In this document: positions 1 through 64,000 of the stretch, one piece after another
Layout: each line of letters starts with the position of its first letter
Position numbering within the stretch: the stretch's first letter is position 1
Program-made: the position numbers and the translations under genes
From: an uncultured Pseudomonadota bacterium
GTDB lineage: Bacteria > Pseudomonadota > Gammaproteobacteria > Burkholderiales > Rhodocyclaceae
Assembly: GCA_903951825.1 (NCBI GenBank)
Contig: CAJBDJ010000045.1
Span: 1 to 64,000, forward strand
Length of the DNA stretch: 64,000 nucleotides
Reading direction: 5' to 3'
The notes under the pieces: model-generated
The model's database searches: none
What the model saw: only the letters and a program-made list of their open reading frames with translations
What the model was told of the DNA's origin: nothing

Positions 1-72
1 TAGGCATCTTTCCGGTTGGGCCTGCGGCCCGCCCTCCAAGACACCTATGCCGCGCAAGTCACTATCTGGGGT

Positions 73-124
73 GTATCAGTTTTAAATCGCTGATCAAAAG
101 AAATCTGTGTCAGTTTTAAATCGC
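73..124. repeat. Two direct copies of GT(A/G)TCAGTTTTAAATCGC (73-90 and 107-124), probable terminus of an insertion sequence lying to the left of the window
   Basis: 17/18 identical copies 34 bp apart read directly; multiple short terminal repeats are typical of IS21-type ends (family assignment inferred). Confidence 0.45.
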
Positions 125-151
125 CGTTGACAACTTCTACGTTAAGCGCCT

Positions 152-697
152 ATGGCAGCACTTGACACCGCTACCTGGATATCTCTGTTAGCTCTGGTTG
201 TGAGCGGCCTCAGTTTTCTGGCAGCAATGTGGGCTGCCTGGGTAAGTCACCGCACGCTCGTGCATGCGAAGGAGACACACGAGGAGGAGCAAGTCTTGGC
301 ATTCGAGCGCGAGCGCTCTGAACTACTGAGCGTCATCTCGCAGAGTCGAACGCTTCTTGAACAGACGCGCATTCGAATCGGAACACTCAAGGCCCGCTTC
401 GATGCAGCTCCGCAGCCAGCTCAAACAATCTTGCAGAACTACACTAACCTCTTCACTGAGTACTTACCTCGTGTCGAGGCCGGTGTTCGCCAGTGCAATG
501 CGAGTTGGAGTGAGGTCGCGTCATGGGGCGAGACAACTGGAGTGCAAGCACTGCTGCGCCACCAAGCTCGAATGCGTGCCGCAGTTCATGATGATCAGAT
601 TGCTCACGATCAGGGTGTCTTCTTAGTAGACACCTTTGAAGAGAAGTTCAATGAAGTCCTTAGGTATATCGCTGGCGCAACGCGATCCGGCGGCTAA
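152..697 (+). CDS. Hypothetical protein with N-terminal transmembrane helix and coiled-coil-like region
   Basis: 181-aa ORF, hydrophobic N-terminus then charged helical region; no family recognised. Confidence 0.5.
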   Translation: MAALDTATWISLLALVVSGLSFLAAMWAAWVSHRTLVHAKETHEEEQVLAFERERSELLSVISQSRTLLEQTRIRIGTLKARFDAAPQPAQTILQNYTNLFTEYLPRVEAGVRQCNASWSEVASWGETTGVQALLRHQARMRAAVHDDQIAHDQGVFLVDTFEEKFNEVLRYIAGATRSGG

Positions 698-876
698 CGA
701 TTAGGTTAGATCGTGATCGCGAAGCGAGCCACGATCTGAACCGGTTGTTGAACAAGCCCGGTTCGGCGTTCCCTGCAAATAGCTTTTTGATTCCCGGCCC
801 GAAGATGGGCCGGATGGCCGATTCGATGATCGGGCGGCGCCGGTACCTTTAACTATTCATGCAACATCTTCCGCAT

Positions 877-968
877 CGGTCACGTTCAGCGCGAAATCGC
901 GGTCACGCTTTCGTGAAACGACGGTCACGCTTCGGCGAAATCACCGGTCACGATGCCGCGAAATACGC
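877..968. repeat. Four contiguous ~22-24 bp degenerate repeats (CGGTCACGnTTCGGCGAAATCAC), IS terminus remnant
   Basis: Units start at 877, 900, 922 and 945, each beginning CGGTCACG and containing (C)GAAA or GTGAAA; ends in GCGAAATACGCA, resembling IS21-family termini. Confidence 0.6.
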
Positions 969-1015
969 AGACGAGCGCCTTCTCGCCGTTGCCGACGCTT
1001 TTGCAATCGGCCACC

Positions 1016-1023
1016 CATTTTTC
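1016..1023. repeat. Target site duplication, left copy (CATTTTTC)
   Basis: Identical to 3507-3514; 8 bp is the duplication length expected for ISL3. Confidence 0.9.
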
Positions 1024-1098
1024 GGGTATCCGATTTTCGTGATTGAAAACCCATGCCATCAAGCCGCTTGAAAGTTAATAATAAAGCGTGTTGGGTGA

Positions 1099-1127
1099 TT
1101 GACGCTTACAGGGTGTATTGCTACCAT
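1099..1127 (+). promoter_or_regulatory. Candidate sigma70 promoter for the Fic passenger gene (TTGACG-N17-TACCAT)
   Basis: Near-consensus -35 with 17-bp spacer and 4/6 -10 match, 35 bp before ATG 1163. Confidence 0.4.
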
Positions 1128-1162
1128 AAAGCCGTGTTCAATGATTGGTGGGGCGCGACAAC

Positions 1163-1963
1163 ATGACTCCGTTTGATGTTCTTGGTTTCCGATGGGACAG
1201 GTCGGCAGTGCCGACTTCCATTCCGTCTCACTCGATGGAACGAGTCTGCTTCCGCTTCCACAAAATGCTACCGGAGTTCGTGTGGGATGCCTCTGTGCTC
1301 GAAGGCAATCCTTTCACCTTCCCGGAGGTCAAGACCCTGCTGGATGGCGTGACCGTCGGCGGGCGGAAGATTTCCGATCAGGAACAAGTCCTGAATCTGG
1401 CTGAAAGCTCCAAGCGCCTACTGGCGATGGTCAAGAGCGGCCAGTTCTCCCTCACAAAGACCGTGTTCATCGAACTGAATGGCATCGTCGCTCGCAAGGA
1501 AGCCTTGGAATGGGGCGTGTTCCGTGGCGAAGGTTTGGAAAAGAACTACACCCCGGACGTGGGTCTTGGTGAGCGCGGGCGTTATACCCCGCTGCCGACG
1601 CTGCCCGGCGCACCGGAGCTAAACCGGGTGTTCAGTGAGGGCGTTTCAACTCTGCAAGAGTGCGAGCCGTTCGAACGGGCTACAGCCTTCTTCCTGTTTG
1701 GTGCTTTGCAGCAGTTCTTCTTCGACGGAAACAAGCGCACGTCGCGTTTCATGATGAACGGCGTGCTCATGTCGCACGGCATCGACGCGATCAGTGTGCC
1801 CGCTGCCAAGGCGCAGGAGTTCAACGAAAAGATGGTGCGCTTCTATCTCTCGAAGGATGCCACGGAGATGATGGATTTCCTTGCCGGGTGCCACCCGGAA
1901 TCGGAGGCGATCCTACCTCCGCCAGAGGTAGATCGTAGCCACGACAGCGGAGTGGGGCCGTAA
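1163..1963 (+). CDS. Fic family protein (IS passenger), with noncanonical QFFFDGNKR motif
   Basis: FVWDASVLEGNPFTFPEV (N-terminal alpha-inhibitory-like segment) and ALQQFFFDGNKRTSRFMMNG (Fic core); ATG 1163 preferred to TTG 1145. Confidence 0.85.
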   Translation: MTPFDVLGFRWDRSAVPTSIPSHSMERVCFRFHKMLPEFVWDASVLEGNPFTFPEVKTLLDGVTVGGRKISDQEQVLNLAESSKRLLAMVKSGQFSLTKTVFIELNGIVARKEALEWGVFRGEGLEKNYTPDVGLGERGRYTPLPTLPGAPELNRVFSEGVSTLQECEPFERATAFFLFGALQQFFFDGNKRTSRFMMNGVLMSHGIDAISVPAAKAQEFNEKMVRFYLSKDATEMMDFLAGCHPESEAILPPPEVDRSHDSGVGP

Positions 1964-2060
1964 TCATGCAATGGATCAAGCTGACTACTTCCATGAAATC
2001 GACCACGGCACGGCAGAAGATCGGATCGTGTTTGGCTCCCGTTCGGTGGAGCCATGATTC

Positions 2061-3476
2061 ATGCCTGCCAACATCCTAAATCTCCCCTGCTACAAGGTTC
2101 TCGGCATCCAAGAGAACGAGCATGACTATCACATTGAGGTCGAGACAACCGAGGTGCCAGCCGCCTGTCCGCACTGCCAGTCCAGCAGCCTAGTCGGCTT
2201 TGGTCGCCGGGAACAGATGGTCAAAGACCTGCCGAGGCACGGACGGCGTGTTGGCCTCTATATCGACACCCGTCGCTATCAGTGCCGGGGCTGCGGCAAG
2301 ACGTTCTATGAGGCGTTACCGGAGATGGACGAAAAACGCTTGATGACCAAGCGGCTTGCGCAATGGATGGGCAAGCAGGCCATCAAGCGGACTTTCTCCA
2401 GCATCGCCGAAGAAGTCGGTTGCACTGAATTCACAGTCCGGGCAGTATTCAATGACTACGTGAGTGACCTTAAGAAGACGATCCGCTTCGAGACGCCGAA
2501 GTGGATGGGGATCGACGAAATCCACCTGATCAAGCCCCGTGGCGTCATCGCAAACATCCAGAACAACACCATCGTTGAACTTCTGCCGAACCGCAATAAA
2601 GACACTGTGGTGCGCTTCCTGCACTATCTGGATGGCAAAGACCGCATCCAGTATGTGGCGATGGATATGTGGACGCCCTATCGGGATGCCGTCCGAGCCG
2701 TTATCCCGCAGGCCGAGATCGTGGTGGATAAGTTCCACGTTGTTCGCATGGCGAATGATGCGATGGAGCGCGTCAGAAAAAGTTTGCGTGAGTCGCTGAC
2801 ACCAAAGCAGCGTCGGGGTCTGATGCACGACCGATTTGTGTTGCTCAAGCGCGAGCGTGATCTGAATGACAAGGAACGGCTGAACCTCGAGGGCTGGACG
2901 AAGAACTACCCTGAACTTGGCGAAGCCTACCGGCTCAAGGAACAGTTCTTCGGTATCTACGATGCCGAGTCGCCGGATGAGGCGCAGGCCAAATTCATCC
3001 AGTGGCAGAACAGCATTCCGTCCGAGATTACAGATGCTTTCGCTGACATCGAGCGTGCGTGGGGTAACTGGACGATGCCGATCCTCAACTACTTCAATCA
3101 TCCCGTCACCAATGCCTATACCGAGAGCTTGAACAGCCTGATTCGCGTCATGAATCGGCTTGGCCGGGGATACTCGTTCGAGGCGCTGCGGGCAAAGATT
3201 CTATTTGCGGAAGGGGTACACAAACACAAGCTGTCACGGCCCAAATTCGAGCGTAAGGAAAGACGGCAGGCCGAACCTGAGCCGGTGATGATGTATGGAC
3301 TACCCGGCAACTTCAAGAACTTCGAGATGGGGGATTCGTTTGCTCGCATGGCACCCAAACCGGCACCTGAACCGAAGCCCTATATCCAGAAATCAACAGA
3401 ATCGGAAAAGCAGGAGAAGAACTACGGAGCCGACATTTCAACACTCATTCGGATGATAGAAAACGGGGAGCTATGA
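2061..3476 (+). CDS. ISL3 family transposase
   Basis: N-terminal CPHC...CRGC zinc ribbon; DDE-type core (MGIDEIHL, VAMDMWTPYRDAV, NAYTESLNSLIR). Confidence 0.93.
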   Translation: MPANILNLPCYKVLGIQENEHDYHIEVETTEVPAACPHCQSSSLVGFGRREQMVKDLPRHGRRVGLYIDTRRYQCRGCGKTFYEALPEMDEKRLMTKRLAQWMGKQAIKRTFSSIAEEVGCTEFTVRAVFNDYVSDLKKTIRFETPKWMGIDEIHLIKPRGVIANIQNNTIVELLPNRNKDTVVRFLHYLDGKDRIQYVAMDMWTPYRDAVRAVIPQAEIVVDKFHVVRMANDAMERVRKSLRESLTPKQRRGLMHDRFVLLKRERDLNDKERLNLEGWTKNYPELGEAYRLKEQFFGIYDAESPDEAQAKFIQWQNSIPSEITDAFADIERAWGNWTMPILNYFNHPVTNAYTESLNSLIRVMNRLGRGYSFEALRAKILFAEGVHKHKLSRPKFERKERRQAEPEPVMMYGLPGNFKNFEMGDSFARMAPKPAPEPKPYIQKSTESEKQEKNYGADISTLIRMIENGEL

Positions 3477-3506
3477 ACCCATTTCAATCACGAAAATCAG
3501 ATACCC

Positions 3507-3514
3507 CATTTTTC
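3507..3514. repeat. Target site duplication, right copy (CATTTTTC)
   Basis: Identical to 1016-1023. Confidence 0.9.
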
Positions 3515-3729
3515 TTATTGCTCCGGCCCGATGAAGTCTTAAGCGGCATACTTAACACGCCGATCCTGGAAGTAGCTCAAACGCGCTCAGGATTTTGCTC
3601 CAGCATCATCATATGAGCGCTGGTTGCGTCGCGTAATTTGGCTTTGGTGCGAAACCTCACTCAAAGGTGAGCAAGGTATGGCGGTGTTGCACCACTTTGC
3701 GAAGCTCACTTCACTGGTCTTTGGCCGCC

Positions 3730-3750
3730 AGCGATCAGCCGGTGATCGCT
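3730..3750 (-). terminator. Perfect 8-bp hairpin just after the YeeE/YedE stop codon
   Basis: AGCGATCA-gccgg-TGATCGCT; lacks a T tract, so intrinsic termination is uncertain. Confidence 0.3.
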
Positions 3751-3752
3751 GC

Positions 3753-4856
3753 TTAACGCGCCTGCCACTTCATGGTGGCTACAGCGCCGCCGATGATGCC
3801 GGCGAGGGCAATAAATGAACCGATTGCTAGTGTCGAGATACCGCTGAGCCCCTGTCCAACGGTACAGCCCATGGCGAGAACGCCGCCAAAGCCCATCAAT
3901 ATCGCGCCTGAGAGCTGACTGCCGAGATCCTCTACCGAGGAAAAGCCTTCCCAGCGGAATTTTTGGCTTGAGATCGAGTAAATCAGCGAGCCAAGAACAA
4001 CGCCGATAATCGTGGCAATGCCAAAAGTAATTCTCATGGACTTATCAGTCCATAACATCAATAGCTCGAGGCTGTAAGCAGTCGGCGCAACGAAGCTCAG
4101 TGATTCAATGGTGCGAGAGTTGGTTCCGAAATAGGTCATTTCGAGGGTCTCTTGATTTTCTGCAAAGCCCAGATGACCGGAGAGATACCAAGCGGAGGTA
4201 ACCAAGACACCCAGAATTACTGCGCCAAAAATTTGCTCAAAGTTTGAGCGGAAGCGCTTATCCTTAAAAATAAAAATCAGCATAGTGATGACCATAAGAC
4301 CCGGAACAGCTAGCGCGGCGCTCTCGATCGGCAGACCGAAAAGCTTCGAAAGCGCCTCTGGGAGACCTTGGGTTTCCATGCCAAAACGTGAAAAATCGAT
4401 AACCACCGGATCAAGATAGCTTGAGCGAACTTGGCCGAAGAGACCTTTCAGGGTCATGTAGGCCGAGATGCCGAGAAATACGAGAACGACAAGCGAGCGC
4501 AAACTCCCCCCGCCTACCCGCAGCAAATTTTTATTGGCACATCCCCCAGCGAAAGTCATGCCGACGCCAAATAGCGTGCCGCCGAGCAGGATAGAGAGCC
4601 AAGGCAGTATCGGGCGCTGATACACCGATTTGGAGAGGTCAATCAGGTTGAGATAAGAAAGCGTGCTGCTACCCGCGATGGCCACCGCTATCGCCAGTAG
4701 CCACATGCGCATACGCCCCCAGTGTTCCATGTTGACGACGTCGGAAATGGCGCCCATCGTGCAAAAATTTGTTCTGGCGGCAACAAAGCCTAGTATCAGG
4801 GACAGACAAAAGCCCCCCCAGACGACACGGCTGGCTAGGTCAAGTGTTTCGTTCAT
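3753..4856 (-). CDS. YeeE/YedE family (thiosulfate/sulfur) transporter
   Basis: Multi-TM protein with ARTNFCTMGAISD and FAGGCANKNLLRVG motifs typical of YeeE/YedE. Confidence 0.85.
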   Translation of the reverse strand: MNETLDLASRVVWGGFCLSLILGFVAARTNFCTMGAISDVVNMEHWGRMRMWLLAIAVAIAGSSTLSYLNLIDLSKSVYQRPILPWLSILLGGTLFGVGMTFAGGCANKNLLRVGGGSLRSLVVLVFLGISAYMTLKGLFGQVRSSYLDPVVIDFSRFGMETQGLPEALSKLFGLPIESAALAVPGLMVITMLIFIFKDKRFRSNFEQIFGAVILGVLVTSAWYLSGHLGFAENQETLEMTYFGTNSRTIESLSFVAPTAYSLELLMLWTDKSMRITFGIATIIGVVLGSLIYSISSQKFRWEGFSSVEDLGSQLSGAILMGFGGVLAMGCTVGQGLSGISTLAIGSFIALAGIIGGAVATMKWQAR

Positions 4857-5039
4857 GTGATTTTCTCCCCCATCTATTGATTAGTGTAATTAGTTTTACC
4901 AATATAAATAAGTATCTCTGCGGAAGGCGAGCCGCGTCAATCCGCCTGATAAATATTAGCTTTTTGTGATTTACCTGGGGTGTATCAAGCGCCTGAAAGA
5001 ACCCGAATAATCTATACTTTCCTTCCTCTTGGATATTAA

Positions 5040-7505
5040 ATGCGCCGTTCGCCTCTCACTGTTTGCATGCCAGAAGCTCCCTGTTATCACTGTGGTTTGT
5101 TGATCCCGGATGGCCTTCAATTGTCGGTCGATATCGGAGGTGTGCCGCGCAGCATGTGTTGTTACGGTTGTCAGGCGGTGGCTCGGTCAATCGTTGACAA
5201 CGGGTTGGCTGACTACTACCGCAGTCGCGATTCGCTGCCGGAGTCGCCGCGCGAAGCTGTGCCCGCGCTCCTTGATCAGTTAGCCATGTTCGATCATGCC
5301 GAATTCCAGAAAAGTTTTGTTAAAGCCTTGGGAGAAGGCGAGCGTGAAGCCTCGCTGTTGCTTGAGGGGATCACCTGTTCAGCTTGTATTTGGCTTAATG
5401 AGCAGCATGTCGGCAAATTGCCCGGGGTGACTGCAATCGATATTAACTATGCCACCCGTCGCGCCCGCGTTCGCTGGGATGAGACACGAATCAAGCTATC
5501 CGACATTCTCGGGGCGATTGCGGCTATCGGCTATCGTGCCTATCCCTATGATGCCTCCCGGAGCGAGGAGATTTCCTGCAAAGAGCGCCGCGAAGCATTG
5601 TGGCGCTTGTGGGTGGCAGGATTCGGAATGATGCAGGTGATGATGTATGCCGTTCCGGTCTATATGGCTGATGGAGACATGACGCCGGATGTCGAGAGCA
5701 TGATGCGTTGGGCTAGCTTGTTGTTGACAATCCCGGTTGTTTTTTATTCGTCTGCACCGTTTTTCAAGAATGCCTGGCGTGACATCAAATTGCGGCGTGT
5801 CGGGATGGATGTGCCGGTGGCGCTGGGGGTAGGGGCTGCGTTTGTCGCTAGTTGCTGGGCGACTTTGATACATCAGGGTGACGTCTATTTTGACTCGGTC
5901 TCGATGTTCATTTTTTTCCTGCTCGGTGGGCGATACCTTGAGATGAATGCGCGCCAGAAGGCGCTGAGCGTCACCGAGGCACTGGCAAAATTGTTGCCGG
6001 CCTTCGCGCAAAAGTTGCCTAATTTCCCGATTGATCGCAGCACTGACGCGTGTGTTGTCAATGAGTTGCAACCCGGCGACTACATTCTGGTACGAGCTGG
6101 CGAGATCGTTCCGGCAGATGGGCGGGTTGTTGAGGGCATTAGCTGTGCGGATGAAGCCCTGTTGACGGGGGAGAGCAAACCGGTAGCCAAAGCCCCCGGG
6201 GATATGGTTACGGGCGGTTCGATTAATGCCGAAAGCCCTCTGGTCGTAGAGATTGAGCAGGTTGGTGAGAGCACGCGCTTGTCGGCGATAATCAATCTGA
6301 TGGAGCGAGCCGCGCTCGAAAAACCGAAGATTGTTGAGCTCGCTGATCGCATCGCCAGCTACTTTGTGGGCGCCTTGTTGGTGGTGGCCATGTTGGTTGG
6401 CTTTGGATGGTACCTGGTCGACCCTTCTCAAGCATTGTGGATAACCGTTTCAGTGCTTGTGGTGACTTGTCCATGCGCCCTCTCGCTGGCAACGCCGATT
6501 GCCTTGACTGTGGCTGCCGGGGCGCTCGCGAAAGACGGTCTGTTGGTTACGCGTGGTCATGCCATCGAAACATTGGCTCGGGCGACGCACGTTGTTTTCG
6601 ATAAGACCGGCACTTTGACGGCTGGCGAAATGCATTTGGTTGATATCAAGTTATGTGGCGAACTCGACAGACAGCAGTGTTTAGGTATAGCTGCAGCCTT
6701 GGAGCAATCCTCAGAGCATCCGGTCGCGGCTGCCTTGCGCAATGCATTTTGCGGTGAATTGCCGCTTGCGGAGTCGGTCATCTCGGAAGCCGGCCAGGGA
6801 ATTGAGGCGAGCCTCAATGGGCAGCGTTATCGTATCGGGCGCCCAGATTACGTGATGCAGCTAAGTGCCGGCGAAATGCCCGTGTCGCTTGCGGCTTGGT
6901 TAGATAGTGGCGATACCGTCGTGGTTTTGGCCGATCAGAAAAGCTGCCTGGCTTTGTTCAGGATCGGTGACGAAGTTCGTCCCGAAGCGGCTCCGCTGGT
7001 CAAAGAGCTTCTAGAGCGCGGCACACACGTCGTTTTGCTGAGTGGTGATGCACCCTCTGTCGCAATCAGGGTTGGGGCAATGCTTGGCATTGACGATGTT
7101 CGTGCCGGTGTGACGCCGCAGGGTAAACATGATTGCGTAACCGCCTTGCAACAAGGCGGTGCCATCGTTGCGATGATTGGCGATGGGGTCAATGATGCGC
7201 CTGTATTGGCACAGGCGCAGGTCTCAATCGCGATGGGCGGCGGCGCGCAATTGGCGCGGACACAGTCCGATTTCGTGCTGCTTTCAGAAAATCTTGATCA
7301 CTTGCGTTGGGGGGTGCGGCGTGCCCACTTCACCTTGAGGGTCATTCGTCAGAATCTATGGTGGTCTTTTGCCTACAACGCCGTTGCCTTGCCGCTGGCA
7401 ATTGCCGGTTTGGTGCCACCCTGGTTGGCGGGAATCGGGATGTCTGCCAGTTCTTTGCTTGTGGTTTTAAATTCGCTACGGATTCAGCGTATGGAGAGCG
7501 ATTGA
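5040..7505 (+). CDS. ccoI: Heavy-metal P-type ATPase for cbb3 oxidase assembly
   Basis: N-terminal CYHCGL and CCYGCQAV, CPC in TM (VTCPCALSLATP), DKTGTLT, GDGVNDAPVL; followed by ccoS. Confidence 0.9.
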   Translation: MRRSPLTVCMPEAPCYHCGLLIPDGLQLSVDIGGVPRSMCCYGCQAVARSIVDNGLADYYRSRDSLPESPREAVPALLDQLAMFDHAEFQKSFVKALGEGEREASLLLEGITCSACIWLNEQHVGKLPGVTAIDINYATRRARVRWDETRIKLSDILGAIAAIGYRAYPYDASRSEEISCKERREALWRLWVAGFGMMQVMMYAVPVYMADGDMTPDVESMMRWASLLLTIPVVFYSSAPFFKNAWRDIKLRRVGMDVPVALGVGAAFVASCWATLIHQGDVYFDSVSMFIFFLLGGRYLEMNARQKALSVTEALAKLLPAFAQKLPNFPIDRSTDACVVNELQPGDYILVRAGEIVPADGRVVEGISCADEALLTGESKPVAKAPGDMVTGGSINAESPLVVEIEQVGESTRLSAIINLMERAALEKPKIVELADRIASYFVGALLVVAMLVGFGWYLVDPSQALWITVSVLVVTCPCALSLATPIALTVAAGALAKDGLLVTRGHAIETLARATHVVFDKTGTLTAGEMHLVDIKLCGELDRQQCLGIAAALEQSSEHPVAAALRNAFCGELPLAESVISEAGQGIEASLNGQRYRIGRPDYVMQLSAGEMPVSLAAWLDSGDTVVVLADQKSCLALFRIGDEVRPEAAPLVKELLERGTHVVLLSGDAPSVAIRVGAMLGIDDVRAGVTPQGKHDCVTALQQGGAIVAMIGDGVNDAPVLAQAQVSIAMGGGAQLARTQSDFVLLSENLDHLRWGVRRAHFTLRVIRQNLWWSFAYNAVALPLAIAGLVPPWLAGIGMSASSLLVVLNSLRIQRMESD

Positions 7506-7696
7506 TGGAAAGTATTTACCTCTTAATTCCCATATCAGTGGTTTTGGTTTTTGGCATTGCCTTCGCTTTTTGGTGGTCGGTGCGCAATGGGCAGTTTGAT
7601 GACCTCGAAGGGCCGGGATTTCGAATCTTGATGGATGATGATGTGCCGCCTGTCAAAAAAGCCGCTGAAAAGCAGGAAGACCCAAAGAAGTTTTGA
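7505..7696 (+). CDS. ccoS: cbb3-type cytochrome oxidase assembly protein CcoS
   Basis: MESIYLLIPISVVLVFGIAFAFWWSVRNGQFDDLEGPGFRILMDDD; ATGA overlap with ccoI. Confidence 0.9.
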   Translation: MESIYLLIPISVVLVFGIAFAFWWSVRNGQFDDLEGPGFRILMDDDVPPVKKAAEKQEDPKKF

Positions 7697-7867
7697 GCTC
7701 AGTCAATGTTGAAAGGGTGAGGCGGATGCGGAATTTGATCTGGACATGCTGAGCGCGACGGGCTTCTCGAAATTTCCGTATGTGAGGTGAGAGTGGATTT
7801 TTCCGCGGTGACGGTAGCCGAAGGTTTGTGCGTGTCGCAGGCGGACGGCGCAGCGGAAAAGTCGTCG

Positions 7868-7931
7868 GTCATTTTATCCGCGAGCCGCGCTTCGATGAAA
7901 TCACAGGCTACGAGGGAGTGAAATACGCATT
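7868..7931. repeat. Diverged IS terminus relic related to the 877-968 repeats
   Basis: CGGTCATT...CGCTTCGATGAAATCACAGG-TACGAGGGAGTGAAATACGCA aligns with units 2-4 of the 877-968 array. Confidence 0.4.
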
Positions 7932-8031
7932 TTTCTTCTTTCTTTGCTTTGCAGGGAAGCCTATGCTTACAATAGAGTTCAATTAAAGAAACTGTACGCT
8001 AATAGCATTTATGCGCGGTTGAGGGTTCCGT

Positions 8032-8889
8032 ATGTTTCTCATCATCGGTTATGTGATTATCCTTGCATCTGCTCTTGGGACTTACGCGGTTCACGGCAGT
8101 CTTCTGGCGCTGTGGGTTCCCCTGGAGTACGTGGCGATTATTGGGTTGACGATTGGCTACTTTGTTGCGGCGAACAACATCGGCATCATCAAGGCTACCG
8201 TTGGAGCTTTGCCCGGGGTGTTGAAGGGTTCAAAATTCAACAAGGCTTATTACGTCGACGCATTGGCGATGCTGTTTGAAATCCTCGGCAAAGTCCGTAA
8301 AGAGGGTCTGATGTCGATTGAGGGAGATATTGAGGATCCTGATTCGAGCCCGATTTTCAGCAAGTATGCAAACCTGGTTCATGATCACCATGTGATGGAA
8401 TTCACTACCGATTACCTGCGCATGATGGTTGGCGGTAACTTGAATACGGTCGAAATCGAGAGCTTGATGGATGTTGAGCTGGACTCCCATCACCATGAAG
8501 CTGAAGAGCCTGGTCACGTGGTCTCCAATGTCGCTGGTGCAGTACCTGCCTTCGGGATCGTTGTGGCGGTCATGGGAGTTGTTAACGTAATGGGTTCGGT
8601 AGGCAGTCCACCTGCGGTGTTGGGAAAAATGATTGGAGGCGCCCTGGTGGGCACTTTTCTTGGAATTTTGATTGCTTATGGCTTTGTTGAGCCGGTTGCC
8701 AAACTGCTCGAGCAGAAGGCCAAGGAAAGTGGAAAGATTTACCAGTTGATCAAAATGGTGCTACTCGCGTCGATGTCGGGATATGCGCCGGCGGTAGCCG
8801 TGGAGTTTGGACGCAAGACACTCGATTCACATGTGCGCCCCAGTTTTCGCGAGTTGGAGGAAGACTTGAAGGCGCGTAAAGGTAAGTGA
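8032..8889 (+). CDS. motA: Flagellar motor stator protein MotA
   Basis: Full-length MotA-like sequence, next to motB. Confidence 0.95.
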   Translation: MFLIIGYVIILASALGTYAVHGSLLALWVPLEYVAIIGLTIGYFVAANNIGIIKATVGALPGVLKGSKFNKAYYVDALAMLFEILGKVRKEGLMSIEGDIEDPDSSPIFSKYANLVHDHHVMEFTTDYLRMMVGGNLNTVEIESLMDVELDSHHHEAEEPGHVVSNVAGAVPAFGIVVAVMGVVNVMGSVGSPPAVLGKMIGGALVGTFLGILIAYGFVEPVAKLLEQKAKESGKIYQLIKMVLLASMSGYAPAVAVEFGRKTLDSHVRPSFRELEEDLKARKGK

Positions 8890-8917
8890 CTTCGTTATCT
8901 AACACTTTGTTACCGAA

Positions 8918-9865
8918 ATGAGCGACGACTCCACACGCCCAATTGTCATCAAGCGCAAGAAAGTTGTTGCGGGCGGTGCACATGGTGGCGCTTGGAAAAT
9001 CGCTTACGCCGATTTTGTTACGGCGATGATGGCTTTTTTTCTGCTGATGTGGCTTTTGGGGTCGACTGCCAAAGGGGATTTGTCGGGTATAGCAAGTTAT
9101 TTTCAGAATCCGGTCAAGGTTGCTATGGCAGGTGGAAGCGGTTCAGGTGATGCCACAAGCGTACTGCAGGGTGGGGGGAAGGATCTCACGCGGCAATACG
9201 GGCAAGTCAAGCAAGGTGATGTCGAGAAAAAGAAAGAAACCTCATTCTCAAAAGAAGCGCAAGCTGAGTTTCGTCGAAAAGAAAAACAGGCACTCGAAGC
9301 ATTGAAGGCCGACATCGAAAAAATGATTGAAAGTACGCCGCAGTTAGCTCAATTCAAAAGACAGATGCTACTCGACATTACTTCAGAGGGGCTGCGTATA
9401 CAGATTGTCGACGAGCAAAATCGACCGATGTTTGACTCCAGCAGCGCCGACCTTAAACCTTACACGAAAGAAATACTGCGCCAGATTGGTAGCTCGCTGA
9501 ATGGAGTCAGTAATCGTATCAGTTTGGCGGGGCACACCGACGCAGCTCAGTTCGCCGATGGTGAGCGTGGATTCTCAAATTGGGAGTTATCGGCTAATCG
9601 CGCAAATGCTTCGCGACGCGAGTTGATTGCCGGCGGGCTTAATGACGCTAAAATAATGCGTATCGTTGGTCTTGCCTCGACGGTACTGTTCGACAAGAAC
9701 GATCCGTTGAGCTCGATAAATCGAAGGATCAGTATCGTCGTTCTGAATCAAAAAACTGAGCAAGCCATCCTTCAGGATGAGAGATCGGAAACAGAAGTTG
9801 ATGGGGAGGGTGGGTTGCAAGAGGCACTGCAAATTCCTCCTGCCAACAAGGGAACGGCGGGTTAA
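8918..9865 (+). CDS. motB: Flagellar motor protein MotB
   Basis: [22 protein letters not shown] plus OmpA-like domain. Confidence 0.95.
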
Positions 9866-9893
9866 TTGGGTAGTGAGCGAGGGGACAGAGAAA

Positions 9894-11114
9894 ATGGGCA
9901 ACAATAAAGGCCTGATTTGGGTTGGCGCTGGATGGTCAGCGTTGATCTTGGCTGTCCTGGTCACAATTGAGCCCTCGGCGCGCTCTGGAACCATTCTTTT
10001 TGCGTTGGCCTTGCTAATTATCGGTTTGCTGGTGTTAGTCAGCTTTCAGGGCGGAAGTTCAACGGGCAGCGAGTCCGGGCAACCGAATCCGCTCGATCGC
10101 AGTGTGATTGAACACAGCAGGCAGGCAATCGTTAGGGTGTCTGGAGAGTTTTCCGAGCAAATTATCGAGATGCGCAGTGAAATAACGCGTACGCAGACTA
10201 TTTTTACTGACGCTATTGCGACTTTGATAAATAGTTTTCAGGGAATTAATAGTGAGGTTCAGCGCCAACACGCTCTTGGTCTGAAAATAATTTCAGGCTC
10301 CGGGCCGGATTCGGCGGGTGGCTTGGGGGAGTTTGAGAAATTTGCCGCAAAAACGTCGGAGACTTTGCGCCAGTTTGTCGATAGCGTCATCCAGAATTCG
10401 CGTGTCGCGATGGGGCTGGTTGAAATGACTGACCGGATATCTACACAGATGCGTGAAGTGCGTGGCCGGTTGGGTGAAATCGAGGGGATCGCCAAGCAGA
10501 CGAATCTTCTGGCTTTAAATGCCGCGATCGAAGCTGCCCGCGCGGGCGAGGCTGGACGCGGATTTGCGGTGGTGGCTGATGAGGTGCGTGACCTTTCAGG
10601 AAGAACCAACCATTTCAGCAAACAGATACGTGATGCGCTGATGACAATGCAAAGCCATGTCGAGGAGGCGGAAGGCGCAATCAATCGTATGGCAGCCCAG
10701 GACATGACTTTTGCACTGACATCAAAAAATGATGTTGAAGTTGCCATGACTGGTATTGAGGACATGAACCGGCGTACTGGTGATTCGGTAAGCGAACTCA
10801 ATTTGATTGCCGAAAAGGTTGAGATTTCTGTCAATCAAGCTGTCATGTCTTTGCAATTTCAGGATATGGTGACGCAATTACTTGGACACGTACTTCGCCG
10901 CCTCGAAATTCTTGATGAAGTGGTGGGTGACGAAAATCAAATTGCCTCGTTGCTTAGTAATACGAATGATTCGGAGAGTACTGTGCAGGCGCTTGATAGT
11001 GTGCGTGAACATGTTGATGCCCTGTCACAAAAGCTGAATGCCCTTAAACAGAAAGTTAATCACAATCCTGTCCGACAAACCGGCTATTCCAGCGGTGATG
11101 TCGAATTGTTTTGA
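9894..11114 (+). CDS. Methyl-accepting chemotaxis protein without a recognisable ligand-binding domain
   Basis: Two N-terminal TMs separated by a very short loop; MCP hairpin [28 protein letters not shown]. Confidence 0.85.
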
Positions 11115-11132
11115 TTTGCCCAAGAGGAAAAC

Positions 11133-11498
11133 ATGGCTAAAACCATTCTTGCAGTTGATGATTCTGCCTCGATCCGTCAGATGGTGTCGTTTACCCTGAA
11201 AAGTGCCGGATACGATGTGATTGAGGCAGTTGATGGTATGGACGGGCTGGAAAAGGCCAAGGGACGCAGCGTCAACCTGATCCTTACCGACCAGAACATG
11301 CCGCGTATGGATGGGCTGACCCTGATTAAAAATCTTCGTGCCATGACGCAATATGGTGCGGTTCCGATACTGATGCTGACTACTGAGTCTTCAGATGCGA
11401 TGAAGTCTCAGGGGCGAGCCGCCGGGGCAACGGGATGGTTGGTCAAACCATTCGATCCACAGAAATTGATTGAAGTCGTACGCAAGGTGATTGGCTGA
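11133..11498 (+). CDS. cheY: Chemotaxis response regulator CheY
   Basis: 121-aa stand-alone receiver; AVDDSASIRQMV, LTDQNMPRMDGL, KPF. Confidence 0.92.
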   Translation: MAKTILAVDDSASIRQMVSFTLKSAGYDVIEAVDGMDGLEKAKGRSVNLILTDQNMPRMDGLTLIKNLRAMTQYGAVPILMLTTESSDAMKSQGRAAGATGWLVKPFDPQKLIEVVRKVIG

Positions 11499-11591
11499 CG
11501 CCGAGAACTCAAAGCTGGCCGAGTTTGCCAGTGAACGTTGCATTCGATTTCCACTTGTCACTCAATGTGATGGGTGAGGTGAGGGAGTAGC

Positions 11592-14000
11592 ATGGCTATC
11601 GACATGACTCAGTTCTATCAAGTGTTCTTCGAGGAATCGGCAGAGCATTTGGCGGCAATGGAAGCACTTCTTCTCGAACTGGATATCGACAATCCAGACT
11701 CGGAGCAGTTGAACGCTATTTTCCGGGCAGCCCATTCGATCAAGGGAAGCGCTGGTACCTTTGGTTTTAACGACCTCGCTGAAACTACCCATATCCTTGA
11801 AAATTTGCTTGATCGTATTCGTAAGCATGAACTTGTTTTGCGAGGCGACATGGTGGACGCCTTCCTTGAGTGTGGGGATCGTCTTCGTGAAATGCTGGAT
11901 GGACATCAAGGGCGAGGCCAAGCGGATCCATTGCTGGTTGAAGCGATTTGCACCAAGTTGCGGCAACTTTCATCTGACGAGGTTGCAAGCGAAGTCCTTG
12001 ATCTCGTTGATTCGGCGCCGGCAGAAACTCTTTCGGTTGTGCAGCAAGAGTCATTTGAAGAAGACGAGGTCGCCGTAATATCACCGATGGTCGATAGCGG
12101 AAGGCGTGTCTACGACATTCAATTTGTCCCTACGGCGATTTCTGCGAGAGGAGATGGGGTTGCCAATTTGCTCGATGAATTGCGCACGATGGGCGAGTTG
12201 GAGGTCATCACTCAGCCTCATGGCAAGGAGGGCGAGGGGTTTTGGGAGGTACGTCTAACAACCGGCGCAGACAGGGAATCCTTTGCTGATCAGATTGACT
12301 TCATTTCCGACAATGGTGCCTGGCGAATTGCTGAAGATACTTCGGTGGCTGTAGACGGCTCAACGGCTTTCGGGTTTTTCGGCGATTCGCCGGGTGTGCC
12401 TGATAGTGTTCGTGGCTATGGTTTTTTCGACAAGTCTGCCGAAGCACGCGCGACCGCAGAGACCGATGGATTGGGAAGTGACGACGCTTACGGATTTTTC
12501 GAGCCGTTGCCCGGCGAGTTACTGGCTGCACTTGAAGCCGTTGCCGTGCCGGATGAGGGAGAGGGCTACGGCTTTTTTGCTCCGCTGAAAACGCCACGAA
12601 TCGAGCCCTCCGCGGCTGCTCCGGTGATTGAAGAAGGAGATGGATTCGGCTTTTTCTCACCTTTACCGCCCGTTGCTGTCGAGGTACCGTCCATTCTTGA
12701 TGCGTCGAAACTGGCATCCATTGCGCTAAGTGGATCACCAGCAGCACCCGCCGCTGCCAAAGAGCCACCTGTTCTTGCGCGTGCCGTCCCCAAGCCAGCT
12801 GCCGTAGCCGCTGCCAGCGGTGATTCGTCGATTCGTGTCAGTATTGAAAAAGTCGACCAATTAATCAACCTGGTCGGTGAATTAGTGATCACGCAGGCCA
12901 TGCTGTTGCAGACGGCAACACAAATGCAGGAGCAGGTGCCGGAGCGGTTAACGGTGGGTCTTGCCCAGCTTGAGCGAAACACGCGTGACTTGCAAGAATC
13001 GGTGATGTCGATTCGGATGATGCAAATTTCGTTTGTTTTTTCTCGATTCCCACGCGTTGTTCGCGATTTGTCGAGCAAGCTGGGTAAGCAAGTTGAGCTG
13101 AAAACTTCGGGCGAAACGACCGAACTTGACAAGAGCCTTATCGAGCGCATCACTGACCCTCTTACCCATTTAATTCGCAACAGTCTGGATCACGGTATCG
13201 AATCTCCGGAAAAGCGTGTGGCGGCGGGCAAAAGCCCGGTTGGAACGATCACGCTGAAAGCCTACCATCAAGGAGGCAACATCGTTATTGAAGTGGGAGA
13301 TGATGGTGCGGGTTTGCCGCGTCAAAAAATTCTCGACAAAGCACGCGAGAAAGGGTTGCCGGTTTCCGACCAGATGAGCGACCAAGAGGTTTTTCACCTG
13401 ATTTTCGAAGCGGGTTTCTCGACGGCCGACCAAGTCACCGATGTTTCAGGGCGCGGTGTCGGGATGGACGTTGTACGACGCAATATTCAGGAAATGGGGG
13501 GGCGAGTCGAAATCGATTCGATGATCGGCGTCGGCACTCGTATGACCGTGCGCTTGCCCCTTACGCTGGCGATTCTCGATGGCATGTCGGTCGCGGTGGG
13601 TGACCAAACCTATATTCTGCCGCTATCTTACGTGATCGAATCGCTACAACCAGAGCCGGGTGATATCAAGACGCTTTCCAACCAGGGGCGTGTGATTCAG
13701 GTGCGAGGGGAGTATTTGCCAGTACTGGTTCTTCCTGAATTGTTCGGGATCAAGTCCAAGTGGCGGAACTTTACGCAGGGGATCATGATTGTCATAGATG
13801 CCGACGGCACCAAGGCTGCTCTGTGTGTTGATGCGTTGATTGGTCAACACCAGGTGGTTATCAAGAGTCTGGAAGCAAATTATCGTCGGGTGACCGGGGT
13901 TTCCGGTGCAACCATCATGGGCGATGGTCACGTGGCGCTTATTCTGGATGTGTCGGCGATTGCCGGCATGGCGCGGTCAATGATGCAGAAAGTCGGCTGA
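11592..14000 (+). CDS. cheA: Chemotaxis histidine kinase CheA (first copy)
   Basis: HPt [16 protein letters not shown]-box [19 protein letters not shown], CheW-like C-terminus. Confidence 0.95.
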
Positions 14001-14016
14001 GGCCGGACAAGGAGCA

Positions 14017-14520
14017 ATGATGGAAGCGAAAACACATACCGGTTCACCCGCAAGCGAAGAGGATTTGGTCGCGAACGAGTATCTGACTTTTACCCTCGGG
14101 AGCGAGGAGTACGCGATAGATATTCTCAAGGTTCAGGAAATCCGCGGTTATGAGCAACCCACCCTGATTGCCAATGCCCCGGCTTTCATCAAGGGTGTCA
14201 TCAATTTGCGCGGGATTATCGTGCCCATCGTCGATTTGCGGATCAAGTTCAAGCTGGGGACGTTTGATTACACCCCGTTTACCGTTGTCATCATCCTGAA
14301 TATTGCGCGGCGAGTCATCGGTGTTGTGGTCGATAGCGTTTCTGACGTGATTTCCTTGAATGCCAATCAGATTCGCCAGGCTCCTGATTTCTCGGGTAGT
14401 TTTGATACCAAATACATTCTGGGTCTGGCAACGATTGATACACGAATGATGATCGTTACCGACATAGAGCGTCTGATGACGAGTGGTGATATGGAATTGA
14501 TTGACTCGGCCAGCGAGTGA
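14017..14520 (+). CDS. cheW: Chemotaxis coupling protein CheW
   Basis: [28 protein letters not shown]...[15 protein letters not shown]. Confidence 0.95.
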
Positions 14521-14551
14521 AACCAGCGGATTGTTTTGAGGGGGTGATACT

Positions 14552-16897
14552 TTGAGTTTGCGCAACTACAAGATCGGTACCCGTCTTTTGATGGCAACGG
14601 TCGGAGCCTTGGTGCTGATGCTCGTGATTGTCGCCATCGGTTTGCTCAGCCTGAATTCGGTCTCCGACAAGGTTGATGGCATCATCAACCAGAATATCAA
14701 GAAGACCGAACAAGCTGTCACGATGCGAATGAGCAATCTGTTAATTGCTCAAGATGTCCGTAGCGCCGCCCTCATCTATGATGAGATCGATAAGCAAATG
14801 GGCGAACTGGCAAAGGTTGAAGCCAGCCTGAAAAGCTCAATCGATCTGGAAGGAGCGCTTCAGTCGACGCTGGTTTCTACGGGGGACAAAGAAGTATTTG
14901 CACGAATGCTGCTTGCCCGCAAGGCGGCTCAAGATTCGCTGGTGCGGATGGTCGTGCTGATCAAACAGGGCAATCATCCGGCTCAGGAAGAGCATTTCGT
15001 CAATGATTTTCAGCCAAAAATGCAGATATGGTTCGATAGCATTGGCGATTTTGTTCATCTCCAGAAAGAAAATAACAGTCGTAGCGTTGAGGAGATCAGC
15101 GAGATCAAGAGCAAGGTTCAGACCAGCATGTTGTTCTTGATTGGGTTGGCTGTGCTCACCATGCTTCCGGCAGGTATCTGGGTCACTCGCCAGATTACGC
15201 GCCCCTTGAACGATTCGGTGATGGTCGCGAACGCGGTGGCTGGCGGAAACTTCGACAATCAGATTAATACCCACGGAAAGGACGAGCCGGCGCAGTTGAT
15301 GAGCGCGTTAAGCCGGATGCAGACTGACCTGAAAAACCGCCGAGCAGCCGAGCGCAAGGTCGCTGATGAGGCAATGCGCATCAAGGTGGCGCTTGATGTG
15401 ACCTCGAACAGTGTGATGGTCGCCGATCCTGATGGGCTGATTATTTACTGTAACGCAGCCGCGTTCAAAATGATGCGCATGGCTGAGGCGGACATCCGGA
15501 AAGACCTACCTGATTTTCGTGCTGACGAAATTCTTGGTTCAAATTTTGACATTTACCATAAAAACAAGTCGCACCAGCGCGACCTGCTGGCTGGACTCAA
15601 GGGAGTGCATCGTACGCAGATTGTCGTTGGGGGGCATTCCTTCGACCTGGTTGGCAGTCCAATTCTGAATGAGCGAGGCGAGCGTCTCGGGACGGTCGTT
15701 GAGTGGATGGACCGGACGCTTGAGGTGGCAATTGAGCAAGAGGTGAGCAGTATTGTTTCGGCCGCCGCCTCTGGGGATTTTTCGCGGCGCATCGCGGCTG
15801 CCGAAATGACCGGCTTCTTCCAGCTAATTTCTCGTGGGATCAATGAGTTGCTGGAGGTTAACAGCCATGCTTTGGGCGACATTGGCGGCATGTTCACCCG
15901 CCTTGCGCAAGGTGATTTGAGGCAAAAAATCGATACCGAATATCAAGGCTTGTTGGGGCGTCTCAAAGATGACGCCAATATCACAATCGACAACCTGCAA
16001 GAGATCATATTTTCGATTCAGGGAGCCGCGGATGCGATCAAGCTCGCAGCTCAGGAAATCGCCAGTGGTAATCAAGACCTTTCCAGCCGCACCGAGCAAC
16101 AGGCGTCCAGTCTTGAGGAAACTGCCTCAAGCATGGAGCAGTTGACCGCCACAGTAAAACAAAACGCCGAAAACGCCAGGTTGGCCAACGACTTGGCTGC
16201 TGGTGCGCAAAGTGTGGCCGAGAGGGGGGGCGATGTGGTCGGTCAGGTGGTTTTGACGATGAGTTCGATTCATCAGGCAAGCAGCAAAATTGCGGACATT
16301 ATTGGCGTTATAGACGGCATTGCTTTTCAAACCAATATCCTTGCTCTAAATGCGGCGGTCGAGGCCGCGCGTGCAGGTGAGCAGGGGCGTGGCTTTGCGG
16401 TTGTTGCAACCGAAGTACGTAACCTTGCCAAGCGCAGTGCCGATGCCGCCAAGGAAATCAAAGGGTTGATTTCCGACTCTGTTGATCGCGTTGAGGCCGG
16501 TAATCGTTTGGTTGATCAGGCGGGTCGGACAATGGAAGAAGTGGTTGGAAGTATCAAGCGGGTAGCCAAGATTGTTACCGATATTGCAGAAGCTAGTCGC
16601 GAACAAAGTGCCGGTATCGAGCAGGTCAGCTTGGCGGTTAACCAGATGGATGAAGTGACGCAGCAGAATGCCGCGCTAGTTGAGGAGGCTGCAGCCGCGG
16701 CTGAAAGTCTGGAGGATCAGGTGCATCAGCTTTCAGAAGCTGTGGCGATTTTTAAACTGTCCGGGCGCCGGAGCAATTCAACGCCACTCTCGCTGCCTGC
16801 AGCACTCAATGCCTCAGATGCAGAGCCGATGCAGAGTGCCAGCAGCCGTCCGCATTCCCAGACAGAGTCACTAGACGACGAGTGGCGCGAATTTTAG
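14552..16897 (+). CDS. Methyl-accepting chemotaxis protein (periplasmic sensor, HAMP, PAS-like, MA domain)
   Basis: Two TMs, [36 protein letters not shown]-terminal DDEWREF tether. Confidence 0.92.
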   Translation: MSLRNYKIGTRLLMATVGALVLMLVIVAIGLLSLNSVSDKVDGIINQNIKKTEQAVTMRMSNLLIAQDVRSAALIYDEIDKQMGELAKVEASLKSSIDLEGALQSTLVSTGDKEVFARMLLARKAAQDSLVRMVVLIKQGNHPAQEEHFVNDFQPKMQIWFDSIGDFVHLQKENNSRSVEEISEIKSKVQTSMLFLIGLAVLTMLPAGIWVTRQITRPLNDSVMVANAVAGGNFDNQINTHGKDEPAQLMSALSRMQTDLKNRRAAERKVADEAMRIKVALDVTSNSVMVADPDGLIIYCNAAAFKMMRMAEADIRKDLPDFRADEILGSNFDIYHKNKSHQRDLLAGLKGVHRTQIVVGGHSFDLVGSPILNERGERLGTVVEWMDRTLEVAIEQEVSSIVSAAASGDFSRRIAAAEMTGFFQLISRGINELLEVNSHALGDIGGMFTRLAQGDLRQKIDTEYQGLLGRLKDDANITIDNLQEIIFSIQGAADAIKLAAQEIASGNQDLSSRTEQQASSLEETASSMEQLTATVKQNAENARLANDLAAGAQSVAERGGDVVGQVVLTMSSIHQASSKIADIIGVIDGIAFQTNILALNAAVEAARAGEQGRGFAVVATEVRNLAKRSADAAKEIKGLISDSVDRVEAGNRLVDQAGRTMEEVVGSIKRVAKIVTDIAEASREQSAGIEQVSLAVNQMDEVTQQNAALVEEAAAAAESLEDQVHQLSEAVAIFKLSGRRSNSTPLSLPAALNASDAEPMQSASSRPHSQTESLDDEWREF

Positions 16898-16928
16898 GCA
16901 TTGTTTAGACCATTGAGGCGAAAGCAAC

Positions 16929-19736
16929 ATGAAAAATAACCAACCAGTTACCCAAAAAGAAGCGATGCTTGCCCCTGGCGAGATGATTGTTTCGACTACC
17001 GATCTCAAGGGGCAGATCGTCTATGTTAATCAAGCATTTATTGATATCAGCGGGTTCACTGAGGCTGAGTTGATTGGGCAATCTCACAATATTGTGCGCC
17101 ATCCAGATATGCCGGTTGAGGCTTTTGGTGATCTTTGGGAGACTCTCAAAGGCAAGCGCCCCTGGACTGGCTTGGTAAAAAACCGTTGCAAGAACGGTGA
17201 TCATTACTGGGTTGTGGCGAATGTGACGCCGACTTATCACAACGGAGTCATCAATGGCTATATGTCCGTTCGTAGTCAAGCTACGCGTGAGCAAATTGAA
17301 GCATCCGAGGCGGCTTATCGGTTATTTCGAGAGGGGCGCGCCAGCGGATTGACGATCCGCGAGGGGCGTGTCGTCAAGTCGGGTTTTAGCCTAGGAGCCT
17401 GGGTCTACAGCCGGACAATAGCCCAGCGAATTTTTGCCATCATCGGGTTGTTGACAGCAGGTATGTTAGTGCTCGGGTTGCTCGGCGAATTGGCGGTCAA
17501 GGACAGTGATGACCGCCTACATACGGTTTATGCCGACAGTGTCGTACCTCTGCAGCAACTCAAAGATGTGGCAGACGCCTATGCGGTTTCAATTGTTGAT
17601 TTATCGCACAAAACTCGCGATGGCGCAGAGACATTTGAATCGGCATTAGTTAAGGTCGAAAAAGCGCAGGAAGTGATCCGCACCCGTTGGTTGGAGTATA
17701 CAAACACCTTCCTGACCGATGAAGAGAAAAAACTGGTCGCCGATCTGAATCTGTTGATGAGAGCCGGTGATGGCGTGACCGATCATTTAAAGTTGATTTT
17801 GCGCGAAAGGGACAAGGATGCCCTGAGTGTTTTCGCCGCCAAGGATCTCTATCCTGCCATTGATCCGATTTCTGACAAGGTAAGTGAGCTAGTGGCTCTG
17901 CAGTTGAGTGTCGCTAAGGAAAATGTCGATCAGGCGGGTGAATCTGCCGCGGCATTCAAGGTAAAGTTTGGCATCTTGCTTGCCAGTTTTGTACTGATCA
18001 GTATTTTTTTGGCGATTGCCTTGGCCAACAGTATTCGTCGTCCGATCAGGGAGGCCGCTGATTACTTTAACTTGTTATCGGAAGGGCGCAGTGATTCGCG
18101 GCTTGAATTTACTCGCCGTGATGAACTTTTGGCAATAGCCGATGCCGCGCGCACTATGCAAATCAAGACAGGTTTTGACTTGAGCGAAGCGCGTCGGATT
18201 GCATCCGAAATGACGCGAATAAAGATGGCGCTGGATGGTGCGGCATCGGCGATGACCATATCAGATCAGCAAAACACCCTGATCTACATGAACGCGGCGG
18301 CAGAAGCATTGTGGCTTCAAATGGAGCCGCAGATGCAAGCGCGTGTGCCGGGTTTTTCGGTGAGCGGGATGTTCAAACATTCACTGGTTGAGTTTTTTGA
18401 TGATCCGGCAGTGAAGGCAGCCTACAGCGCCGAATTAAGTGCGCCACGTACTCTCGAAGTCGACATGTGCGGACGGATTTTGCAGGTAACTGCGTCGCCA
18501 GTACGCGATGTCACGGGCGCGTATCTCGGTCGCGCGAGTCAATGGCTGGATCGCACCGAAGAGGTTGCCGTCGAGAACGAAGTGGGCAGTATTGTCAGCA
18601 GCGCTTCGCGAGGTGACTTTACGCAACGCGTTGCGGTGGAGGGCAAAAAAGGCTTCTTTTTGCGACTGGGCAACGATCTAAACACGCTTCTACAGACCAG
18701 CGAAGTTGGTCTCAATGATGTTGTTCAGGTTCTTTCGGCCCTGGCCGATGGCGATTTGACCAAAGCCATTACAGCCGAATATGAAGGCACTTTCGGCCAG
18801 CTTAAGGACGACTCCAATCTGACCGTTGCCCGCCTGCGCGACATAATTGGGCAAATTCACGAAGCTACCGATGCGATCAATACGGCGGCGAAGGAAATCG
18901 CCTCAGGCAATCAGGATCTTTCCGCACGCACCGAAGAGCAAGCCAGCAGTCTCGAAGAAACCGCATCGAGCATGGAGCAACTTACCAGTACGGTGAAACA
19001 CAATGCCGACAATGCTCGCCAAGCCAACGAACTGGCCGGTACGGCTCAGCAAGTGGCAGTCAAGGGCGGAGAGATGGTGGCCAGGGTTGTGGATACGATG
19101 AGCGCCATCCAGCAATCAAGCACGCGTATCTCAGACATTATTGGGGTCATTGATGGGATTGCCTTCCAGACCAATATCCTGGCTTTGAATGCTGCTGTCG
19201 AAGCGGCACGGGCTGGCGAACAGGGGCGCGGATTTGCTGTGGTGGCGACAGAAGTTCGTAATTTGGCGCAGCGTAGTGCCGGTGCAGCAAAGGAAATCAA
19301 AGGCTTGATAGCTGACTCGGTGAGCAAGGTTGAAATCGGCCATCGTCAAGTTGATCAGGCTGGGCAAACGATGGAAGATATTGTTAGCAGCATCAAGCAA
19401 GTAGCGCGGATCATGGCGGACATTTCAGAAGCCAGCCGTGAACAAAGCGCCGGAATTGAGCAGGTAAGCTTGGCAGTTAGCCAGATGGATGAAGTCACGC
19501 AACAGAATGCGGCTCTGGTTGAAGAGGCCGCAGCTGCCGCCGAGAGCCTTGAGGAGCAGGCGCAAAATCTGGCCAAAGCAGTATCAGCCTTCAACCTTGG
19601 TGCGGCGCAGGAAAGTAAGCGTCTGGCCTCGCCCCTAGTCTTTCCAGAGGCGCAAAAGTCGGCTCCTCAGCGATTGGCACCCCCTAAGCAGGCGGCATTA
19701 CCAGCCACAGTTGATGATGAATGGGAAGAATTCTGA
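16929..19736 (+). CDS. PAS-containing methyl-accepting chemotaxis protein (Aer-like N-terminus)
   Basis: N-terminal PAS ([41 protein letters not shown]), later TMs, MA domain, C-terminal DDEWEEF. Confidence 0.92.
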
Positions 19737-20635
19737 TGGCCGATTTGGGCAGGCCGCCGCCATCTGCTCTCCGTCAATCGACAGCGTATTCCGGCAAACT
19801 CGGGAGAGATCAGGGGGAGCGTGAATTCACTTTCTCAGGGGCTGACTTTGAACGTGTTCGCAAGCTGATTTATCAGCATGCCGGCATCTCGCTATCACCA
19901 GTCAAACAGGATATGGTTTATTCGCGCCTTGCCCGACGCCTCCGGGCAACCAATATGAATACTTTTGGCGAGTACCTCGATAAACTTGAAAATGGTGGTG
20001 GTGACGAGTGGGAGCGCTTCGTCAATTCATTGACGACCAATCTGACTTCCTTTTTTCGTGAGCCGCACCATTTCCCGATTTTTGCCGAACATCTACAAAA
20101 ACTCGGTACCAAGCAGCCGATTCGTGTGTGGTGCTCTGCTGCTTCAACCGGCGAAGAGCCTTATTCGATTGCCATCACGGTACTTGAGACCTTTGGTAGT
20201 CATGCTTCACACGTTTCGATTGTTGCTTCCGATCTTGATACCAACGTCTTGGCTACTGCGCAAAAAGGCGTTTATCCCGCTGAACGAGTCGAAAAAATGT
20301 CCGCCGAGCGGCTAAAGCGCTTTTTTTTCAAGGGAAGTGGTAGTCAGGAAGGCTACGTTGCGGTACGCCCGGAGCTGAAGCAACTGATCGAGTTTAAGCG
20401 GGTCAATCTCCTGGAGCCTAACTGGCCGGTGCGCGGCCCGCTCGATATTATTTTCTGTCGCAACGTCATGATTTATTTCGACAAACCGACGCAATACAAA
20501 ATTTTGTCGCGCTTTGCGCCACTGATGCAACGTGACGGTTTGATGCTGGCTGGGCACTCCGAGAGCTTTCTGCATGCTGCTGATTTATTCAAATCGTTGG
20601 GCAAGACCGTCTATGCGTTGGCAAAGCCAAGCTAG
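19736..20635 (+). CDS. cheR: Chemotaxis protein methyltransferase CheR
   Basis: VWCSAASTGEEPYSIAI and IIFCRNVMIYFDKPTQ motifs. Confidence 0.95.
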   Translation: MADLGRPPPSALRQSTAYSGKLGRDQGEREFTFSGADFERVRKLIYQHAGISLSPVKQDMVYSRLARRLRATNMNTFGEYLDKLENGGGDEWERFVNSLTTNLTSFFREPHHFPIFAEHLQKLGTKQPIRVWCSAASTGEEPYSIAITVLETFGSHASHVSIVASDLDTNVLATAQKGVYPAERVEKMSAERLKRFFFKGSGSQEGYVAVRPELKQLIEFKRVNLLEPNWPVRGPLDIIFCRNVMIYFDKPTQYKILSRFAPLMQRDGLMLAGHSESFLHAADLFKSLGKTVYALAKPS

Positions 20636-20658
20636 CCTCACGTTCTCAAAGGAATCAA

Positions 20659-21285
20659 GTGCAGCACGATTACGATGAAAATCTCGCAACCAATCGCTAT
20701 TACGACCGGCACTTCGATAGTGAGGCAGCCAAGATTCTCCCTGGTGAGTATTTTGTAACTGACAGTGGTGTTTTGTTGGTCACTGTCCTTGGGTCATGTG
20801 TCGCTGCCTGCATTCGTGACACCAAAACTGGTATGGGCGGCATGAACCACTTTATGTTGCCCGACGATGGTGGTCGCGAGACGATCGGTGCCTCGGCTCG
20901 CTATGGCACTTACGCCATGGAGGTTCTGATCAACCATCTGATGAAAATGGGGGCGCGACGAAATTGTCTGGAAGCCAAGGTGTTTGGTGGGGGGGCGGTG
21001 ATGGCAAGTCTATCAGGCAGCAATGTCGGAACGCGTAATGCCGAGTTCGTTCTAAATTATCTCAAGACAGAGAAAATCCCGATTGTGGCTAAGGATCTGT
21101 TGGATTCATATCCGAGAAAAGTTTACTATTTTCCCGACTCAGGCCGTGTAATGGTCAAAAAGCTGCACCGTGTGCACAACGAAACGCTATTCACTCGCGA
21201 AAAAGATTACAAGGATCGCCTCAGTAGCTCGAGAGTGGAAGGCGAGGTTGAGATATTTTCAGAGATGAAATTTGGTCAACGCTGA
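20659..21285 (+). CDS. cheD: Chemoreceptor glutamine deamidase CheD
   Basis: VTVLGSCVAACIRDTKTGMGGMNHFMLP; GTG start. Confidence 0.94.
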   Translation: MQHDYDENLATNRYYDRHFDSEAAKILPGEYFVTDSGVLLVTVLGSCVAACIRDTKTGMGGMNHFMLPDDGGRETIGASARYGTYAMEVLINHLMKMGARRNCLEAKVFGGGAVMASLSGSNVGTRNAEFVLNYLKTEKIPIVAKDLLDSYPRKVYYFPDSGRVMVKKLHRVHNETLFTREKDYKDRLSSSRVEGEVEIFSEMKFGQR

Positions 21286-21310
21286 ATAATTTTGATTTCA
21301 TGTCGATTAA

Positions 21311-22369
21311 ATGACAAATAAAACGAGAGTTCTGGTGGTGGACGATTCGGCGCTGATGCGTGGATTGCTCACCGAGATGATCAATATGGCCACTGATATG
21401 GAAGTCGTCGGTGCTGCTGCTGATGCGGCTATGGCTCGAGAGATGATCAAGTCACTCGATCCTGATGTTCTGACGCTTGATGTGCAGATGCCAAAAATGG
21501 ATGGTATCGAGTTTCTTGAGCGCTTAATGCGTTTGCGTCCGATGCCGGTAGTGATGGTTTCGGCCTACACGCAATCCGGTTCTGAGACAACGATGAAAGC
21601 CCTTGAGCTTGGGGCTTTTGATTTCATCGGCAAACCTCGCGCCGATGGAATCAACAGCATGGAAGAATACGCGGAGGAGTTGGTAGATAAGCTTCGAGCG
21701 GCAAAAAGTGCCCGCTTGCGCAAATTTGTGTCTCCACCCGCGGGAAGCGCTGCTGGTGCACACCCTCCGTTGACTCCCAGGTCTTTGCCGGTAATGGGAG
21801 CAAGTAACAAGATCATTTTCTTGGGAGCATCGACCGGTGGAACCGAGGCAATCAAGGAATTTCTGACGGGGATACCGGAAAATTCCCCGCCAATCTTGAT
21901 TGTTCAGCACATGCCCGAGGCGTTTACCGCCTCATTTGCCAAGCGCTTGGACTCGCTTTGTGCGTCTAGAGTCATTGAGGCGAAGGGGGGGGAGAAGGTT
22001 GAATCTGGCACCGTTTATGTTGCACCAGGGCATTCGCATATGCAGATTCGTCGAAGCTCATCAGGTTTGGTCACGGAGCTGCTCAGTACCCCCCCCGTCA
22101 ATCGTCACCGTCCATCCGTTGATGTTCTTTTTGACTCGGCGGCGACGGTGGTTGGCAAGCTTGCGATTGCGGTTATGTTAACGGGAATGGGAAAAGATGG
22201 CGCCCAGGGCATGTTGCGTATGCGGCAACTTGGCGCGCGCACTTTTGGACAGGATGAGGCAAGCTGTGTTGTGTATGGTATGCCGAGAGAGGCTTTCTTG
22301 ATCGGTGCAGTGGAGGAGCAGTGCCCGCTTGAGGAGATTGCGCGCAAAGTTTTGCAGGCGGCGCGTTAA
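21311..22369 (+). CDS. cheB: Chemotaxis methylesterase CheB
   Basis: Receiver domain plus [43 protein letters not shown]. Confidence 0.95.
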
Positions 22370-22449
22370 TGCATTTCCGATACCGCTTGATGCTTGGTGC
22401 CAAAGTATTACACTAGACGCCATTGGTCTAAAAATTAACAGGAAAACTT

Positions 22450-22755
22450 ATGCATACCACGGTAAACAAAGAGTCTTCGAGAGCCACACTCAAATTGAAC
22501 GGTCGTTTTGATTTCAACACGCACCGTGACTTTCGCGCGGCTTATGAGCCATTGCTAGGCGATCCCGAGATCAAGGCACTGGCTGTCGATTTTTCAGGCG
22601 TGGACTACCTGGACAGCTCTGCGCTGGGTATGTTGCTTATGTTGCGCGACAAAATGGGCGGAATGAACAAAGATGTTTCCTTGGAAGGCGTGAAGGGTAA
22701 TGTCAAACAGGTGCTGGATATTGCAAATTTTGGAAAATTGTTTCGTATTTCCTAA
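22450..22755 (+). CDS. STAS-domain protein (anti-sigma factor antagonist-like)
   Basis: VDFSGVDYLDSSALGMLLMLRDKM. Confidence 0.85.
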   Translation: MHTTVNKESSRATLKLNGRFDFNTHRDFRAAYEPLLGDPEIKALAVDFSGVDYLDSSALGMLLMLRDKMGGMNKDVSLEGVKGNVKQVLDIANFGKLFRIS

Positions 22756-22921
22756 ATATCATGGGGCTTCTGGCCGTTAGCGTTAGGGGGCTGGGCAATC
22801 GGCCTGTTGCTTCATTGGGCACGCGAATTTCTGCAAAGATAATCATCGGCAAGGATTCCGGGATCGCTCTGCGTTGTAGTTACACCGATAGGCCGTTTGC
22901 TTGGAGTGCGAGGGAAGACCG

Positions 22922-23899
22922 ATGTCAGAACTGTTGAAAAATATTGATGAACGAACCAAGCTGGCTGGTACCAATAAGCTTGAGATTCTGCTCTTCTTTT
23001 TAGGTGTCGATCCGCGGACGGGGCGCCGCGAAACATACGGAATCAATGTTTTCAAGGTGCGTGAAGTGATGCGCACACCACCGATTACTGCCGCGCCTGA
23101 TATGCCTGCCTCCGTTGAGGGCATGGTCAGTTTACGGGGTGCGTTGGTGCCAGTGATCGATCTGGCCAAATACTCGGGTATCTCGTCCGAAGTGCCCCGA
23201 GAAATCATGATTGTCACTGAATACAACGGACGAACCCAAGGCTTTCTGGTTGAGGGTGTTGATACTATTTTGCGTCTTGACTGGAGCAAAATGCGCGTTC
23301 CTCCCGAAATGCTAATGTCGCAAACTGGCGGATTAGTGACTGCGGTAACAGAATTGGATGACGGTCGCTTGGTGATGATGATGGATGTAGAAAAAGTTCT
23401 TTCAGAAACGACTGCCAACGACAACGAATTGATTTTCCGCAGTGTCGTGCCGATTGACCGACCCGAGTGCACCGTTTTTTATTGTGATGATTCGAGTGTC
23501 GCACGTAAACAAATTGAGCGTACCTTGGCTGTGATGGGCGTTAAAGGTGTGTCTGCAGTCAATGGGATGCGCATGTGGGAAGAGATGGAAAAAATAGCGA
23601 CCTATGCCCAATCAACGGGACGCGCACTTTCTTCGATTATCAATTTGGTTCTTACTGATATCGAAATGCCTGAGATGGATGGATACATCTTGACCAAAAA
23701 AATCAAGTCCGATCCTCGTTTCAATGGCATTCCTGTCATCATGCATTCGTCACTTTCTGGAATGTCAAACCAAAAGCTTGGGCTCTCGGTTGGCGTAGAT
23801 GAATATGTGCCAAAATTCGAACCCCAGCGCCTTTCAGAGACATTGGCGCGGCGCTTGGGGGTTGATGTCAGTCAAATACCCAAGGCAATCTCGGGCTAG
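22922..23899 (+). CDS. cheV: Chemotaxis protein CheV (CheW-receiver fusion), copy 1
   Basis: CheW-like N-terminus then receiver FYCDDSSVARKQIERTL...LTDIEMPEMDGY. Confidence 0.92.
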   Translation: MSELLKNIDERTKLAGTNKLEILLFFLGVDPRTGRRETYGINVFKVREVMRTPPITAAPDMPASVEGMVSLRGALVPVIDLAKYSGISSEVPREIMIVTEYNGRTQGFLVEGVDTILRLDWSKMRVPPEMLMSQTGGLVTAVTELDDGRLVMMMDVEKVLSETTANDNELIFRSVVPIDRPECTVFYCDDSSVARKQIERTLAVMGVKGVSAVNGMRMWEEMEKIATYAQSTGRALSSIINLVLTDIEMPEMDGYILTKKIKSDPRFNGIPVIMHSSLSGMSNQKLGLSVGVDEYVPKFEPQRLSETLARRLGVDVSQIPKAISG

Positions 23900-23910
23900 G
23901 GGAGCGTGCG

Positions 23911-24849
23911 ATGAATCTCATGGAAAATAAAAATCTCTTGGATAGCGTAGATGCGCGGACTCGTCTTGCTGGCTCCAACAAGATGGAAATTTTGTTGTTC
24001 TCCTTGGGAACGAGAGAGGTTTTCGGAATTAACGTATTCAAGGTTCGTGAGGTGGGACGTACGCCGCGAATCACTAAAACGCCTAACATGCCGAGTGGTG
24101 TAGAAGGGCTTATATCCCTGCGCGGGAACGTCATACCGGTACTCTCATTGGCTCCATTCATGCAGTTGGAGGGGGTGCCTCCCGGGCTCGGAAAGACCAT
24201 GATGGTTGCCGAGTATTCAAAGCGCACTTTGGGTTTCCTTGTACATGAAGTCGATAGAATCATTCGTGTTGATTGGGAGCGGGTCAAGGCGCCTGAAAGT
24301 GTTATTTCTGGAAACCAGGGGCTGATTACAGCGGTAATTGATCTTGAAGGCGGTGGGCTGGTTTCCATTCTTGATGTTGAGCAAATACTGGCTAATGCGT
24401 TTGGCGAAGCGATGATTGTTGACATCCCTCCGGCACGTGTTGATCCTGATACCAGCGTTTTTTTTGTCGATGACTCTATCGTCGCCCGGCGCAAGATTGC
24501 CGAGGTTCTAGACAAACTGGGCGTGCGACACAAGCATGCGACCAACGGGATGGAGGCATGGACTCGACTGCGTGGAATAGCGGCTCATTGTCAGCAAAGC
24601 GGTACTAACATCCGAGATGAAATTCGTTTGCTGTTGGTTGATGCCGAAATGCCAGAAATGGATGGCTACGTGCTCACTAAAAACGTTAAATCCGACGCGC
24701 GTTTCGAGGGGGTGCCGATTGTCATGCATTCATCGCTTTCCTCCGAGGCAAATCGTGCCATGGGTAAATCGGTTGGGGTTGATGCTTATGTGGCTAAATT
24801 TGATGCAGAGGCTTTGGCAGACACCTTGCGCCCTCTGATTGAGAGATAA
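23911..24849 (+). CDS. cheV: Chemotaxis protein CheV, copy 2
   Basis: CheW-like plus receiver FVDDSIVARRKIAEVL...LVDAEMPEMDGY. Confidence 0.92.
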   Translation: MNLMENKNLLDSVDARTRLAGSNKMEILLFSLGTREVFGINVFKVREVGRTPRITKTPNMPSGVEGLISLRGNVIPVLSLAPFMQLEGVPPGLGKTMMVAEYSKRTLGFLVHEVDRIIRVDWERVKAPESVISGNQGLITAVIDLEGGGLVSILDVEQILANAFGEAMIVDIPPARVDPDTSVFFVDDSIVARRKIAEVLDKLGVRHKHATNGMEAWTRLRGIAAHCQQSGTNIRDEIRLLLVDAEMPEMDGYVLTKNVKSDARFEGVPIVMHSSLSSEANRAMGKSVGVDAYVAKFDAEALADTLRPLIER

Positions 24850-24870
24850 CGAGAGATACTTGGAGTAAGT

Positions 24871-25263
24871 ATGGCTGATCCAAAATTGAGAATCTTGGTG
24901 GTGGATGATTTTTCGACGATGCGACGCATCGTCCGTAATCTGCTAAAGGAACTCGGCTTTACTAATGTCGACGAGGCGGAAGATGGCGCAATCGCCTTGC
25001 AAAAGCTTCAGGGGGGGGGGTTCGAGTTTGTCGTTACCGACTGGAACATGCCCAATATGGACGGACTGACTTTGCTCCAGACGATTCGGGCAACCCCGAC
25101 ATTGAAGCACTTACCCGTCTTGATGATTACTGCAGAAGCGAAAAAAGAAAACATCATCGCTGCGGCGCAAGCGGGAGCAAGTGGATATATTGTTAAGCCC
25201 TTTACCGCCGGTACGCTTTCCGAAAAGCTGAACAAGATTTTTGAAAAAATGGGCATGGCATAA
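24871..25263 (+). CDS. cheY: Chemotaxis response regulator CheY (next to cheZ)
   Basis: [43 protein letters not shown]. Confidence 0.96.
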
Positions 25264-25272
25264 GGTAAGAAC

Positions 25273-26115
25273 ATGAGCGCAAATAACGACTCAGGCGACC
25301 TCGAAGCCCTTTTCGACTCAATAGCCGCCGATTTTTCGCCAGCGATACCAGTGACGACGGTTGCTACACCAAAATCCAATGTTCCGACGGGGGATGACGA
25401 CGACCTGCAGGCGCTTTTTGATAGCGTTTCTGCAGAAACACAGCCCCCTAAGGTTGTCGAAAGTGTTGAGCGGGCGGCTGCGGAAAGTTTGTCGGAGGCA
25501 TGGCCTTCTCAGGAGGGAGTTTTCAATCGGATTGGACATATGGCGCGTGCCTTGCACGATACCTTGGGTCAGCTTGGTTACGACAAACTCATTGAGAAAA
25601 CCGTTTCGGCGCTACCGGATGCGAAGGATCGGCTAACTTACATTGCCAATTTGACGGAGCAGGCAGCTTGCCGTGTCCTGAACGCGACTGATATTGCCAG
25701 TCCGTTGGTGGACGACATGGAAAATTCGTCAAAAGCCTTGGGTGCTCGCTGGGACAAGGTGTTTGCCAATCAATTAAGCACTGATGAATTCAAGGCGTTG
25801 GCCATTGAAACACGGGAGTTTCTTAATAAAAAAATTCCGCAAAAAACGCAGGAAACTCACGCGCAACTGACTGAAATCATGATGGCGCAAGACTTCCAGG
25901 ATTTAACCGGGCAGGTGATAAAAAAAGTGGTTGGCTTGGCGCAGGAGCTTGAGTCAGGTTTGATGACAGTCCTCGTTGAGGTGATGCCTGAAACAAAACG
26001 TACAGAAGAGGTTGCCAGCTTGATGAACGGGCCGGTAATTAATAGCCAGGGTAGAACTGATGTTGTAGTTAACCAGAAACAGGTTGACGATCTACTCGAC
26101 AGTTTAGGTTTCTGA
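25273..26115 (+). CDS. cheZ: Protein phosphatase CheZ
   Basis: IMMAQDFQDLTGQVIKKV catalytic segment and C-terminal QVDDLLDSLGF CheY-binding tail. Confidence 0.95.
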   Translation: MSANNDSGDLEALFDSIAADFSPAIPVTTVATPKSNVPTGDDDDLQALFDSVSAETQPPKVVESVERAAAESLSEAWPSQEGVFNRIGHMARALHDTLGQLGYDKLIEKTVSALPDAKDRLTYIANLTEQAACRVLNATDIASPLVDDMENSSKALGARWDKVFANQLSTDEFKALAIETREFLNKKIPQKTQETHAQLTEIMMAQDFQDLTGQVIKKVVGLAQELESGLMTVLVEVMPETKRTEEVASLMNGPVINSQGRTDVVVNQKQVDDLLDSLGF

Positions 26116-26126
26116 GGGGGTCAAAG

Positions 26127-28052
26127 ATGAGCGACTTTGGCGGAATGGAAGACCTTCTGCAAGATTTTTTGCAGGAAGCCCATGATCTTTTGTCAGACGT
26201 AGACAACAAGCTAGTAGAGCTTGAAAAGACGCCGGATGATCGGGGGTTGTTGAACGATATTTTTCGCGGATTTCCCACTGTCAAGGGGGGGGCGGGCTTT
26301 CTCAATGCGAGCGAGTTAGTCACCTTGTGTCATTTGACAGAGAATCTTTTCGACCGCTTGCGCAATGGAGAGCTTGAGTTAAACCCTGAATTGATGGACG
26401 TCATCATGGCGGCTACCAACGGGGTTCGTGAAATGTTCAATGAATTGGGTCAGATGGTTCAGCCTCAGGCGGCGGATCCTCAGGTAATTGCTGCATTGCG
26501 TGGCGCATTAGATGGAACCCCTTCTGTTCCTAGCCAAGGGGTGGCCGAGCCACCCGCGTCGGCAAAAGCTTCCGCCGACGATCCTGCGCCGGTTTCGATT
26601 GGCGTCTCTGGTGAGCCCGATTGGGGAAAACTTCAATCTGCGGTGACTGGTGGAGCGGCAGCAGATGGGGAGTTTATTGCCAAGGAAGAGCCTGTTCCCG
26701 TTGCTAGCGTACCAAAGGCTATTGAAAAATCAGCCGCGCTTGTGCCACCGAATTCGCAAGCGCCATCGCCATTTGGCCGGCGGACGACGGATCGTCCAGG
26801 CGGGCAGGCAACTTCCGCACGTCGTACTGAAGAGCGGGGTCGTGAAAATACGATCCGTGTCGATACGGCTCGACTTGATCAGGTTCTCAATCTTTCGGGT
26901 GAAATCGGTTTGACGAAGAACCGGTTGACCAGCTTACGGGCAGATATTCTCGCCGGCAAAAATGATTCTGAAACCTTGCATGCCCTTGATCAGGCAGTTA
27001 GTCAGCTTGACTTGCTGGTTTCTGATCTGCAGAACTCGGTCATGAAGACCCGTATGCAGCCAATCGGACGCTTGTTTCAGAAATATCCCCGTATTGCACG
27101 CGACTTGGCTCGTCAATTGGGTAAAGACGTCGAATTGGTCTTGTCAGGAGAGGAAACTGAAGTTGACAAGACGATGATTGAGGATTTGGCAGACCCGCTG
27201 ATTCACTTGATCAGAAATGCGGTTGACCATGGCGTTGAGTTGCCAGCTGATCGCCAGGCATCTGGTAAGCCTGTCAAGAGCCTGGTGCGATTGGAGGCTC
27301 GTCAGGAGGGCGATCATATCGTTTTGATCATTGCCGATGATGGCAAGGGGATGAGCCCTGAGCGAATTCGCGCCAAGGCGATCGAAAAGGGCTTGATCAA
27401 CGAGGAGGAGGCCAATACCCTCGACGAACGTCAGAGCCTTAATCTGATTTTCTTGCCTGGCTTTTCGACCATGGAGAAAGTTTCAGATGTTTCAGGTCGC
27501 GGTGTTGGTATGGATGTTGTCAAGACCAATATTCAAAAGCTGAATGGTTCGGTGGAGATTCGCTCCGAGCAAGGCAAAGGCTCGGTTTTCATTATCTCCT
27601 TGCCTCTGACCTTGGCCATCTTGCCGGTGTTGCTGGTTTTGCTTGGTGATCAGCCATTTGCCTTGCCGCTGTCCATGGTTCGTGAAATTCTGCCGATTGA
27701 TCGTGAGCGTATTCAAGAGGTGGGCGGCAAGGAAACCTTGGTGGTACGCGGTGAGGTTTTGCCCGTTGTGACACTTGCGCGTCTGCTCGGTTGGCCTCTC
27801 GAACAGCCTCCGGAGTATGGTGTGTTTATGCAAACTGCTGAACGCAGCTTCATTCTCGGTGTTGACAGCTTTGCCGGGCGCGATGATGCGGTGATCAAAT
27901 CTTTGGAGGACTTCAAGCCAAAGGGAGTAGCTGGAGTAACAACACTTTCTAACGGCCAGATTGTTTTGATTCTGGATATGAAGGAGTTGCTCTCGGATCT
28001 CGGGATGCGAACTGATGTCGGCGGTGGCGGACGCATGCTTGAATTTACTTGA
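26127..28052 (+). CDS. cheA: CheA-like histidine kinase (second copy), HPt His position reads Pro
   Basis: HPt-like DIFRGFPTVKGGAGFL, HATPase N-box [19 protein letters not shown], CheW-like C-terminus. Confidence 0.9.
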   Translation: MSDFGGMEDLLQDFLQEAHDLLSDVDNKLVELEKTPDDRGLLNDIFRGFPTVKGGAGFLNASELVTLCHLTENLFDRLRNGELELNPELMDVIMAATNGVREMFNELGQMVQPQAADPQVIAALRGALDGTPSVPSQGVAEPPASAKASADDPAPVSIGVSGEPDWGKLQSAVTGGAAADGEFIAKEEPVPVASVPKAIEKSAALVPPNSQAPSPFGRRTTDRPGGQATSARRTEERGRENTIRVDTARLDQVLNLSGEIGLTKNRLTSLRADILAGKNDSETLHALDQAVSQLDLLVSDLQNSVMKTRMQPIGRLFQKYPRIARDLARQLGKDVELVLSGEETEVDKTMIEDLADPLIHLIRNAVDHGVELPADRQASGKPVKSLVRLEARQEGDHIVLIIADDGKGMSPERIRAKAIEKGLINEEEANTLDERQSLNLIFLPGFSTMEKVSDVSGRGVGMDVVKTNIQKLNGSVEIRSEQGKGSVFIISLPLTLAILPVLLVLLGDQPFALPLSMVREILPIDRERIQEVGGKETLVVRGEVLPVVTLARLLGWPLEQPPEYGVFMQTAERSFILGVDSFAGRDDAVIKSLEDFKPKGVAGVTTLSNGQIVLILDMKELLSDLGMRTDVGGGGRMLEFT

Positions 28053-28073
28053 CATGCTTTGTTCACTGTTCAT

Positions 28074-28099
28074 AAAAAAGGGGGCTTGCCCCCTTTTTT
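28074..28099 (+). terminator. Rho-independent terminator after the second cheA (symmetrical)
   Basis: AAAAAAGGGGGC-TT-GCCCCCTTTTTT, perfect 12-bp stem. Confidence 0.92.
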
Positions 28100-28199
28100 A
28101 ATTTCCGAAGGTTTGTTTTGTTCTCATGGTGTTGCGGCAGTCTCTTCATAAACAATGTAAATAAAATACGCTACCCCTTTAATTTTCTTGAATTTTTTC

Positions 28200-28230
28200 T
28201 ATAATGCATTCAACCAACTTAGTTGAATGC
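28200..28230 (+). promoter_or_regulatory. Candidate flhB promoter -10 (TATAAT) followed by palindrome GCATTCAAC-CAACTTA-GTTGAATGC
   Basis: TATAAT at 28200-28205; perfect 9-bp inverted repeat 28206-28214 / 28222-28230 directly before the start codon. Confidence 0.45.
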
Positions 28231-28232
28231 TT

Positions 28233-29366
28233 ATGGCAGAAGAGAGTGACCTCGAGAAGACAGAGGAGCCTACAGGTAGGCGACTTGAACAGGCCCGAGA
28301 GAAAGGGCAGGTTCCCCATTCGCGCGAACTTGGCACTTTTTTGGTTTTGATGACGGCTGCAGCCACCTTCTGGATGCTTGGTGGCTGGTTTGTTCAGCGC
28401 GCAATGTTGCTTACCCGCAAGGGGTTCACGCTAGACGCTCAAGTCATGCACGAACCCGCGCTGATGTTGCCGCGTCTGGCAGATTTGTCGATTGATGCGC
28501 TGATTTCCTTTGCTCCGCTAATCGGTTTGCTGGTTTTGGCCGCCGCGCTCCCGCCGTTTTTTCTCAATGCCTGGGTGTTTTCAACCACAGCTCTGATGCC
28601 GGATTTCAAGCGGATGAATCCATTGACTGGAATTGGTCGGATGTTTTCCTGGAACAGCTTGATGGAATTGGCCAAAGCGACGCTTAAGGCAGTGCTTGTC
28701 GGTGGGGTGGGTGTCTTGTTGATCTGGAGGGAGCGTGACGAAATTTTCGGCTTGCTCAGCCAACCACTCGACGCCGCTTTGGCACATGCCGGCAATCTGC
28801 TCAGTTTTACCTTTTTGGTCATGGTGGCGGCGTTGATTTTGATTGTTCTTGCCGATGTGCCATTCCAGCTCTGGCAGTACTACGACAAGTTAAAAATGAC
28901 CAAGGAAGAGGTCAAGCAGGAAATGAAGGAAATGATGGGTGACCCTTTTGTCAAAGGGCGCATCCGTAGCCTTCAGATGCAGGCGGCTCGTAAGCGGATG
29001 ATGTCGGCGGTTCCCAAGGCTGATGTCATCGTTACCAATCCGACACATTTTGCTGTCGCGCTGTCGTACAAGAGCGGCATGGCAGCACCCCGGGTGGTCG
29101 CCAAGGGGATCGGTGTGGTCGCGCAAAAAATCAAGGAGATCGGCGCGCAAAATGCCGTTCCCATGCTTGAGGCACCACCTTTGGCGCGAGCCTTGTACAA
29201 GCACGCAGCCATTGATGACGAAATTCCTTCAGCCCTTTATAACGCGGTCGCTGAAGTACTTGCTTATATTTTTCAACTCAGTCGCTGGCGTGAAACCGGC
29301 GGCAATTATCCGATGCCGCCGCGCAGCTTGCCCGTGCCGCCGGAGCTTGTGCCGGAGGCTATGTAA
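28233..29366 (+). CDS. flhB: Flagellar export protein FlhB
   Basis: EKTEEPTGRRLEQAREKGQVPHSREL and autocleavage motif NPTH. Confidence 0.96.
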   Translation: MAEESDLEKTEEPTGRRLEQAREKGQVPHSRELGTFLVLMTAAATFWMLGGWFVQRAMLLTRKGFTLDAQVMHEPALMLPRLADLSIDALISFAPLIGLLVLAAALPPFFLNAWVFSTTALMPDFKRMNPLTGIGRMFSWNSLMELAKATLKAVLVGGVGVLLIWRERDEIFGLLSQPLDAALAHAGNLLSFTFLVMVAALILIVLADVPFQLWQYYDKLKMTKEEVKQEMKEMMGDPFVKGRIRSLQMQAARKRMMSAVPKADVIVTNPTHFAVALSYKSGMAAPRVVAKGIGVVAQKIKEIGAQNAVPMLEAPPLARALYKHAAIDDEIPSALYNAVAEVLAYIFQLSRWRETGGNYPMPPRSLPVPPELVPEAM

Positions 29367-31460
29367 ATGGCGTCTAACGCAAGAACCCTGGGCGGGTTGC
29401 AGGCAATGTTCGGGCGTCTCAGTGCAAGCCAGTTCGCGGCACCGCTCTTGATCCTGACTATTCTGGCGATGATGGTTTTGCCGTTGCCCGCCTTCATTCT
29501 GGATGTGCTTTTTACTTTCAATATTGCGATTTCGGTGCTCGTACTGTTGATTGCGGTTAATACCCAAAAAACTCTCGATTTCTCGGTTTTTCCGACGGTG
29601 CTTCTGGTCACCACGTTATTGCGCCTGTCGCTCAATGTGGCCTCAACTCGTGTTGTGATGCTCGAGGGGCACACCGGCCCGGATGCCGCAGGCAAGGTGA
29701 TCGAAGCCTTCGGACATTTCATGGTCGGCGGCAACTTTGCGGTAGGCATCATGGTTTTTTTGATTTTGGTGGTTATCAACTTTGTCGTTATTACCAAAGG
29801 CGCGGGGCGCGTCGCCGAGGTTTCAGCCCGCTTCGCCCTCGATGCCATGCCGGGCAAGCAAATGGCGATTGACGCTGACCTCAATGCCGGATTGATTGGC
29901 GAAGAGGATGCGCGCAAGCGTCGTCTGGATATCTCGCGCGAATCCGAGTTCTACGGCTCAATGGATGGCGCTTCCAAATTCGTGCGTGGCGACGCTATCG
30001 CCGGCATCGTAATTATGCTGATCAACCTGATTGGCGGTTTGATTGTCGGGGTTGTCCAGCACAACATGGAATTTTCCATGGCCGCCAAGAATTACACTTT
30101 GCTGACCATTGGCGATGGCCTGGTTGCCCAGATTCCCGGGCTGATCATCTCGATTGCCGCCGGCATGGTCGTGACGCGAGTTTCTGACGATCGCGACATT
30201 GGCCAACAGGCTGTCAGCCAGATGTTCCGCAACCCGACCGCGCTGGCGGTCACTGCCGGAATTATTGGTCTTCTCGGGGTGATTCCGGGGATGCCCAATA
30301 TGGTGTTTCTGATGCTGGCTGGCGGCTTGGCTTATGCGGCCAGAAGAATGACTCAGGCTGAAAGGAAACAGCTTTCTTCGGCGGTAACGGTTGTGCCATT
30401 GCCGATCCAGGAGGCACAGGAAGCTAGCTGGAACGATGTCGCGCCGCTTGACGTTCTGGGTCTGGAGGTAGGCTACCGGCTGATTCCGCTGGTTGATAAG
30501 TCGCAAGACGGCGAATTGCTGCGCCGGATACGCGGCCTTCGCAAAAAATTTGCTCAGGAAGTGGGCTTCCTCGTCTCGCCAGTTCACATTCGAGACAACT
30601 TGGAACTCAAGCCGAATGTTTACAGGATTTTGCTCAAGGGTGTTGAGCTTGGTCATGGCGAAGCTTTTCTTGGTCAGTATCTGGCGATCAACCCAGGGCG
30701 CGTTGCCGGTACGGTCAACGGAGCCGCAACCAAAGACCCGGCTTTCGGCTTGCCAGCGACCTGGATCGATGCCGGGCAGCGTGAGCAGGCACAGGCTTAT
30801 GGCTATACCGTCGTCGACGCCTCGACGGTGGTGGCAACCCACCTCAACCACCTGATTTTGACACACGCTGCCGAATTGCTCGGGCGTCAGGAAGTACAGC
30901 AACTCATCGACCACTTGGCGAAAGAAATGCCCAAACTGATCGAAGATCTTGTGCCAAAAATTGTCCCTGTCGGTACCTTGCAGAAAATTCTCCAGAATAT
31001 GCTGGATGAAGGCGTCCACATTCGTGACATGCGGACGATTATCGAAACGCTCGCCGAGCACGCGATGCGCACCCAAAATGTGGACGAGTTGACGGTTCAG
31101 GTTCGTAATGCGCTGGGAAGAGCCATCGTCCAGCAGATTTTCCCCGGGAGTGAGGACATTCAGGTCATGTCGCTCGATCCGACGCTTGAGCGTCTGCTTT
31201 CGCAAGCCGTTGCGGGTGGCTCGGAAAACACCAGTTTTGAACCGGGGCTTGCCGATACGCTGGTTCGCGAAACGGCCAATGCTGCTGCCCGCCAGGAGAG
31301 CCTTGGTTTGCCTGCAGTTCTGCTCGTCCCTGCCAGTCTGCGTTTGTTGCTATCGCGTTTTTTACGTCGCAGCATCCCTCAATTGAAGGTGTTGGCGCAT
31401 AACGAAATTCCGGAAAACAGAATTATCAAGATGACTTCGATCATCGGAGGCAAGACATGA
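29367..31460 (+). CDS. flhA: Flagellar export protein FlhA
   Basis: Full-length FlhA; RVAEVSARFALDAMPGKQMAIDADLNAGLI. Confidence 0.97.
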   Translation: MASNARTLGGLQAMFGRLSASQFAAPLLILTILAMMVLPLPAFILDVLFTFNIAISVLVLLIAVNTQKTLDFSVFPTVLLVTTLLRLSLNVASTRVVMLEGHTGPDAAGKVIEAFGHFMVGGNFAVGIMVFLILVVINFVVITKGAGRVAEVSARFALDAMPGKQMAIDADLNAGLIGEEDARKRRLDISRESEFYGSMDGASKFVRGDAIAGIVIMLINLIGGLIVGVVQHNMEFSMAAKNYTLLTIGDGLVAQIPGLIISIAAGMVVTRVSDDRDIGQQAVSQMFRNPTALAVTAGIIGLLGVIPGMPNMVFLMLAGGLAYAARRMTQAERKQLSSAVTVVPLPIQEAQEASWNDVAPLDVLGLEVGYRLIPLVDKSQDGELLRRIRGLRKKFAQEVGFLVSPVHIRDNLELKPNVYRILLKGVELGHGEAFLGQYLAINPGRVAGTVNGAATKDPAFGLPATWIDAGQREQAQAYGYTVVDASTVVATHLNHLILTHAAELLGRQEVQQLIDHLAKEMPKLIEDLVPKIVPVGTLQKILQNMLDEGVHIRDMRTIIETLAEHAMRTQNVDELTVQVRNALGRAIVQQIFPGSEDIQVMSLDPTLERLLSQAVAGGSENTSFEPGLADTLVRETANAAARQESLGLPAVLLVPASLRLLLSRFLRRSIPQLKVLAHNEIPENRIIKMTSIIGGKT

Positions 31461-32944
31461 ACGTCAGAAAATTTATCGCGGTCACTGCACGCGACGCCTT
31501 GCGTAAAGTTAAGGAGACGCTGGGAAATGATGCAATCATTCTTTCCAATCGCGGAATCCCGGGGGGCGTCGAGATCATGGCGGTTGCCGCACGCGATATG
31601 GCGATGATCGTTCCGACCCGGGTTGCCGAGACACCGCCGGCAGGTGGGCGATTGCCACCAAGGCCGGAGGCCGATGAAGATTATCGGGTCTCGCTGAGCA
31701 GTGCTCGCGCCGGGGTGCAACGACCCTCAGCAAGTTCTGCGGCTGCTCCGGCACTGACGCTCAATCGTTCGCAGATCGCAAGTGCGGCGCCGTTGCGTCA
31801 CCCAGGTCTGTTGCAGGCGGAGATGTCCCCCAACGATAGTGCCTCACGTGTTCTCGACACCCGACAGCCAAAAGCGTCCCCTTCCTTGGCAACTGAGTTG
31901 CCGCGGCGCACCGCTAGCCCAGGCAAGCAGACAGCTTCGCCTGGGGTGGCGCCTCCGATGCCAGCGGCGCCGGTTCAGCGTCAACAGGCGGAGATCGTCC
32001 CTGTCGAGGTAATGGACGAGATTCGTTCGCTGCGCAAAATGGTCGAACAGCACCTGGCCGGCTTCGCCTGGGGTGAAAGCGCCCGCTCGCAACCGGTTAA
32101 AACCGAAATCATGCGCCAGATGCTTGATAGCGGGTTTTCACCGCAGTTCTCACGTGATCTTCTTGCCGATTTGCCACACGAATTCAATCAATTGCAAGCC
32201 ATGGCCTGGGTCAAGGGGGCGGCTGATCGCTCGCTGATGACGATCAGCAGTGAAGGGGATATTGTCGATCGTGGCGGCGTATATGCGCTCGTCGGCCCGA
32301 CCGGGGTGGGTAAAACGACCACCACGGCAAAGTTGGCGGCACGTTGCGTGCTGCGTCACGGGCCGAGCAAGGTGGCATTGGTTACAACAGACGGTTACCG
32401 GATCGGCGCCCATGAACAATTGCGCATTTACGGCCGCATCCTCGGGGTCTCGGTGCACCTCGTCAAAGACGCGGTTGAGTTGCGCCAGACCCTGCGTGAA
32501 TTGCAAAACAAACACATGGTGCTGGTTGACACGATGGGGATGAGCCAAAAGGACAAACTGGTTCCGGAACTTACCGATATGCTTGCCGGCTGTGACGTCC
32601 AGCGCTTGCTGCTGCTCTCGTCAACGTCGCGTGGCGACACCCTGGACGATGTGGTGCATGCTTATCAGGGAGGCCATTTGGCTGGCTGCATTCTGACCAA
32701 GATTGACGAGGCGGCCAGCCTGGCAACGCCGCTTGACGTCATCATGCGTCACGGCCTTACGCTGCATTACGTTTCGAACGGCCAGCGCGTTCCGGAAGAT
32801 CTGCACCTGCCCAATCGCGCTTATTTGTTGCACCGCGCCTTCAAGGAGGCGCCGGAAGACTCCGCCCATACTTACGATGGTGTTGAGCCGGCGTTGATGA
32901 TGGCGAATGCCGGCACGATGGCGACGGGAGCGCGCCGTGGCTGA
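31457..32944 (+). CDS. flhF: Flagellar SRP-like GTPase FlhF
   Basis: SRP GTPase GPTGVGKTTTTAKLAAR, TTDGYRIGAHEQL, KIDEAASL. Confidence 0.95.
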   Translation: MNVRKFIAVTARDALRKVKETLGNDAIILSNRGIPGGVEIMAVAARDMAMIVPTRVAETPPAGGRLPPRPEADEDYRVSLSSARAGVQRPSASSAAAPALTLNRSQIASAAPLRHPGLLQAEMSPNDSASRVLDTRQPKASPSLATELPRRTASPGKQTASPGVAPPMPAAPVQRQQAEIVPVEVMDEIRSLRKMVEQHLAGFAWGESARSQPVKTEIMRQMLDSGFSPQFSRDLLADLPHEFNQLQAMAWVKGAADRSLMTISSEGDIVDRGGVYALVGPTGVGKTTTTAKLAARCVLRHGPSKVALVTTDGYRIGAHEQLRIYGRILGVSVHLVKDAVELRQTLRELQNKHMVLVDTMGMSQKDKLVPELTDMLAGCDVQRLLLLSSTSRGDTLDDVVHAYQGGHLAGCILTKIDEAASLATPLDVIMRHGLTLHYVSNGQRVPEDLHLPNRAYLLHRAFKEAPEDSAHTYDGVEPALMMANAGTMATGARRG

Positions 32945-33824
32945 TTTCCGGATTGATCAGGCCGCTGGGTTGCGGCGTCTGCTCGGCGGCAGTCAATTGC
33001 AGGTGGTTACCTTCGTGGCGGGGTGTGAGGGGGTTGGGCGTAGCGTGGCTGTGGCTAATTTGGGTGTTGCTTTGGCTCGACAGGGGAAAGAAGTACTGAT
33101 CATCGACGAAAACACCTCACGCGATGATATTGCCGCCGCTTTTGGGTTAATCGCAAAACATGATTTATTAAATGTTGTTTTGCGTGAATTACCTCTGACA
33201 CAAGCCATGTTGCAACCCATGACTGGCTTGCGCCTGTTGTCGGCCGCCCGTGCAGTCAAAAAACTCGATCGCTTGTCGCTGGCGCAGCAGCAAACATTGT
33301 TTGATGCCATGTCGTCGCTGGAGCGTCCTCTGGATGTCATTTTGGTCGATGCCAGCATTTCCCACCCGCAAGGGTTTTCGCCATTTGGTCTTGCGTCACA
33401 AGAGGCCGTCGTGGTTCTTTCCGGAAGCAGCGCCTCGATTACCGAAGCCTATACACTCATCAAGAAAGTCAGTCACGCATTCTCACGCAAGCATTTCCGG
33501 ATTCTCGTGAACAAGGTGCGCAGTACGCCCGATGCCCGTTCAATTTACGAAAATATCGCGCAGGTTACCGCCCAGCGCGGGATTGCAAAACTGGATTACG
33601 CCGGCGCGATTCCCCTCGACGAGTCGTTGCGTCAAGCCAGTCAGTTATGCCGTCCGGTATTGATTCAGGCGCCCGACTCGCCGGCAGCCAATGCCTTTCG
33701 CGAGATCGCCGCAGATTTGCTTTATTGGCAACGTGGTGACACTGAAAACGGTGGCGTCGAGCATTTCCTGCAGCAACTGCTACACTTGAGCCAACGCATA
33801 ACTCACAGCGCACTAAGAGCCTGA
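32937..33824 (+). CDS. flhG: FlhG/FleN MinD-like flagellar number regulator (degenerate P-loop)
   Basis: Directly after flhF; GCEGVGRSVAVANLGVALARQGKEVLIID; GTG start. Confidence 0.85.
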   Translation: MADFRIDQAAGLRRLLGGSQLQVVTFVAGCEGVGRSVAVANLGVALARQGKEVLIIDENTSRDDIAAAFGLIAKHDLLNVVLRELPLTQAMLQPMTGLRLLSAARAVKKLDRLSLAQQQTLFDAMSSLERPLDVILVDASISHPQGFSPFGLASQEAVVVLSGSSASITEAYTLIKKVSHAFSRKHFRILVNKVRSTPDARSIYENIAQVTAQRGIAKLDYAGAIPLDESLRQASQLCRPVLIQAPDSPAANAFREIAADLLYWQRGDTENGGVEHFLQQLLHLSQRITHSALRA

Positions 33825-34573
33825 TGTACACCGCCGCCGGGCAGCCCGATAGGGAGCAGTTGGTTCAGCGTTTTGCTCCGCTGGTGAAGCGTATCGCCCA
33901 TCATTTGCTGGCCAGGCTGCCAGCCAACGTGCAATTCGACGATTTGATGCAGAACGGGATGCTTGGTTTGCTCGATGCCCTGGATCGTTTTCAGGAAGGG
34001 TTTGGCGCCCAGTTCGAGACCTACGCGACCCAGCGCATACGGGGTGCCATGCTCGATGGCTTGCGTGAAAATGATTGGTTGCCTCGTCAGTTGCGCCGGG
34101 AGTTGCGGCGTATTGAAGGCATGATCAGCAAGCTCGAGCACGAACACGGCCGAGCTCCTTCGGAGGCCGAGCTGGCAGAAGCGCTTGCGATGCCACTCGC
34201 CGACTACCAAAAAACATTGCAGGATGCGCGCGGCCATCAGATTCTCTATCTTGAGGATTTTTCCGGCGATGAGGGGGAGGATTTCCTTGAGCGGCACTTC
34301 ACCGACAATGATGCCGACCCGCTTAACTTGCTTGAAGACAAGCGTCTGAAACAGGCTTTGGTAGGAGGGATTGATCGTCTGCCGGAACGCGAAAAGCTGC
34401 TCATGGCACTGTATTACGAGAAGGAACTGAATTTGCGTGAAATTGGCGAAGTCATCGGTGTGACCGAGTCGCGTGTCTGTCAGTTGCATAGTCAGGCAAT
34501 TGCCCGCTTGCGGAGTCAGGTGACGGTCGGTGCTACTGAATTGAAAAAGCGCAAGGAGAAGTCGCTTGGATAA
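33824..34573 (+). CDS. fliA: Flagellar sigma factor FliA (sigma28)
   Basis: FDDLMQNGMLGLLDALDRF, region 4 LREIGEVIGVTESRVCQLHSQAIARL. Confidence 0.96.
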   Translation: MYTAAGQPDREQLVQRFAPLVKRIAHHLLARLPANVQFDDLMQNGMLGLLDALDRFQEGFGAQFETYATQRIRGAMLDGLRENDWLPRQLRRELRRIEGMISKLEHEHGRAPSEAELAEALAMPLADYQKTLQDARGHQILYLEDFSGDEGEDFLERHFTDNDADPLNLLEDKRLKQALVGGIDRLPEREKLLMALYYEKELNLREIGEVIGVTESRVCQLHSQAIARLRSQVTVGATELKKRKEKSLG

Positions 34574-35306
34574 AATCAGCATTGCCGGACTGCTGATTGG
34601 TGCGCTTGCTATTTTTGGCGGGCAATTGCTCGAAGGCGGGCATCTTGGCTCCTTGGTTCAGCCGACAGCGCTGCTGATTGTCGTGGGCGGTACGCTCGGC
34701 GCCGTGCTAGTGCAAAGCCCGTTTCACTTGTTCAGGCGGGGCATTCAGATGGCCAAATGGATCTGGGTTCCACCGGTTTTTGAGCAGCGTGCTCTCGTCG
34801 ATCAGATTATGGCTTGGAGTCAGTTGTCGCGGCGCGAGGGCTTGCTCTCGTTGGAGAACCAGATTCCCCTGGTCAGCGATTTGTTCACCCGGAAGGGTCT
34901 GCAACTGCTGGTCGATGGCGCCGATCCTGAGCGGATACGTGAACTGCTTGATGTCGAAATCACGACCTTTGAAGAGGAGTGGAGGCAATCGGCCAAGGTT
35001 TGGGAAGCTGCCGGTGGTTACTCTCCGACTATGGGTATCCTGGGAGCGGTGATGGGATTGATTCACGTAATGGAAAATCTCTCTGATCCCACCAGATTGG
35101 GTGCGGGAATCGCGGTTGCTTTCGTGGCGACGATTTATGGTGTTGGCCTGGCCAACCTGATCTATTTGCCGATCGCCGGCAAATTGAAGTACTACATTTC
35201 ACGTTTGGTTCGTTCGCGTGAGATGTTGGTTGATGGCTTGATTGGCATTGCTGTTGGCGACAATCCGCGCATTATTGAAAGCCGTCTGCGGGGCTATTTG
35301 TTGTAA
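34566..35306 (+). CDS. motC: Flagellar motor protein MotC (MotA-like)
   Basis: MotA/PomA-type 4-TM protein downstream of fliA; TTG start. Confidence 0.9.
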   Translation: MDKISIAGLLIGALAIFGGQLLEGGHLGSLVQPTALLIVVGGTLGAVLVQSPFHLFRRGIQMAKWIWVPPVFEQRALVDQIMAWSQLSRREGLLSLENQIPLVSDLFTRKGLQLLVDGADPERIRELLDVEITTFEEEWRQSAKVWEAAGGYSPTMGILGAVMGLIHVMENLSDPTRLGAGIAVAFVATIYGVGLANLIYLPIAGKLKYYISRLVRSREMLVDGLIGIAVGDNPRIIESRLRGYLL

Positions 35307-36109
35307 TGGCTCGTAAACGCCACGCCGAAGAGCAGGAAAATCATGATCGTTGGCTGGTCTCCTACGCTGACTTCATCACCCTCCTTTTTGCTTTTTTTGT
35401 GGTCATGTACGCGGTTTCTTCAGTGAATGAAGGAAAGTATAAAGTGCTCTCCAATTCGCTGACCAATGCCTTCAAGAATACCACCGGGCAGCCTGGAGGG
35501 CAGCCGATTACCGCAGTGCAAAGTGGCTCGCCGATAGCGGCGCGTCCGGTTGTCAAGATGGACAAGGCGCCCGAGACGCGCAGAGCCGAAGAAAAGAAAA
35601 AAGAGCAGCGCTCCCAAATGAAACGGGTTGCCAGCAACATCATGGATGCCTTGCAGCCTCTGGTGGCGCAAGGCAAGGTGCGCCTTCTCGAAACCAGCCG
35701 CGGCGTCACGATAGAAATCAACGACAGCATTCTTTTTCCGCCGGGGACCGCTGTTTTGCAGTCGGCTTCAAGCAGTGCGATGGGGGCGATAGCTCAGGTG
35801 CTCGCTGATACCGATTTCCCGATTACGATTGAGGGGCATACCGACAATGTTCCAATCGCCACCACGCAATTTCCCTCCAATTGGGAGCTGTCAGCGATGC
35901 GGGCAACAACTGTTTTGCGTCTGTTCAATGCCAGCGGCGTTGGCGCTGAGCGCTTGACAGCGATTGGCTACGGCGAAACGCGACCGGTGGAGACGAATAC
36001 AAGCATCGAGGGTCGGGCGCGCAATCGGCGAGTCAGCATTCTGATCGATTCAAACCGTCCGGAAGAGCCGACAGAACTGGCCGGTGCTAAGAGTGATCTT
36101 GGGCGCTGA
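35306..36109 (+). CDS. motD: Flagellar motor protein MotD (MotB-like)
   Basis: WLVSYADFITLLFAFFVVMYAVSS plus OmpA-like domain. Confidence 0.92.
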   Translation: MARKRHAEEQENHDRWLVSYADFITLLFAFFVVMYAVSSVNEGKYKVLSNSLTNAFKNTTGQPGGQPITAVQSGSPIAARPVVKMDKAPETRRAEEKKKEQRSQMKRVASNIMDALQPLVAQGKVRLLETSRGVTIEINDSILFPPGTAVLQSASSSAMGAIAQVLADTDFPITIEGHTDNVPIATTQFPSNWELSAMRATTVLRLFNASGVGAERLTAIGYGETRPVETNTSIEGRARNRRVSILIDSNRPEEPTELAGAKSDLGR

Positions 36110-36117
36110 AGTGGTTT

Positions 36118-36582
36118 TTATGCCGAATCGACAATGCGGCTGCCGCTAGCCGCTGCCGCTTGGCCGTTGCTGCCATAAAGCGAGTGTTCTTGGTGCTGCC
36201 GGGTTAATACGGCTATCGCATCCGCTGTTTGCTTCAGGTGCAGGTTAATCAGCGTGCCATTCAACTCATGCAGTGTCTTGGCTTCTTTTGCCAAATCGAT
36301 AAGCACTACCCACAACGCGGCGGATTGCTTTTCATCAGGATGCTGCGTGAGCCAGGTGCTCATGTCGCCAAGATTGGCGGTGGCTGTATTCAGGTCGGTC
36401 AGTCGTGAGCGTTCTGTCCCGACGGCGTTCAGTTGCTCGATCAGCGCCTGCTTGTCCCGGTTGATCTCGCTCAGCGCTGCCGCTTGGGCTAGCTTGAGCG
36501 CATTCTGCTCATTTTTCAAAAGCAGAATAAAGCGTGAAACCAGATCGGTTTCACGCGACAGGACTTCAGCCAGAGGGCTCAT
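36118..36582 (-). CDS. flgN: Flagellar export chaperone FlgN
   Basis: Position next to flgM; helical FlgN-like sequence. Confidence 0.85.
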   Translation of the reverse strand: MSPLAEVLSRETDLVSRFILLLKNEQNALKLAQAAALSEINRDKQALIEQLNAVGTERSRLTDLNTATANLGDMSTWLTQHPDEKQSAALWVVLIDLAKEAKTLHELNGTLINLHLKQTADAIAVLTRQHQEHSLYGSNGQAAAASGSRIVDSA

Positions 36583-36863
36583 CAGGCCTGGCGCTGGCTG
36601 CTGATCAGATGGCGTGCCGTTTCAATCAGGCTGTCGGCGATCGCCTCGGGATTGATCTTGAAGCGGCCTTCAGAAATGGCTGCTTTGATTTCCTCAATAC
36701 GTGCCGAATCGATGGGAGCTTTCCCGTCTCCCTTCAAGGCGGCAACGGCGGCACTGAGATTGACAGATTCTGTACTTGCCGCCGGCGTTGAATTGGCACG
36801 CGGTGGTGCGGTGCGGTTGGCTACCGATGCCGGATTCGGCTTGAAGGGGCTATCGATTTTCAT
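36582..36863 (-). CDS. flgM: Anti-sigma28 factor FlgM
   Basis: N-terminal MKIDSPFKPNP, C-terminal helix VNLSAAVAALKG...ARIEEIKAAISEGRFKINPEAIADSLI. Confidence 0.93.
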   Translation of the reverse strand: MKIDSPFKPNPASVANRTAPPRANSTPAASTESVNLSAAVAALKGDGKAPIDSARIEEIKAAISEGRFKINPEAIADSLIETARHLISSQRQA

Positions 36864-36898
36864 GATTGGGCTTTCAATTCTTTTCTAACGTATTCGGG

Positions 36899-36925
36899 AT
36901 TACGACCATTTTAGACAGAACTTGA
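36899..36925 (-). promoter_or_regulatory. Candidate sigma28-type promoter for flgMN (TCAAGTT-N12-GTCGTAAT)
   Basis: Good -35 match, partial -10 match, in the flgA-flgM gap. Confidence 0.4.
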
Positions 36926-36927
36926 GC

Positions 36928-37605
36928 TCATGACGAAATTTCTACGCTTCCATCAGAGCGTGCCTTGCCGCTGACGGTTTGCCCTGACGTTATGCGTACT
37001 CGAACCAATTCACCGGCGCTGGCGCTATTCAGTGCTTCGCCTTCGCTACTCACTGTAAAGCCGGCTCCGCTGAACACAACTTTGACGGTTTGTCCTTGCT
37101 TGATCAATAGCGTCGCGCTCAGTTGATCGGCGCGCAGCGGTTGCCCTGCCGCGACTGAATTACGCAGGGTTTTGCCAATCGCCGCTGCTGGGTCACCGAT
37201 GGCGCCCGCGGGAAGCGCCGAAAGATCCCCGCTGAGTCTCACGAGGTCGCTTGATTGAATGATCTGGCCGGCAATTAGTGCACGGCTGCTCGTCACATAA
37301 TTGCCGCTGACGGCAATTTGCGCCGGCACGAGTACCGTCCATGCCTTGGGTGACAGGCAGCGAACGCCAACCAGGGTTTTGCCGATTAACCGGCTGCCTT
37401 GGGGGGAAAAAGCTTCGAGCGCCGAGCAGGCGGGAAGTCGGCTCCCATCGAAGCGACCCATGGTGATTGTCACGCTGCCGGGGAGTGTCTTTGTCTGCTC
37501 TCTGAGGTGTTGCTCGGCGGTATCCAGAACAATTGCTGCATCAGCCGGGAAAGCAGGGCTGCTGAGAAATGTCAGGATTAACAGGAAAAGGCGGCAAAAA
37601 AACAT
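36928..37605 (-). CDS. flgA: Flagellar P-ring assembly chaperone FlgA
   Basis: SAF-like C-terminus; QGQTVKVVFSGAGFTVSSEGEALN. Confidence 0.92.
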   Translation of the reverse strand: MFFCRLFLLILTFLSSPAFPADAAIVLDTAEQHLREQTKTLPGSVTITMGRFDGSRLPACSALEAFSPQGSRLIGKTLVGVRCLSPKAWTVLVPAQIAVSGNYVTSSRALIAGQIIQSSDLVRLSGDLSALPAGAIGDPAAAIGKTLRNSVAAGQPLRADQLSATLLIKQGQTVKVVFSGAGFTVSSEGEALNSASAGELVRVRITSGQTVSGKARSDGSVEISS

Positions 37606-37650
37606 GACCGTATTTTGCCGGATAAAGACATCTCCTCATACAAGGATAGG

Positions 37651-37668
37651 TGGCACAAAGCGTGCTTT
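37651..37668 (+). promoter_or_regulatory. Sigma54-type promoter upstream of flgB (TGGCACAAAGCGTGCTTT)
   Basis: GG-N10-GC spacing with TGGCAC -24 box, 30 bp before flgB. Confidence 0.75.
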
Positions 37669-37698
37669 TAAGCAAGTAAAACGTTTCCGGAGAGTTTC

Positions 37699-38103
37699 AT
37701 GGCCAACATTCAACAAAATTTTGCGGTGCTCAGTAAAGCCCTGGATTTGCGCACACAGCGGCATCAGGTGCTGGCCTCGAATATTGCCAATGCCGATACG
37801 CCGGGCTACAAGGCGCGTGATTTCGAGTTCAGGCTAGCCATGCAAAGCGCCATGGGCGGCTCTGCCGCCGGGGAAATGGCGACCACGGCGCGCGGGCACC
37901 AAGCGGGAAACCTCGCCTCGGGGTCTGTCGGAGCCTTGCAGTTTCGCCCGGAAACCCAGTCAGCGGCAGATGGCAATACGGTCGATATGGACGTTGAGCG
38001 GGCGCAAATTGCCGATAACGCGCTGCAATATCAAATCATTACCCAGTTGATCAGCAGCCGATTCCAGGGTTTGCGATCAGCCATGAGCAGCACGCAGAGC
38101 TAA
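37699..38103 (+). CDS. flgB: Flagellar basal-body rod protein FlgB
   Basis: LASNIANADTPGYKARDFEF. Confidence 0.96.
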   Translation: MANIQQNFAVLSKALDLRTQRHQVLASNIANADTPGYKARDFEFRLAMQSAMGGSAAGEMATTARGHQAGNLASGSVGALQFRPETQSAADGNTVDMDVERAQIADNALQYQIITQLISSRFQGLRSAMSSTQS

Positions 38104-38115
38104 GGAGTTGTTCAG

Positions 38116-38529
38116 ATGAGTCTTTTTAATGTCTTTCGGGTCTCTTCCAGTGCGATGACAGCGCAGGCGATGCGCTTGAATGCGGTTGCTTCAAATCTGG
38201 CCAACGCGGACAGCATCACCTCGTCGGATGGAACGCCCTATAAGGCCAAGCAAGTGGTCTTTGAGGCGGTGCCGATTGGTGCCAACGGAGATCTCGCACG
38301 CGGTGTGCGTGTCCGCCAGGTGATTGATGACCCGTCGCCGCCGCGAATGGTGTATGACCCGAAGAATCCGATGGCTGATGAAAAGGGTTATGTCGCTTTT
38401 CCCAACGTCAATGTCGTCGAAGAAATGACCAACATGATTTCAGCCTCGCGTTCGTATCAGACGAATGTCGAGGTGATGAATACGGCCAAGACCATGCTGC
38501 TGCGCACCCTGCAGATTGGTCAGGGCTAA
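38116..38529 (+). CDS. flgC: Flagellar basal-body rod protein FlgC
   Basis: [29 protein letters not shown]. Confidence 0.96.
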
Positions 38530-38550
38530 TCCCTTTTGATCGGAGAAAAA

Positions 38551-39237
38551 ATGGCAAACGTCGGCGATACCACCTCCTCAACGGCCGCCGCCACATTGGC
38601 GACGCTGGGCGGTAGCAGTAGCACAAGCAAGGCTGCAACGGGTTCGGTCGAAGATCAGCAAAACAAATTCCTGACCTTGTTGATGACCCAGATCAAGAAT
38701 CAGGATCCGCTCAATCCGATGGATAACGCCGCGGTAACGACCCAGCTCGCACAGCTGAATACGGTGAGCGGCATTGAAAAATTGAACGCGACAATGGCTC
38801 AGTTGCTTGCCGGTTACAACGAAGCTCAGGCGATGCAGTCGTCGACCATGATCGGCAGAAATGTCATGGTTGCCGGCAATAACTTGCCGCTGGCCAGTGG
38901 TCAGGCGGTTGGTGGTGCGTTGCTTGAGGCGGCAGCAGACAAGGTGACGGTGACGATCAAGGATAGTACCGGCAAAGTTGTGCAGACTCAGGAGATGGGT
39001 GCGCGAGAGGCCGGCAATTTTTACTTTGGATGGGATGGCAAGGACGCCGCCGGCGCTACGCTCAATGACGGAAGCTACACCTTCGCGGTTGACGCCAGTA
39101 TGGGCGGCAGGAAGGTTGCGGCAGCGGCAATGCAGGTTGGCACGGTTTCTGCTGTTTTGAGGAGTAAAGACGGCTTCCTTCTTGATCTTGGTCCCTTGGG
39201 CGACGTGGCATTCAAGGATGTGCAACAAATTCTCTAA
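38551..39237 (+). CDS. flgD: Hook cap assembly protein FlgD
   Basis: NKFLTLLMTQIKNQDPLNPMDNAAVTTQLAQLNTVSGIEKLN. Confidence 0.96.
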   Translation: MANVGDTTSSTAAATLATLGGSSSTSKAATGSVEDQQNKFLTLLMTQIKNQDPLNPMDNAAVTTQLAQLNTVSGIEKLNATMAQLLAGYNEAQAMQSSTMIGRNVMVAGNNLPLASGQAVGGALLEAAADKVTVTIKDSTGKVVQTQEMGAREAGNFYFGWDGKDAAGATLNDGSYTFAVDASMGGRKVAAAAMQVGTVSAVLRSKDGFLLDLGPLGDVAFKDVQQIL

Positions 39238-39250
39238 GTGAGGTAAAAAA

Positions 39251-40720
39251 ATGGGCTTCCAACAAGGTCTCAGTGGTCTGAACACGGCAGCAAAGGCGCT
39301 TGATGCGACCAGCAACAATATCGCTAACGCGAGTACGGTGGGCTTCAAGTCATCGACCGCGCATTTCGGCGATGTGTTTGCAGCTTCGTTGGCCGGTGGT
39401 GGGGCGAGCCAAGTCGGTATCGGCGGGAATGTCGCCGCGATTCAGCAGCAATTTACCCAAGGCAATATCACTTCCACCAATAATCCCCTGGATATTTCCA
39501 TTAATGGCGCGGGTTTTTTCCGGATGAGCAGTAATGGGGAAATCACCTTTACGCGCAACGGCCAGTTTCATCTCGATAAAAATGGCTACATGGTGAACGA
39601 CCAGTCTTTGCAGGTAACCGGCTATGCGGCGACAGAGTCAGGCGTGATTGTTCCGTCATCGGCGGTACCGATCCAAATCTCCGCCTCGGATTTGCCGCCG
39701 ATACCGACAGGGTCGAGTTCAACGGCCGGATTCAGGGGGGTGAGGGCTAATTTACAGCTTGATTCGCGGGTCGGGCAACCCGTTGTCACGCCCTGGGTTG
39801 CCTCTGTTTCCGCGACCGCGGGCAGTGTTTCTGCTGCAGTGATTGCTGCGGGTGGTAGTCCAGCCGAAGCGGCTGCCGCCAGTGCCGCGTTTGGTGGTAC
39901 ACCGGCTGCGATTGCTGCGGCAGTGACGGCTGCCGGTGGTAGCGCCATCGAGGCCACTGCGGCATCGTCTGCGGCGGCAGGGCCGCTATACACACCTAAT
40001 CCGCAAAGTTATAACTACTCAACTGCCTTGTCTGTCTTTGATAGTCTTGGCAATGCCCATGCCTTGACCATGTACATGGTGAAAACCGGCACGGCGGGGC
40101 AGTGGGAAGTTCGCTTCAACGTGGATGGCACACGCGACACCTACGTTAATGGCGGTGCGGCGAGCGTGGTGACATTCAATCCGGACGGCTCCCTGGCTTC
40201 CGGCAGCACAATCCCGTTGTCAATTGACCTGACGTCAATCAATGCGGCGCTGGGTCTTCCCTCGAACGCTTTTTCGCCGATGACGTTCGATGTTGATTTG
40301 GCCGGCAGCACCCAGTTTGGCAGTTCGTTCGGTACCAATCGACTCGAGCAGGATGGTTACGCGGCCGGGCGACTGGTAGGGTTGTCTGTCGATAGCGATG
40401 GTCTCGTTCAAGGTCGTTACAGCAATGGGCAAACCCTGGCCAAGGCGCAGATCGTGATGGCCAACTTTACCAGCCCGACAGGCTTGCAGTCCCTCGGCAA
40501 TAACCAATGGACTGAAACGTCGACTTCCGGCCCGGCGCTGATTGGCGCGCCGAACACATCGACTTTGGGCTCCCTGTCCTCGTCGACTGTCGAAGAGTCA
40601 AATGTCGACCTGACTGCCGAACTGGTCAATCTGATTACCCTGCAACGTAACTATCAGGCTAATGCGCAGTCGATCAAGACCCAGGATCAAGTGCTGCAAA
40701 CCCTGGTTAACCTGCGCTAA
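39251..40720 (+). CDS. flgE: Flagellar hook protein FlgE
   Basis: FQQGLSGLNTAAKALDATSNNIANASTVGFKSS and VNLITLQRNYQANAQSIKTQDQVLQTLVNLR. Confidence 0.96.
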   Translation: MGFQQGLSGLNTAAKALDATSNNIANASTVGFKSSTAHFGDVFAASLAGGGASQVGIGGNVAAIQQQFTQGNITSTNNPLDISINGAGFFRMSSNGEITFTRNGQFHLDKNGYMVNDQSLQVTGYAATESGVIVPSSAVPIQISASDLPPIPTGSSSTAGFRGVRANLQLDSRVGQPVVTPWVASVSATAGSVSAAVIAAGGSPAEAAAASAAFGGTPAAIAAAVTAAGGSAIEATAASSAAAGPLYTPNPQSYNYSTALSVFDSLGNAHALTMYMVKTGTAGQWEVRFNVDGTRDTYVNGGAASVVTFNPDGSLASGSTIPLSIDLTSINAALGLPSNAFSPMTFDVDLAGSTQFGSSFGTNRLEQDGYAAGRLVGLSVDSDGLVQGRYSNGQTLAKAQIVMANFTSPTGLQSLGNNQWTETSTSGPALIGAPNTSTLGSLSSSTVEESNVDLTAELVNLITLQRNYQANAQSIKTQDQVLQTLVNLR

Positions 40721-40740
40721 CTGAGTTCTGAGGCGCTGCC

Positions 40741-41484
40741 ATGGATCGCTTGATTTACACCGCAATGACCGGCGCCAAGCATGTCTTCATGCAACAAGCC
40801 GGAACGGCGAACAATTTGGCGAATGCCAGCACCGTTGGGTTCAAGGCGCAGGAGCATCGTTTTCGCGCTGTACCGGTGCTCGGTGAGGGAATGCCGACTC
40901 GGGCGTTTGTCGTCGATGCATCGGTCAGCGACGTTTTTGATGAGGGGCCGCTGATCTTTACCGGCCGCAACCTCGACGTGGCGGTTCAGGGGCGTGGGTG
41001 GCTGGCTGTGCAGTTGCCCGATGGCAGCGAAGCTTATAGTCGCGCCGGCAGCCTCGATGTTGACGTCAATGGTTTATTGCAAACCAAAGCGGGTTATCCG
41101 GTCGTTGGTGATGGCGGACCACTCAATATTCCCCCCGATAACTCGATTGAAATCGCCGCCGATGGCACGGTTTCTGTCGTGCCGACTTTTGGTGCCCGCA
41201 ATAGCTCCAGCGCGGTTGGTCGTTTGAAACTGGTCAATCCGCCCGAAGCCGATCTGGTTCGTGGTGCCGATGGTTTGTTCCGTCTGCGCAGTGGTCAGCC
41301 GGCTGCCGCTGACGAAAACGTCCGGGTTTCTCCCGGAACGCTGGAGGGAAGCAATGTGAATGTGACTGATGCCATGGTCAATCTGATCAGCCTCTCCCGC
41401 CAGTTCGAGATGCAAATCAAGATGATGCAAGCGGCAGATACCAACGCGCAACGCGCCGATCAACTGCTGTCATTGAATGCCTGA
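40741..41484 (+). CDS. flgF: Flagellar basal-body rod protein FlgF
   Basis: MDRLIYTAMTGAKHVFMQQAGTANNLANASTVGFKAQ. Confidence 0.95.
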   Translation: MDRLIYTAMTGAKHVFMQQAGTANNLANASTVGFKAQEHRFRAVPVLGEGMPTRAFVVDASVSDVFDEGPLIFTGRNLDVAVQGRGWLAVQLPDGSEAYSRAGSLDVDVNGLLQTKAGYPVVGDGGPLNIPPDNSIEIAADGTVSVVPTFGARNSSSAVGRLKLVNPPEADLVRGADGLFRLRSGQPAAADENVRVSPGTLEGSNVNVTDAMVNLISLSRQFEMQIKMMQAADTNAQRADQLLSLNA

Positions 41485-41496
41485 TAGGAATAAATC

Positions 41497-42279
41497 ATGA
41501 TCCGCTCCCTCTGGATTGCCCGCACCGGCCTCGACGCCCAACAAACCCAGCTTGATGTCATCGCCAACAATCTGGCCAACGTCAGCACCAACGGCTTCAA
41601 GCGCGGCCGTGCGGTCTTTGAAGACTTGCTTTACCAGACGCTGCGGCAACCGGGGGCGCAGTCATCACAGCAAACACAGGTGCCAACCGGGTTGCAACTG
41701 GGCAGTGGCGTGCGACCGGTGTCAACCGCGCGGATTTTTACCCAGGGCAATATCCAGAAAACCGATAACTCGCTCGACCTGGGAATCCAGGGCGACGGTT
41801 TTTTCCAGATTTTGATGCCTGACGGAACCACCGGTTATACCCGTGACGGCTCTTTCCAGAAAGATAATCAAGGGCAGATTGTGACTTCGGATGGTTATCC
41901 TCTGCAGCCCAATATCACCATTCCGGCGACCGCCACCTCGGTCAGTATCGGTACCGACGGTACGGTAACCATCACGCAGTCGGGAACTGCGGCATCGACG
42001 CAAATCGGCAGTATTCAACTGGCCAATTTCATCAACCCGGCCGGCTTGCAAAGCATCGGGCAAAACCTCTTTCTGGAAACCGCAGCCAGCGGCACCCCGA
42101 CACCCAATACCCCGGGTACCAATGGCGCCGGGATCGTCAATCAAGGGTATGTCGAAACTTCGAATGTCAATGTGGCAGAAGAACTGGTCTCGATGATCCA
42201 GACGCAGCGTGCTTACGAGCTCAATTCGAAAGTGGTTTCTACTTCCGATGCCATGCTCGGGCGCCTCAGCCAGTTGTGA
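41497..42279 (+). CDS. flgG: Flagellar basal-body rod protein FlgG
   Basis: [44 protein letters not shown]. Confidence 0.97.
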
Positions 42280-42288
42280 GGTGAAACC

Positions 42289-42945
42289 ATGAAACACCTT
42301 GCTCCCATCGTTTTATTGGCGCTCGCCGGCTGTACGACGGTGCCGCCAACCAATGTCCATCAGCCGATGACCGCCCGTCCTTCGCCGCGTTTTGAGGCAC
42401 CCGTCGGTAATGGGGCAATTTTTCAAGCCGGCTACAGCAAGCCTTTGTTTGAGGATCGGCGTGCTCGCTATGTCGGCGACACCATGACGATCAAAATTAC
42501 CGAAAGCACCAGCGCGACGGCCAAAAACAGCAACAAGCTTGACAAGTCGAATGCCCAAAGCGCCTCGGTTACCGCTTTCAAAGGGTTGCCTGGCCGCGGT
42601 GTTCTCGACATGAATCTGGCAGCCGATAGTTCCACCGCTTTCAGTGGCAAAGGCGAAGCGGCTAACAATAATGCCTTCTCGGGCAGCATCACGGTGACGG
42701 TGATTGACGTCATGCCGAATGGCAACTTGCTGGTATCCGGCGAGAAACAATTGGCGATCGGTGAGGAGCAGGAATTTGTACGAGTCTCGGGAGTGGTGAA
42801 TCCGAGCTTCGTCGATTTTGCCAACAGTATCGATTCGTCGAAGGTGGCGGATGCCCGCATCGAGTACAAATCTGCCGGCCAGTTGAGCGAAGGCCAGTTC
42901 ATGGGCTGGATGGCACGATTCTTCCTTAATGTGTTGCCATTCTAG
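42289..42945 (+). CDS. flgH: Flagellar L-ring protein FlgH
   Basis: Lipoprotein signal (LALAGC), L-ring core SGEKQLAIGEEQEFVRVSGVV. Confidence 0.95.
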   Translation: MKHLAPIVLLALAGCTTVPPTNVHQPMTARPSPRFEAPVGNGAIFQAGYSKPLFEDRRARYVGDTMTIKITESTSATAKNSNKLDKSNAQSASVTAFKGLPGRGVLDMNLAADSSTAFSGKGEAANNNAFSGSITVTVIDVMPNGNLLVSGEKQLAIGEEQEFVRVSGVVNPSFVDFANSIDSSKVADARIEYKSAGQLSEGQFMGWMARFFLNVLPF

Positions 42946-42968
42946 TTAATCCTTCGCGGAGACAGTCG

Positions 42969-44063
42969 ATGAAAACGGACAACGGCAAATGGCGGCGGCA
43001 GGCGGCAATACTCGCCGCTTTTTTCTTGCCGCTTTGGTCACTCCCGGCGCTTGCCGAACGGATCAAGGACATCGCATCAATTCAGGGTGTGCGCAGCAAC
43101 CAGTTGATCGGCTATGGCATCGTTGTCGGTCTCGACAACACTGGCGATCAAACAACCCAGACCCCGATGACGACCCAGGCGTTGGGCAACATGCTGTCGC
43201 AGATGGGCGTCAACCTGACCACCGATCAGGCTACCAAGCTGCAGTTGAAAAACGTCGCCGGCGTTGTCGTGACCGCCGTCCTGCCGGCTTTTGCCAAACC
43301 CGGACAGCCGATAGACATCACGGTTTCGTCGATGGGCAACGCCAAAAGCATTCGCGGCGGCACGCTGTTGATGACGCAGTTGAAAGGCGCTGACGGTCAG
43401 GTTTACGCCATCGCTCAGGGCAATGTCCTGGTGGGCGGGGTCGGCGCTTCGGCGGGCGGCTCGAAAGTGACCGTCAACCACCTTTCGGCCGGCAGAATTC
43501 CTGCCGGAGCGACGGTCGAACGCAGTGTGCCGACGGCGGTCGGGCAAGGCGGATTTATCTATTACGAACTGGAAAACACCGATTTTGGTACCGTCCAGGC
43601 GGTCGTTGATGCCATCAACAAGAACCTCGGCGTAGGCACGGCACAGGCGGTTGACGGGCGCAGGGTGGCGGTTCGTGCACCAGAGGATATCGATGAGCGA
43701 GTCTCTTTTCTCGGCCGTATCGATAATCTTGATGTCAAGCCGGCGATTGGTTTGGCGCGCGTCATCATCAATCCGCGCACGGGTTCGGTGGTGATGACCC
43801 AGAAAGTCTCCCTCCAGTCCTGTGCCGTCGCGCACGGCAGCCTGTCGGTGACGGTTGATGCGGGGCAGCCGCTGAGCGGACAAGGTGCCGATATTCAAGT
43901 CAGTCAGGCCAATGGCACGCTGATGAATGTCAAGGCTGGCGCCAACCTGGCCGACGTTGTCAAGGCTTTGAATTCATTGGGAGCAAATCCTCTCGATCTG
44001 CTGGCTATCTTGCAGGCGATGAAGGCAGCCGGTGCCTTGCGTGCCGAACTGGAAGTCATCTGA
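42969..44063 (+). CDS. flgI: Flagellar P-ring protein FlgI
   Basis: RIKDIASIQGVRSNQLIGYGIVVGLDNTGD. Confidence 0.97.
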   Translation: MKTDNGKWRRQAAILAAFFLPLWSLPALAERIKDIASIQGVRSNQLIGYGIVVGLDNTGDQTTQTPMTTQALGNMLSQMGVNLTTDQATKLQLKNVAGVVVTAVLPAFAKPGQPIDITVSSMGNAKSIRGGTLLMTQLKGADGQVYAIAQGNVLVGGVGASAGGSKVTVNHLSAGRIPAGATVERSVPTAVGQGGFIYYELENTDFGTVQAVVDAINKNLGVGTAQAVDGRRVAVRAPEDIDERVSFLGRIDNLDVKPAIGLARVIINPRTGSVVMTQKVSLQSCAVAHGSLSVTVDAGQPLSGQGADIQVSQANGTLMNVKAGANLADVVKALNSLGANPLDLLAILQAMKAAGALRAELEVI

Positions 44064-44072
44064 AAGTCGCTC

Positions 44073-45041
44073 ATGTCAATCAAGATTCAAAACACGCCGA
44101 ATCGCGCCGCCTTTGACGTAAACAACGCCCAGGATGTCCGGGCGCAGTTTCAGAAAGACCCCAAGCAGGGCTTGCAGGCGGCAGCGCAGCAATTCGAGAC
44201 GATGTTCCTGCAAATGGTGCTCAAGAGTATGCGCGATGCGACGCCGCAGGATGGCTTGCTGAACAGCGACCAGACGCGGTTTTACAATGGATTGCTCGAT
44301 CAGCAAATGGCGCAGGACATGGCTACGCAAGGCCGGGGGATTGGTTTTGCCAAGCTGATCGAAAGGCAGTTGGGTGGTTCAACGGGGATGCCGGAAGGGG
44401 GTGGGGGTCTGCCGCCACCGGCAAACCCTGCCGGCAGCACTTTGCCGCTCTCGCTCTCCGATGGCCGCCACCTGCAATACAAGGCGGTTGCTGCGAGCTT
44501 CCCTTCATCGGCTGCTTATGCTGCCTCATCGACATCGCTTGCCGGGATTGGCAAGACAAATGAGGCGGCTGGCTCGGCGCCGGAGTTTGTCAACCGGGTC
44601 TGGCCACATGCCGTTGAGGTGTCACGCTCAACCGGCATTCCACCGCAATTTCTGGTTGGCCATGCCGCCCTGGAGAGTGGTTGGGGGCGCAGTGAAATTC
44701 GCAAGGCTGATGGCTCTTCCAGCTTCAACCTGTTTGGTATCAAGGCCGGAAAAAACTGGACGGGAGGCACCGTCGATACGGCGACTACCGAATACGTCGA
44801 TGGCCAGCCGCAGCAAGTGGTTGAGCGTTTTCGCACGTACGGCTCTTACGAGGAGGCGTTCCGCGATTACGCCAGTCTGTTGCGCAATAACTCACGCTAC
44901 GGCGGGGTCATTGGTTCCCAGGATGGCACGGAGTTTGCGAAACGCTTACAGCAAGCGGGTTATGCCACTGATCCGATGTATGCAGACAAGCTCTCGCGCA
45001 TCATCAATGGCCCAACCCTGAGACAGGCGTTGATCGGTTAG
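44073..45041 (+). CDS. flgJ: Flagellar rod assembly protein/muramidase FlgJ
   Basis: N-terminal rod domain FETMFLQMVLKSMRDA, C-terminal glucosaminidase FLVGHAALESGWGRSEIR. Confidence 0.96.
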   Translation: MSIKIQNTPNRAAFDVNNAQDVRAQFQKDPKQGLQAAAQQFETMFLQMVLKSMRDATPQDGLLNSDQTRFYNGLLDQQMAQDMATQGRGIGFAKLIERQLGGSTGMPEGGGGLPPPANPAGSTLPLSLSDGRHLQYKAVAASFPSSAAYAASSTSLAGIGKTNEAAGSAPEFVNRVWPHAVEVSRSTGIPPQFLVGHAALESGWGRSEIRKADGSSSFNLFGIKAGKNWTGGTVDTATTEYVDGQPQQVVERFRTYGSYEEAFRDYASLLRNNSRYGGVIGSQDGTEFAKRLQQAGYATDPMYADKLSRIINGPTLRQALIG

Positions 45042-45090
45042 ACGGCGCCTAAACTTTCCGGCGAAATGGCCGTAAACCTCCTTGAGGTGA

Positions 45091-47145
45091 ATGATGAGCA
45101 CAGGATTATTCAGTATCGGTATCAGCGGTCTTAATGCCGCCCAGTTGAATTTGCTGGCAACCGAGCATAACGTCGTTAATGCCAGCACGCCCGGCTATAC
45201 GCGCCAGCGCGTTGTCCAGAGCACCAACACGGCGGTCAATTCGTATGCCGGTTCGCTCGGTCAGGGTGTTCATGTCCAGACCATCGAGCGTATGTACGAC
45301 AAATTCTTGACTAGTCAGATCAATACCGCCCAGACGCAGATGAGTTCTCTTGACGCTTATTACAGTCAGATCAAGCAGATAGATGCGATGCTGGCCGACC
45401 CGTCAGCCGGTTTGTCGCCGGCATTGCAGGATTTTTTCTCGGGCGTTCAGCAGGTGTCATCCAATCCGTCGCTGTTGCCAGCACGCCAGTCGATGATTTC
45501 CGCAGCACAAACCCTGGTAACCCGCTTTCAAAATCTGGATCTGCGGCTGACTGAAATTGCCGAACAGGTGAATGGCCGGATTTCCAATGCGGTGGCCGAG
45601 ATCAATAGCTTCGCCTCCCAGATCGCCAAATTGAATCAGCAAATCATTGTTGCCGAATCGGGCTACGCGCAGCCAGCCAATGATTTGCTCGATCAACGCG
45701 ATCAGCTGGTGAATGAGTTGAATAAACTGATCAAGGTCTCAACCACGACGAATGCCGACGGCTCTTTCAATCTTTTTATCGGTACCGGACAACAACTGGT
45801 GGTCAGTGCGCAGGCCAATGAATTAACCGCGACCTCGTCCAGGGCTGACCCGACAAAGATCGTTGTCGGTCTGAAAACGCTCGGCGGGGTACAGGAGTTC
45901 CCGGAGTCGATGATCACCGGGGGGGAACTCGGCGGTCTGATCAGTTTCCGCGATCAATCTCTTGAAGTCGCTGCCAACGAAATGGGGCGGGTCGCTGCCT
46001 CTCTGGCGTTGACCTTCAATGCCCAGAATGCCTTGGGTCAGGATTTGACTGGCAAGGCTGCGGGGGATATTGGTTTTGTCGGAGGATTTTTCACGATTCC
46101 CGATCCAAAACTGGTTCCCAACTCAAGCAACATCGGGAGTGCTAGTCTCGCCGCTACCTTTGCCGCCCCCAATGCCCCCGGGGCACCCGGCTACAGCGGG
46201 AATTTCTCGACAAATCTGAGCAACAGCAGTTATCAAATCCAGTTTGGTGTTGCCTCGGGGGTGCCATTGTCGACGCCATACACCATTACGCGATTGAGCG
46301 ACAATGTTCAGGTGGCATCCGGTACGGGCACCGGAAACGTGGTTTTTGATGGCGTCAATCTGGCGATCACGGCCAGTGGAGCCAATGGCGACCGATTTAT
46401 CCTCAAGCCGGTGACCGAGGCAGGGCGGAATATTGGGGTCAATCCGCTGGTTGCCGCAGACCCGCGCCTGGTGGCCGCGGCGGCGCCGGTAAAGGTAACG
46501 CAGGCATTGACTAATACCGGGTCGATGGCGGTTTCCCAGGGAATTGTCGGTGTCGGATACAACGCTTCGGTTTTGCCAGTTACCTTGCTTGCGGAAGCGG
46601 CGACGCCGCCAACCACACTGAGTGGAATCACGGGGTCATGGACAGCGATTTATTCTGATGGCCAAAATGCGGGCTCGGGGACGGGCGGCACGATTGCCCT
46701 GACGAATGCCTCGGGAGGTACGCTTTCCCGAATTACGTTTTCAGGAATGTCTTTTGAAGTCAGCGGGGCGCCCGCTTCGGGTGACAGTTTTGTCATCGGC
46801 CGGAATCGATCCGGTACCAACGCAGGCGTCCAGGACGGTCGAAATGCAGCCTTGTTTGCCAAGTTGCAAACCCAAAATACACTGGCTGGCGGCACCTCAA
46901 CTTTTCAGGCCGCTTACGCGGGACTCGTGGCCGACAACAGCATTCGTGCGCGTGAGGCCAAGGTACAACTTGATGCGCAAAGTGCCATTCTGGATCAGGC
47001 GCAAGCGACCCGGGATTCGCTTTCTGGCGTTAATCTCGATGAAGAAGCAGCCAACATGCTGCGCTTTCAGCAGGCTTATCAAGCCTCATCCAAAATATTG
47101 GAGATCGGTAACCGGCTCTTCGACACCATCCTGTCGATCGGCTAA
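45091..47145 (+). CDS. flgK: Hook-associated protein FlgK
   Basis: SIGISGLNAAQLNLLATEHNVVNASTPGYTRQRV. Confidence 0.95.
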   Translation: MMSTGLFSIGISGLNAAQLNLLATEHNVVNASTPGYTRQRVVQSTNTAVNSYAGSLGQGVHVQTIERMYDKFLTSQINTAQTQMSSLDAYYSQIKQIDAMLADPSAGLSPALQDFFSGVQQVSSNPSLLPARQSMISAAQTLVTRFQNLDLRLTEIAEQVNGRISNAVAEINSFASQIAKLNQQIIVAESGYAQPANDLLDQRDQLVNELNKLIKVSTTTNADGSFNLFIGTGQQLVVSAQANELTATSSRADPTKIVVGLKTLGGVQEFPESMITGGELGGLISFRDQSLEVAANEMGRVAASLALTFNAQNALGQDLTGKAAGDIGFVGGFFTIPDPKLVPNSSNIGSASLAATFAAPNAPGAPGYSGNFSTNLSNSSYQIQFGVASGVPLSTPYTITRLSDNVQVASGTGTGNVVFDGVNLAITASGANGDRFILKPVTEAGRNIGVNPLVAADPRLVAAAAPVKVTQALTNTGSMAVSQGIVGVGYNASVLPVTLLAEAATPPTTLSGITGSWTAIYSDGQNAGSGTGGTIALTNASGGTLSRITFSGMSFEVSGAPASGDSFVIGRNRSGTNAGVQDGRNAALFAKLQTQNTLAGGTSTFQAAYAGLVADNSIRAREAKVQLDAQSAILDQAQATRDSLSGVNLDEEAANMLRFQQAYQASSKILEIGNRLFDTILSIG

Positions 47146-47159
47146 CGAGGAGTCATATC

Positions 47160-48116
47160 ATGCGTGTCAGTACATCGATGATCTTCAATAACGGTAGTAA
47201 CGGGATCCAGAGCCGACAGTCCGATCTGTACAAAATTCAGAGCCAGCTCTCCAGCGGCAGGCGGATTCAGACACCTGAGGATGATCCGATTGGCGCTTCT
47301 GAAGTTCTTCAAATCAGCCAGTCCAATGCCGTCAATAGCCAGTATTTGGAGAATCAGGCAAATGCGCAGGGACAGCTTGCCTATGTCGAGTCCACGCTCG
47401 GCGGAATTGGCGATGCGCTGTTGAGAGTGACCGAGTTGGCGACCAAGGGCGAGGGGGTATCACTCAGTGCTGCCGAGCGAGGAATGATCGCTACCGAGTT
47501 GAAGGGGCTGCTGGCGAACCTGATCGGCCTGGCTAATACCCAGGACGGAACCGGAAAATATATTTTTGCCGGGTACAACTCGTCGATCAAGCCGTTTTCC
47601 GCTGTGACGCAGTCGACCCCACCGCCCGTTTACGGCTTGGGTAACACCTATGTCACCTACAGCGGGGATGCTGGCAAGCCAACGCTGTCAGTGACTGCAT
47701 CGAATGAGATGGCGGTGAGCGAGAACGGCCTGGACGTATTCATGCTGGTCAAGAATGCCTCCGGAAGCGTCAGCGGCAAGAGCCTGTTTGACACGGTGCA
47801 GAACCTGATCAACAACATGGATGGCTCTTTGACCTATGATTCGGCGAAGCAGGCGACAGCGATCGTCGAGGTCAGGTCGTTGATTTCGCACATCTCAACG
47901 GTTCGGGCTTCGGTCGGAGCGCGTCAGAATTCTCTGGATGGACTGACCTCGGCCGGTGAGGATGTCAAATATCTGTACGACAGCCGTCTCGCAGAGTTAC
48001 AGAATCTGGATTACACCGCTGCTATTTCTGAGTATGCAAACGTCAAAATGCAACTTGAGGCCGCTCAGTTGAGTTTCAAGCAAAGCAGTCAGCTGAGCTT
48101 GTTCAGCCTCTTATGA
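47160..48116 (+). CDS. flgL: Hook-associated protein FlgL
   Basis: MRVSTSMIFNNGSNGIQSRQSDLYKIQSQLSSGRRIQTPEDDPIGASEVL. Confidence 0.96.
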   Translation: MRVSTSMIFNNGSNGIQSRQSDLYKIQSQLSSGRRIQTPEDDPIGASEVLQISQSNAVNSQYLENQANAQGQLAYVESTLGGIGDALLRVTELATKGEGVSLSAAERGMIATELKGLLANLIGLANTQDGTGKYIFAGYNSSIKPFSAVTQSTPPPVYGLGNTYVTYSGDAGKPTLSVTASNEMAVSENGLDVFMLVKNASGSVSGKSLFDTVQNLINNMDGSLTYDSAKQATAIVEVRSLISHISTVRASVGARQNSLDGLTSAGEDVKYLYDSRLAELQNLDYTAAISEYANVKMQLEAAQLSFKQSSQLSLFSLL

Positions 48117-48586
48117 AAGTCATGGTTCTGATGCTTGCTGGCGGGATTGCATTGTCCGGATGCAGTTCGCCAACCAAAATTGCATCACCACTGGTACCCG
48201 ATAAGTCCCTGCAGTTAACTGCCAAGACGTCGCTCAACATGTCTACAGCCGTTACGGGACTAGTCGTTGCGGCAGCCATTTATCTGGTCTATGACCCCTT
48301 GGCGCCAAATTGGGAAATTGAGGAGTCACGACTTCATGGCGATACATATCGCTTCTCCATGAAAATGAAGCGTTACCACACGGGAGGCTCTGGCGAGTCA
48401 ATTCAGATCCTCAAGCGGCGCGCCAGCCAACTGCAAAACGAGCAGGGCTTTGCCGATTTCCATATTCTTGAATACACCGAGGGAATCGATTCGCAGACTA
48501 TCGGCGCCCGGCGTATTGCCGAGGGAACCGTCAAACTTGTGCAGCGCGAGCAGGCTGATTCTTTCCGCCTCAATGATCGCTATTGA
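48113..48586 (+). CDS. Putative lipoprotein, translationally coupled to flgL
   Basis: Signal/lipobox GGIALSGCSSP; ATGA overlap with flgL stop. Confidence 0.75.
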   Translation: MKVMVLMLAGGIALSGCSSPTKIASPLVPDKSLQLTAKTSLNMSTAVTGLVVAAAIYLVYDPLAPNWEIEESRLHGDTYRFSMKMKRYHTGGSGESIQILKRRASQLQNEQGFADFHILEYTEGIDSQTIGARRIAEGTVKLVQREQADSFRLNDRY

Positions 48587-49365
48587 CCCGGCATTACGGC
48601 AAAGCCAAGTAGCGAACTGAGCGCAACTTCGTAAAGCGCTTGTAACGGGGTTGCCAGGTAATTCATGCTGATGGCAAGAGCGATAAATCCCCCCATCAAG
48701 GTCAATGGAAAACCCAGCGCAAAAATATTGAGTTGTGGCGCCGCGCGTGTCAGCACAGCGAGGGCGATATTGGTAATCATCAGCGCCACGACCACAGGCA
48801 AGGCAATCAGCAGGCCGAACGAAAATATCTTGCTCCCCAACTCGACAAGATTAAGCCAACTCGCCGCACCTAACGGATTGGCGCTGACGGGAATTGCGTA
48901 AAAACTCTGCGCCAGGGTGGCGACGTAAATCAGGTGTCCATTCAGCGAGAGAAACAGCAACAATCCGATCAGGCTGATGAATTCCGAAATCACCGGGGTT
49001 TGCGATGAATTGAGCGGGTCATAGGAGGTAGCAAACCCGAGACCCATTTGCATGCCAATCAATTCCCCGGCTAAATCAACGGCAGAAAAAACAATCCGGG
49101 CAGCGAAGCCCATGGCGATGCCAATCAACATTTGCTGAGCCAGAACCCAGAGGCCGGCCAATGAAGCTGGTGCCATCAGCGGCATGGCTGGTAGCGCCGG
49201 AACAATTGCGATGGTAATTCCAAAGCCGAGGATCAGGCGGGTTCGGCGCGGGATTCCGGCCGTACTCCACAAAGGCGCTGCCGCAATAAAGGCCAGAATG
49301 CGGGCTAGTGGATACGCATAAGCGACGATCCAGGCATCGATCTGCGTGGTCGTGACGCTGAACAT
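48580..49365 (-). CDS. fliR: Flagellar export protein FliR
   Basis: Multi-TM FliR-like protein, order fliPQR. Confidence 0.95.
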   Translation of the reverse strand: MFSVTTTQIDAWIVAYAYPLARILAFIAAAPLWSTAGIPRRTRLILGFGITIAIVPALPAMPLMAPASLAGLWVLAQQMLIGIAMGFAARIVFSAVDLAGELIGMQMGLGFATSYDPLNSSQTPVISEFISLIGLLLFLSLNGHLIYVATLAQSFYAIPVSANPLGAASWLNLVELGSKIFSFGLLIALPVVVALMITNIALAVLTRAAPQLNIFALGFPLTLMGGFIALAISMNYLATPLQALYEVALSSLLGFAVMPGQ

Positions 49366-49366
49366 C

Positions 49367-49636
49367 TCAGCCGATCAGTTGCGGAATATTGGTGAACAGG
49401 CGCTGAATGTAATCAACCAGATAATCCAGCATCCATGGCCCAAAAAAAATCAGGACGACAAACATCGCAACCAGTTTGGGAACAAATTGCAAAGTCGATT
49501 CATTGATCTGGGTTGCCGCCTGAAAAATGCTGATCACCAGCCCGACGACCAGAGCCGTGATCAACAAGGGCGCCGCAAGAATCAAGGTGACTTCAATGGC
49601 CTGGCGGCCGATTTCCATGACGACGCCGGGTGTCAT
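49367..49636 (-). CDS. fliQ: Flagellar export protein FliQ
   Basis: 89 aa, two TMs, [22 protein letters not shown]. Confidence 0.96.
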
Positions 49637-50379
49637 GAACCGAAACTCTGAACCAGTGAGCCAATCACCAGATGCCAGCCGTCAACCAGAACAAAGAGCA
49701 TCAGCTTGAAGGGAAGGGCGACCATGACCGGAGACATCATCATCATCCCCATCGACATCAATATGCTGGCGACGACCATGTCGATAATCAGGAAGGGAAT
49801 GAAGAGAATAAAGCCGATCTGGAACGCGGTTTTCAATTCACTGATGACAAAAGCAGGTACCAGAATTCGCAAGGGGGTGTCTTCCGGTTTCTCGATCTTG
49901 TCAATTTTCGCGACATTGGCAAACATCGCAATATCCGCTTCGCGGGTCTGTTTGAGCATGAAGGCGCGCATTGGCTCTGCTGCCCGTTCTCCCGCCTGGA
50001 TGAAGTTAATCCGGTTTTCCGAGAGTGGAACATAGGCATTGTTGTAAACCGTCTCCAGCGTGGGTGCCATGATGAAAAAAGTCAAAAACAAAGCCAAGCC
50101 GACGAGCACCTGGTTGGGCGGGGATGTTTGAGTGCCCATTGCGTGGCGCAGCAGGGACAGCACAATGATGATCCGGGTGAAACTGGTCATCATCAGCACG
50201 ATTGCCGGAATGAAGGTCAGCGCAGTCAGCAGAAATAGCGTCTGAATGGTCAGGCTGTAGGTCGTCCCGCCACCCGCCATCGGCGTGCTGTTGAGTGCCG
50301 GCAGGCCGCTCGTGGTTTGGGCGAGCGCGAGTGTGGCCGGTAACAGCAGAATGGCGGCCGTCAGCAGACGCCTAAACAT
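49633..50379 (-). CDS. fliP: Flagellar export protein FliP
   Basis: [39 protein letters not shown]. Confidence 0.97.
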
Positions 50380-50785
50380 GACGACGCTCGCTGGCCGCTT
50401 TCAACCAGTGCTTGAAAGGTGTATCCGGATTCCCTGAAGCGGGAGCGGACAAGGCATCTATGCTGCCTTTGGGGAGTTGGTGCAAGGTACGTATCTGGCC
50501 GGGAACGACGCCAATCACCAGCCAGGTGTCGCCTACTTCAACCAGTACTAGGCGCTCACGTGGGCCAAGGGCAACGCCACCAATGACCTTCATGCCACCC
50601 TGCCCAAAACCCTTCCCGCCAGAAATTTTGCGTGCCAGCCAGGCGGCGCCAAGCAACACACCGATGATCAGGATCAGAGCCAGCGCGGCCTGCACATAGC
50701 TGGCAGAAGAAACACCAGGCGCTTGGGCATCGGCACCAATGGCATGAAACGGGATGAGCAGCAAAAAAAATAGACGACACGCCAT
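50372..50785 (-). CDS. fliO: Flagellar protein FliO
   Basis: TM plus [23 protein letters not shown]; between fliP and fliN. Confidence 0.9.
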
Positions 50786-50888
50786 GGAAACGCCCTGATC
50801 CGATGAATTCAGCGCGCTATCTTAAACCGAAACCGGGGCGGGCGTCTGTTGCGGTCAACGGCTCAAACTGGCCGAATTTATCGACATG

Positions 50889-51335
50889 TCAGCGATTGAT
50901 TTTCCGCATCCGCTCGGATGGCGTAATGATGTCGGTCAGGCGAATGCCGAACTTGTCATTAACCACCACCACTTCGCCTTGGGCAATGAGCGTGCCATTG
51001 ACCAGAACGTCCATTGGCTCCCCGGCCATTGCTTCCAGTTCGACCACCGAGCCGTGCGCCAGCTGGAGGAGATTTTTAATGGTAATTTTGGTTCGTCCGA
51101 GCTCAACAGTGATCTGGACTGGAATGTCGAGAATCATGTCGAGTTCGTTCATCATCCCGGCTGCCGCCCCGCCACCGCCAAATGACGGGAAAATATCGGC
51201 CGACTGAGCGGCCGGAGCGGGAGTTTCTGCTTCTGCCACGGCTTGTTCCGACATTGCCGCGGCCCAGTCATCCTCGCTGATCTGGCCTTCGTCTTCGGGG
51301 GTTGCGCTTTCTGTGTTTTCCATTTCTTCAGCCAT
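50889..51335 (-). CDS. fliN: Flagellar switch protein FliN
   Basis: MILDIPVQITVELGRTKITIKNLLQLAHGSVVELE. Confidence 0.96.
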   Translation of the reverse strand: MAEEMENTESATPEDEGQISEDDWAAAMSEQAVAEAETPAPAAQSADIFPSFGGGGAAAGMMNELDMILDIPVQITVELGRTKITIKNLLQLAHGSVVELEAMAGEPMDVLVNGTLIAQGEVVVVNDKFGIRLTDIITPSERMRKINR

Positions 51336-52344
51336 TTTGGACTCCCGATGCCGGCTTGCTGGTCGGCAGATCGGACGATGCGGCAAGGAATCGTTCGACT
51401 TTCAAAGCATATTGGCCATTTTGTTGGCCGTAAGTACATTCCATCAGCGGCACATTATCAACATGTGCTTCAATCTTGGATGGAATATGAAGCGGAATGA
51501 CGTCTCCAGCTTTCAGTTTGAGTATCTCGCGCAGGGAGATTTTCCCCGAACCCAGTTGGGCAACGATTTCCAGTTCGGCGCTCTGCAACTGTTTGCGCAG
51601 TGTGACGATCCAGCGCTTGTCAGTGGATAGCTGATCGCTTTGCATGGTGCTGTAGAGCAAGTCACGAATTGGCTCAAGCATCGAATAAGGGAAGCAAATA
51701 TGCATATCTGCCGTAGCGCCGCCAAATTCAAGCGTGAACGTCGTTGCAACAACAATTTCCGAGGGAGTGGCGATATTGGCAAATTGCGAATTCATCTCTG
51801 ATCGGATGTACTCGAAGTTGATTTCATGGACTGGCTTCCACGATTTGCTGTACTCGGTGAAAACCACCCCCAGCAGACCCTGAATGATGCGCTGTTCTGT
51901 CGCGGTGAAATCTCGACCCTCAACGCGTGTATGGAAGCGACCATCCCCTCCAAACATGTTGTCGACGACCAGAAATACCAGATTGGGATCAAAAACGAAG
52001 AGTGCAGTACCGCGCAACGGCTTGGCAACGACCAGATTCAGGTTGGTCGGCACGACAAGATTACGGATGAATTCACTGTACTTTTGAACCCGGATCGGCC
52101 CTACCGATATTTCGGCATTGCGATGCATGTAGTTGAACATGCCAATTCGCAGATAACGCGCAAAACGCTCGTTGACCAACTCCAGCGTTGGCATCCGGCC
52201 GCGCACAATGCGTTCCTGGGTGCCAAGATTGTACGAGCGAACTCCCGTACCTTCATTGGCCTCGTTTTCTGGTTCATCGGTTTCCCCGGTGACGCCCTTG
52301 AGTAGTGCATCGACCTCGTCCTGGGATAGAAAGTCGCCAGCCAT
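51328..52344 (-). CDS. fliM: Flagellar switch protein FliM
   Basis: LSQDEVDALLKGV...YNLGTQERIVRGRMPTLELVNERFAR. Confidence 0.97.
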   Translation of the reverse strand: MAGDFLSQDEVDALLKGVTGETDEPENEANEGTGVRSYNLGTQERIVRGRMPTLELVNERFARYLRIGMFNYMHRNAEISVGPIRVQKYSEFIRNLVVPTNLNLVVAKPLRGTALFVFDPNLVFLVVDNMFGGDGRFHTRVEGRDFTATEQRIIQGLLGVVFTEYSKSWKPVHEINFEYIRSEMNSQFANIATPSEIVVATTFTLEFGGATADMHICFPYSMLEPIRDLLYSTMQSDQLSTDKRWIVTLRKQLQSAELEIVAQLGSGKISLREILKLKAGDVIPLHIPSKIEAHVDNVPLMECTYGQQNGQYALKVERFLAASSDLPTSKPASGVQNG

Positions 52345-52350
52345 TTCGCC

Positions 52351-52923
52351 TTACTGAATGATAAACGAGGTGAATAAAACTGATTTCACCGGGCTGTTTG
52401 AGTCTGCAGGAACGCCTTTTTTGCCGGATTCAGAGGGTTCAATCACCGAATTGATCTCGTCTTTCAAACCTTCGGCGAGCTTTTCCTTGCCTTCCTTGGG
52501 CATCAATTCGGACGCCTTTTTACTTGATAACAACAAGGTGATGTTGTTGCGAATTTTGGGCATTCGTAATTTCAGATCAGCTTCGGCGTGAGCGTCAACG
52601 ATTTCAAGGGCGAGAACCACTTGCAAATATTGATCGCCGGTTTCCGGAATCAAATTGACGGTGAAGGGTTCCATGGTGATAAATATGGGTGGAGCCTCTT
52701 TTTCCTTCTTGGCATTTTTCTTTTTTGCCGGCTTTGCGGTGTCTTCGGCAACTTCCTCACCATCTTCTGGCGGATCACTTTTCTTCATCAGGAGGAAGGC
52801 CGCCCCACCGCCCACCAGAACGAGCAGAAGAACAGCTGCGATGATGATGATCAGCAGCTTTTTGCTTTTCTTTGGCGCTTGAGCTTCTGTCACTTCTTCC
52901 GTTGCTTTGGCATCTTTAGCCAT
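52351..52923 (-). CDS. fliL: Flagellar basal-body protein FliL
   Basis: Single TM; EPFTVNLIPETGDQYLQVVLALEI. Confidence 0.94.
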   Translation of the reverse strand: MAKDAKATEEVTEAQAPKKSKKLLIIIIAAVLLLVLVGGGAAFLLMKKSDPPEDGEEVAEDTAKPAKKKNAKKEKEAPPIFITMEPFTVNLIPETGDQYLQVVLALEIVDAHAEADLKLRMPKIRNNITLLLSSKKASELMPKEGKEKLAEGLKDEINSVIEPSESGKKGVPADSNSPVKSVLFTSFIIQ

Positions 52924-52952
52924 ACTTATCCCTCCACGCGATCATTTTTTGA

Positions 52953-54146
52953 TTATGCGAACAAATCCACAAGGCCACGTCTCTGCCGGACTGGATATTC
53001 AGACGTGCTTAAACCGGGATGATCGTCAGCGGCAAGTATAGCGGTTTCCCCCGTTGCCCGCTGTCCGTTGGCGAAGTGGGAATTCATCTCCTGTTGCGGT
53101 TGCTTGAATTCAGAACCAACGTCCGACTGACCGAGGCTGATGCCGGATGACGAGAGAAGGTCGCGAAGATTGGGCATAGCCTCTTCGATTGCCTTGCGAA
53201 CTTCCGCGTGCGGCGAGGCGAACACGATATTCGCCTGATCGCCGCTCATGTTCAGTGTGATCTGAATGGGTCCCAGGTGAGCGGGGCTAATGTTAATTTG
53301 CGCCTGTTGCTGGTCATTTTTTGCCATCCAGACAATTCGCTCACCGAAGTCTTGAGACCATCGACTGTCCCGCAGCTGAGTTGCCAGCTCTGTTGGTCGG
53401 ACTGGAGCGGGGAGAGTGGCAGGCGCATGGGGGTTGGGTGATATTGCCGGGGAAAACACGGAGGCGGCGGTGTTGCTGTTTCCTTTGCCTTCGCCGGCAA
53501 GTATTGCCGCTTCGGCAGTGTCCCTTGAAACAAGTGCCGGAGGCGCCATAGGTTGAGCGACATTGGTCGAAAAATTAACGGTGGTGATGCTGGATGCTTT
53601 AGCATCGGCCGCCACTGTTGATGGGCGTATTTCTTTTGCTAGGGTGGGCAGTTTGCTCGCCGCCTTATCAACGGCTTGATCGACGGACTTGTCGAAAGCG
53701 TTATCGATGGAGTGGGAAATTGGGGTGGAAATCGGAGTGAGGGAGGGGGAGATAGCCATTTCGATAGGCTTGCCGAGGGGGATTTCGGCTGGCTGCATCA
53801 GGGATGCTCCGCTCGACGGTATGGCCTCGTTTTTTGCTGGCGGATTGACTGCCCGCGGGGATGGGGCGAGCGGCGTTTGAATAAGCGCCAGCAATGGGTT
53901 TTGTGCCGGATCCGGGGTGTTCAGAAAGCTAATGATTTCCGGGAGATCGTCATTCGTCGGCTTTGCTGAAGCAGTGGTAGCCTCGGTCAGCAAGCTTACG
54001 TCCGGCTGGCGCCCGGCCAGTTGCCCAATCAACAGATCGGCAAAATCAATTGGCGAGCTCTTGTCGGTGAGAGTGAGGGCGTAATCCACCGGGCTGCTGC
54101 TTATGCTGCGGGCAGCGGCGGGAGGGAGCATGGCTGTAATACCCAT
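52953..54146 (-). CDS. fliK: Flagellar hook-length control protein FliK
   Basis: C-terminal Flg_hook domain AQINISPAHLGPIQITLNMSGDQANIVFASPHAEVRKAIEEAMPNLRDLL. Confidence 0.93.
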   Translation of the reverse strand: MGITAMLPPAAARSISSSPVDYALTLTDKSSPIDFADLLIGQLAGRQPDVSLLTEATTASAKPTNDDLPEIISFLNTPDPAQNPLLALIQTPLAPSPRAVNPPAKNEAIPSSGASLMQPAEIPLGKPIEMAISPSLTPISTPISHSIDNAFDKSVDQAVDKAASKLPTLAKEIRPSTVAADAKASSITTVNFSTNVAQPMAPPALVSRDTAEAAILAGEGKGNSNTAASVFSPAISPNPHAPATLPAPVRPTELATQLRDSRWSQDFGERIVWMAKNDQQQAQINISPAHLGPIQITLNMSGDQANIVFASPHAEVRKAIEEAMPNLRDLLSSSGISLGQSDVGSEFKQPQQEMNSHFANGQRATGETAILAADDHPGLSTSEYPVRQRRGLVDLFA

Positions 54147-54182
54147 TTCGATTCCTTGTTCGGCATGGTGTTGTGCTCATGA

Positions 54183-54200
54183 AAAGCAAGGTACATGCCC
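54183..54200 (-). promoter_or_regulatory. Sigma54-type promoter upstream of fliK (GGGCATGTACCTTGCTTT)
   Basis: On the minus strand, GG-N10-GC with TTGC -12 box, in the fliJ-fliK gap. Confidence 0.6.
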
Positions 54201-54202
54201 AA

Positions 54203-54658
54203 TTAGTCATCCTCGCTTGATCCTCCTGCTAGGTATTTTCTGGTGGCGTATTCGTCCTGAGTTTTTTGTTCAATTTTTCCGTCGCGCCAGCGTTCTTTTG
54301 CATCATGACGCAGGGAGAGGGTGTCGATTGCCTTGAGTCGCTTGTTTTGCTCTTTCCAGTGATTTTGTCCGACCGCTGTGCTTTGCTCTGAGTTGCGAAC
54401 GGCAAGGCTTTGCTGAGCAATGGCTTGGTCAATCCGCGCGAGAAAGTCATGGTAGTTGTGGAGCGCGCTGCGTGTAATCCCTTCGGTACTTGCTTCACGC
54501 ATCTTTTGCGCGTATTCGACACGATATTGCTCAAGCATTTTCAGGCGGGTTTTTGCATTTTGCTCGGCGGCAATCAACTGGCCGAGTTGACGGCTTGCTT
54601 CGTCGATGCGGGTCTGCATCAATTCAAGCAGGGGTTGGAGCGAGAAGGCGGGAGCCAT
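54203..54658 (-). CDS. fliJ: Flagellar export protein FliJ
   Basis: Coiled-coil protein between fliI and fliK. Confidence 0.92.
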   Translation of the reverse strand: MAPAFSLQPLLELMQTRIDEASRQLGQLIAAEQNAKTRLKMLEQYRVEYAQKMREASTEGITRSALHNYHDFLARIDQAIAQQSLAVRNSEQSTAVGQNHWKEQNKRLKAIDTLSLRHDAKERWRDGKIEQKTQDEYATRKYLAGGSSEDD

Positions 54659-54664
54659 GGCTGG

Positions 54665-56080
54665 TTAGAACAGGCTGGTGAGGGCGCTGACGCTGTTGTT
54701 GAAATTGGACTGTTCGGTAAGTTGTTGTTGTAAAAAGGTTTCCATGCGTGGATAAAGGGCAATCGCCTGATCAAGTACCGGATCGGAGCCATGCGAGTAG
54801 GCACCGACGGAGATCAGGTCACGCGATCGCTGATAACGGGCAAAGAGCACTTTGAAGCGGCGAATTTGCTCGAGATGGCTGGGCGTGATCAGGTTAACCA
54901 TGGCGCGACTGATGGATTGCTCGATATCAATTGCCGGGTAGTGCCCGGCATCGGCCAGGGTTCGGGAAAGGACGATATGGCCATCAAGAATGGCACGTGC
55001 CGCGTCGGCAATCGGATCCTGTTGATCGTCACCCTCGGCCAAGACGGTGTAGAAGGCGGTAATTGAACCGCCGCCCTCCGATCCATTGCCGGCGCGTTCA
55101 ACCAGTTGTGGCAGGCGGGCAAACACCGATGGCGGGTAACCACGGGTTGCCGGCGGCTCGCCAATGGCCAGGGCGATTTCGCGCTGCGCCATGGCATAGC
55201 GGGTCAGCGAGTCCATGATCAATAGAACGTGCCGACCCTGATCGCGGAAGTGCTCGGCAATGGTTGTTGCATAAGCGGCACCCTGCAAGCGCATCAGCGG
55301 GCCGGTGTCGGCGGGGGCGGCGACGACCACGGCTCTGCGCATGCCTTCGTCGCCAAGAATTTGTTCAATGAATTCTTTGACTTCACGTCCCCGCTCACCA
55401 ATCAATCCGACAACAATGATCTCGGCTGCGGTGTAACGCGCCATCATCCCCAGCAGGACGGATTTTCCGACCCCGGAGCCGGCAAAAAGTCCCATGCGCT
55501 GACCTCGTCCTACGGTCAATAGTCCATTGATTGCGCGAATCCCGACATCCAGCGGTTCCTCAATCGCCGCGCGGGTCATCGGATTGATCGGACGGCTTTG
55601 CAGTGGACGTGACTGCGTGGCCAATAGCGCCCCCTTGGTGTCCAGCGGTCGTCCCGCACCATCAAGCACCCGACCCAGTAATTCGTCCCCAACCGGCGCT
55701 TGCTTGGCACGATCAACGGCGCGTCGCTTGTGTTGTAAAGGGTGGTCAACGCGGGGGATGGCGTTGGGTGCCTCAAAGGCCACAACCTTGGCGCCGGGAG
55801 CTAGGCCATACACGTCATCCGAGGGCATCAGGTAAAGTTTTTCGCTTGCAAACCCGACTACTTCTGCTTCAACCGACAAACCGCTCTGAGGAAATATCCG
55901 GCAGGAGCTGCCCAGGGGTAACTTGAGTCCGGAAGCTTCCATGACCAGACCGTTGATTCTCGTCAGTCGGCCGACCGGCCACAAGGGCTGAGCCGAACTG
56001 GCGGCCAGGCGGCAGCCTTCAAGGAAACGCTGCCAGCCCTGGCTGTGATCAGGCAATGGGCTTACGAGGTGCTCTGCCAC
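54665..56080 (-). CDS. fliI: Flagellum-specific ATPase FliI
   Basis: Walker [20 protein letters not shown]. Confidence 0.97.
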
Positions 56081-56760
56081 TCGAGAGGCTCCGATCCAAT
56101 CGACTCAAGGACGCGTCTCCATCGCGTTTCCATGGTTGCATCTATTTCGCTGATGCCGGCCTTGAGCGAACAGCCTCCCGGCGTGACCGTCACGTCATCC
56201 ACGATGTGTGTTCCGCTCTGTTGGAGTTGTTCGCCGATTTGTTCGCGAATCGATGTCGCATCAGCAGGGTTCAAGTGCAGCATGATGTGCCCGTGATGCA
56301 TTGGCAGCGCGGAAATGGCCTCGCGAATCAGGGGCAGCATAACGTCATTATTGACTGTGATGGTGCCGCGAATCACCTGAGCAGCGACTTCCAGAGCGAG
56401 TTCCAGCACCTGCTCGGCAATTGTTTGATCCATTGTTGCAATGGCCTCCTGGAGGTTGCTGATCAGCCCGGAAACCCGCGCCAGCTCGCCAGCCATCGCC
56501 GTGGCCTGGGTTTGCGCGCCGGCCAGTCGCCCTTCTTCAAGACCGGCCTGATAGCCCTCGTAGCGCGCATTTTCGATAACTTGCTCTATATCGACGGCTG
56601 TCGGCAGGCTCATCGTCGTCATGATTTCGCTCTCGGGCAAATCGGGTCGCGCCGTGACGGTCTGGCTTTCAGACGCTTTTGCCGATCGCGCCGGCTCAAA
56701 TGAGCTGGCACTCCAGCGCTGATAAGCGGCGAGCTCTTCCTTGGGAATAATGCCGGCCAT
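56062..56760 (-). CDS. fliH: Flagellar assembly protein FliH
   Basis: [13 protein letters not shown] and C-terminal FliH domain; overlaps fliI start. Confidence 0.94.
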
Positions 56761-56768
56761 GGTCGTCC

Positions 56769-57773
56769 TCAGACCATCTGTTCGCCACCGGCGCCGCCGA
56801 GGACGATTTGTCCTTCGTCGGCGAGACGGCGAACGACCTTGAGAATTTCTTTTTGCTCGGCTTCCACTTCGGACAGACGAACCGGCCCTTTCGACTCGAG
56901 ATCCTCGCGCAGCATTTCTGCTGCTCGTTGTGACATGTTCCGGAAGATCTTCTCACGCAAGTCGGGTGATGCACCTTTGAGCGCCAGGATCAAGGAATCT
57001 GATTGAACTTCGCGCAAAATAAGCTGGATTGAGCGGTCATCGATGTCCATGAGATTCTCGAAGACAAACATTTCGTCGAGGATTTTCTGGGCAAGGTCAG
57101 GGTCGTATTCGCGAATCGCATCGACCACCGACGTCTCGTTGGCGGTACCAATAAAGTTGAGAATTTCGGCCACGGTGCGCACCCCACCCATTGCCGTGCG
57201 TTTGACGGTAGCTGAACCGGAGAGGATACGCAGCATCGCCTCATTGAGTTCGCGCAGGGCGGATGGCTGTATGCCTTCCAGCGTTGCAATCCGCAGCACC
57301 ACGTCGTTGCGCAAACGCTCGGTGAAATGATTGAGGATTTCACTGGCATGGTCATGTTCAAGGTGCACCAAAATGGTCGAAATGATTTGCGGGTGCTCGT
57401 TCTTGATCAGATCGGCAACGGTCGGCGCATCCATCCATTTCAACCCCTCAATGCCGGATGTCTCGCCACCTTGCAGGATGCGCGAAATCAGGTTCGAGGC
57501 CTTGTCGTCGCCGAGTGCCTTCGTCAGCACCGAGCGAACATAGCTGTCAGTATCGACATGCACCGCCGAATGCTCGCCGGAATCCTTGAGAAAACTGTCA
57601 AGTACCGCTTCAACCGTCGTTCGCGGCACGCTTTTCATGCCCGCCATGGCGTGACCAATTTTTTGCACCTCGCGCGGACCAAGATGTTTCAAAACCTCGG
57701 CGGCCAGATCTTCGCCCAGCGCAATCAGCAAGCTGGCACTTTTTTCCAGACCTTCTTCCGGGCTAGGTGGCAT
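56769..57773 (-). CDS. fliG: Flagellar switch protein FliG
   Basis: ALGEDLAAEVLKHLGPREVQKIG; NEHPQIISTILVHLEHDHA. Confidence 0.97.
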   Translation of the reverse strand: MPPSPEEGLEKSASLLIALGEDLAAEVLKHLGPREVQKIGHAMAGMKSVPRTTVEAVLDSFLKDSGEHSAVHVDTDSYVRSVLTKALGDDKASNLISRILQGGETSGIEGLKWMDAPTVADLIKNEHPQIISTILVHLEHDHASEILNHFTERLRNDVVLRIATLEGIQPSALRELNEAMLRILSGSATVKRTAMGGVRTVAEILNFIGTANETSVVDAIREYDPDLAQKILDEMFVFENLMDIDDRSIQLILREVQSDSLILALKGASPDLREKIFRNMSQRAAEMLREDLESKGPVRLSEVEAEQKEILKVVRRLADEGQIVLGGAGGEQMV

Positions 57774-59511
57774 TGGCGTTCATCCAGTCTCTGATAATGT
57801 TGGCCACGGCCTGCGAATCGGCCTGGGCGAAATCACGCACCTTTTGAACCTTGATCGCATAATGATCAATGCGAACAATATCCTCGCCGATTTCGCCAGA
57901 CTCGCCGGCAATTCTGATATCACCCAGTGATCCGGCAACGCCTTCGGCGGTCTCCATATTCCTTCTGGTGCCGCCCTCCGGGAACATGGCTTTGAGTGAA
58001 GGTTTGATCACTTTGAAATACAGGAAGGCGACAATCGCGGCAATCAGCAAATACTTGAAAATATCCTTGCCGTAGGAAACGACTTCGGGGTCTTTCCAGA
58101 TGGGCAATTCGGCATCAATCTTGTCCGCTGCGGTAAATGGCGAATTGACCATGGAAAGTGAATCGCCGCGCTCCTTGTTGAAACCCATCGCTTCACGTAT
58201 CAATTCGTTAAGCTGCTTCATTTCGGCATCCGGTAAGGCTTTGTTCACCGCTTTGCCGTTCTTGTCGACTTCCTTGCGGTGATTCACCACAACTGCCGCT
58301 GATAGTCGACGAATGCTGCCCACCGATTGCTTGGTATAGCGCACGGTTTTGTCGATTTCGAAATTGGTGGTCGCCGTCTTGCTGGTGCTTAGCGGCTGCC
58401 CCAGCGTGTTGAGTGGCGACTCGATACCGGCTGCCGCAAGGCGTCCTTGCGTGTCGCCGGGTCTGCCAGCCCTGGTTGGTGTAGTGGTGGCGGGGGGAGT
58501 GGTCAGCGGGGCGCTGGCCGGCGCCGGCGGTTGATTGCTGAGAACGCCGGGGACGCCCCCGGGCATTTGGTTGACATTGGCAGTTTCGTTGCTTTGCAGG
58601 CTGCGGATACTCGACGTTTCAGGCGTATTGTTTGGTCGGTAGGTCTCGGCCGTTTGCTCGCTTTGAGAAAAATCAATGTCGGCAGCGATTTGAACCTTGA
58701 AATTTCCCTCGCCAAGGAGCGGCTTCAGAATGTCTTCGATGCGTTTGCCGATTGAGTTTTCCTGGTCGCGAACATATTTGATTTGCGCAGAGTCCAGACC
58801 GGCTTCGGTGCCTTTGCTTTTGGGCTGCGAAAGCATGGTGCCCGTTTGGTCAATGATCGCCACATTGCTGGCGAGCATCTGCGGGACGCTGGCTGAAACC
58901 AGATGCGTGATGCCGGCTATCTGCCCGGCATCGAGCGTGCGCCCGCCATACAGGTTGAGCAGTACCGAGGCGGTCGGTTTTTGTTCTTCACGAATGAAAA
59001 CGGAGGGCTTGGGAATGGCCAGGTGCACGCGAGCTGAAGCAACTGCTCCAACCGACATGATGGTGCGCGCCAACTCGCCCTCCAGTCCTCGCTGGTAATT
59101 GACTTGCTCGGCAAATTGGCTGATACCGAATTTCTGGTTTTCCATCAACTCGAAGCCAACCATTCCGCCGCGCGGCAGGCCTTGGGAGGCCAGTTTCAAG
59201 CGAACTTCATGAACGCGCGACGATGGCACCATGATTGAGCCGTTATCCGACATCCGGTACGGGATGTTCTGCTGCTCCAGTTGCGTCATGATGGCGCCGC
59301 CATCCTTTTCGCCCAAATTGGAAAAAAGTACTTTCCAGTCGGGCTGCTGGCTCCACAACAGGGCGCCGACGAGAATTGCAATCATTGCGGCGATGCCGAC
59401 AATGAAGCCGACTTTTTGCTGGGTGGCGAGCCGGTTGAACGCATCGCGCAGACGCTCAAGGGAGTTCCCGAGGCCAGGATTAGCTGCGATGGGGTCAGAG
59501 ATTGCTGCCAT
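57763..59511 (-). CDS. fliF: Flagellar MS-ring protein FliF
   Basis: VLFSNLGEKDGGAIMTQLEQQNIPYRM; two TMs. Confidence 0.97.
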   Translation of the reverse strand: MAAISDPIAANPGLGNSLERLRDAFNRLATQQKVGFIVGIAAMIAILVGALLWSQQPDWKVLFSNLGEKDGGAIMTQLEQQNIPYRMSDNGSIMVPSSRVHEVRLKLASQGLPRGGMVGFELMENQKFGISQFAEQVNYQRGLEGELARTIMSVGAVASARVHLAIPKPSVFIREEQKPTASVLLNLYGGRTLDAGQIAGITHLVSASVPQMLASNVAIIDQTGTMLSQPKSKGTEAGLDSAQIKYVRDQENSIGKRIEDILKPLLGEGNFKVQIAADIDFSQSEQTAETYRPNNTPETSSIRSLQSNETANVNQMPGGVPGVLSNQPPAPASAPLTTPPATTTPTRAGRPGDTQGRLAAAGIESPLNTLGQPLSTSKTATTNFEIDKTVRYTKQSVGSIRRLSAAVVVNHRKEVDKNGKAVNKALPDAEMKQLNELIREAMGFNKERGDSLSMVNSPFTAADKIDAELPIWKDPEVVSYGKDIFKYLLIAAIVAFLYFKVIKPSLKAMFPEGGTRRNMETAEGVAGSLGDIRIAGESGEIGEDIVRIDHYAIKVQKVRDFAQADSQAVANIIRDWMNANAT

Positions 59512-59619
59512 TAATACCCGGTTGTAAATTGCTAAAAAATAAGAAGAATCAAACAGGAAGCTAAATTATGCTAGAAATATTCTACTATTACCGGCACTGA
59601 ATTGATCTTAACTTTTTCG

Positions 59620-60816
59620 ATGCCCAATCTGGAGCCCAGCCCTGCCGATCCTGATGCTGCTGTCAAAGCCGCCGAGTTGCAGCGTGCTTTTGCTGTTTTC
59701 AATCAGGTTTCCGCTGAACTGACACAAGCCTACGAATCCTTGCAGGGCAGGGCGGCGTCGCTGACTGCCGAACTGGCCGTCGCCAACGGTGAGTTGCGTC
59801 GGCAATATCAAGAAAAAGAAGCCCTCTCGGAGCGACTTTCTTCCTTGCTCGACGCCTTGCCGGCTGGTGTTGTCCTGCTTGATCAGCGGGCGCTGGTTGT
59901 TGCACTGAATCCGGCGGCGATGTCATTTCTGGGGGCTGATGCCTTGGGTCGGCATTGGGGTGATGTGGTTCGCCAGTCGCTTGAGCCAACGCTGACGGTT
60001 GGCGAGTGGTTGCTCGGTGAAAAACGTGTTTCGATCGCTGAAAGTGCGCTGGCCTCGGACGGCGGAAAAATCATGCTGGTTCATGACGTGACCGCTGCTC
60101 ACGGCATGAAAGCTGAACTAGAGCGAAGCCAGCGACTCGCTGCGATGGGAGAAATGGCAGCATCACTGGCGCATCAGTTGCGCACACCGTTGGCGGCGGC
60201 GCTTCTCTATACCGTCAATCTTGGTCGGGCCGATGTTTCCGATGAGGCACGCCGGCGGTTTTCCGACAAAGCCAGCGCCCAGTTGCGCCGCCTTGAACGC
60301 TTGATCCAGGATGTGTTGCTCTTCGCGCGTGGAGAACATCGCGGGCGTGACCTTGTTCCGGCCAGCGACTTGCTTCAGGAGGCCGCACAAACGGTTGAGC
60401 AATTGATGCGCGAGCACGCCCTTGAGTTTGTGACCGTCGATGGCTGCAATGAAGCGCAAATTTTCGGCGAGCGTAAGGCGTTGTTCGGCGCCCTGGTGAA
60501 TCTGCTGGAAAATGCCATGCAAGCGACACCGGCAGGCGGCAAAATTTGCCTGGCCGGCAAAGTTTGCGGTGACTGGCTGGAGGTCGCCGTCCGTGATACC
60601 GGCCCTGGCATTCCTGTCGAGAAGCAAGCGCGAATTTTCGATCCTTTCTATACGACTAAAGGGCAAGGAACCGGACTCGGTCTGGCAATTGCGCTTGGGG
60701 TCATGCGCGCCCACGGGGGCGCCATCGAAGTGAATTCGGTTCCCGGCGAGGGCGCCGAGTTTGTCGTCAGGCTGCCGATTGGCGTGGCAGAAAGCGAAAG
60801 TTGTATCAATGAGTAA
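59620..60816 (+). CDS. fleS: Flagellar sensor histidine kinase (FleS/FlrB-like)
   Basis: PAS-like region, H-box MAASLAHQLRTPLAAALLY, HATPase; followed by NtrC-type regulator. Confidence 0.85.
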   Translation: MPNLEPSPADPDAAVKAAELQRAFAVFNQVSAELTQAYESLQGRAASLTAELAVANGELRRQYQEKEALSERLSSLLDALPAGVVLLDQRALVVALNPAAMSFLGADALGRHWGDVVRQSLEPTLTVGEWLLGEKRVSIAESALASDGGKIMLVHDVTAAHGMKAELERSQRLAAMGEMAASLAHQLRTPLAAALLYTVNLGRADVSDEARRRFSDKASAQLRRLERLIQDVLLFARGEHRGRDLVPASDLLQEAAQTVEQLMREHALEFVTVDGCNEAQIFGERKALFGALVNLLENAMQATPAGGKICLAGKVCGDWLEVAVRDTGPGIPVEKQARIFDPFYTTKGQGTGLGLAIALGVMRAHGGAIEVNSVPGEGAEFVVRLPIGVAESESCINE

Positions 60817-62158
60817 ACACAGTTTGCCGATTCTGGTGGTTGAGGATGATGTCAGTCTGCGTGAGGCGATTGGCGACACCCTGGAGCTCGCCGGGCGTTC
60901 CTACGTGGCGGTTGATGGAGGTGAAGCTGCTTTGCGTGTGCTCGGCGAGCAGGCATTTTCAATCGTCGTCAGCGATGTACGCATGATGCCGATGGATGGA
61001 ATTACCCTGCTCAAGGAAATCCGTTCTCGCCTGCCGCATTTGCCGGTGTTGCTGATGACTGCCTATGCCGAAGTTGAAAAGGCCGTTGACGCGATGCGCT
61101 CGGGAGCCTGCGATTTCCTGCTCAAACCCTTCGAGCCCAAGGCTTTGCTGGCGCACATCAACAAATATGAATTGCTCACCAGTGAGAACTCGGCCGGCGT
61201 GATTTCCAGCGATCCCGCCAGTCGTGACCTCTTCAACATGGCTCAACGCGTGGCGCAGACCGACGCTACCGTGTTATTGACGGGTGAATCGGGGGTGGGC
61301 AAAGAAGTGGTGGCGCGTTTTATTCACCACAATTCGGCACGCCAGAACGGCCCGTTTGTCGCGATCAACTGTGCTGCAATCCCCGATAGCCTGCTCGAAG
61401 CTACGTTATTCGGCTACGAAAAAGGCGCCTTCACCGGCGCCCAGCAGGCGCAGGCGGGCAAGTTCGAGCAGGCGCAAGACGGCACCTTGCTGCTCGACGA
61501 GGTGACCGAAATGCCGATGGCACTTCAGGCAAAATTGTTGCGTGTTCTGCAGGAACGGGAGGTCGAACGGGTCGGTGGCAGGAAGCCCGTAGCGCTCAAT
61601 ATTCGCATTATCGCCACCTCCAATCGTGACATGGCGGCGGCAGTGGATAAAGGCGGCTTCCGTGAAGATTTGTTTTACCGGCTTAACGTATTTCCTGTCG
61701 CTATTCCGGCTTTGCGTGAGCGCCCTCTGGATATTCTGCCGATTGCCCGGCATTTCTTGCTGGAGCACGGCGCGCGTTTTGCCCGAATCGGCGTCAAACT
61801 TTCCGATGCGGCCGAACGAATCTTGCTCGCGTATGCTTGGCCGGGCAATGTTCGCGAACTCGAAAACGTCATTCAACGAGCGCTTATTCTCTCTTCGGGA
61901 ACCTTGATTGAACCGCAACAGCTGTCTTTGTCGCCACGTGCTGTCGAGCCTGTGCGGGCGCCGCCAGTCGAGGCTTCTTCGGCTGACGGCGTGATCAGGT
62001 CGGAGAGCATGAAAGATATTGAACGCCAGCACATTCTCCGTGCGCTCGACGAGGTTGGCGGCTCGCGTAAACTGGCGATCGAGCGACTCGGTATATCCGA
62101 GCGAACATTACGCTACAAGTTGCAGCAATATCGTGAAGAAGGATTCTTCAAAGATTGA
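60809..62158 (+). CDS. fleR: Sigma54-dependent response regulator (FleR/FlrC-like)
   Basis: Receiver, GESGVGKEVVARFIH, sigma54 contact motif GAFTGA, C-terminal Fis-type HTH. Confidence 0.9.
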   Translation: MSKHSLPILVVEDDVSLREAIGDTLELAGRSYVAVDGGEAALRVLGEQAFSIVVSDVRMMPMDGITLLKEIRSRLPHLPVLLMTAYAEVEKAVDAMRSGACDFLLKPFEPKALLAHINKYELLTSENSAGVISSDPASRDLFNMAQRVAQTDATVLLTGESGVGKEVVARFIHHNSARQNGPFVAINCAAIPDSLLEATLFGYEKGAFTGAQQAQAGKFEQAQDGTLLLDEVTEMPMALQAKLLRVLQEREVERVGGRKPVALNIRIIATSNRDMAAAVDKGGFREDLFYRLNVFPVAIPALRERPLDILPIARHFLLEHGARFARIGVKLSDAAERILLAYAWPGNVRELENVIQRALILSSGTLIEPQQLSLSPRAVEPVRAPPVEASSADGVIRSESMKDIERQHILRALDEVGGSRKLAIERLGISERTLRYKLQQYREEGFFKD

Positions 62159-62161
62159 TTC

Positions 62162-62178
62162 TGGCTTGGGATTTGCTT
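62162..62178 (+). promoter_or_regulatory. Sigma54-type promoter upstream of fliE (TGGCTTGGGATTTGCTT)
   Basis: GG-N10-GC spacing with TTGC -12 box, ~30 bp before fliE. Confidence 0.65.
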
Positions 62179-62206
62179 GAAATAAATCAAAAAGAAGGAG
62201 TCGGTA

Positions 62207-62530
62207 ATGGATACAAAGGGTTTGGATCAAATGTTAAGCGTTCTGCGCAGCACTGCCGCGCAGGCGACCCCTCTGTCTGCCGCAAGTTCCGGTCAGGTGG
62301 CTGGTGGTTCGAATTTTGCCGATGTATTGAAAAATTCAATCGACAAAGTGAATCAGACGCAGGCTCAGGCGAACGCAATGGCCGATAAACTGGCCGCCGG
62401 CGACAGCAACCAGAACCTGCACGAAGTGATGATTGCCCTGCAAACGGCCAGTCTCTCTTTCCAGGAGATGGTGCAGGTGCGCAACAAGCTGGTGACGGCT
62501 TACCAGGATGTGATGAATATTCAGGTTTAA
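62207..62530 (+). CDS. fliE: Flagellar hook-basal body protein FliE
   Basis: FADVLKNSIDKVNQTQ...LHEVMIALQTASLSFQEMVQVRNKLVTAYQDVMNIQV. Confidence 0.95.
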   Translation: MDTKGLDQMLSVLRSTAAQATPLSAASSGQVAGGSNFADVLKNSIDKVNQTQAQANAMADKLAAGDSNQNLHEVMIALQTASLSFQEMVQVRNKLVTAYQDVMNIQV

Positions 62531-63312
62531 AGTACACCAATCCGTGCTTTGCGCTCCCGCTCGAGACGCGTGACGTAACGCTCGATCAGTGCCAGTCGGG
62601 TTCCTGGCAGGCTGACGAACTCGCAACCAAGTCGCAGTTGTTGGTCGCCATTGGCAAGTTCAATTTTAAATATTTCGCGAACCTGTAAATTGACTGAAAG
62701 AACGCTCTCTCCGGGAATTTCAAGTCGGCAGTCCTGAAACAATTCGCCTGGCGTGAATTTTTCAGCCAAGTTGATGTTGGCGATCAGGCTCAAGCCGCCG
62801 CCACTGATGTCAAACAGCGGCAGGTCAAATATCTCGCTGCTGTTGTCGCGTTTGGCGGAGATTTTGCAGCGTAAGGGTGGTGCATGGGGCGTGATCAACC
62901 GGAAAAATTCGCGACGTTGCAAACGCAAAATCTTGCTGGGCATGGGCACCGAAAAGGCCGGCTTGTCAGCTTGGGTGGTCACCTGCAGGGCGGGAAGACG
63001 GATTTGTATTTTTACCTTGTCGAGTGTTGCTGAAAGGGTTAACTGCTGCGACTTGGAAGCTTGTAGATTGAGCGTTGACTGATTGGATGGATCAAGAAAT
63101 ATCTCTCCCGAATCTTCGTCAATCGCCACAATGACACTTAAAAAGAACGTCTCGCCAGCATCCAGGTAAACGGTAATGACGCAGCGGCGACGCTCCATTG
63201 CGCGAAGCGTGCTCAAGATCTCGACCGGATTGCGGATGAAGTATTGGCCGTAGACTGCCGGCTGGTCTATTTCAAACACCGGAACGGATGAGTCTTCGGG
63301 GGCGGATTTCAT
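62527..63312 (-). CDS. ycgR: PilZ-domain flagellar brake protein YcgR-like
   Basis: YcgR N-terminal domain then PilZ motif LRLQRREFFRL. Confidence 0.85.
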   Translation of the reverse strand: MKSAPEDSSVPVFEIDQPAVYGQYFIRNPVEILSTLRAMERRRCVITVYLDAGETFFLSVIVAIDEDSGEIFLDPSNQSTLNLQASKSQQLTLSATLDKVKIQIRLPALQVTTQADKPAFSVPMPSKILRLQRREFFRLITPHAPPLRCKISAKRDNSSEIFDLPLFDISGGGLSLIANINLAEKFTPGELFQDCRLEIPGESVLSVNLQVREIFKIELANGDQQLRLGCEFVSLPGTRLALIERYVTRLERERKARIGVL

Positions 63313-63332
63313 TGAAATGTTTCTCTTATTGT

Positions 63333-63650
63333 CTAAACATGAGATTGAGGAGGCTGTGTCGCGGGGGCTGGCGCTGACGTGTCTCCCTGTTCAATACGGT
63401 AGAGCCATGCCAACAGTTCAGCGATTGCCATGTATAACTGCGGCGGGATATGTTCGTCAATATTTACCTGGGTCAGAAGGGCAACAAGTTCGGCTGATTC
63501 GTGCACATAAACGCCATGTTCCTTTGCTTTGGAGATGATCTGTTCAGCGATCAACCCTTTGCCTCTGGCGACGACGCGTGGCGCCGCATCTGTCTGACTG
63601 TAGGCGAGGGCGATTGCCTCACGCACCGAATCATTCGGCCGACTGGACAT
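63333..63650 (-). CDS. FlhB C-terminal-like stand-alone protein
   Basis: AIALAYSQTDAAPRVVARGKGLIAEQIISKAKEHGVYVHESAELVALLTQVNIDEHIPPQLYMAIAELLAWLYR, matching the FlhB cytoplasmic tail. Confidence 0.85.
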   Translation of the reverse strand: MSSRPNDSVREAIALAYSQTDAAPRVVARGKGLIAEQIISKAKEHGVYVHESAELVALLTQVNIDEHIPPQLYMAIAELLAWLYRIEQGDTSAPAPATQPPQSHV

Positions 63651-64000
63651 GGTGCACGAGCAATTTGCCGAGATTAAGTCCGGCGGCTTCAAATTGACTG
63701 CGCAATTGCACCGCGCTCGCAAGCAGCCGGGATTCGCTGTTTTTTGAGTCGGCGCGCAGGGTAATCTCCAGGTCGCCGCTCGCGCGCAGTTGCAGGAGGG
63801 CGTCGATGCCGCCCAGGGTAGGGAGCGAGAGTTTCATGCGGGTCTGCCATCGCGCCATTGGTTCGTCATTCAGATTGCGAGACTCATCTGGATTCATGGC
63901 GATTTCCCAATCCATCCGTTGGCCTGGCCAGACCTGTCCTTGCCAGACAAAATTCTGGTTGGCCAGACCATCGAGTTGTTGCTGGACGAGCGCGGTCAAT
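63631..64000 (-). CDS. Second FliK-like hook-length control protein, C-terminal part (runs off the window)
   Basis: LSLPTLGGIDALLQLRASGDLEITLRADSKNSESRLLASAVQLRSQFEAAGLNL, Flg_hook-like; 5' end lies beyond 64000. Confidence 0.65.
   Translation of the reverse strand, partial: LTALVQQQLDGLANQNFVWQGQVWPGQRMDWEIAMNPDESRNLNDEPMARWQTRMKLSLPTLGGIDALLQLRASGDLEITLRADSKNSESRLLASAVQLRSQFEAAGLNLGKLLVHHVQSAE

Follow-up and report, generated by a model that had tools for sequence, protein, structure and literature searches.

A complete ISL3-type transposon with a Fic-Q passenger, and the toxin-antitoxin, restriction-modification and Fic cargo of its clade

The window (the whole stretch of 64,000 nucleotides that was analysed) contains a complete transposon of the ISL3 type, 2,483 bp long, in which a fic gene lies upstream of the transposase gene (tnp). 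It belongs to a clade with the common order left end, promoter with repeats resembling the terminal inverted repeats (TIRs), cargo, transposase and right end, and we lean towards the reading that in this clade the transposase would repress the operon and the cargo would stabilise the element. The features of the window element are as follows.

1016..1023, no strand: left copy of the target duplication, CATTTTTC, 8 bp
1024..1048, + strand: terminal inverted repeat of the left side (IRL); ends of similar sequence occur in L002, L003, L004 and others
1087..1102, + strand: TIR-like repeat A, CGTGTTGGGTGATTGA, which overlaps the -35 and is a candidate operator for the transposase; found at the same place throughout the FicQ clade
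1099..1127, + strand: sigma-70-like promoter TTGACG-17-TACCAT at element nt 76; position common to many elements with differing cargo
1132..1148, + strand: TIR-like repeat B, CCGTGTTCAATGATTGG, just past the -10
1163..1963, + strand: fic cargo gene, 266 aa; Gln-184 replaces the catalytic His, Glu-47 of the inhibitory helix is conserved
1961..1985, + strand: first part of the scar, with the stop of fic and the opening codons (MQWIKLT) of a DUF551 gene that was lost; 25 bp, 100% identical to L025 and L030
1981..2060, + strand: second part of the scar, from the 3' end of a distal cargo gene that was lost (L028 82%, L025 80%, L031 78%)
2061..3476, + strand: ISL3-family DDE transposase, 471 aa (PF01610, NF033550)
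3482..3506, - strand: right terminal inverted repeat (IRR), pairing with IRL
3507..3514, no strand: right copy of the target duplication, CATTTTTC, 8 bp, a perfect match to the left copy

Ends, mobility and deletion scar of the window element

Both ends of the element can be set at base level: IRL and IRR are complementary at 24 of 25 nt (96%) and are bounded by the perfect 8-bp duplication CATTTTTC. The preliminary description of the window had given these ends, together with fic at 1163-1963 and the ISL3 transposase at 2061-3476, and all of these positions are confirmed. The transposase covers the full PF01610 profile (1-240 of 240; 8e-63, 212.9 bits), scores 293 bits against NCBIfam transpos_ISL3 (NF033550; cut-off 180) and also has the ISL3 zinc ribbon and the ISL3 helix-turn-helix. 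The DDE transposase domain, the terminal inverted repeats and the 8-bp duplication place the element in the ISL3 family, and its extra genes inside the ends, which are kept between copies, are as in ISL3 elements with passengers.

Chance as the source of this architecture is excluded, since independent genomes have it too, with ends that are similar and duplications that differ. Such ends and duplications were found in L002, L003, L004, L025, L027 and L031, and across elements 20 different target duplications were counted in 20 elements (A+T 78%). The element of the Thauera plasmid pTX1 is flanked by ATTTTACC and that of the Acidovorax plasmid pEP1 by GAGGAAAG, both with a Fic identity of 93%; the 4.42-kb form of pTX1 is moreover 99.9% identical to that of metagenomic contig L112, which sits at a third site with the duplication ATCAGCGA. 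From relatives at differing sites and a near-identical copy at three sites we infer that elements of the window type are mobile. A recent insertion, suggested earlier from the intact duplication and open reading frames, is plausible: ends and duplication are intact, the element has a single copy in its own genome, and the transposase was not found in the 5 congeneric genomes searched.

When the two flanks were joined and searched in 200 genomes of the family, no uninterrupted (empty) site was found, because both flanks are repeats. The right flank (window 3516-3653) is a 99% repeat elsewhere in the same genome (G000:C27:46277-46415) and has an 87% match in a congeneric genome. On the left, window 833-970 matches sequence that many of the family's genomes contain in multiple copies; this stretch resembles the terminal part of an IS21-like element, and inside it (window 900-963) lie three copies of a CGGTCACG(C/A)... 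repeat at a spacing of 22-23 bp. An Rfam scan of the window gave no match.

The earlier description of the element as a complete ISL3 transposon is supported. It is not in its ancestral form, as other cargo has been deleted. Aligned with blastn to the pTX1 element it yields two blocks, and the break falls between fic and tnp, where the window has a gap of 97 bp. The last 80 bp of this gap form the second part of the scar, and the two parts overlap by 5 bp (CTGAC), likely a microhomology junction. Reading the scar through as a real gene was rejected, since it holds two gene fragments in different frames. Judged by these alignments, the window copy is an internal-deletion derivative that has lost other cargo, and not the ancestral form. 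Other short gaps between fic and tnp occur in L026 and L029, and fic is kept in all three; the small cargo genes of L004, DUF551 included, encode unassigned proteins and are present in some elements but missing from others (the small L004 open reading frames have at most weak and unrelated Pfam matches, DUF551 excepted). The scar, like the promoter and TIR-like repeats at 1087-1148, was absent from the preliminary description.

Fic-Q as a conserved passenger

The fic gene is present in at least 11 related elements whose ends are similar and whose duplications differ, including those of pTX1, pEP1, L025-L031 and L100 (the L handles being genome contigs). The gene thus does travel in homologous elements that have the same ends, and fic is, as had been proposed, a passenger and not a chance neighbour. 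Median dN/dS (45 pairs from ten elements) amounts to 0.077 for fic and 0.069 for tnp, and no copy contains an internal stop; on these values fic is under strong purifying selection (dN/dS about 0.08). Taken over the elements compared, these data show fic to be a stable, selected cargo of its subclade. In L002 the left end is followed by the first 48 fic codons (87% identity over aa 1-48) with the rest of the gene gone, then by a 1,090-residue Type IIG restriction-modification (R-M) enzyme and a 90% identical transposase.

The fic start at 1163 is common to the relatives (ATG, GTG in one); an alternative TTG lies upstream at 1145. Against Pfam the window Fic scores 22.7 bits, just below the gathering threshold of 24. 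By sequence it matches FICD in the PDB, and the top Foldseek matches of its AlphaFold model (pLDDT 76) are all Fic proteins, so that PDB matches and predicted structure identify it as a member of the Fic fold. Every homologue aligned, down to about 40% identity, has Gln (position 184) where HxFx(D/E)GNxRxxR has its catalytic His, and this Gln is invariant in alignments A2 and A3. Glu-47 is invariant in A3 and nearly so in A2, and the DGN-R core is mostly retained. Within the (S/T)xxxE(G/N) motif the Gly/Asn is mostly retained and the S/T is changed to Ala or Met (A2, A3).

In characterised Fic enzymes the His acts as general base of AMP transfer (PMC5033356, PMC9755527). Since it is Gln throughout the subfamily, we do not call Fic-Q an AMP transferase; ordinary AMP transfer by this protein is doubtful on its sequence, and the earlier designation as a post-translational modifier is not borne out. 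Compared with class II Fic proteins (FICD, CccR), Fic-Q is alike in the Fic fold, the Glu of the N-terminal inhibitory helix and the DGN-R core, but differs by Gln in place of the catalytic His and by an S/T of the inhibitory motif that is not conserved. No antitoxin gene lies beside fic in the window element, as a toxin-antitoxin module would have; an inhibitor may be built into Fic-Q itself. Our search of the literature for Fic subfamilies without the catalytic His found no paper describing the Fic-Q subfamily.

Fic homologues also occur outside terminal inverted repeats of this kind (L017, L018, L113, L019 and Citrobacter plasmids). They were considered as a refutation of the cargo status and set aside, their sites being unrelated; reading them as decayed ISL3 copies was rejected as well, with no ends or transposase near L017-L024. 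The homologue of L017 stands alone on a chromosome by urease genes and that of L019 by cellulose-synthesis genes (neighbours recognised by eye from translations), and L018 and L113 have only the fic open reading frame in common. Such homologues may point to a possible source from which a gene of this kind was captured. In phages, Fic-Q homologues were seen in two Acinetobacter records only.

Several plasmid loci are recorded here in their own right. On the Citrobacter/Buttiauxella plasmids L022 and L023 the Fic-Q homologue adjoins a DndB-like gene (L023 4496-6726) or follows a PAPS-reductase-family gene and a DGQHR gene on their downstream side (L022 886-6732), upstream of RadC/JAB and an N-6 methylase, possibly as a gene module. 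An Acinetobacter plasmid open reading frame annotated as zeta toxin family (L024 4296-5798) contains a Fic-Q-like domain (45% identity).

Cargo and left-end promoter across the clade

A single transposase-alignment scan gave 80 loci; with the window and the plasmid records, 83 full-length transposases were placed on a tree, 80 of which form one supported group. Outside it fall L097, L105 and L106 (L105 and L106 are control ISL3 elements whose ends were not delimited and which were used only for this placement). The cargo upstream of tnp is of the toxin-antitoxin, R-M/methyltransferase or Fic type in 68 of the 80 clade members, the labels coming from HMMs seeded on the same loci and cargo with no left end found being placed by proximity only; about 10 members have other genes. 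The labels include MNT_HepT (13), AbiEii (11), DUF6036 (6), VapD-like (6; this label rests on a Cas2-like Pfam match just below its cut-off) and HEPN (5), and further kinds are MNT with HepT-like_2 (2), DUF5615 (2) and zeta-like (1). Three different Fic families are represented (Fic-Q 11, a second family with KfrB 3, a third, canonical Fic 1), as are five kinds of R-M or methylase cargo (Type ISP 2, PstI-type pair 2, Type IIG 1, NotI-type pair 1, D12 methylase 1).

Both ends were delimited in 35 elements, and only L049, L069 and L081 among these are without such a cargo label. An unseeded Pfam scan of the delimited elements returned the same kinds of families in smaller numbers, the main named ones being nucleotidyltransferases, HepT, HEPN, DUF6036, methylases, Fic and restriction endonucleases. 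Labelled cargo lies on the strand of the transposase in 94 cases and on the opposite strand in 0, and the nearest labelled cargo stop is at most 40 nt from the tnp start in 27 of 71. Along the transposase tree the cargo label changes 35 times (about 26 without the 'other' class). Overall, the comparison of loci shows that the clade repeatedly swaps toxin-antitoxin, R-M and Fic cargo, in the same orientation and upstream of tnp. The flanks of the delimited elements hold scattered housekeeping genes and transposases, with one HipA_C; VapD and MNT matches are also found downstream of some clade elements.

Two further groups of elements were observed. L047 (1-6169), L051 (5176-11425) and L110 (1-3998) are long elements with a common multi-gene cargo that includes a DUF6036 gene; in L051 and L110 this cargo ends in a DUF5710 protein adjoining tnp, and in L047 the contig ends are the element ends. 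L036 and L096 (both 8181-11455) are equal-length 3,275-bp elements with Fic-KfrB, from two Betaproteobacteria and at different target sites, and represent an independent Fic capture.

Of 37 elements, 21 have a promoter resembling TTGACx-17-TATxAT that begins at element nt 65, 70, 75 or 76 (for those outside the Fic-Q clade the count is 11 of 25), against a mean of 0.5-0.6 and a maximum of 4 in dinucleotide shuffles; in 16 of the 37 it was undetected at that position. The window boxes are TTGACG at 1099 and TACCAT at 1122. A promoter scan of the window alone performed no better than chance (2 found, 1.6 expected), and we credit the window promoter because its position is common to relatives, not because of its own score. 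Across elements, repeats resembling the inner part of the TIR cover the -35 and follow the -10. Small gaps were permitted in the repeat search, and a trivial match was avoided by comparing DNA of the left end with the right TIR. In 23 representative elements the best internal repeat agreed with the right TIR of the same element at 13.4/17 positions on average, against 11.1 for swapped TIRs (0/2000 permutations), a test that is indicative and not exact since related elements have common ancestry. The window's own repeat A matches its own TIR weakly (12/17). These comparisons show that in many members the promoter keeps a constant distance to the left end and is flanked by repeats whose sequence follows that of the element's own TIR.

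Proposed mechanism, alternatives and known systems

In the mechanism that we propose, one promoter would transcribe cargo and tnp as an operon, and the transposase would bind the internal repeats as it does its own ends, repressing that operon (the comparison of elements is consistent with this). Cargo expression would then rise at low transposase, for instance when the element has just entered a new cell or has been lost, and the cargo would aid the element by putting a cost on its loss or by keeping competitors or phage out. Fic-Q would be a nucleotide-binding protein held by its N-terminal inhibitory helix, a growth-inhibiting or abortive-type effector whose chemistry would not be ordinary His-dependent AMPylation. 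Its addiction or abortive role, suggested mainly by the company that fic keeps, is the weakest step, because Fic-Q has neither the catalytic His nor an obvious antitoxin. The addiction module suggested in the preliminary description gains indirect support from bona fide toxin-antitoxin or R-M genes in the same slot of sister elements, but the window element has no separate antitoxin.

More tentatively, the ISL3 clade could be a dedicated carrier of addiction and defence genes, whose left-end promoter and TIR-like operators wire the cargo into a copy-sensing circuit, with Fic-Q as one such cargo with a new, His-independent activity; we regard this as possible, and not as the expected outcome.

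It might be argued that any gene can be picked up between left end and tnp, that the excess of toxin-antitoxin and R-M genes reflects their abundance on plasmids and other mobile DNA, and that Fic has no role for the element. Other genes do occur in some members, such as the ArsR regulator and permease of ISPst2 (PMC6305408) or the TetR gene of L049, and the turnover of DUF551 and the other small L004 genes fits as well. However, the class bias is strong and repeated (68/80), the flanks of the same elements contain mostly housekeeping genes and transposases, and fic stays under selection as other cargo disappears, which makes such hitch-hiking rather improbable.

The transposons might also carry anti-phage modules and gain by host protection, Fic-Q being a single-gene abortive-infection effector. 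Defence-carrying mobile elements gain by protecting their host, and the AbiEii, HepT, Fic and R-M families, all seen in the clade, include known defence genes. The window Fic weakly matches PADLOC candidate PDC-S04 (4e-6), and Fic-Q homologues lie near DndB-like and PAPS-reductase genes on enterobacterial plasmids. On the other hand, PDC-S04 has no more than candidate status itself, D12 or DUF6036 genes that stand alone are insufficient to show defence, and cargo abutting tnp is left unexplained; we consider defence as the purpose of the cargo unlikely.

That Fic-Q regulates the transposase directly, e.g. as a nucleotide-sensing partner, agrees with the operon-like arrangement and the long co-inheritance with the transposase subclade, but 80-90% related transposases are found without intact fic (L002, L032-L034) and Fic-Q homologues exist without ISL3 nearby, so this is very unlikely. 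The earlier idea of Fic control over transposition is not supported as written, and the sequence evidence points instead to the transposase controlling the operon.

The preferred reading, of a cargo operon repressed by its transposase, can be set beside systems already described. ISPst2 is an ISL3 element with an ArsR regulator and a permease as passengers inside its ends (PMC6305408 Table 3). Elements of the ISPst2/ISPpu12 type resemble the window element in the ISL3 transposase, GGGTATCCG-type ends (ISPst2 IRL GGGTATCCGGAATTTCTGGTTGAT), the 8-bp duplication and passengers inside the ends; the difference lies in the passengers, ArsR regulator and permease in ISPst2 against Fic in the window. 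ISAfe1, an ISL3 insertion sequence of about 1.2 kb (PMC10322971), has a transposase of the same family and is too small for passengers, from which it follows that ISL3 elements need none.

Tn3-family transposons carry several unrelated, independently acquired toxin-antitoxin families inside the transposition module (PMC7157771). They are alike in the independent acquisition of cargo and in expression possibly coupled to the transposition genes, but have another transposase family and pairs that abut the res site and resolvase (PMC7157771); the ISL3 clade, unlike the Tn3 pairs, also has R-M and Fic cargo, and no resolvase was seen in the window element. More generally, a 2025 review (PMC12548467) reports that toxin-antitoxin systems of type VII are associated with transposons or with clusters of insertion sequences. 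In the open literature, to which our search extended (subscription papers and ISfinder lay outside it), no paper ties ISL3 to Fic or to clade-wide toxin-antitoxin or R-M cargo, and TIR-like repeats at the promoter of ISL3 elements are not described. ISL3 passengers and Tn3 toxin-antitoxin pairs are thus already known, whereas ISL3 elements with Fic or with such clade-wide cargo are unreported in the literature searched.

Fic-Q represents a conserved subfamily of Fic proteins that have no catalytic histidine; its function is open to direct testing. If the reading proposed here is true, toxin-antitoxin and R-M genes would be recurrent functional components not only of Tn3 transposons but also of a second, unrelated family, and the arrangement of operators and promoter would suggest how an element can adopt and control new cargo at once. 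It would also help to explain how such genes spread to plasmids and chromosomes as small units.
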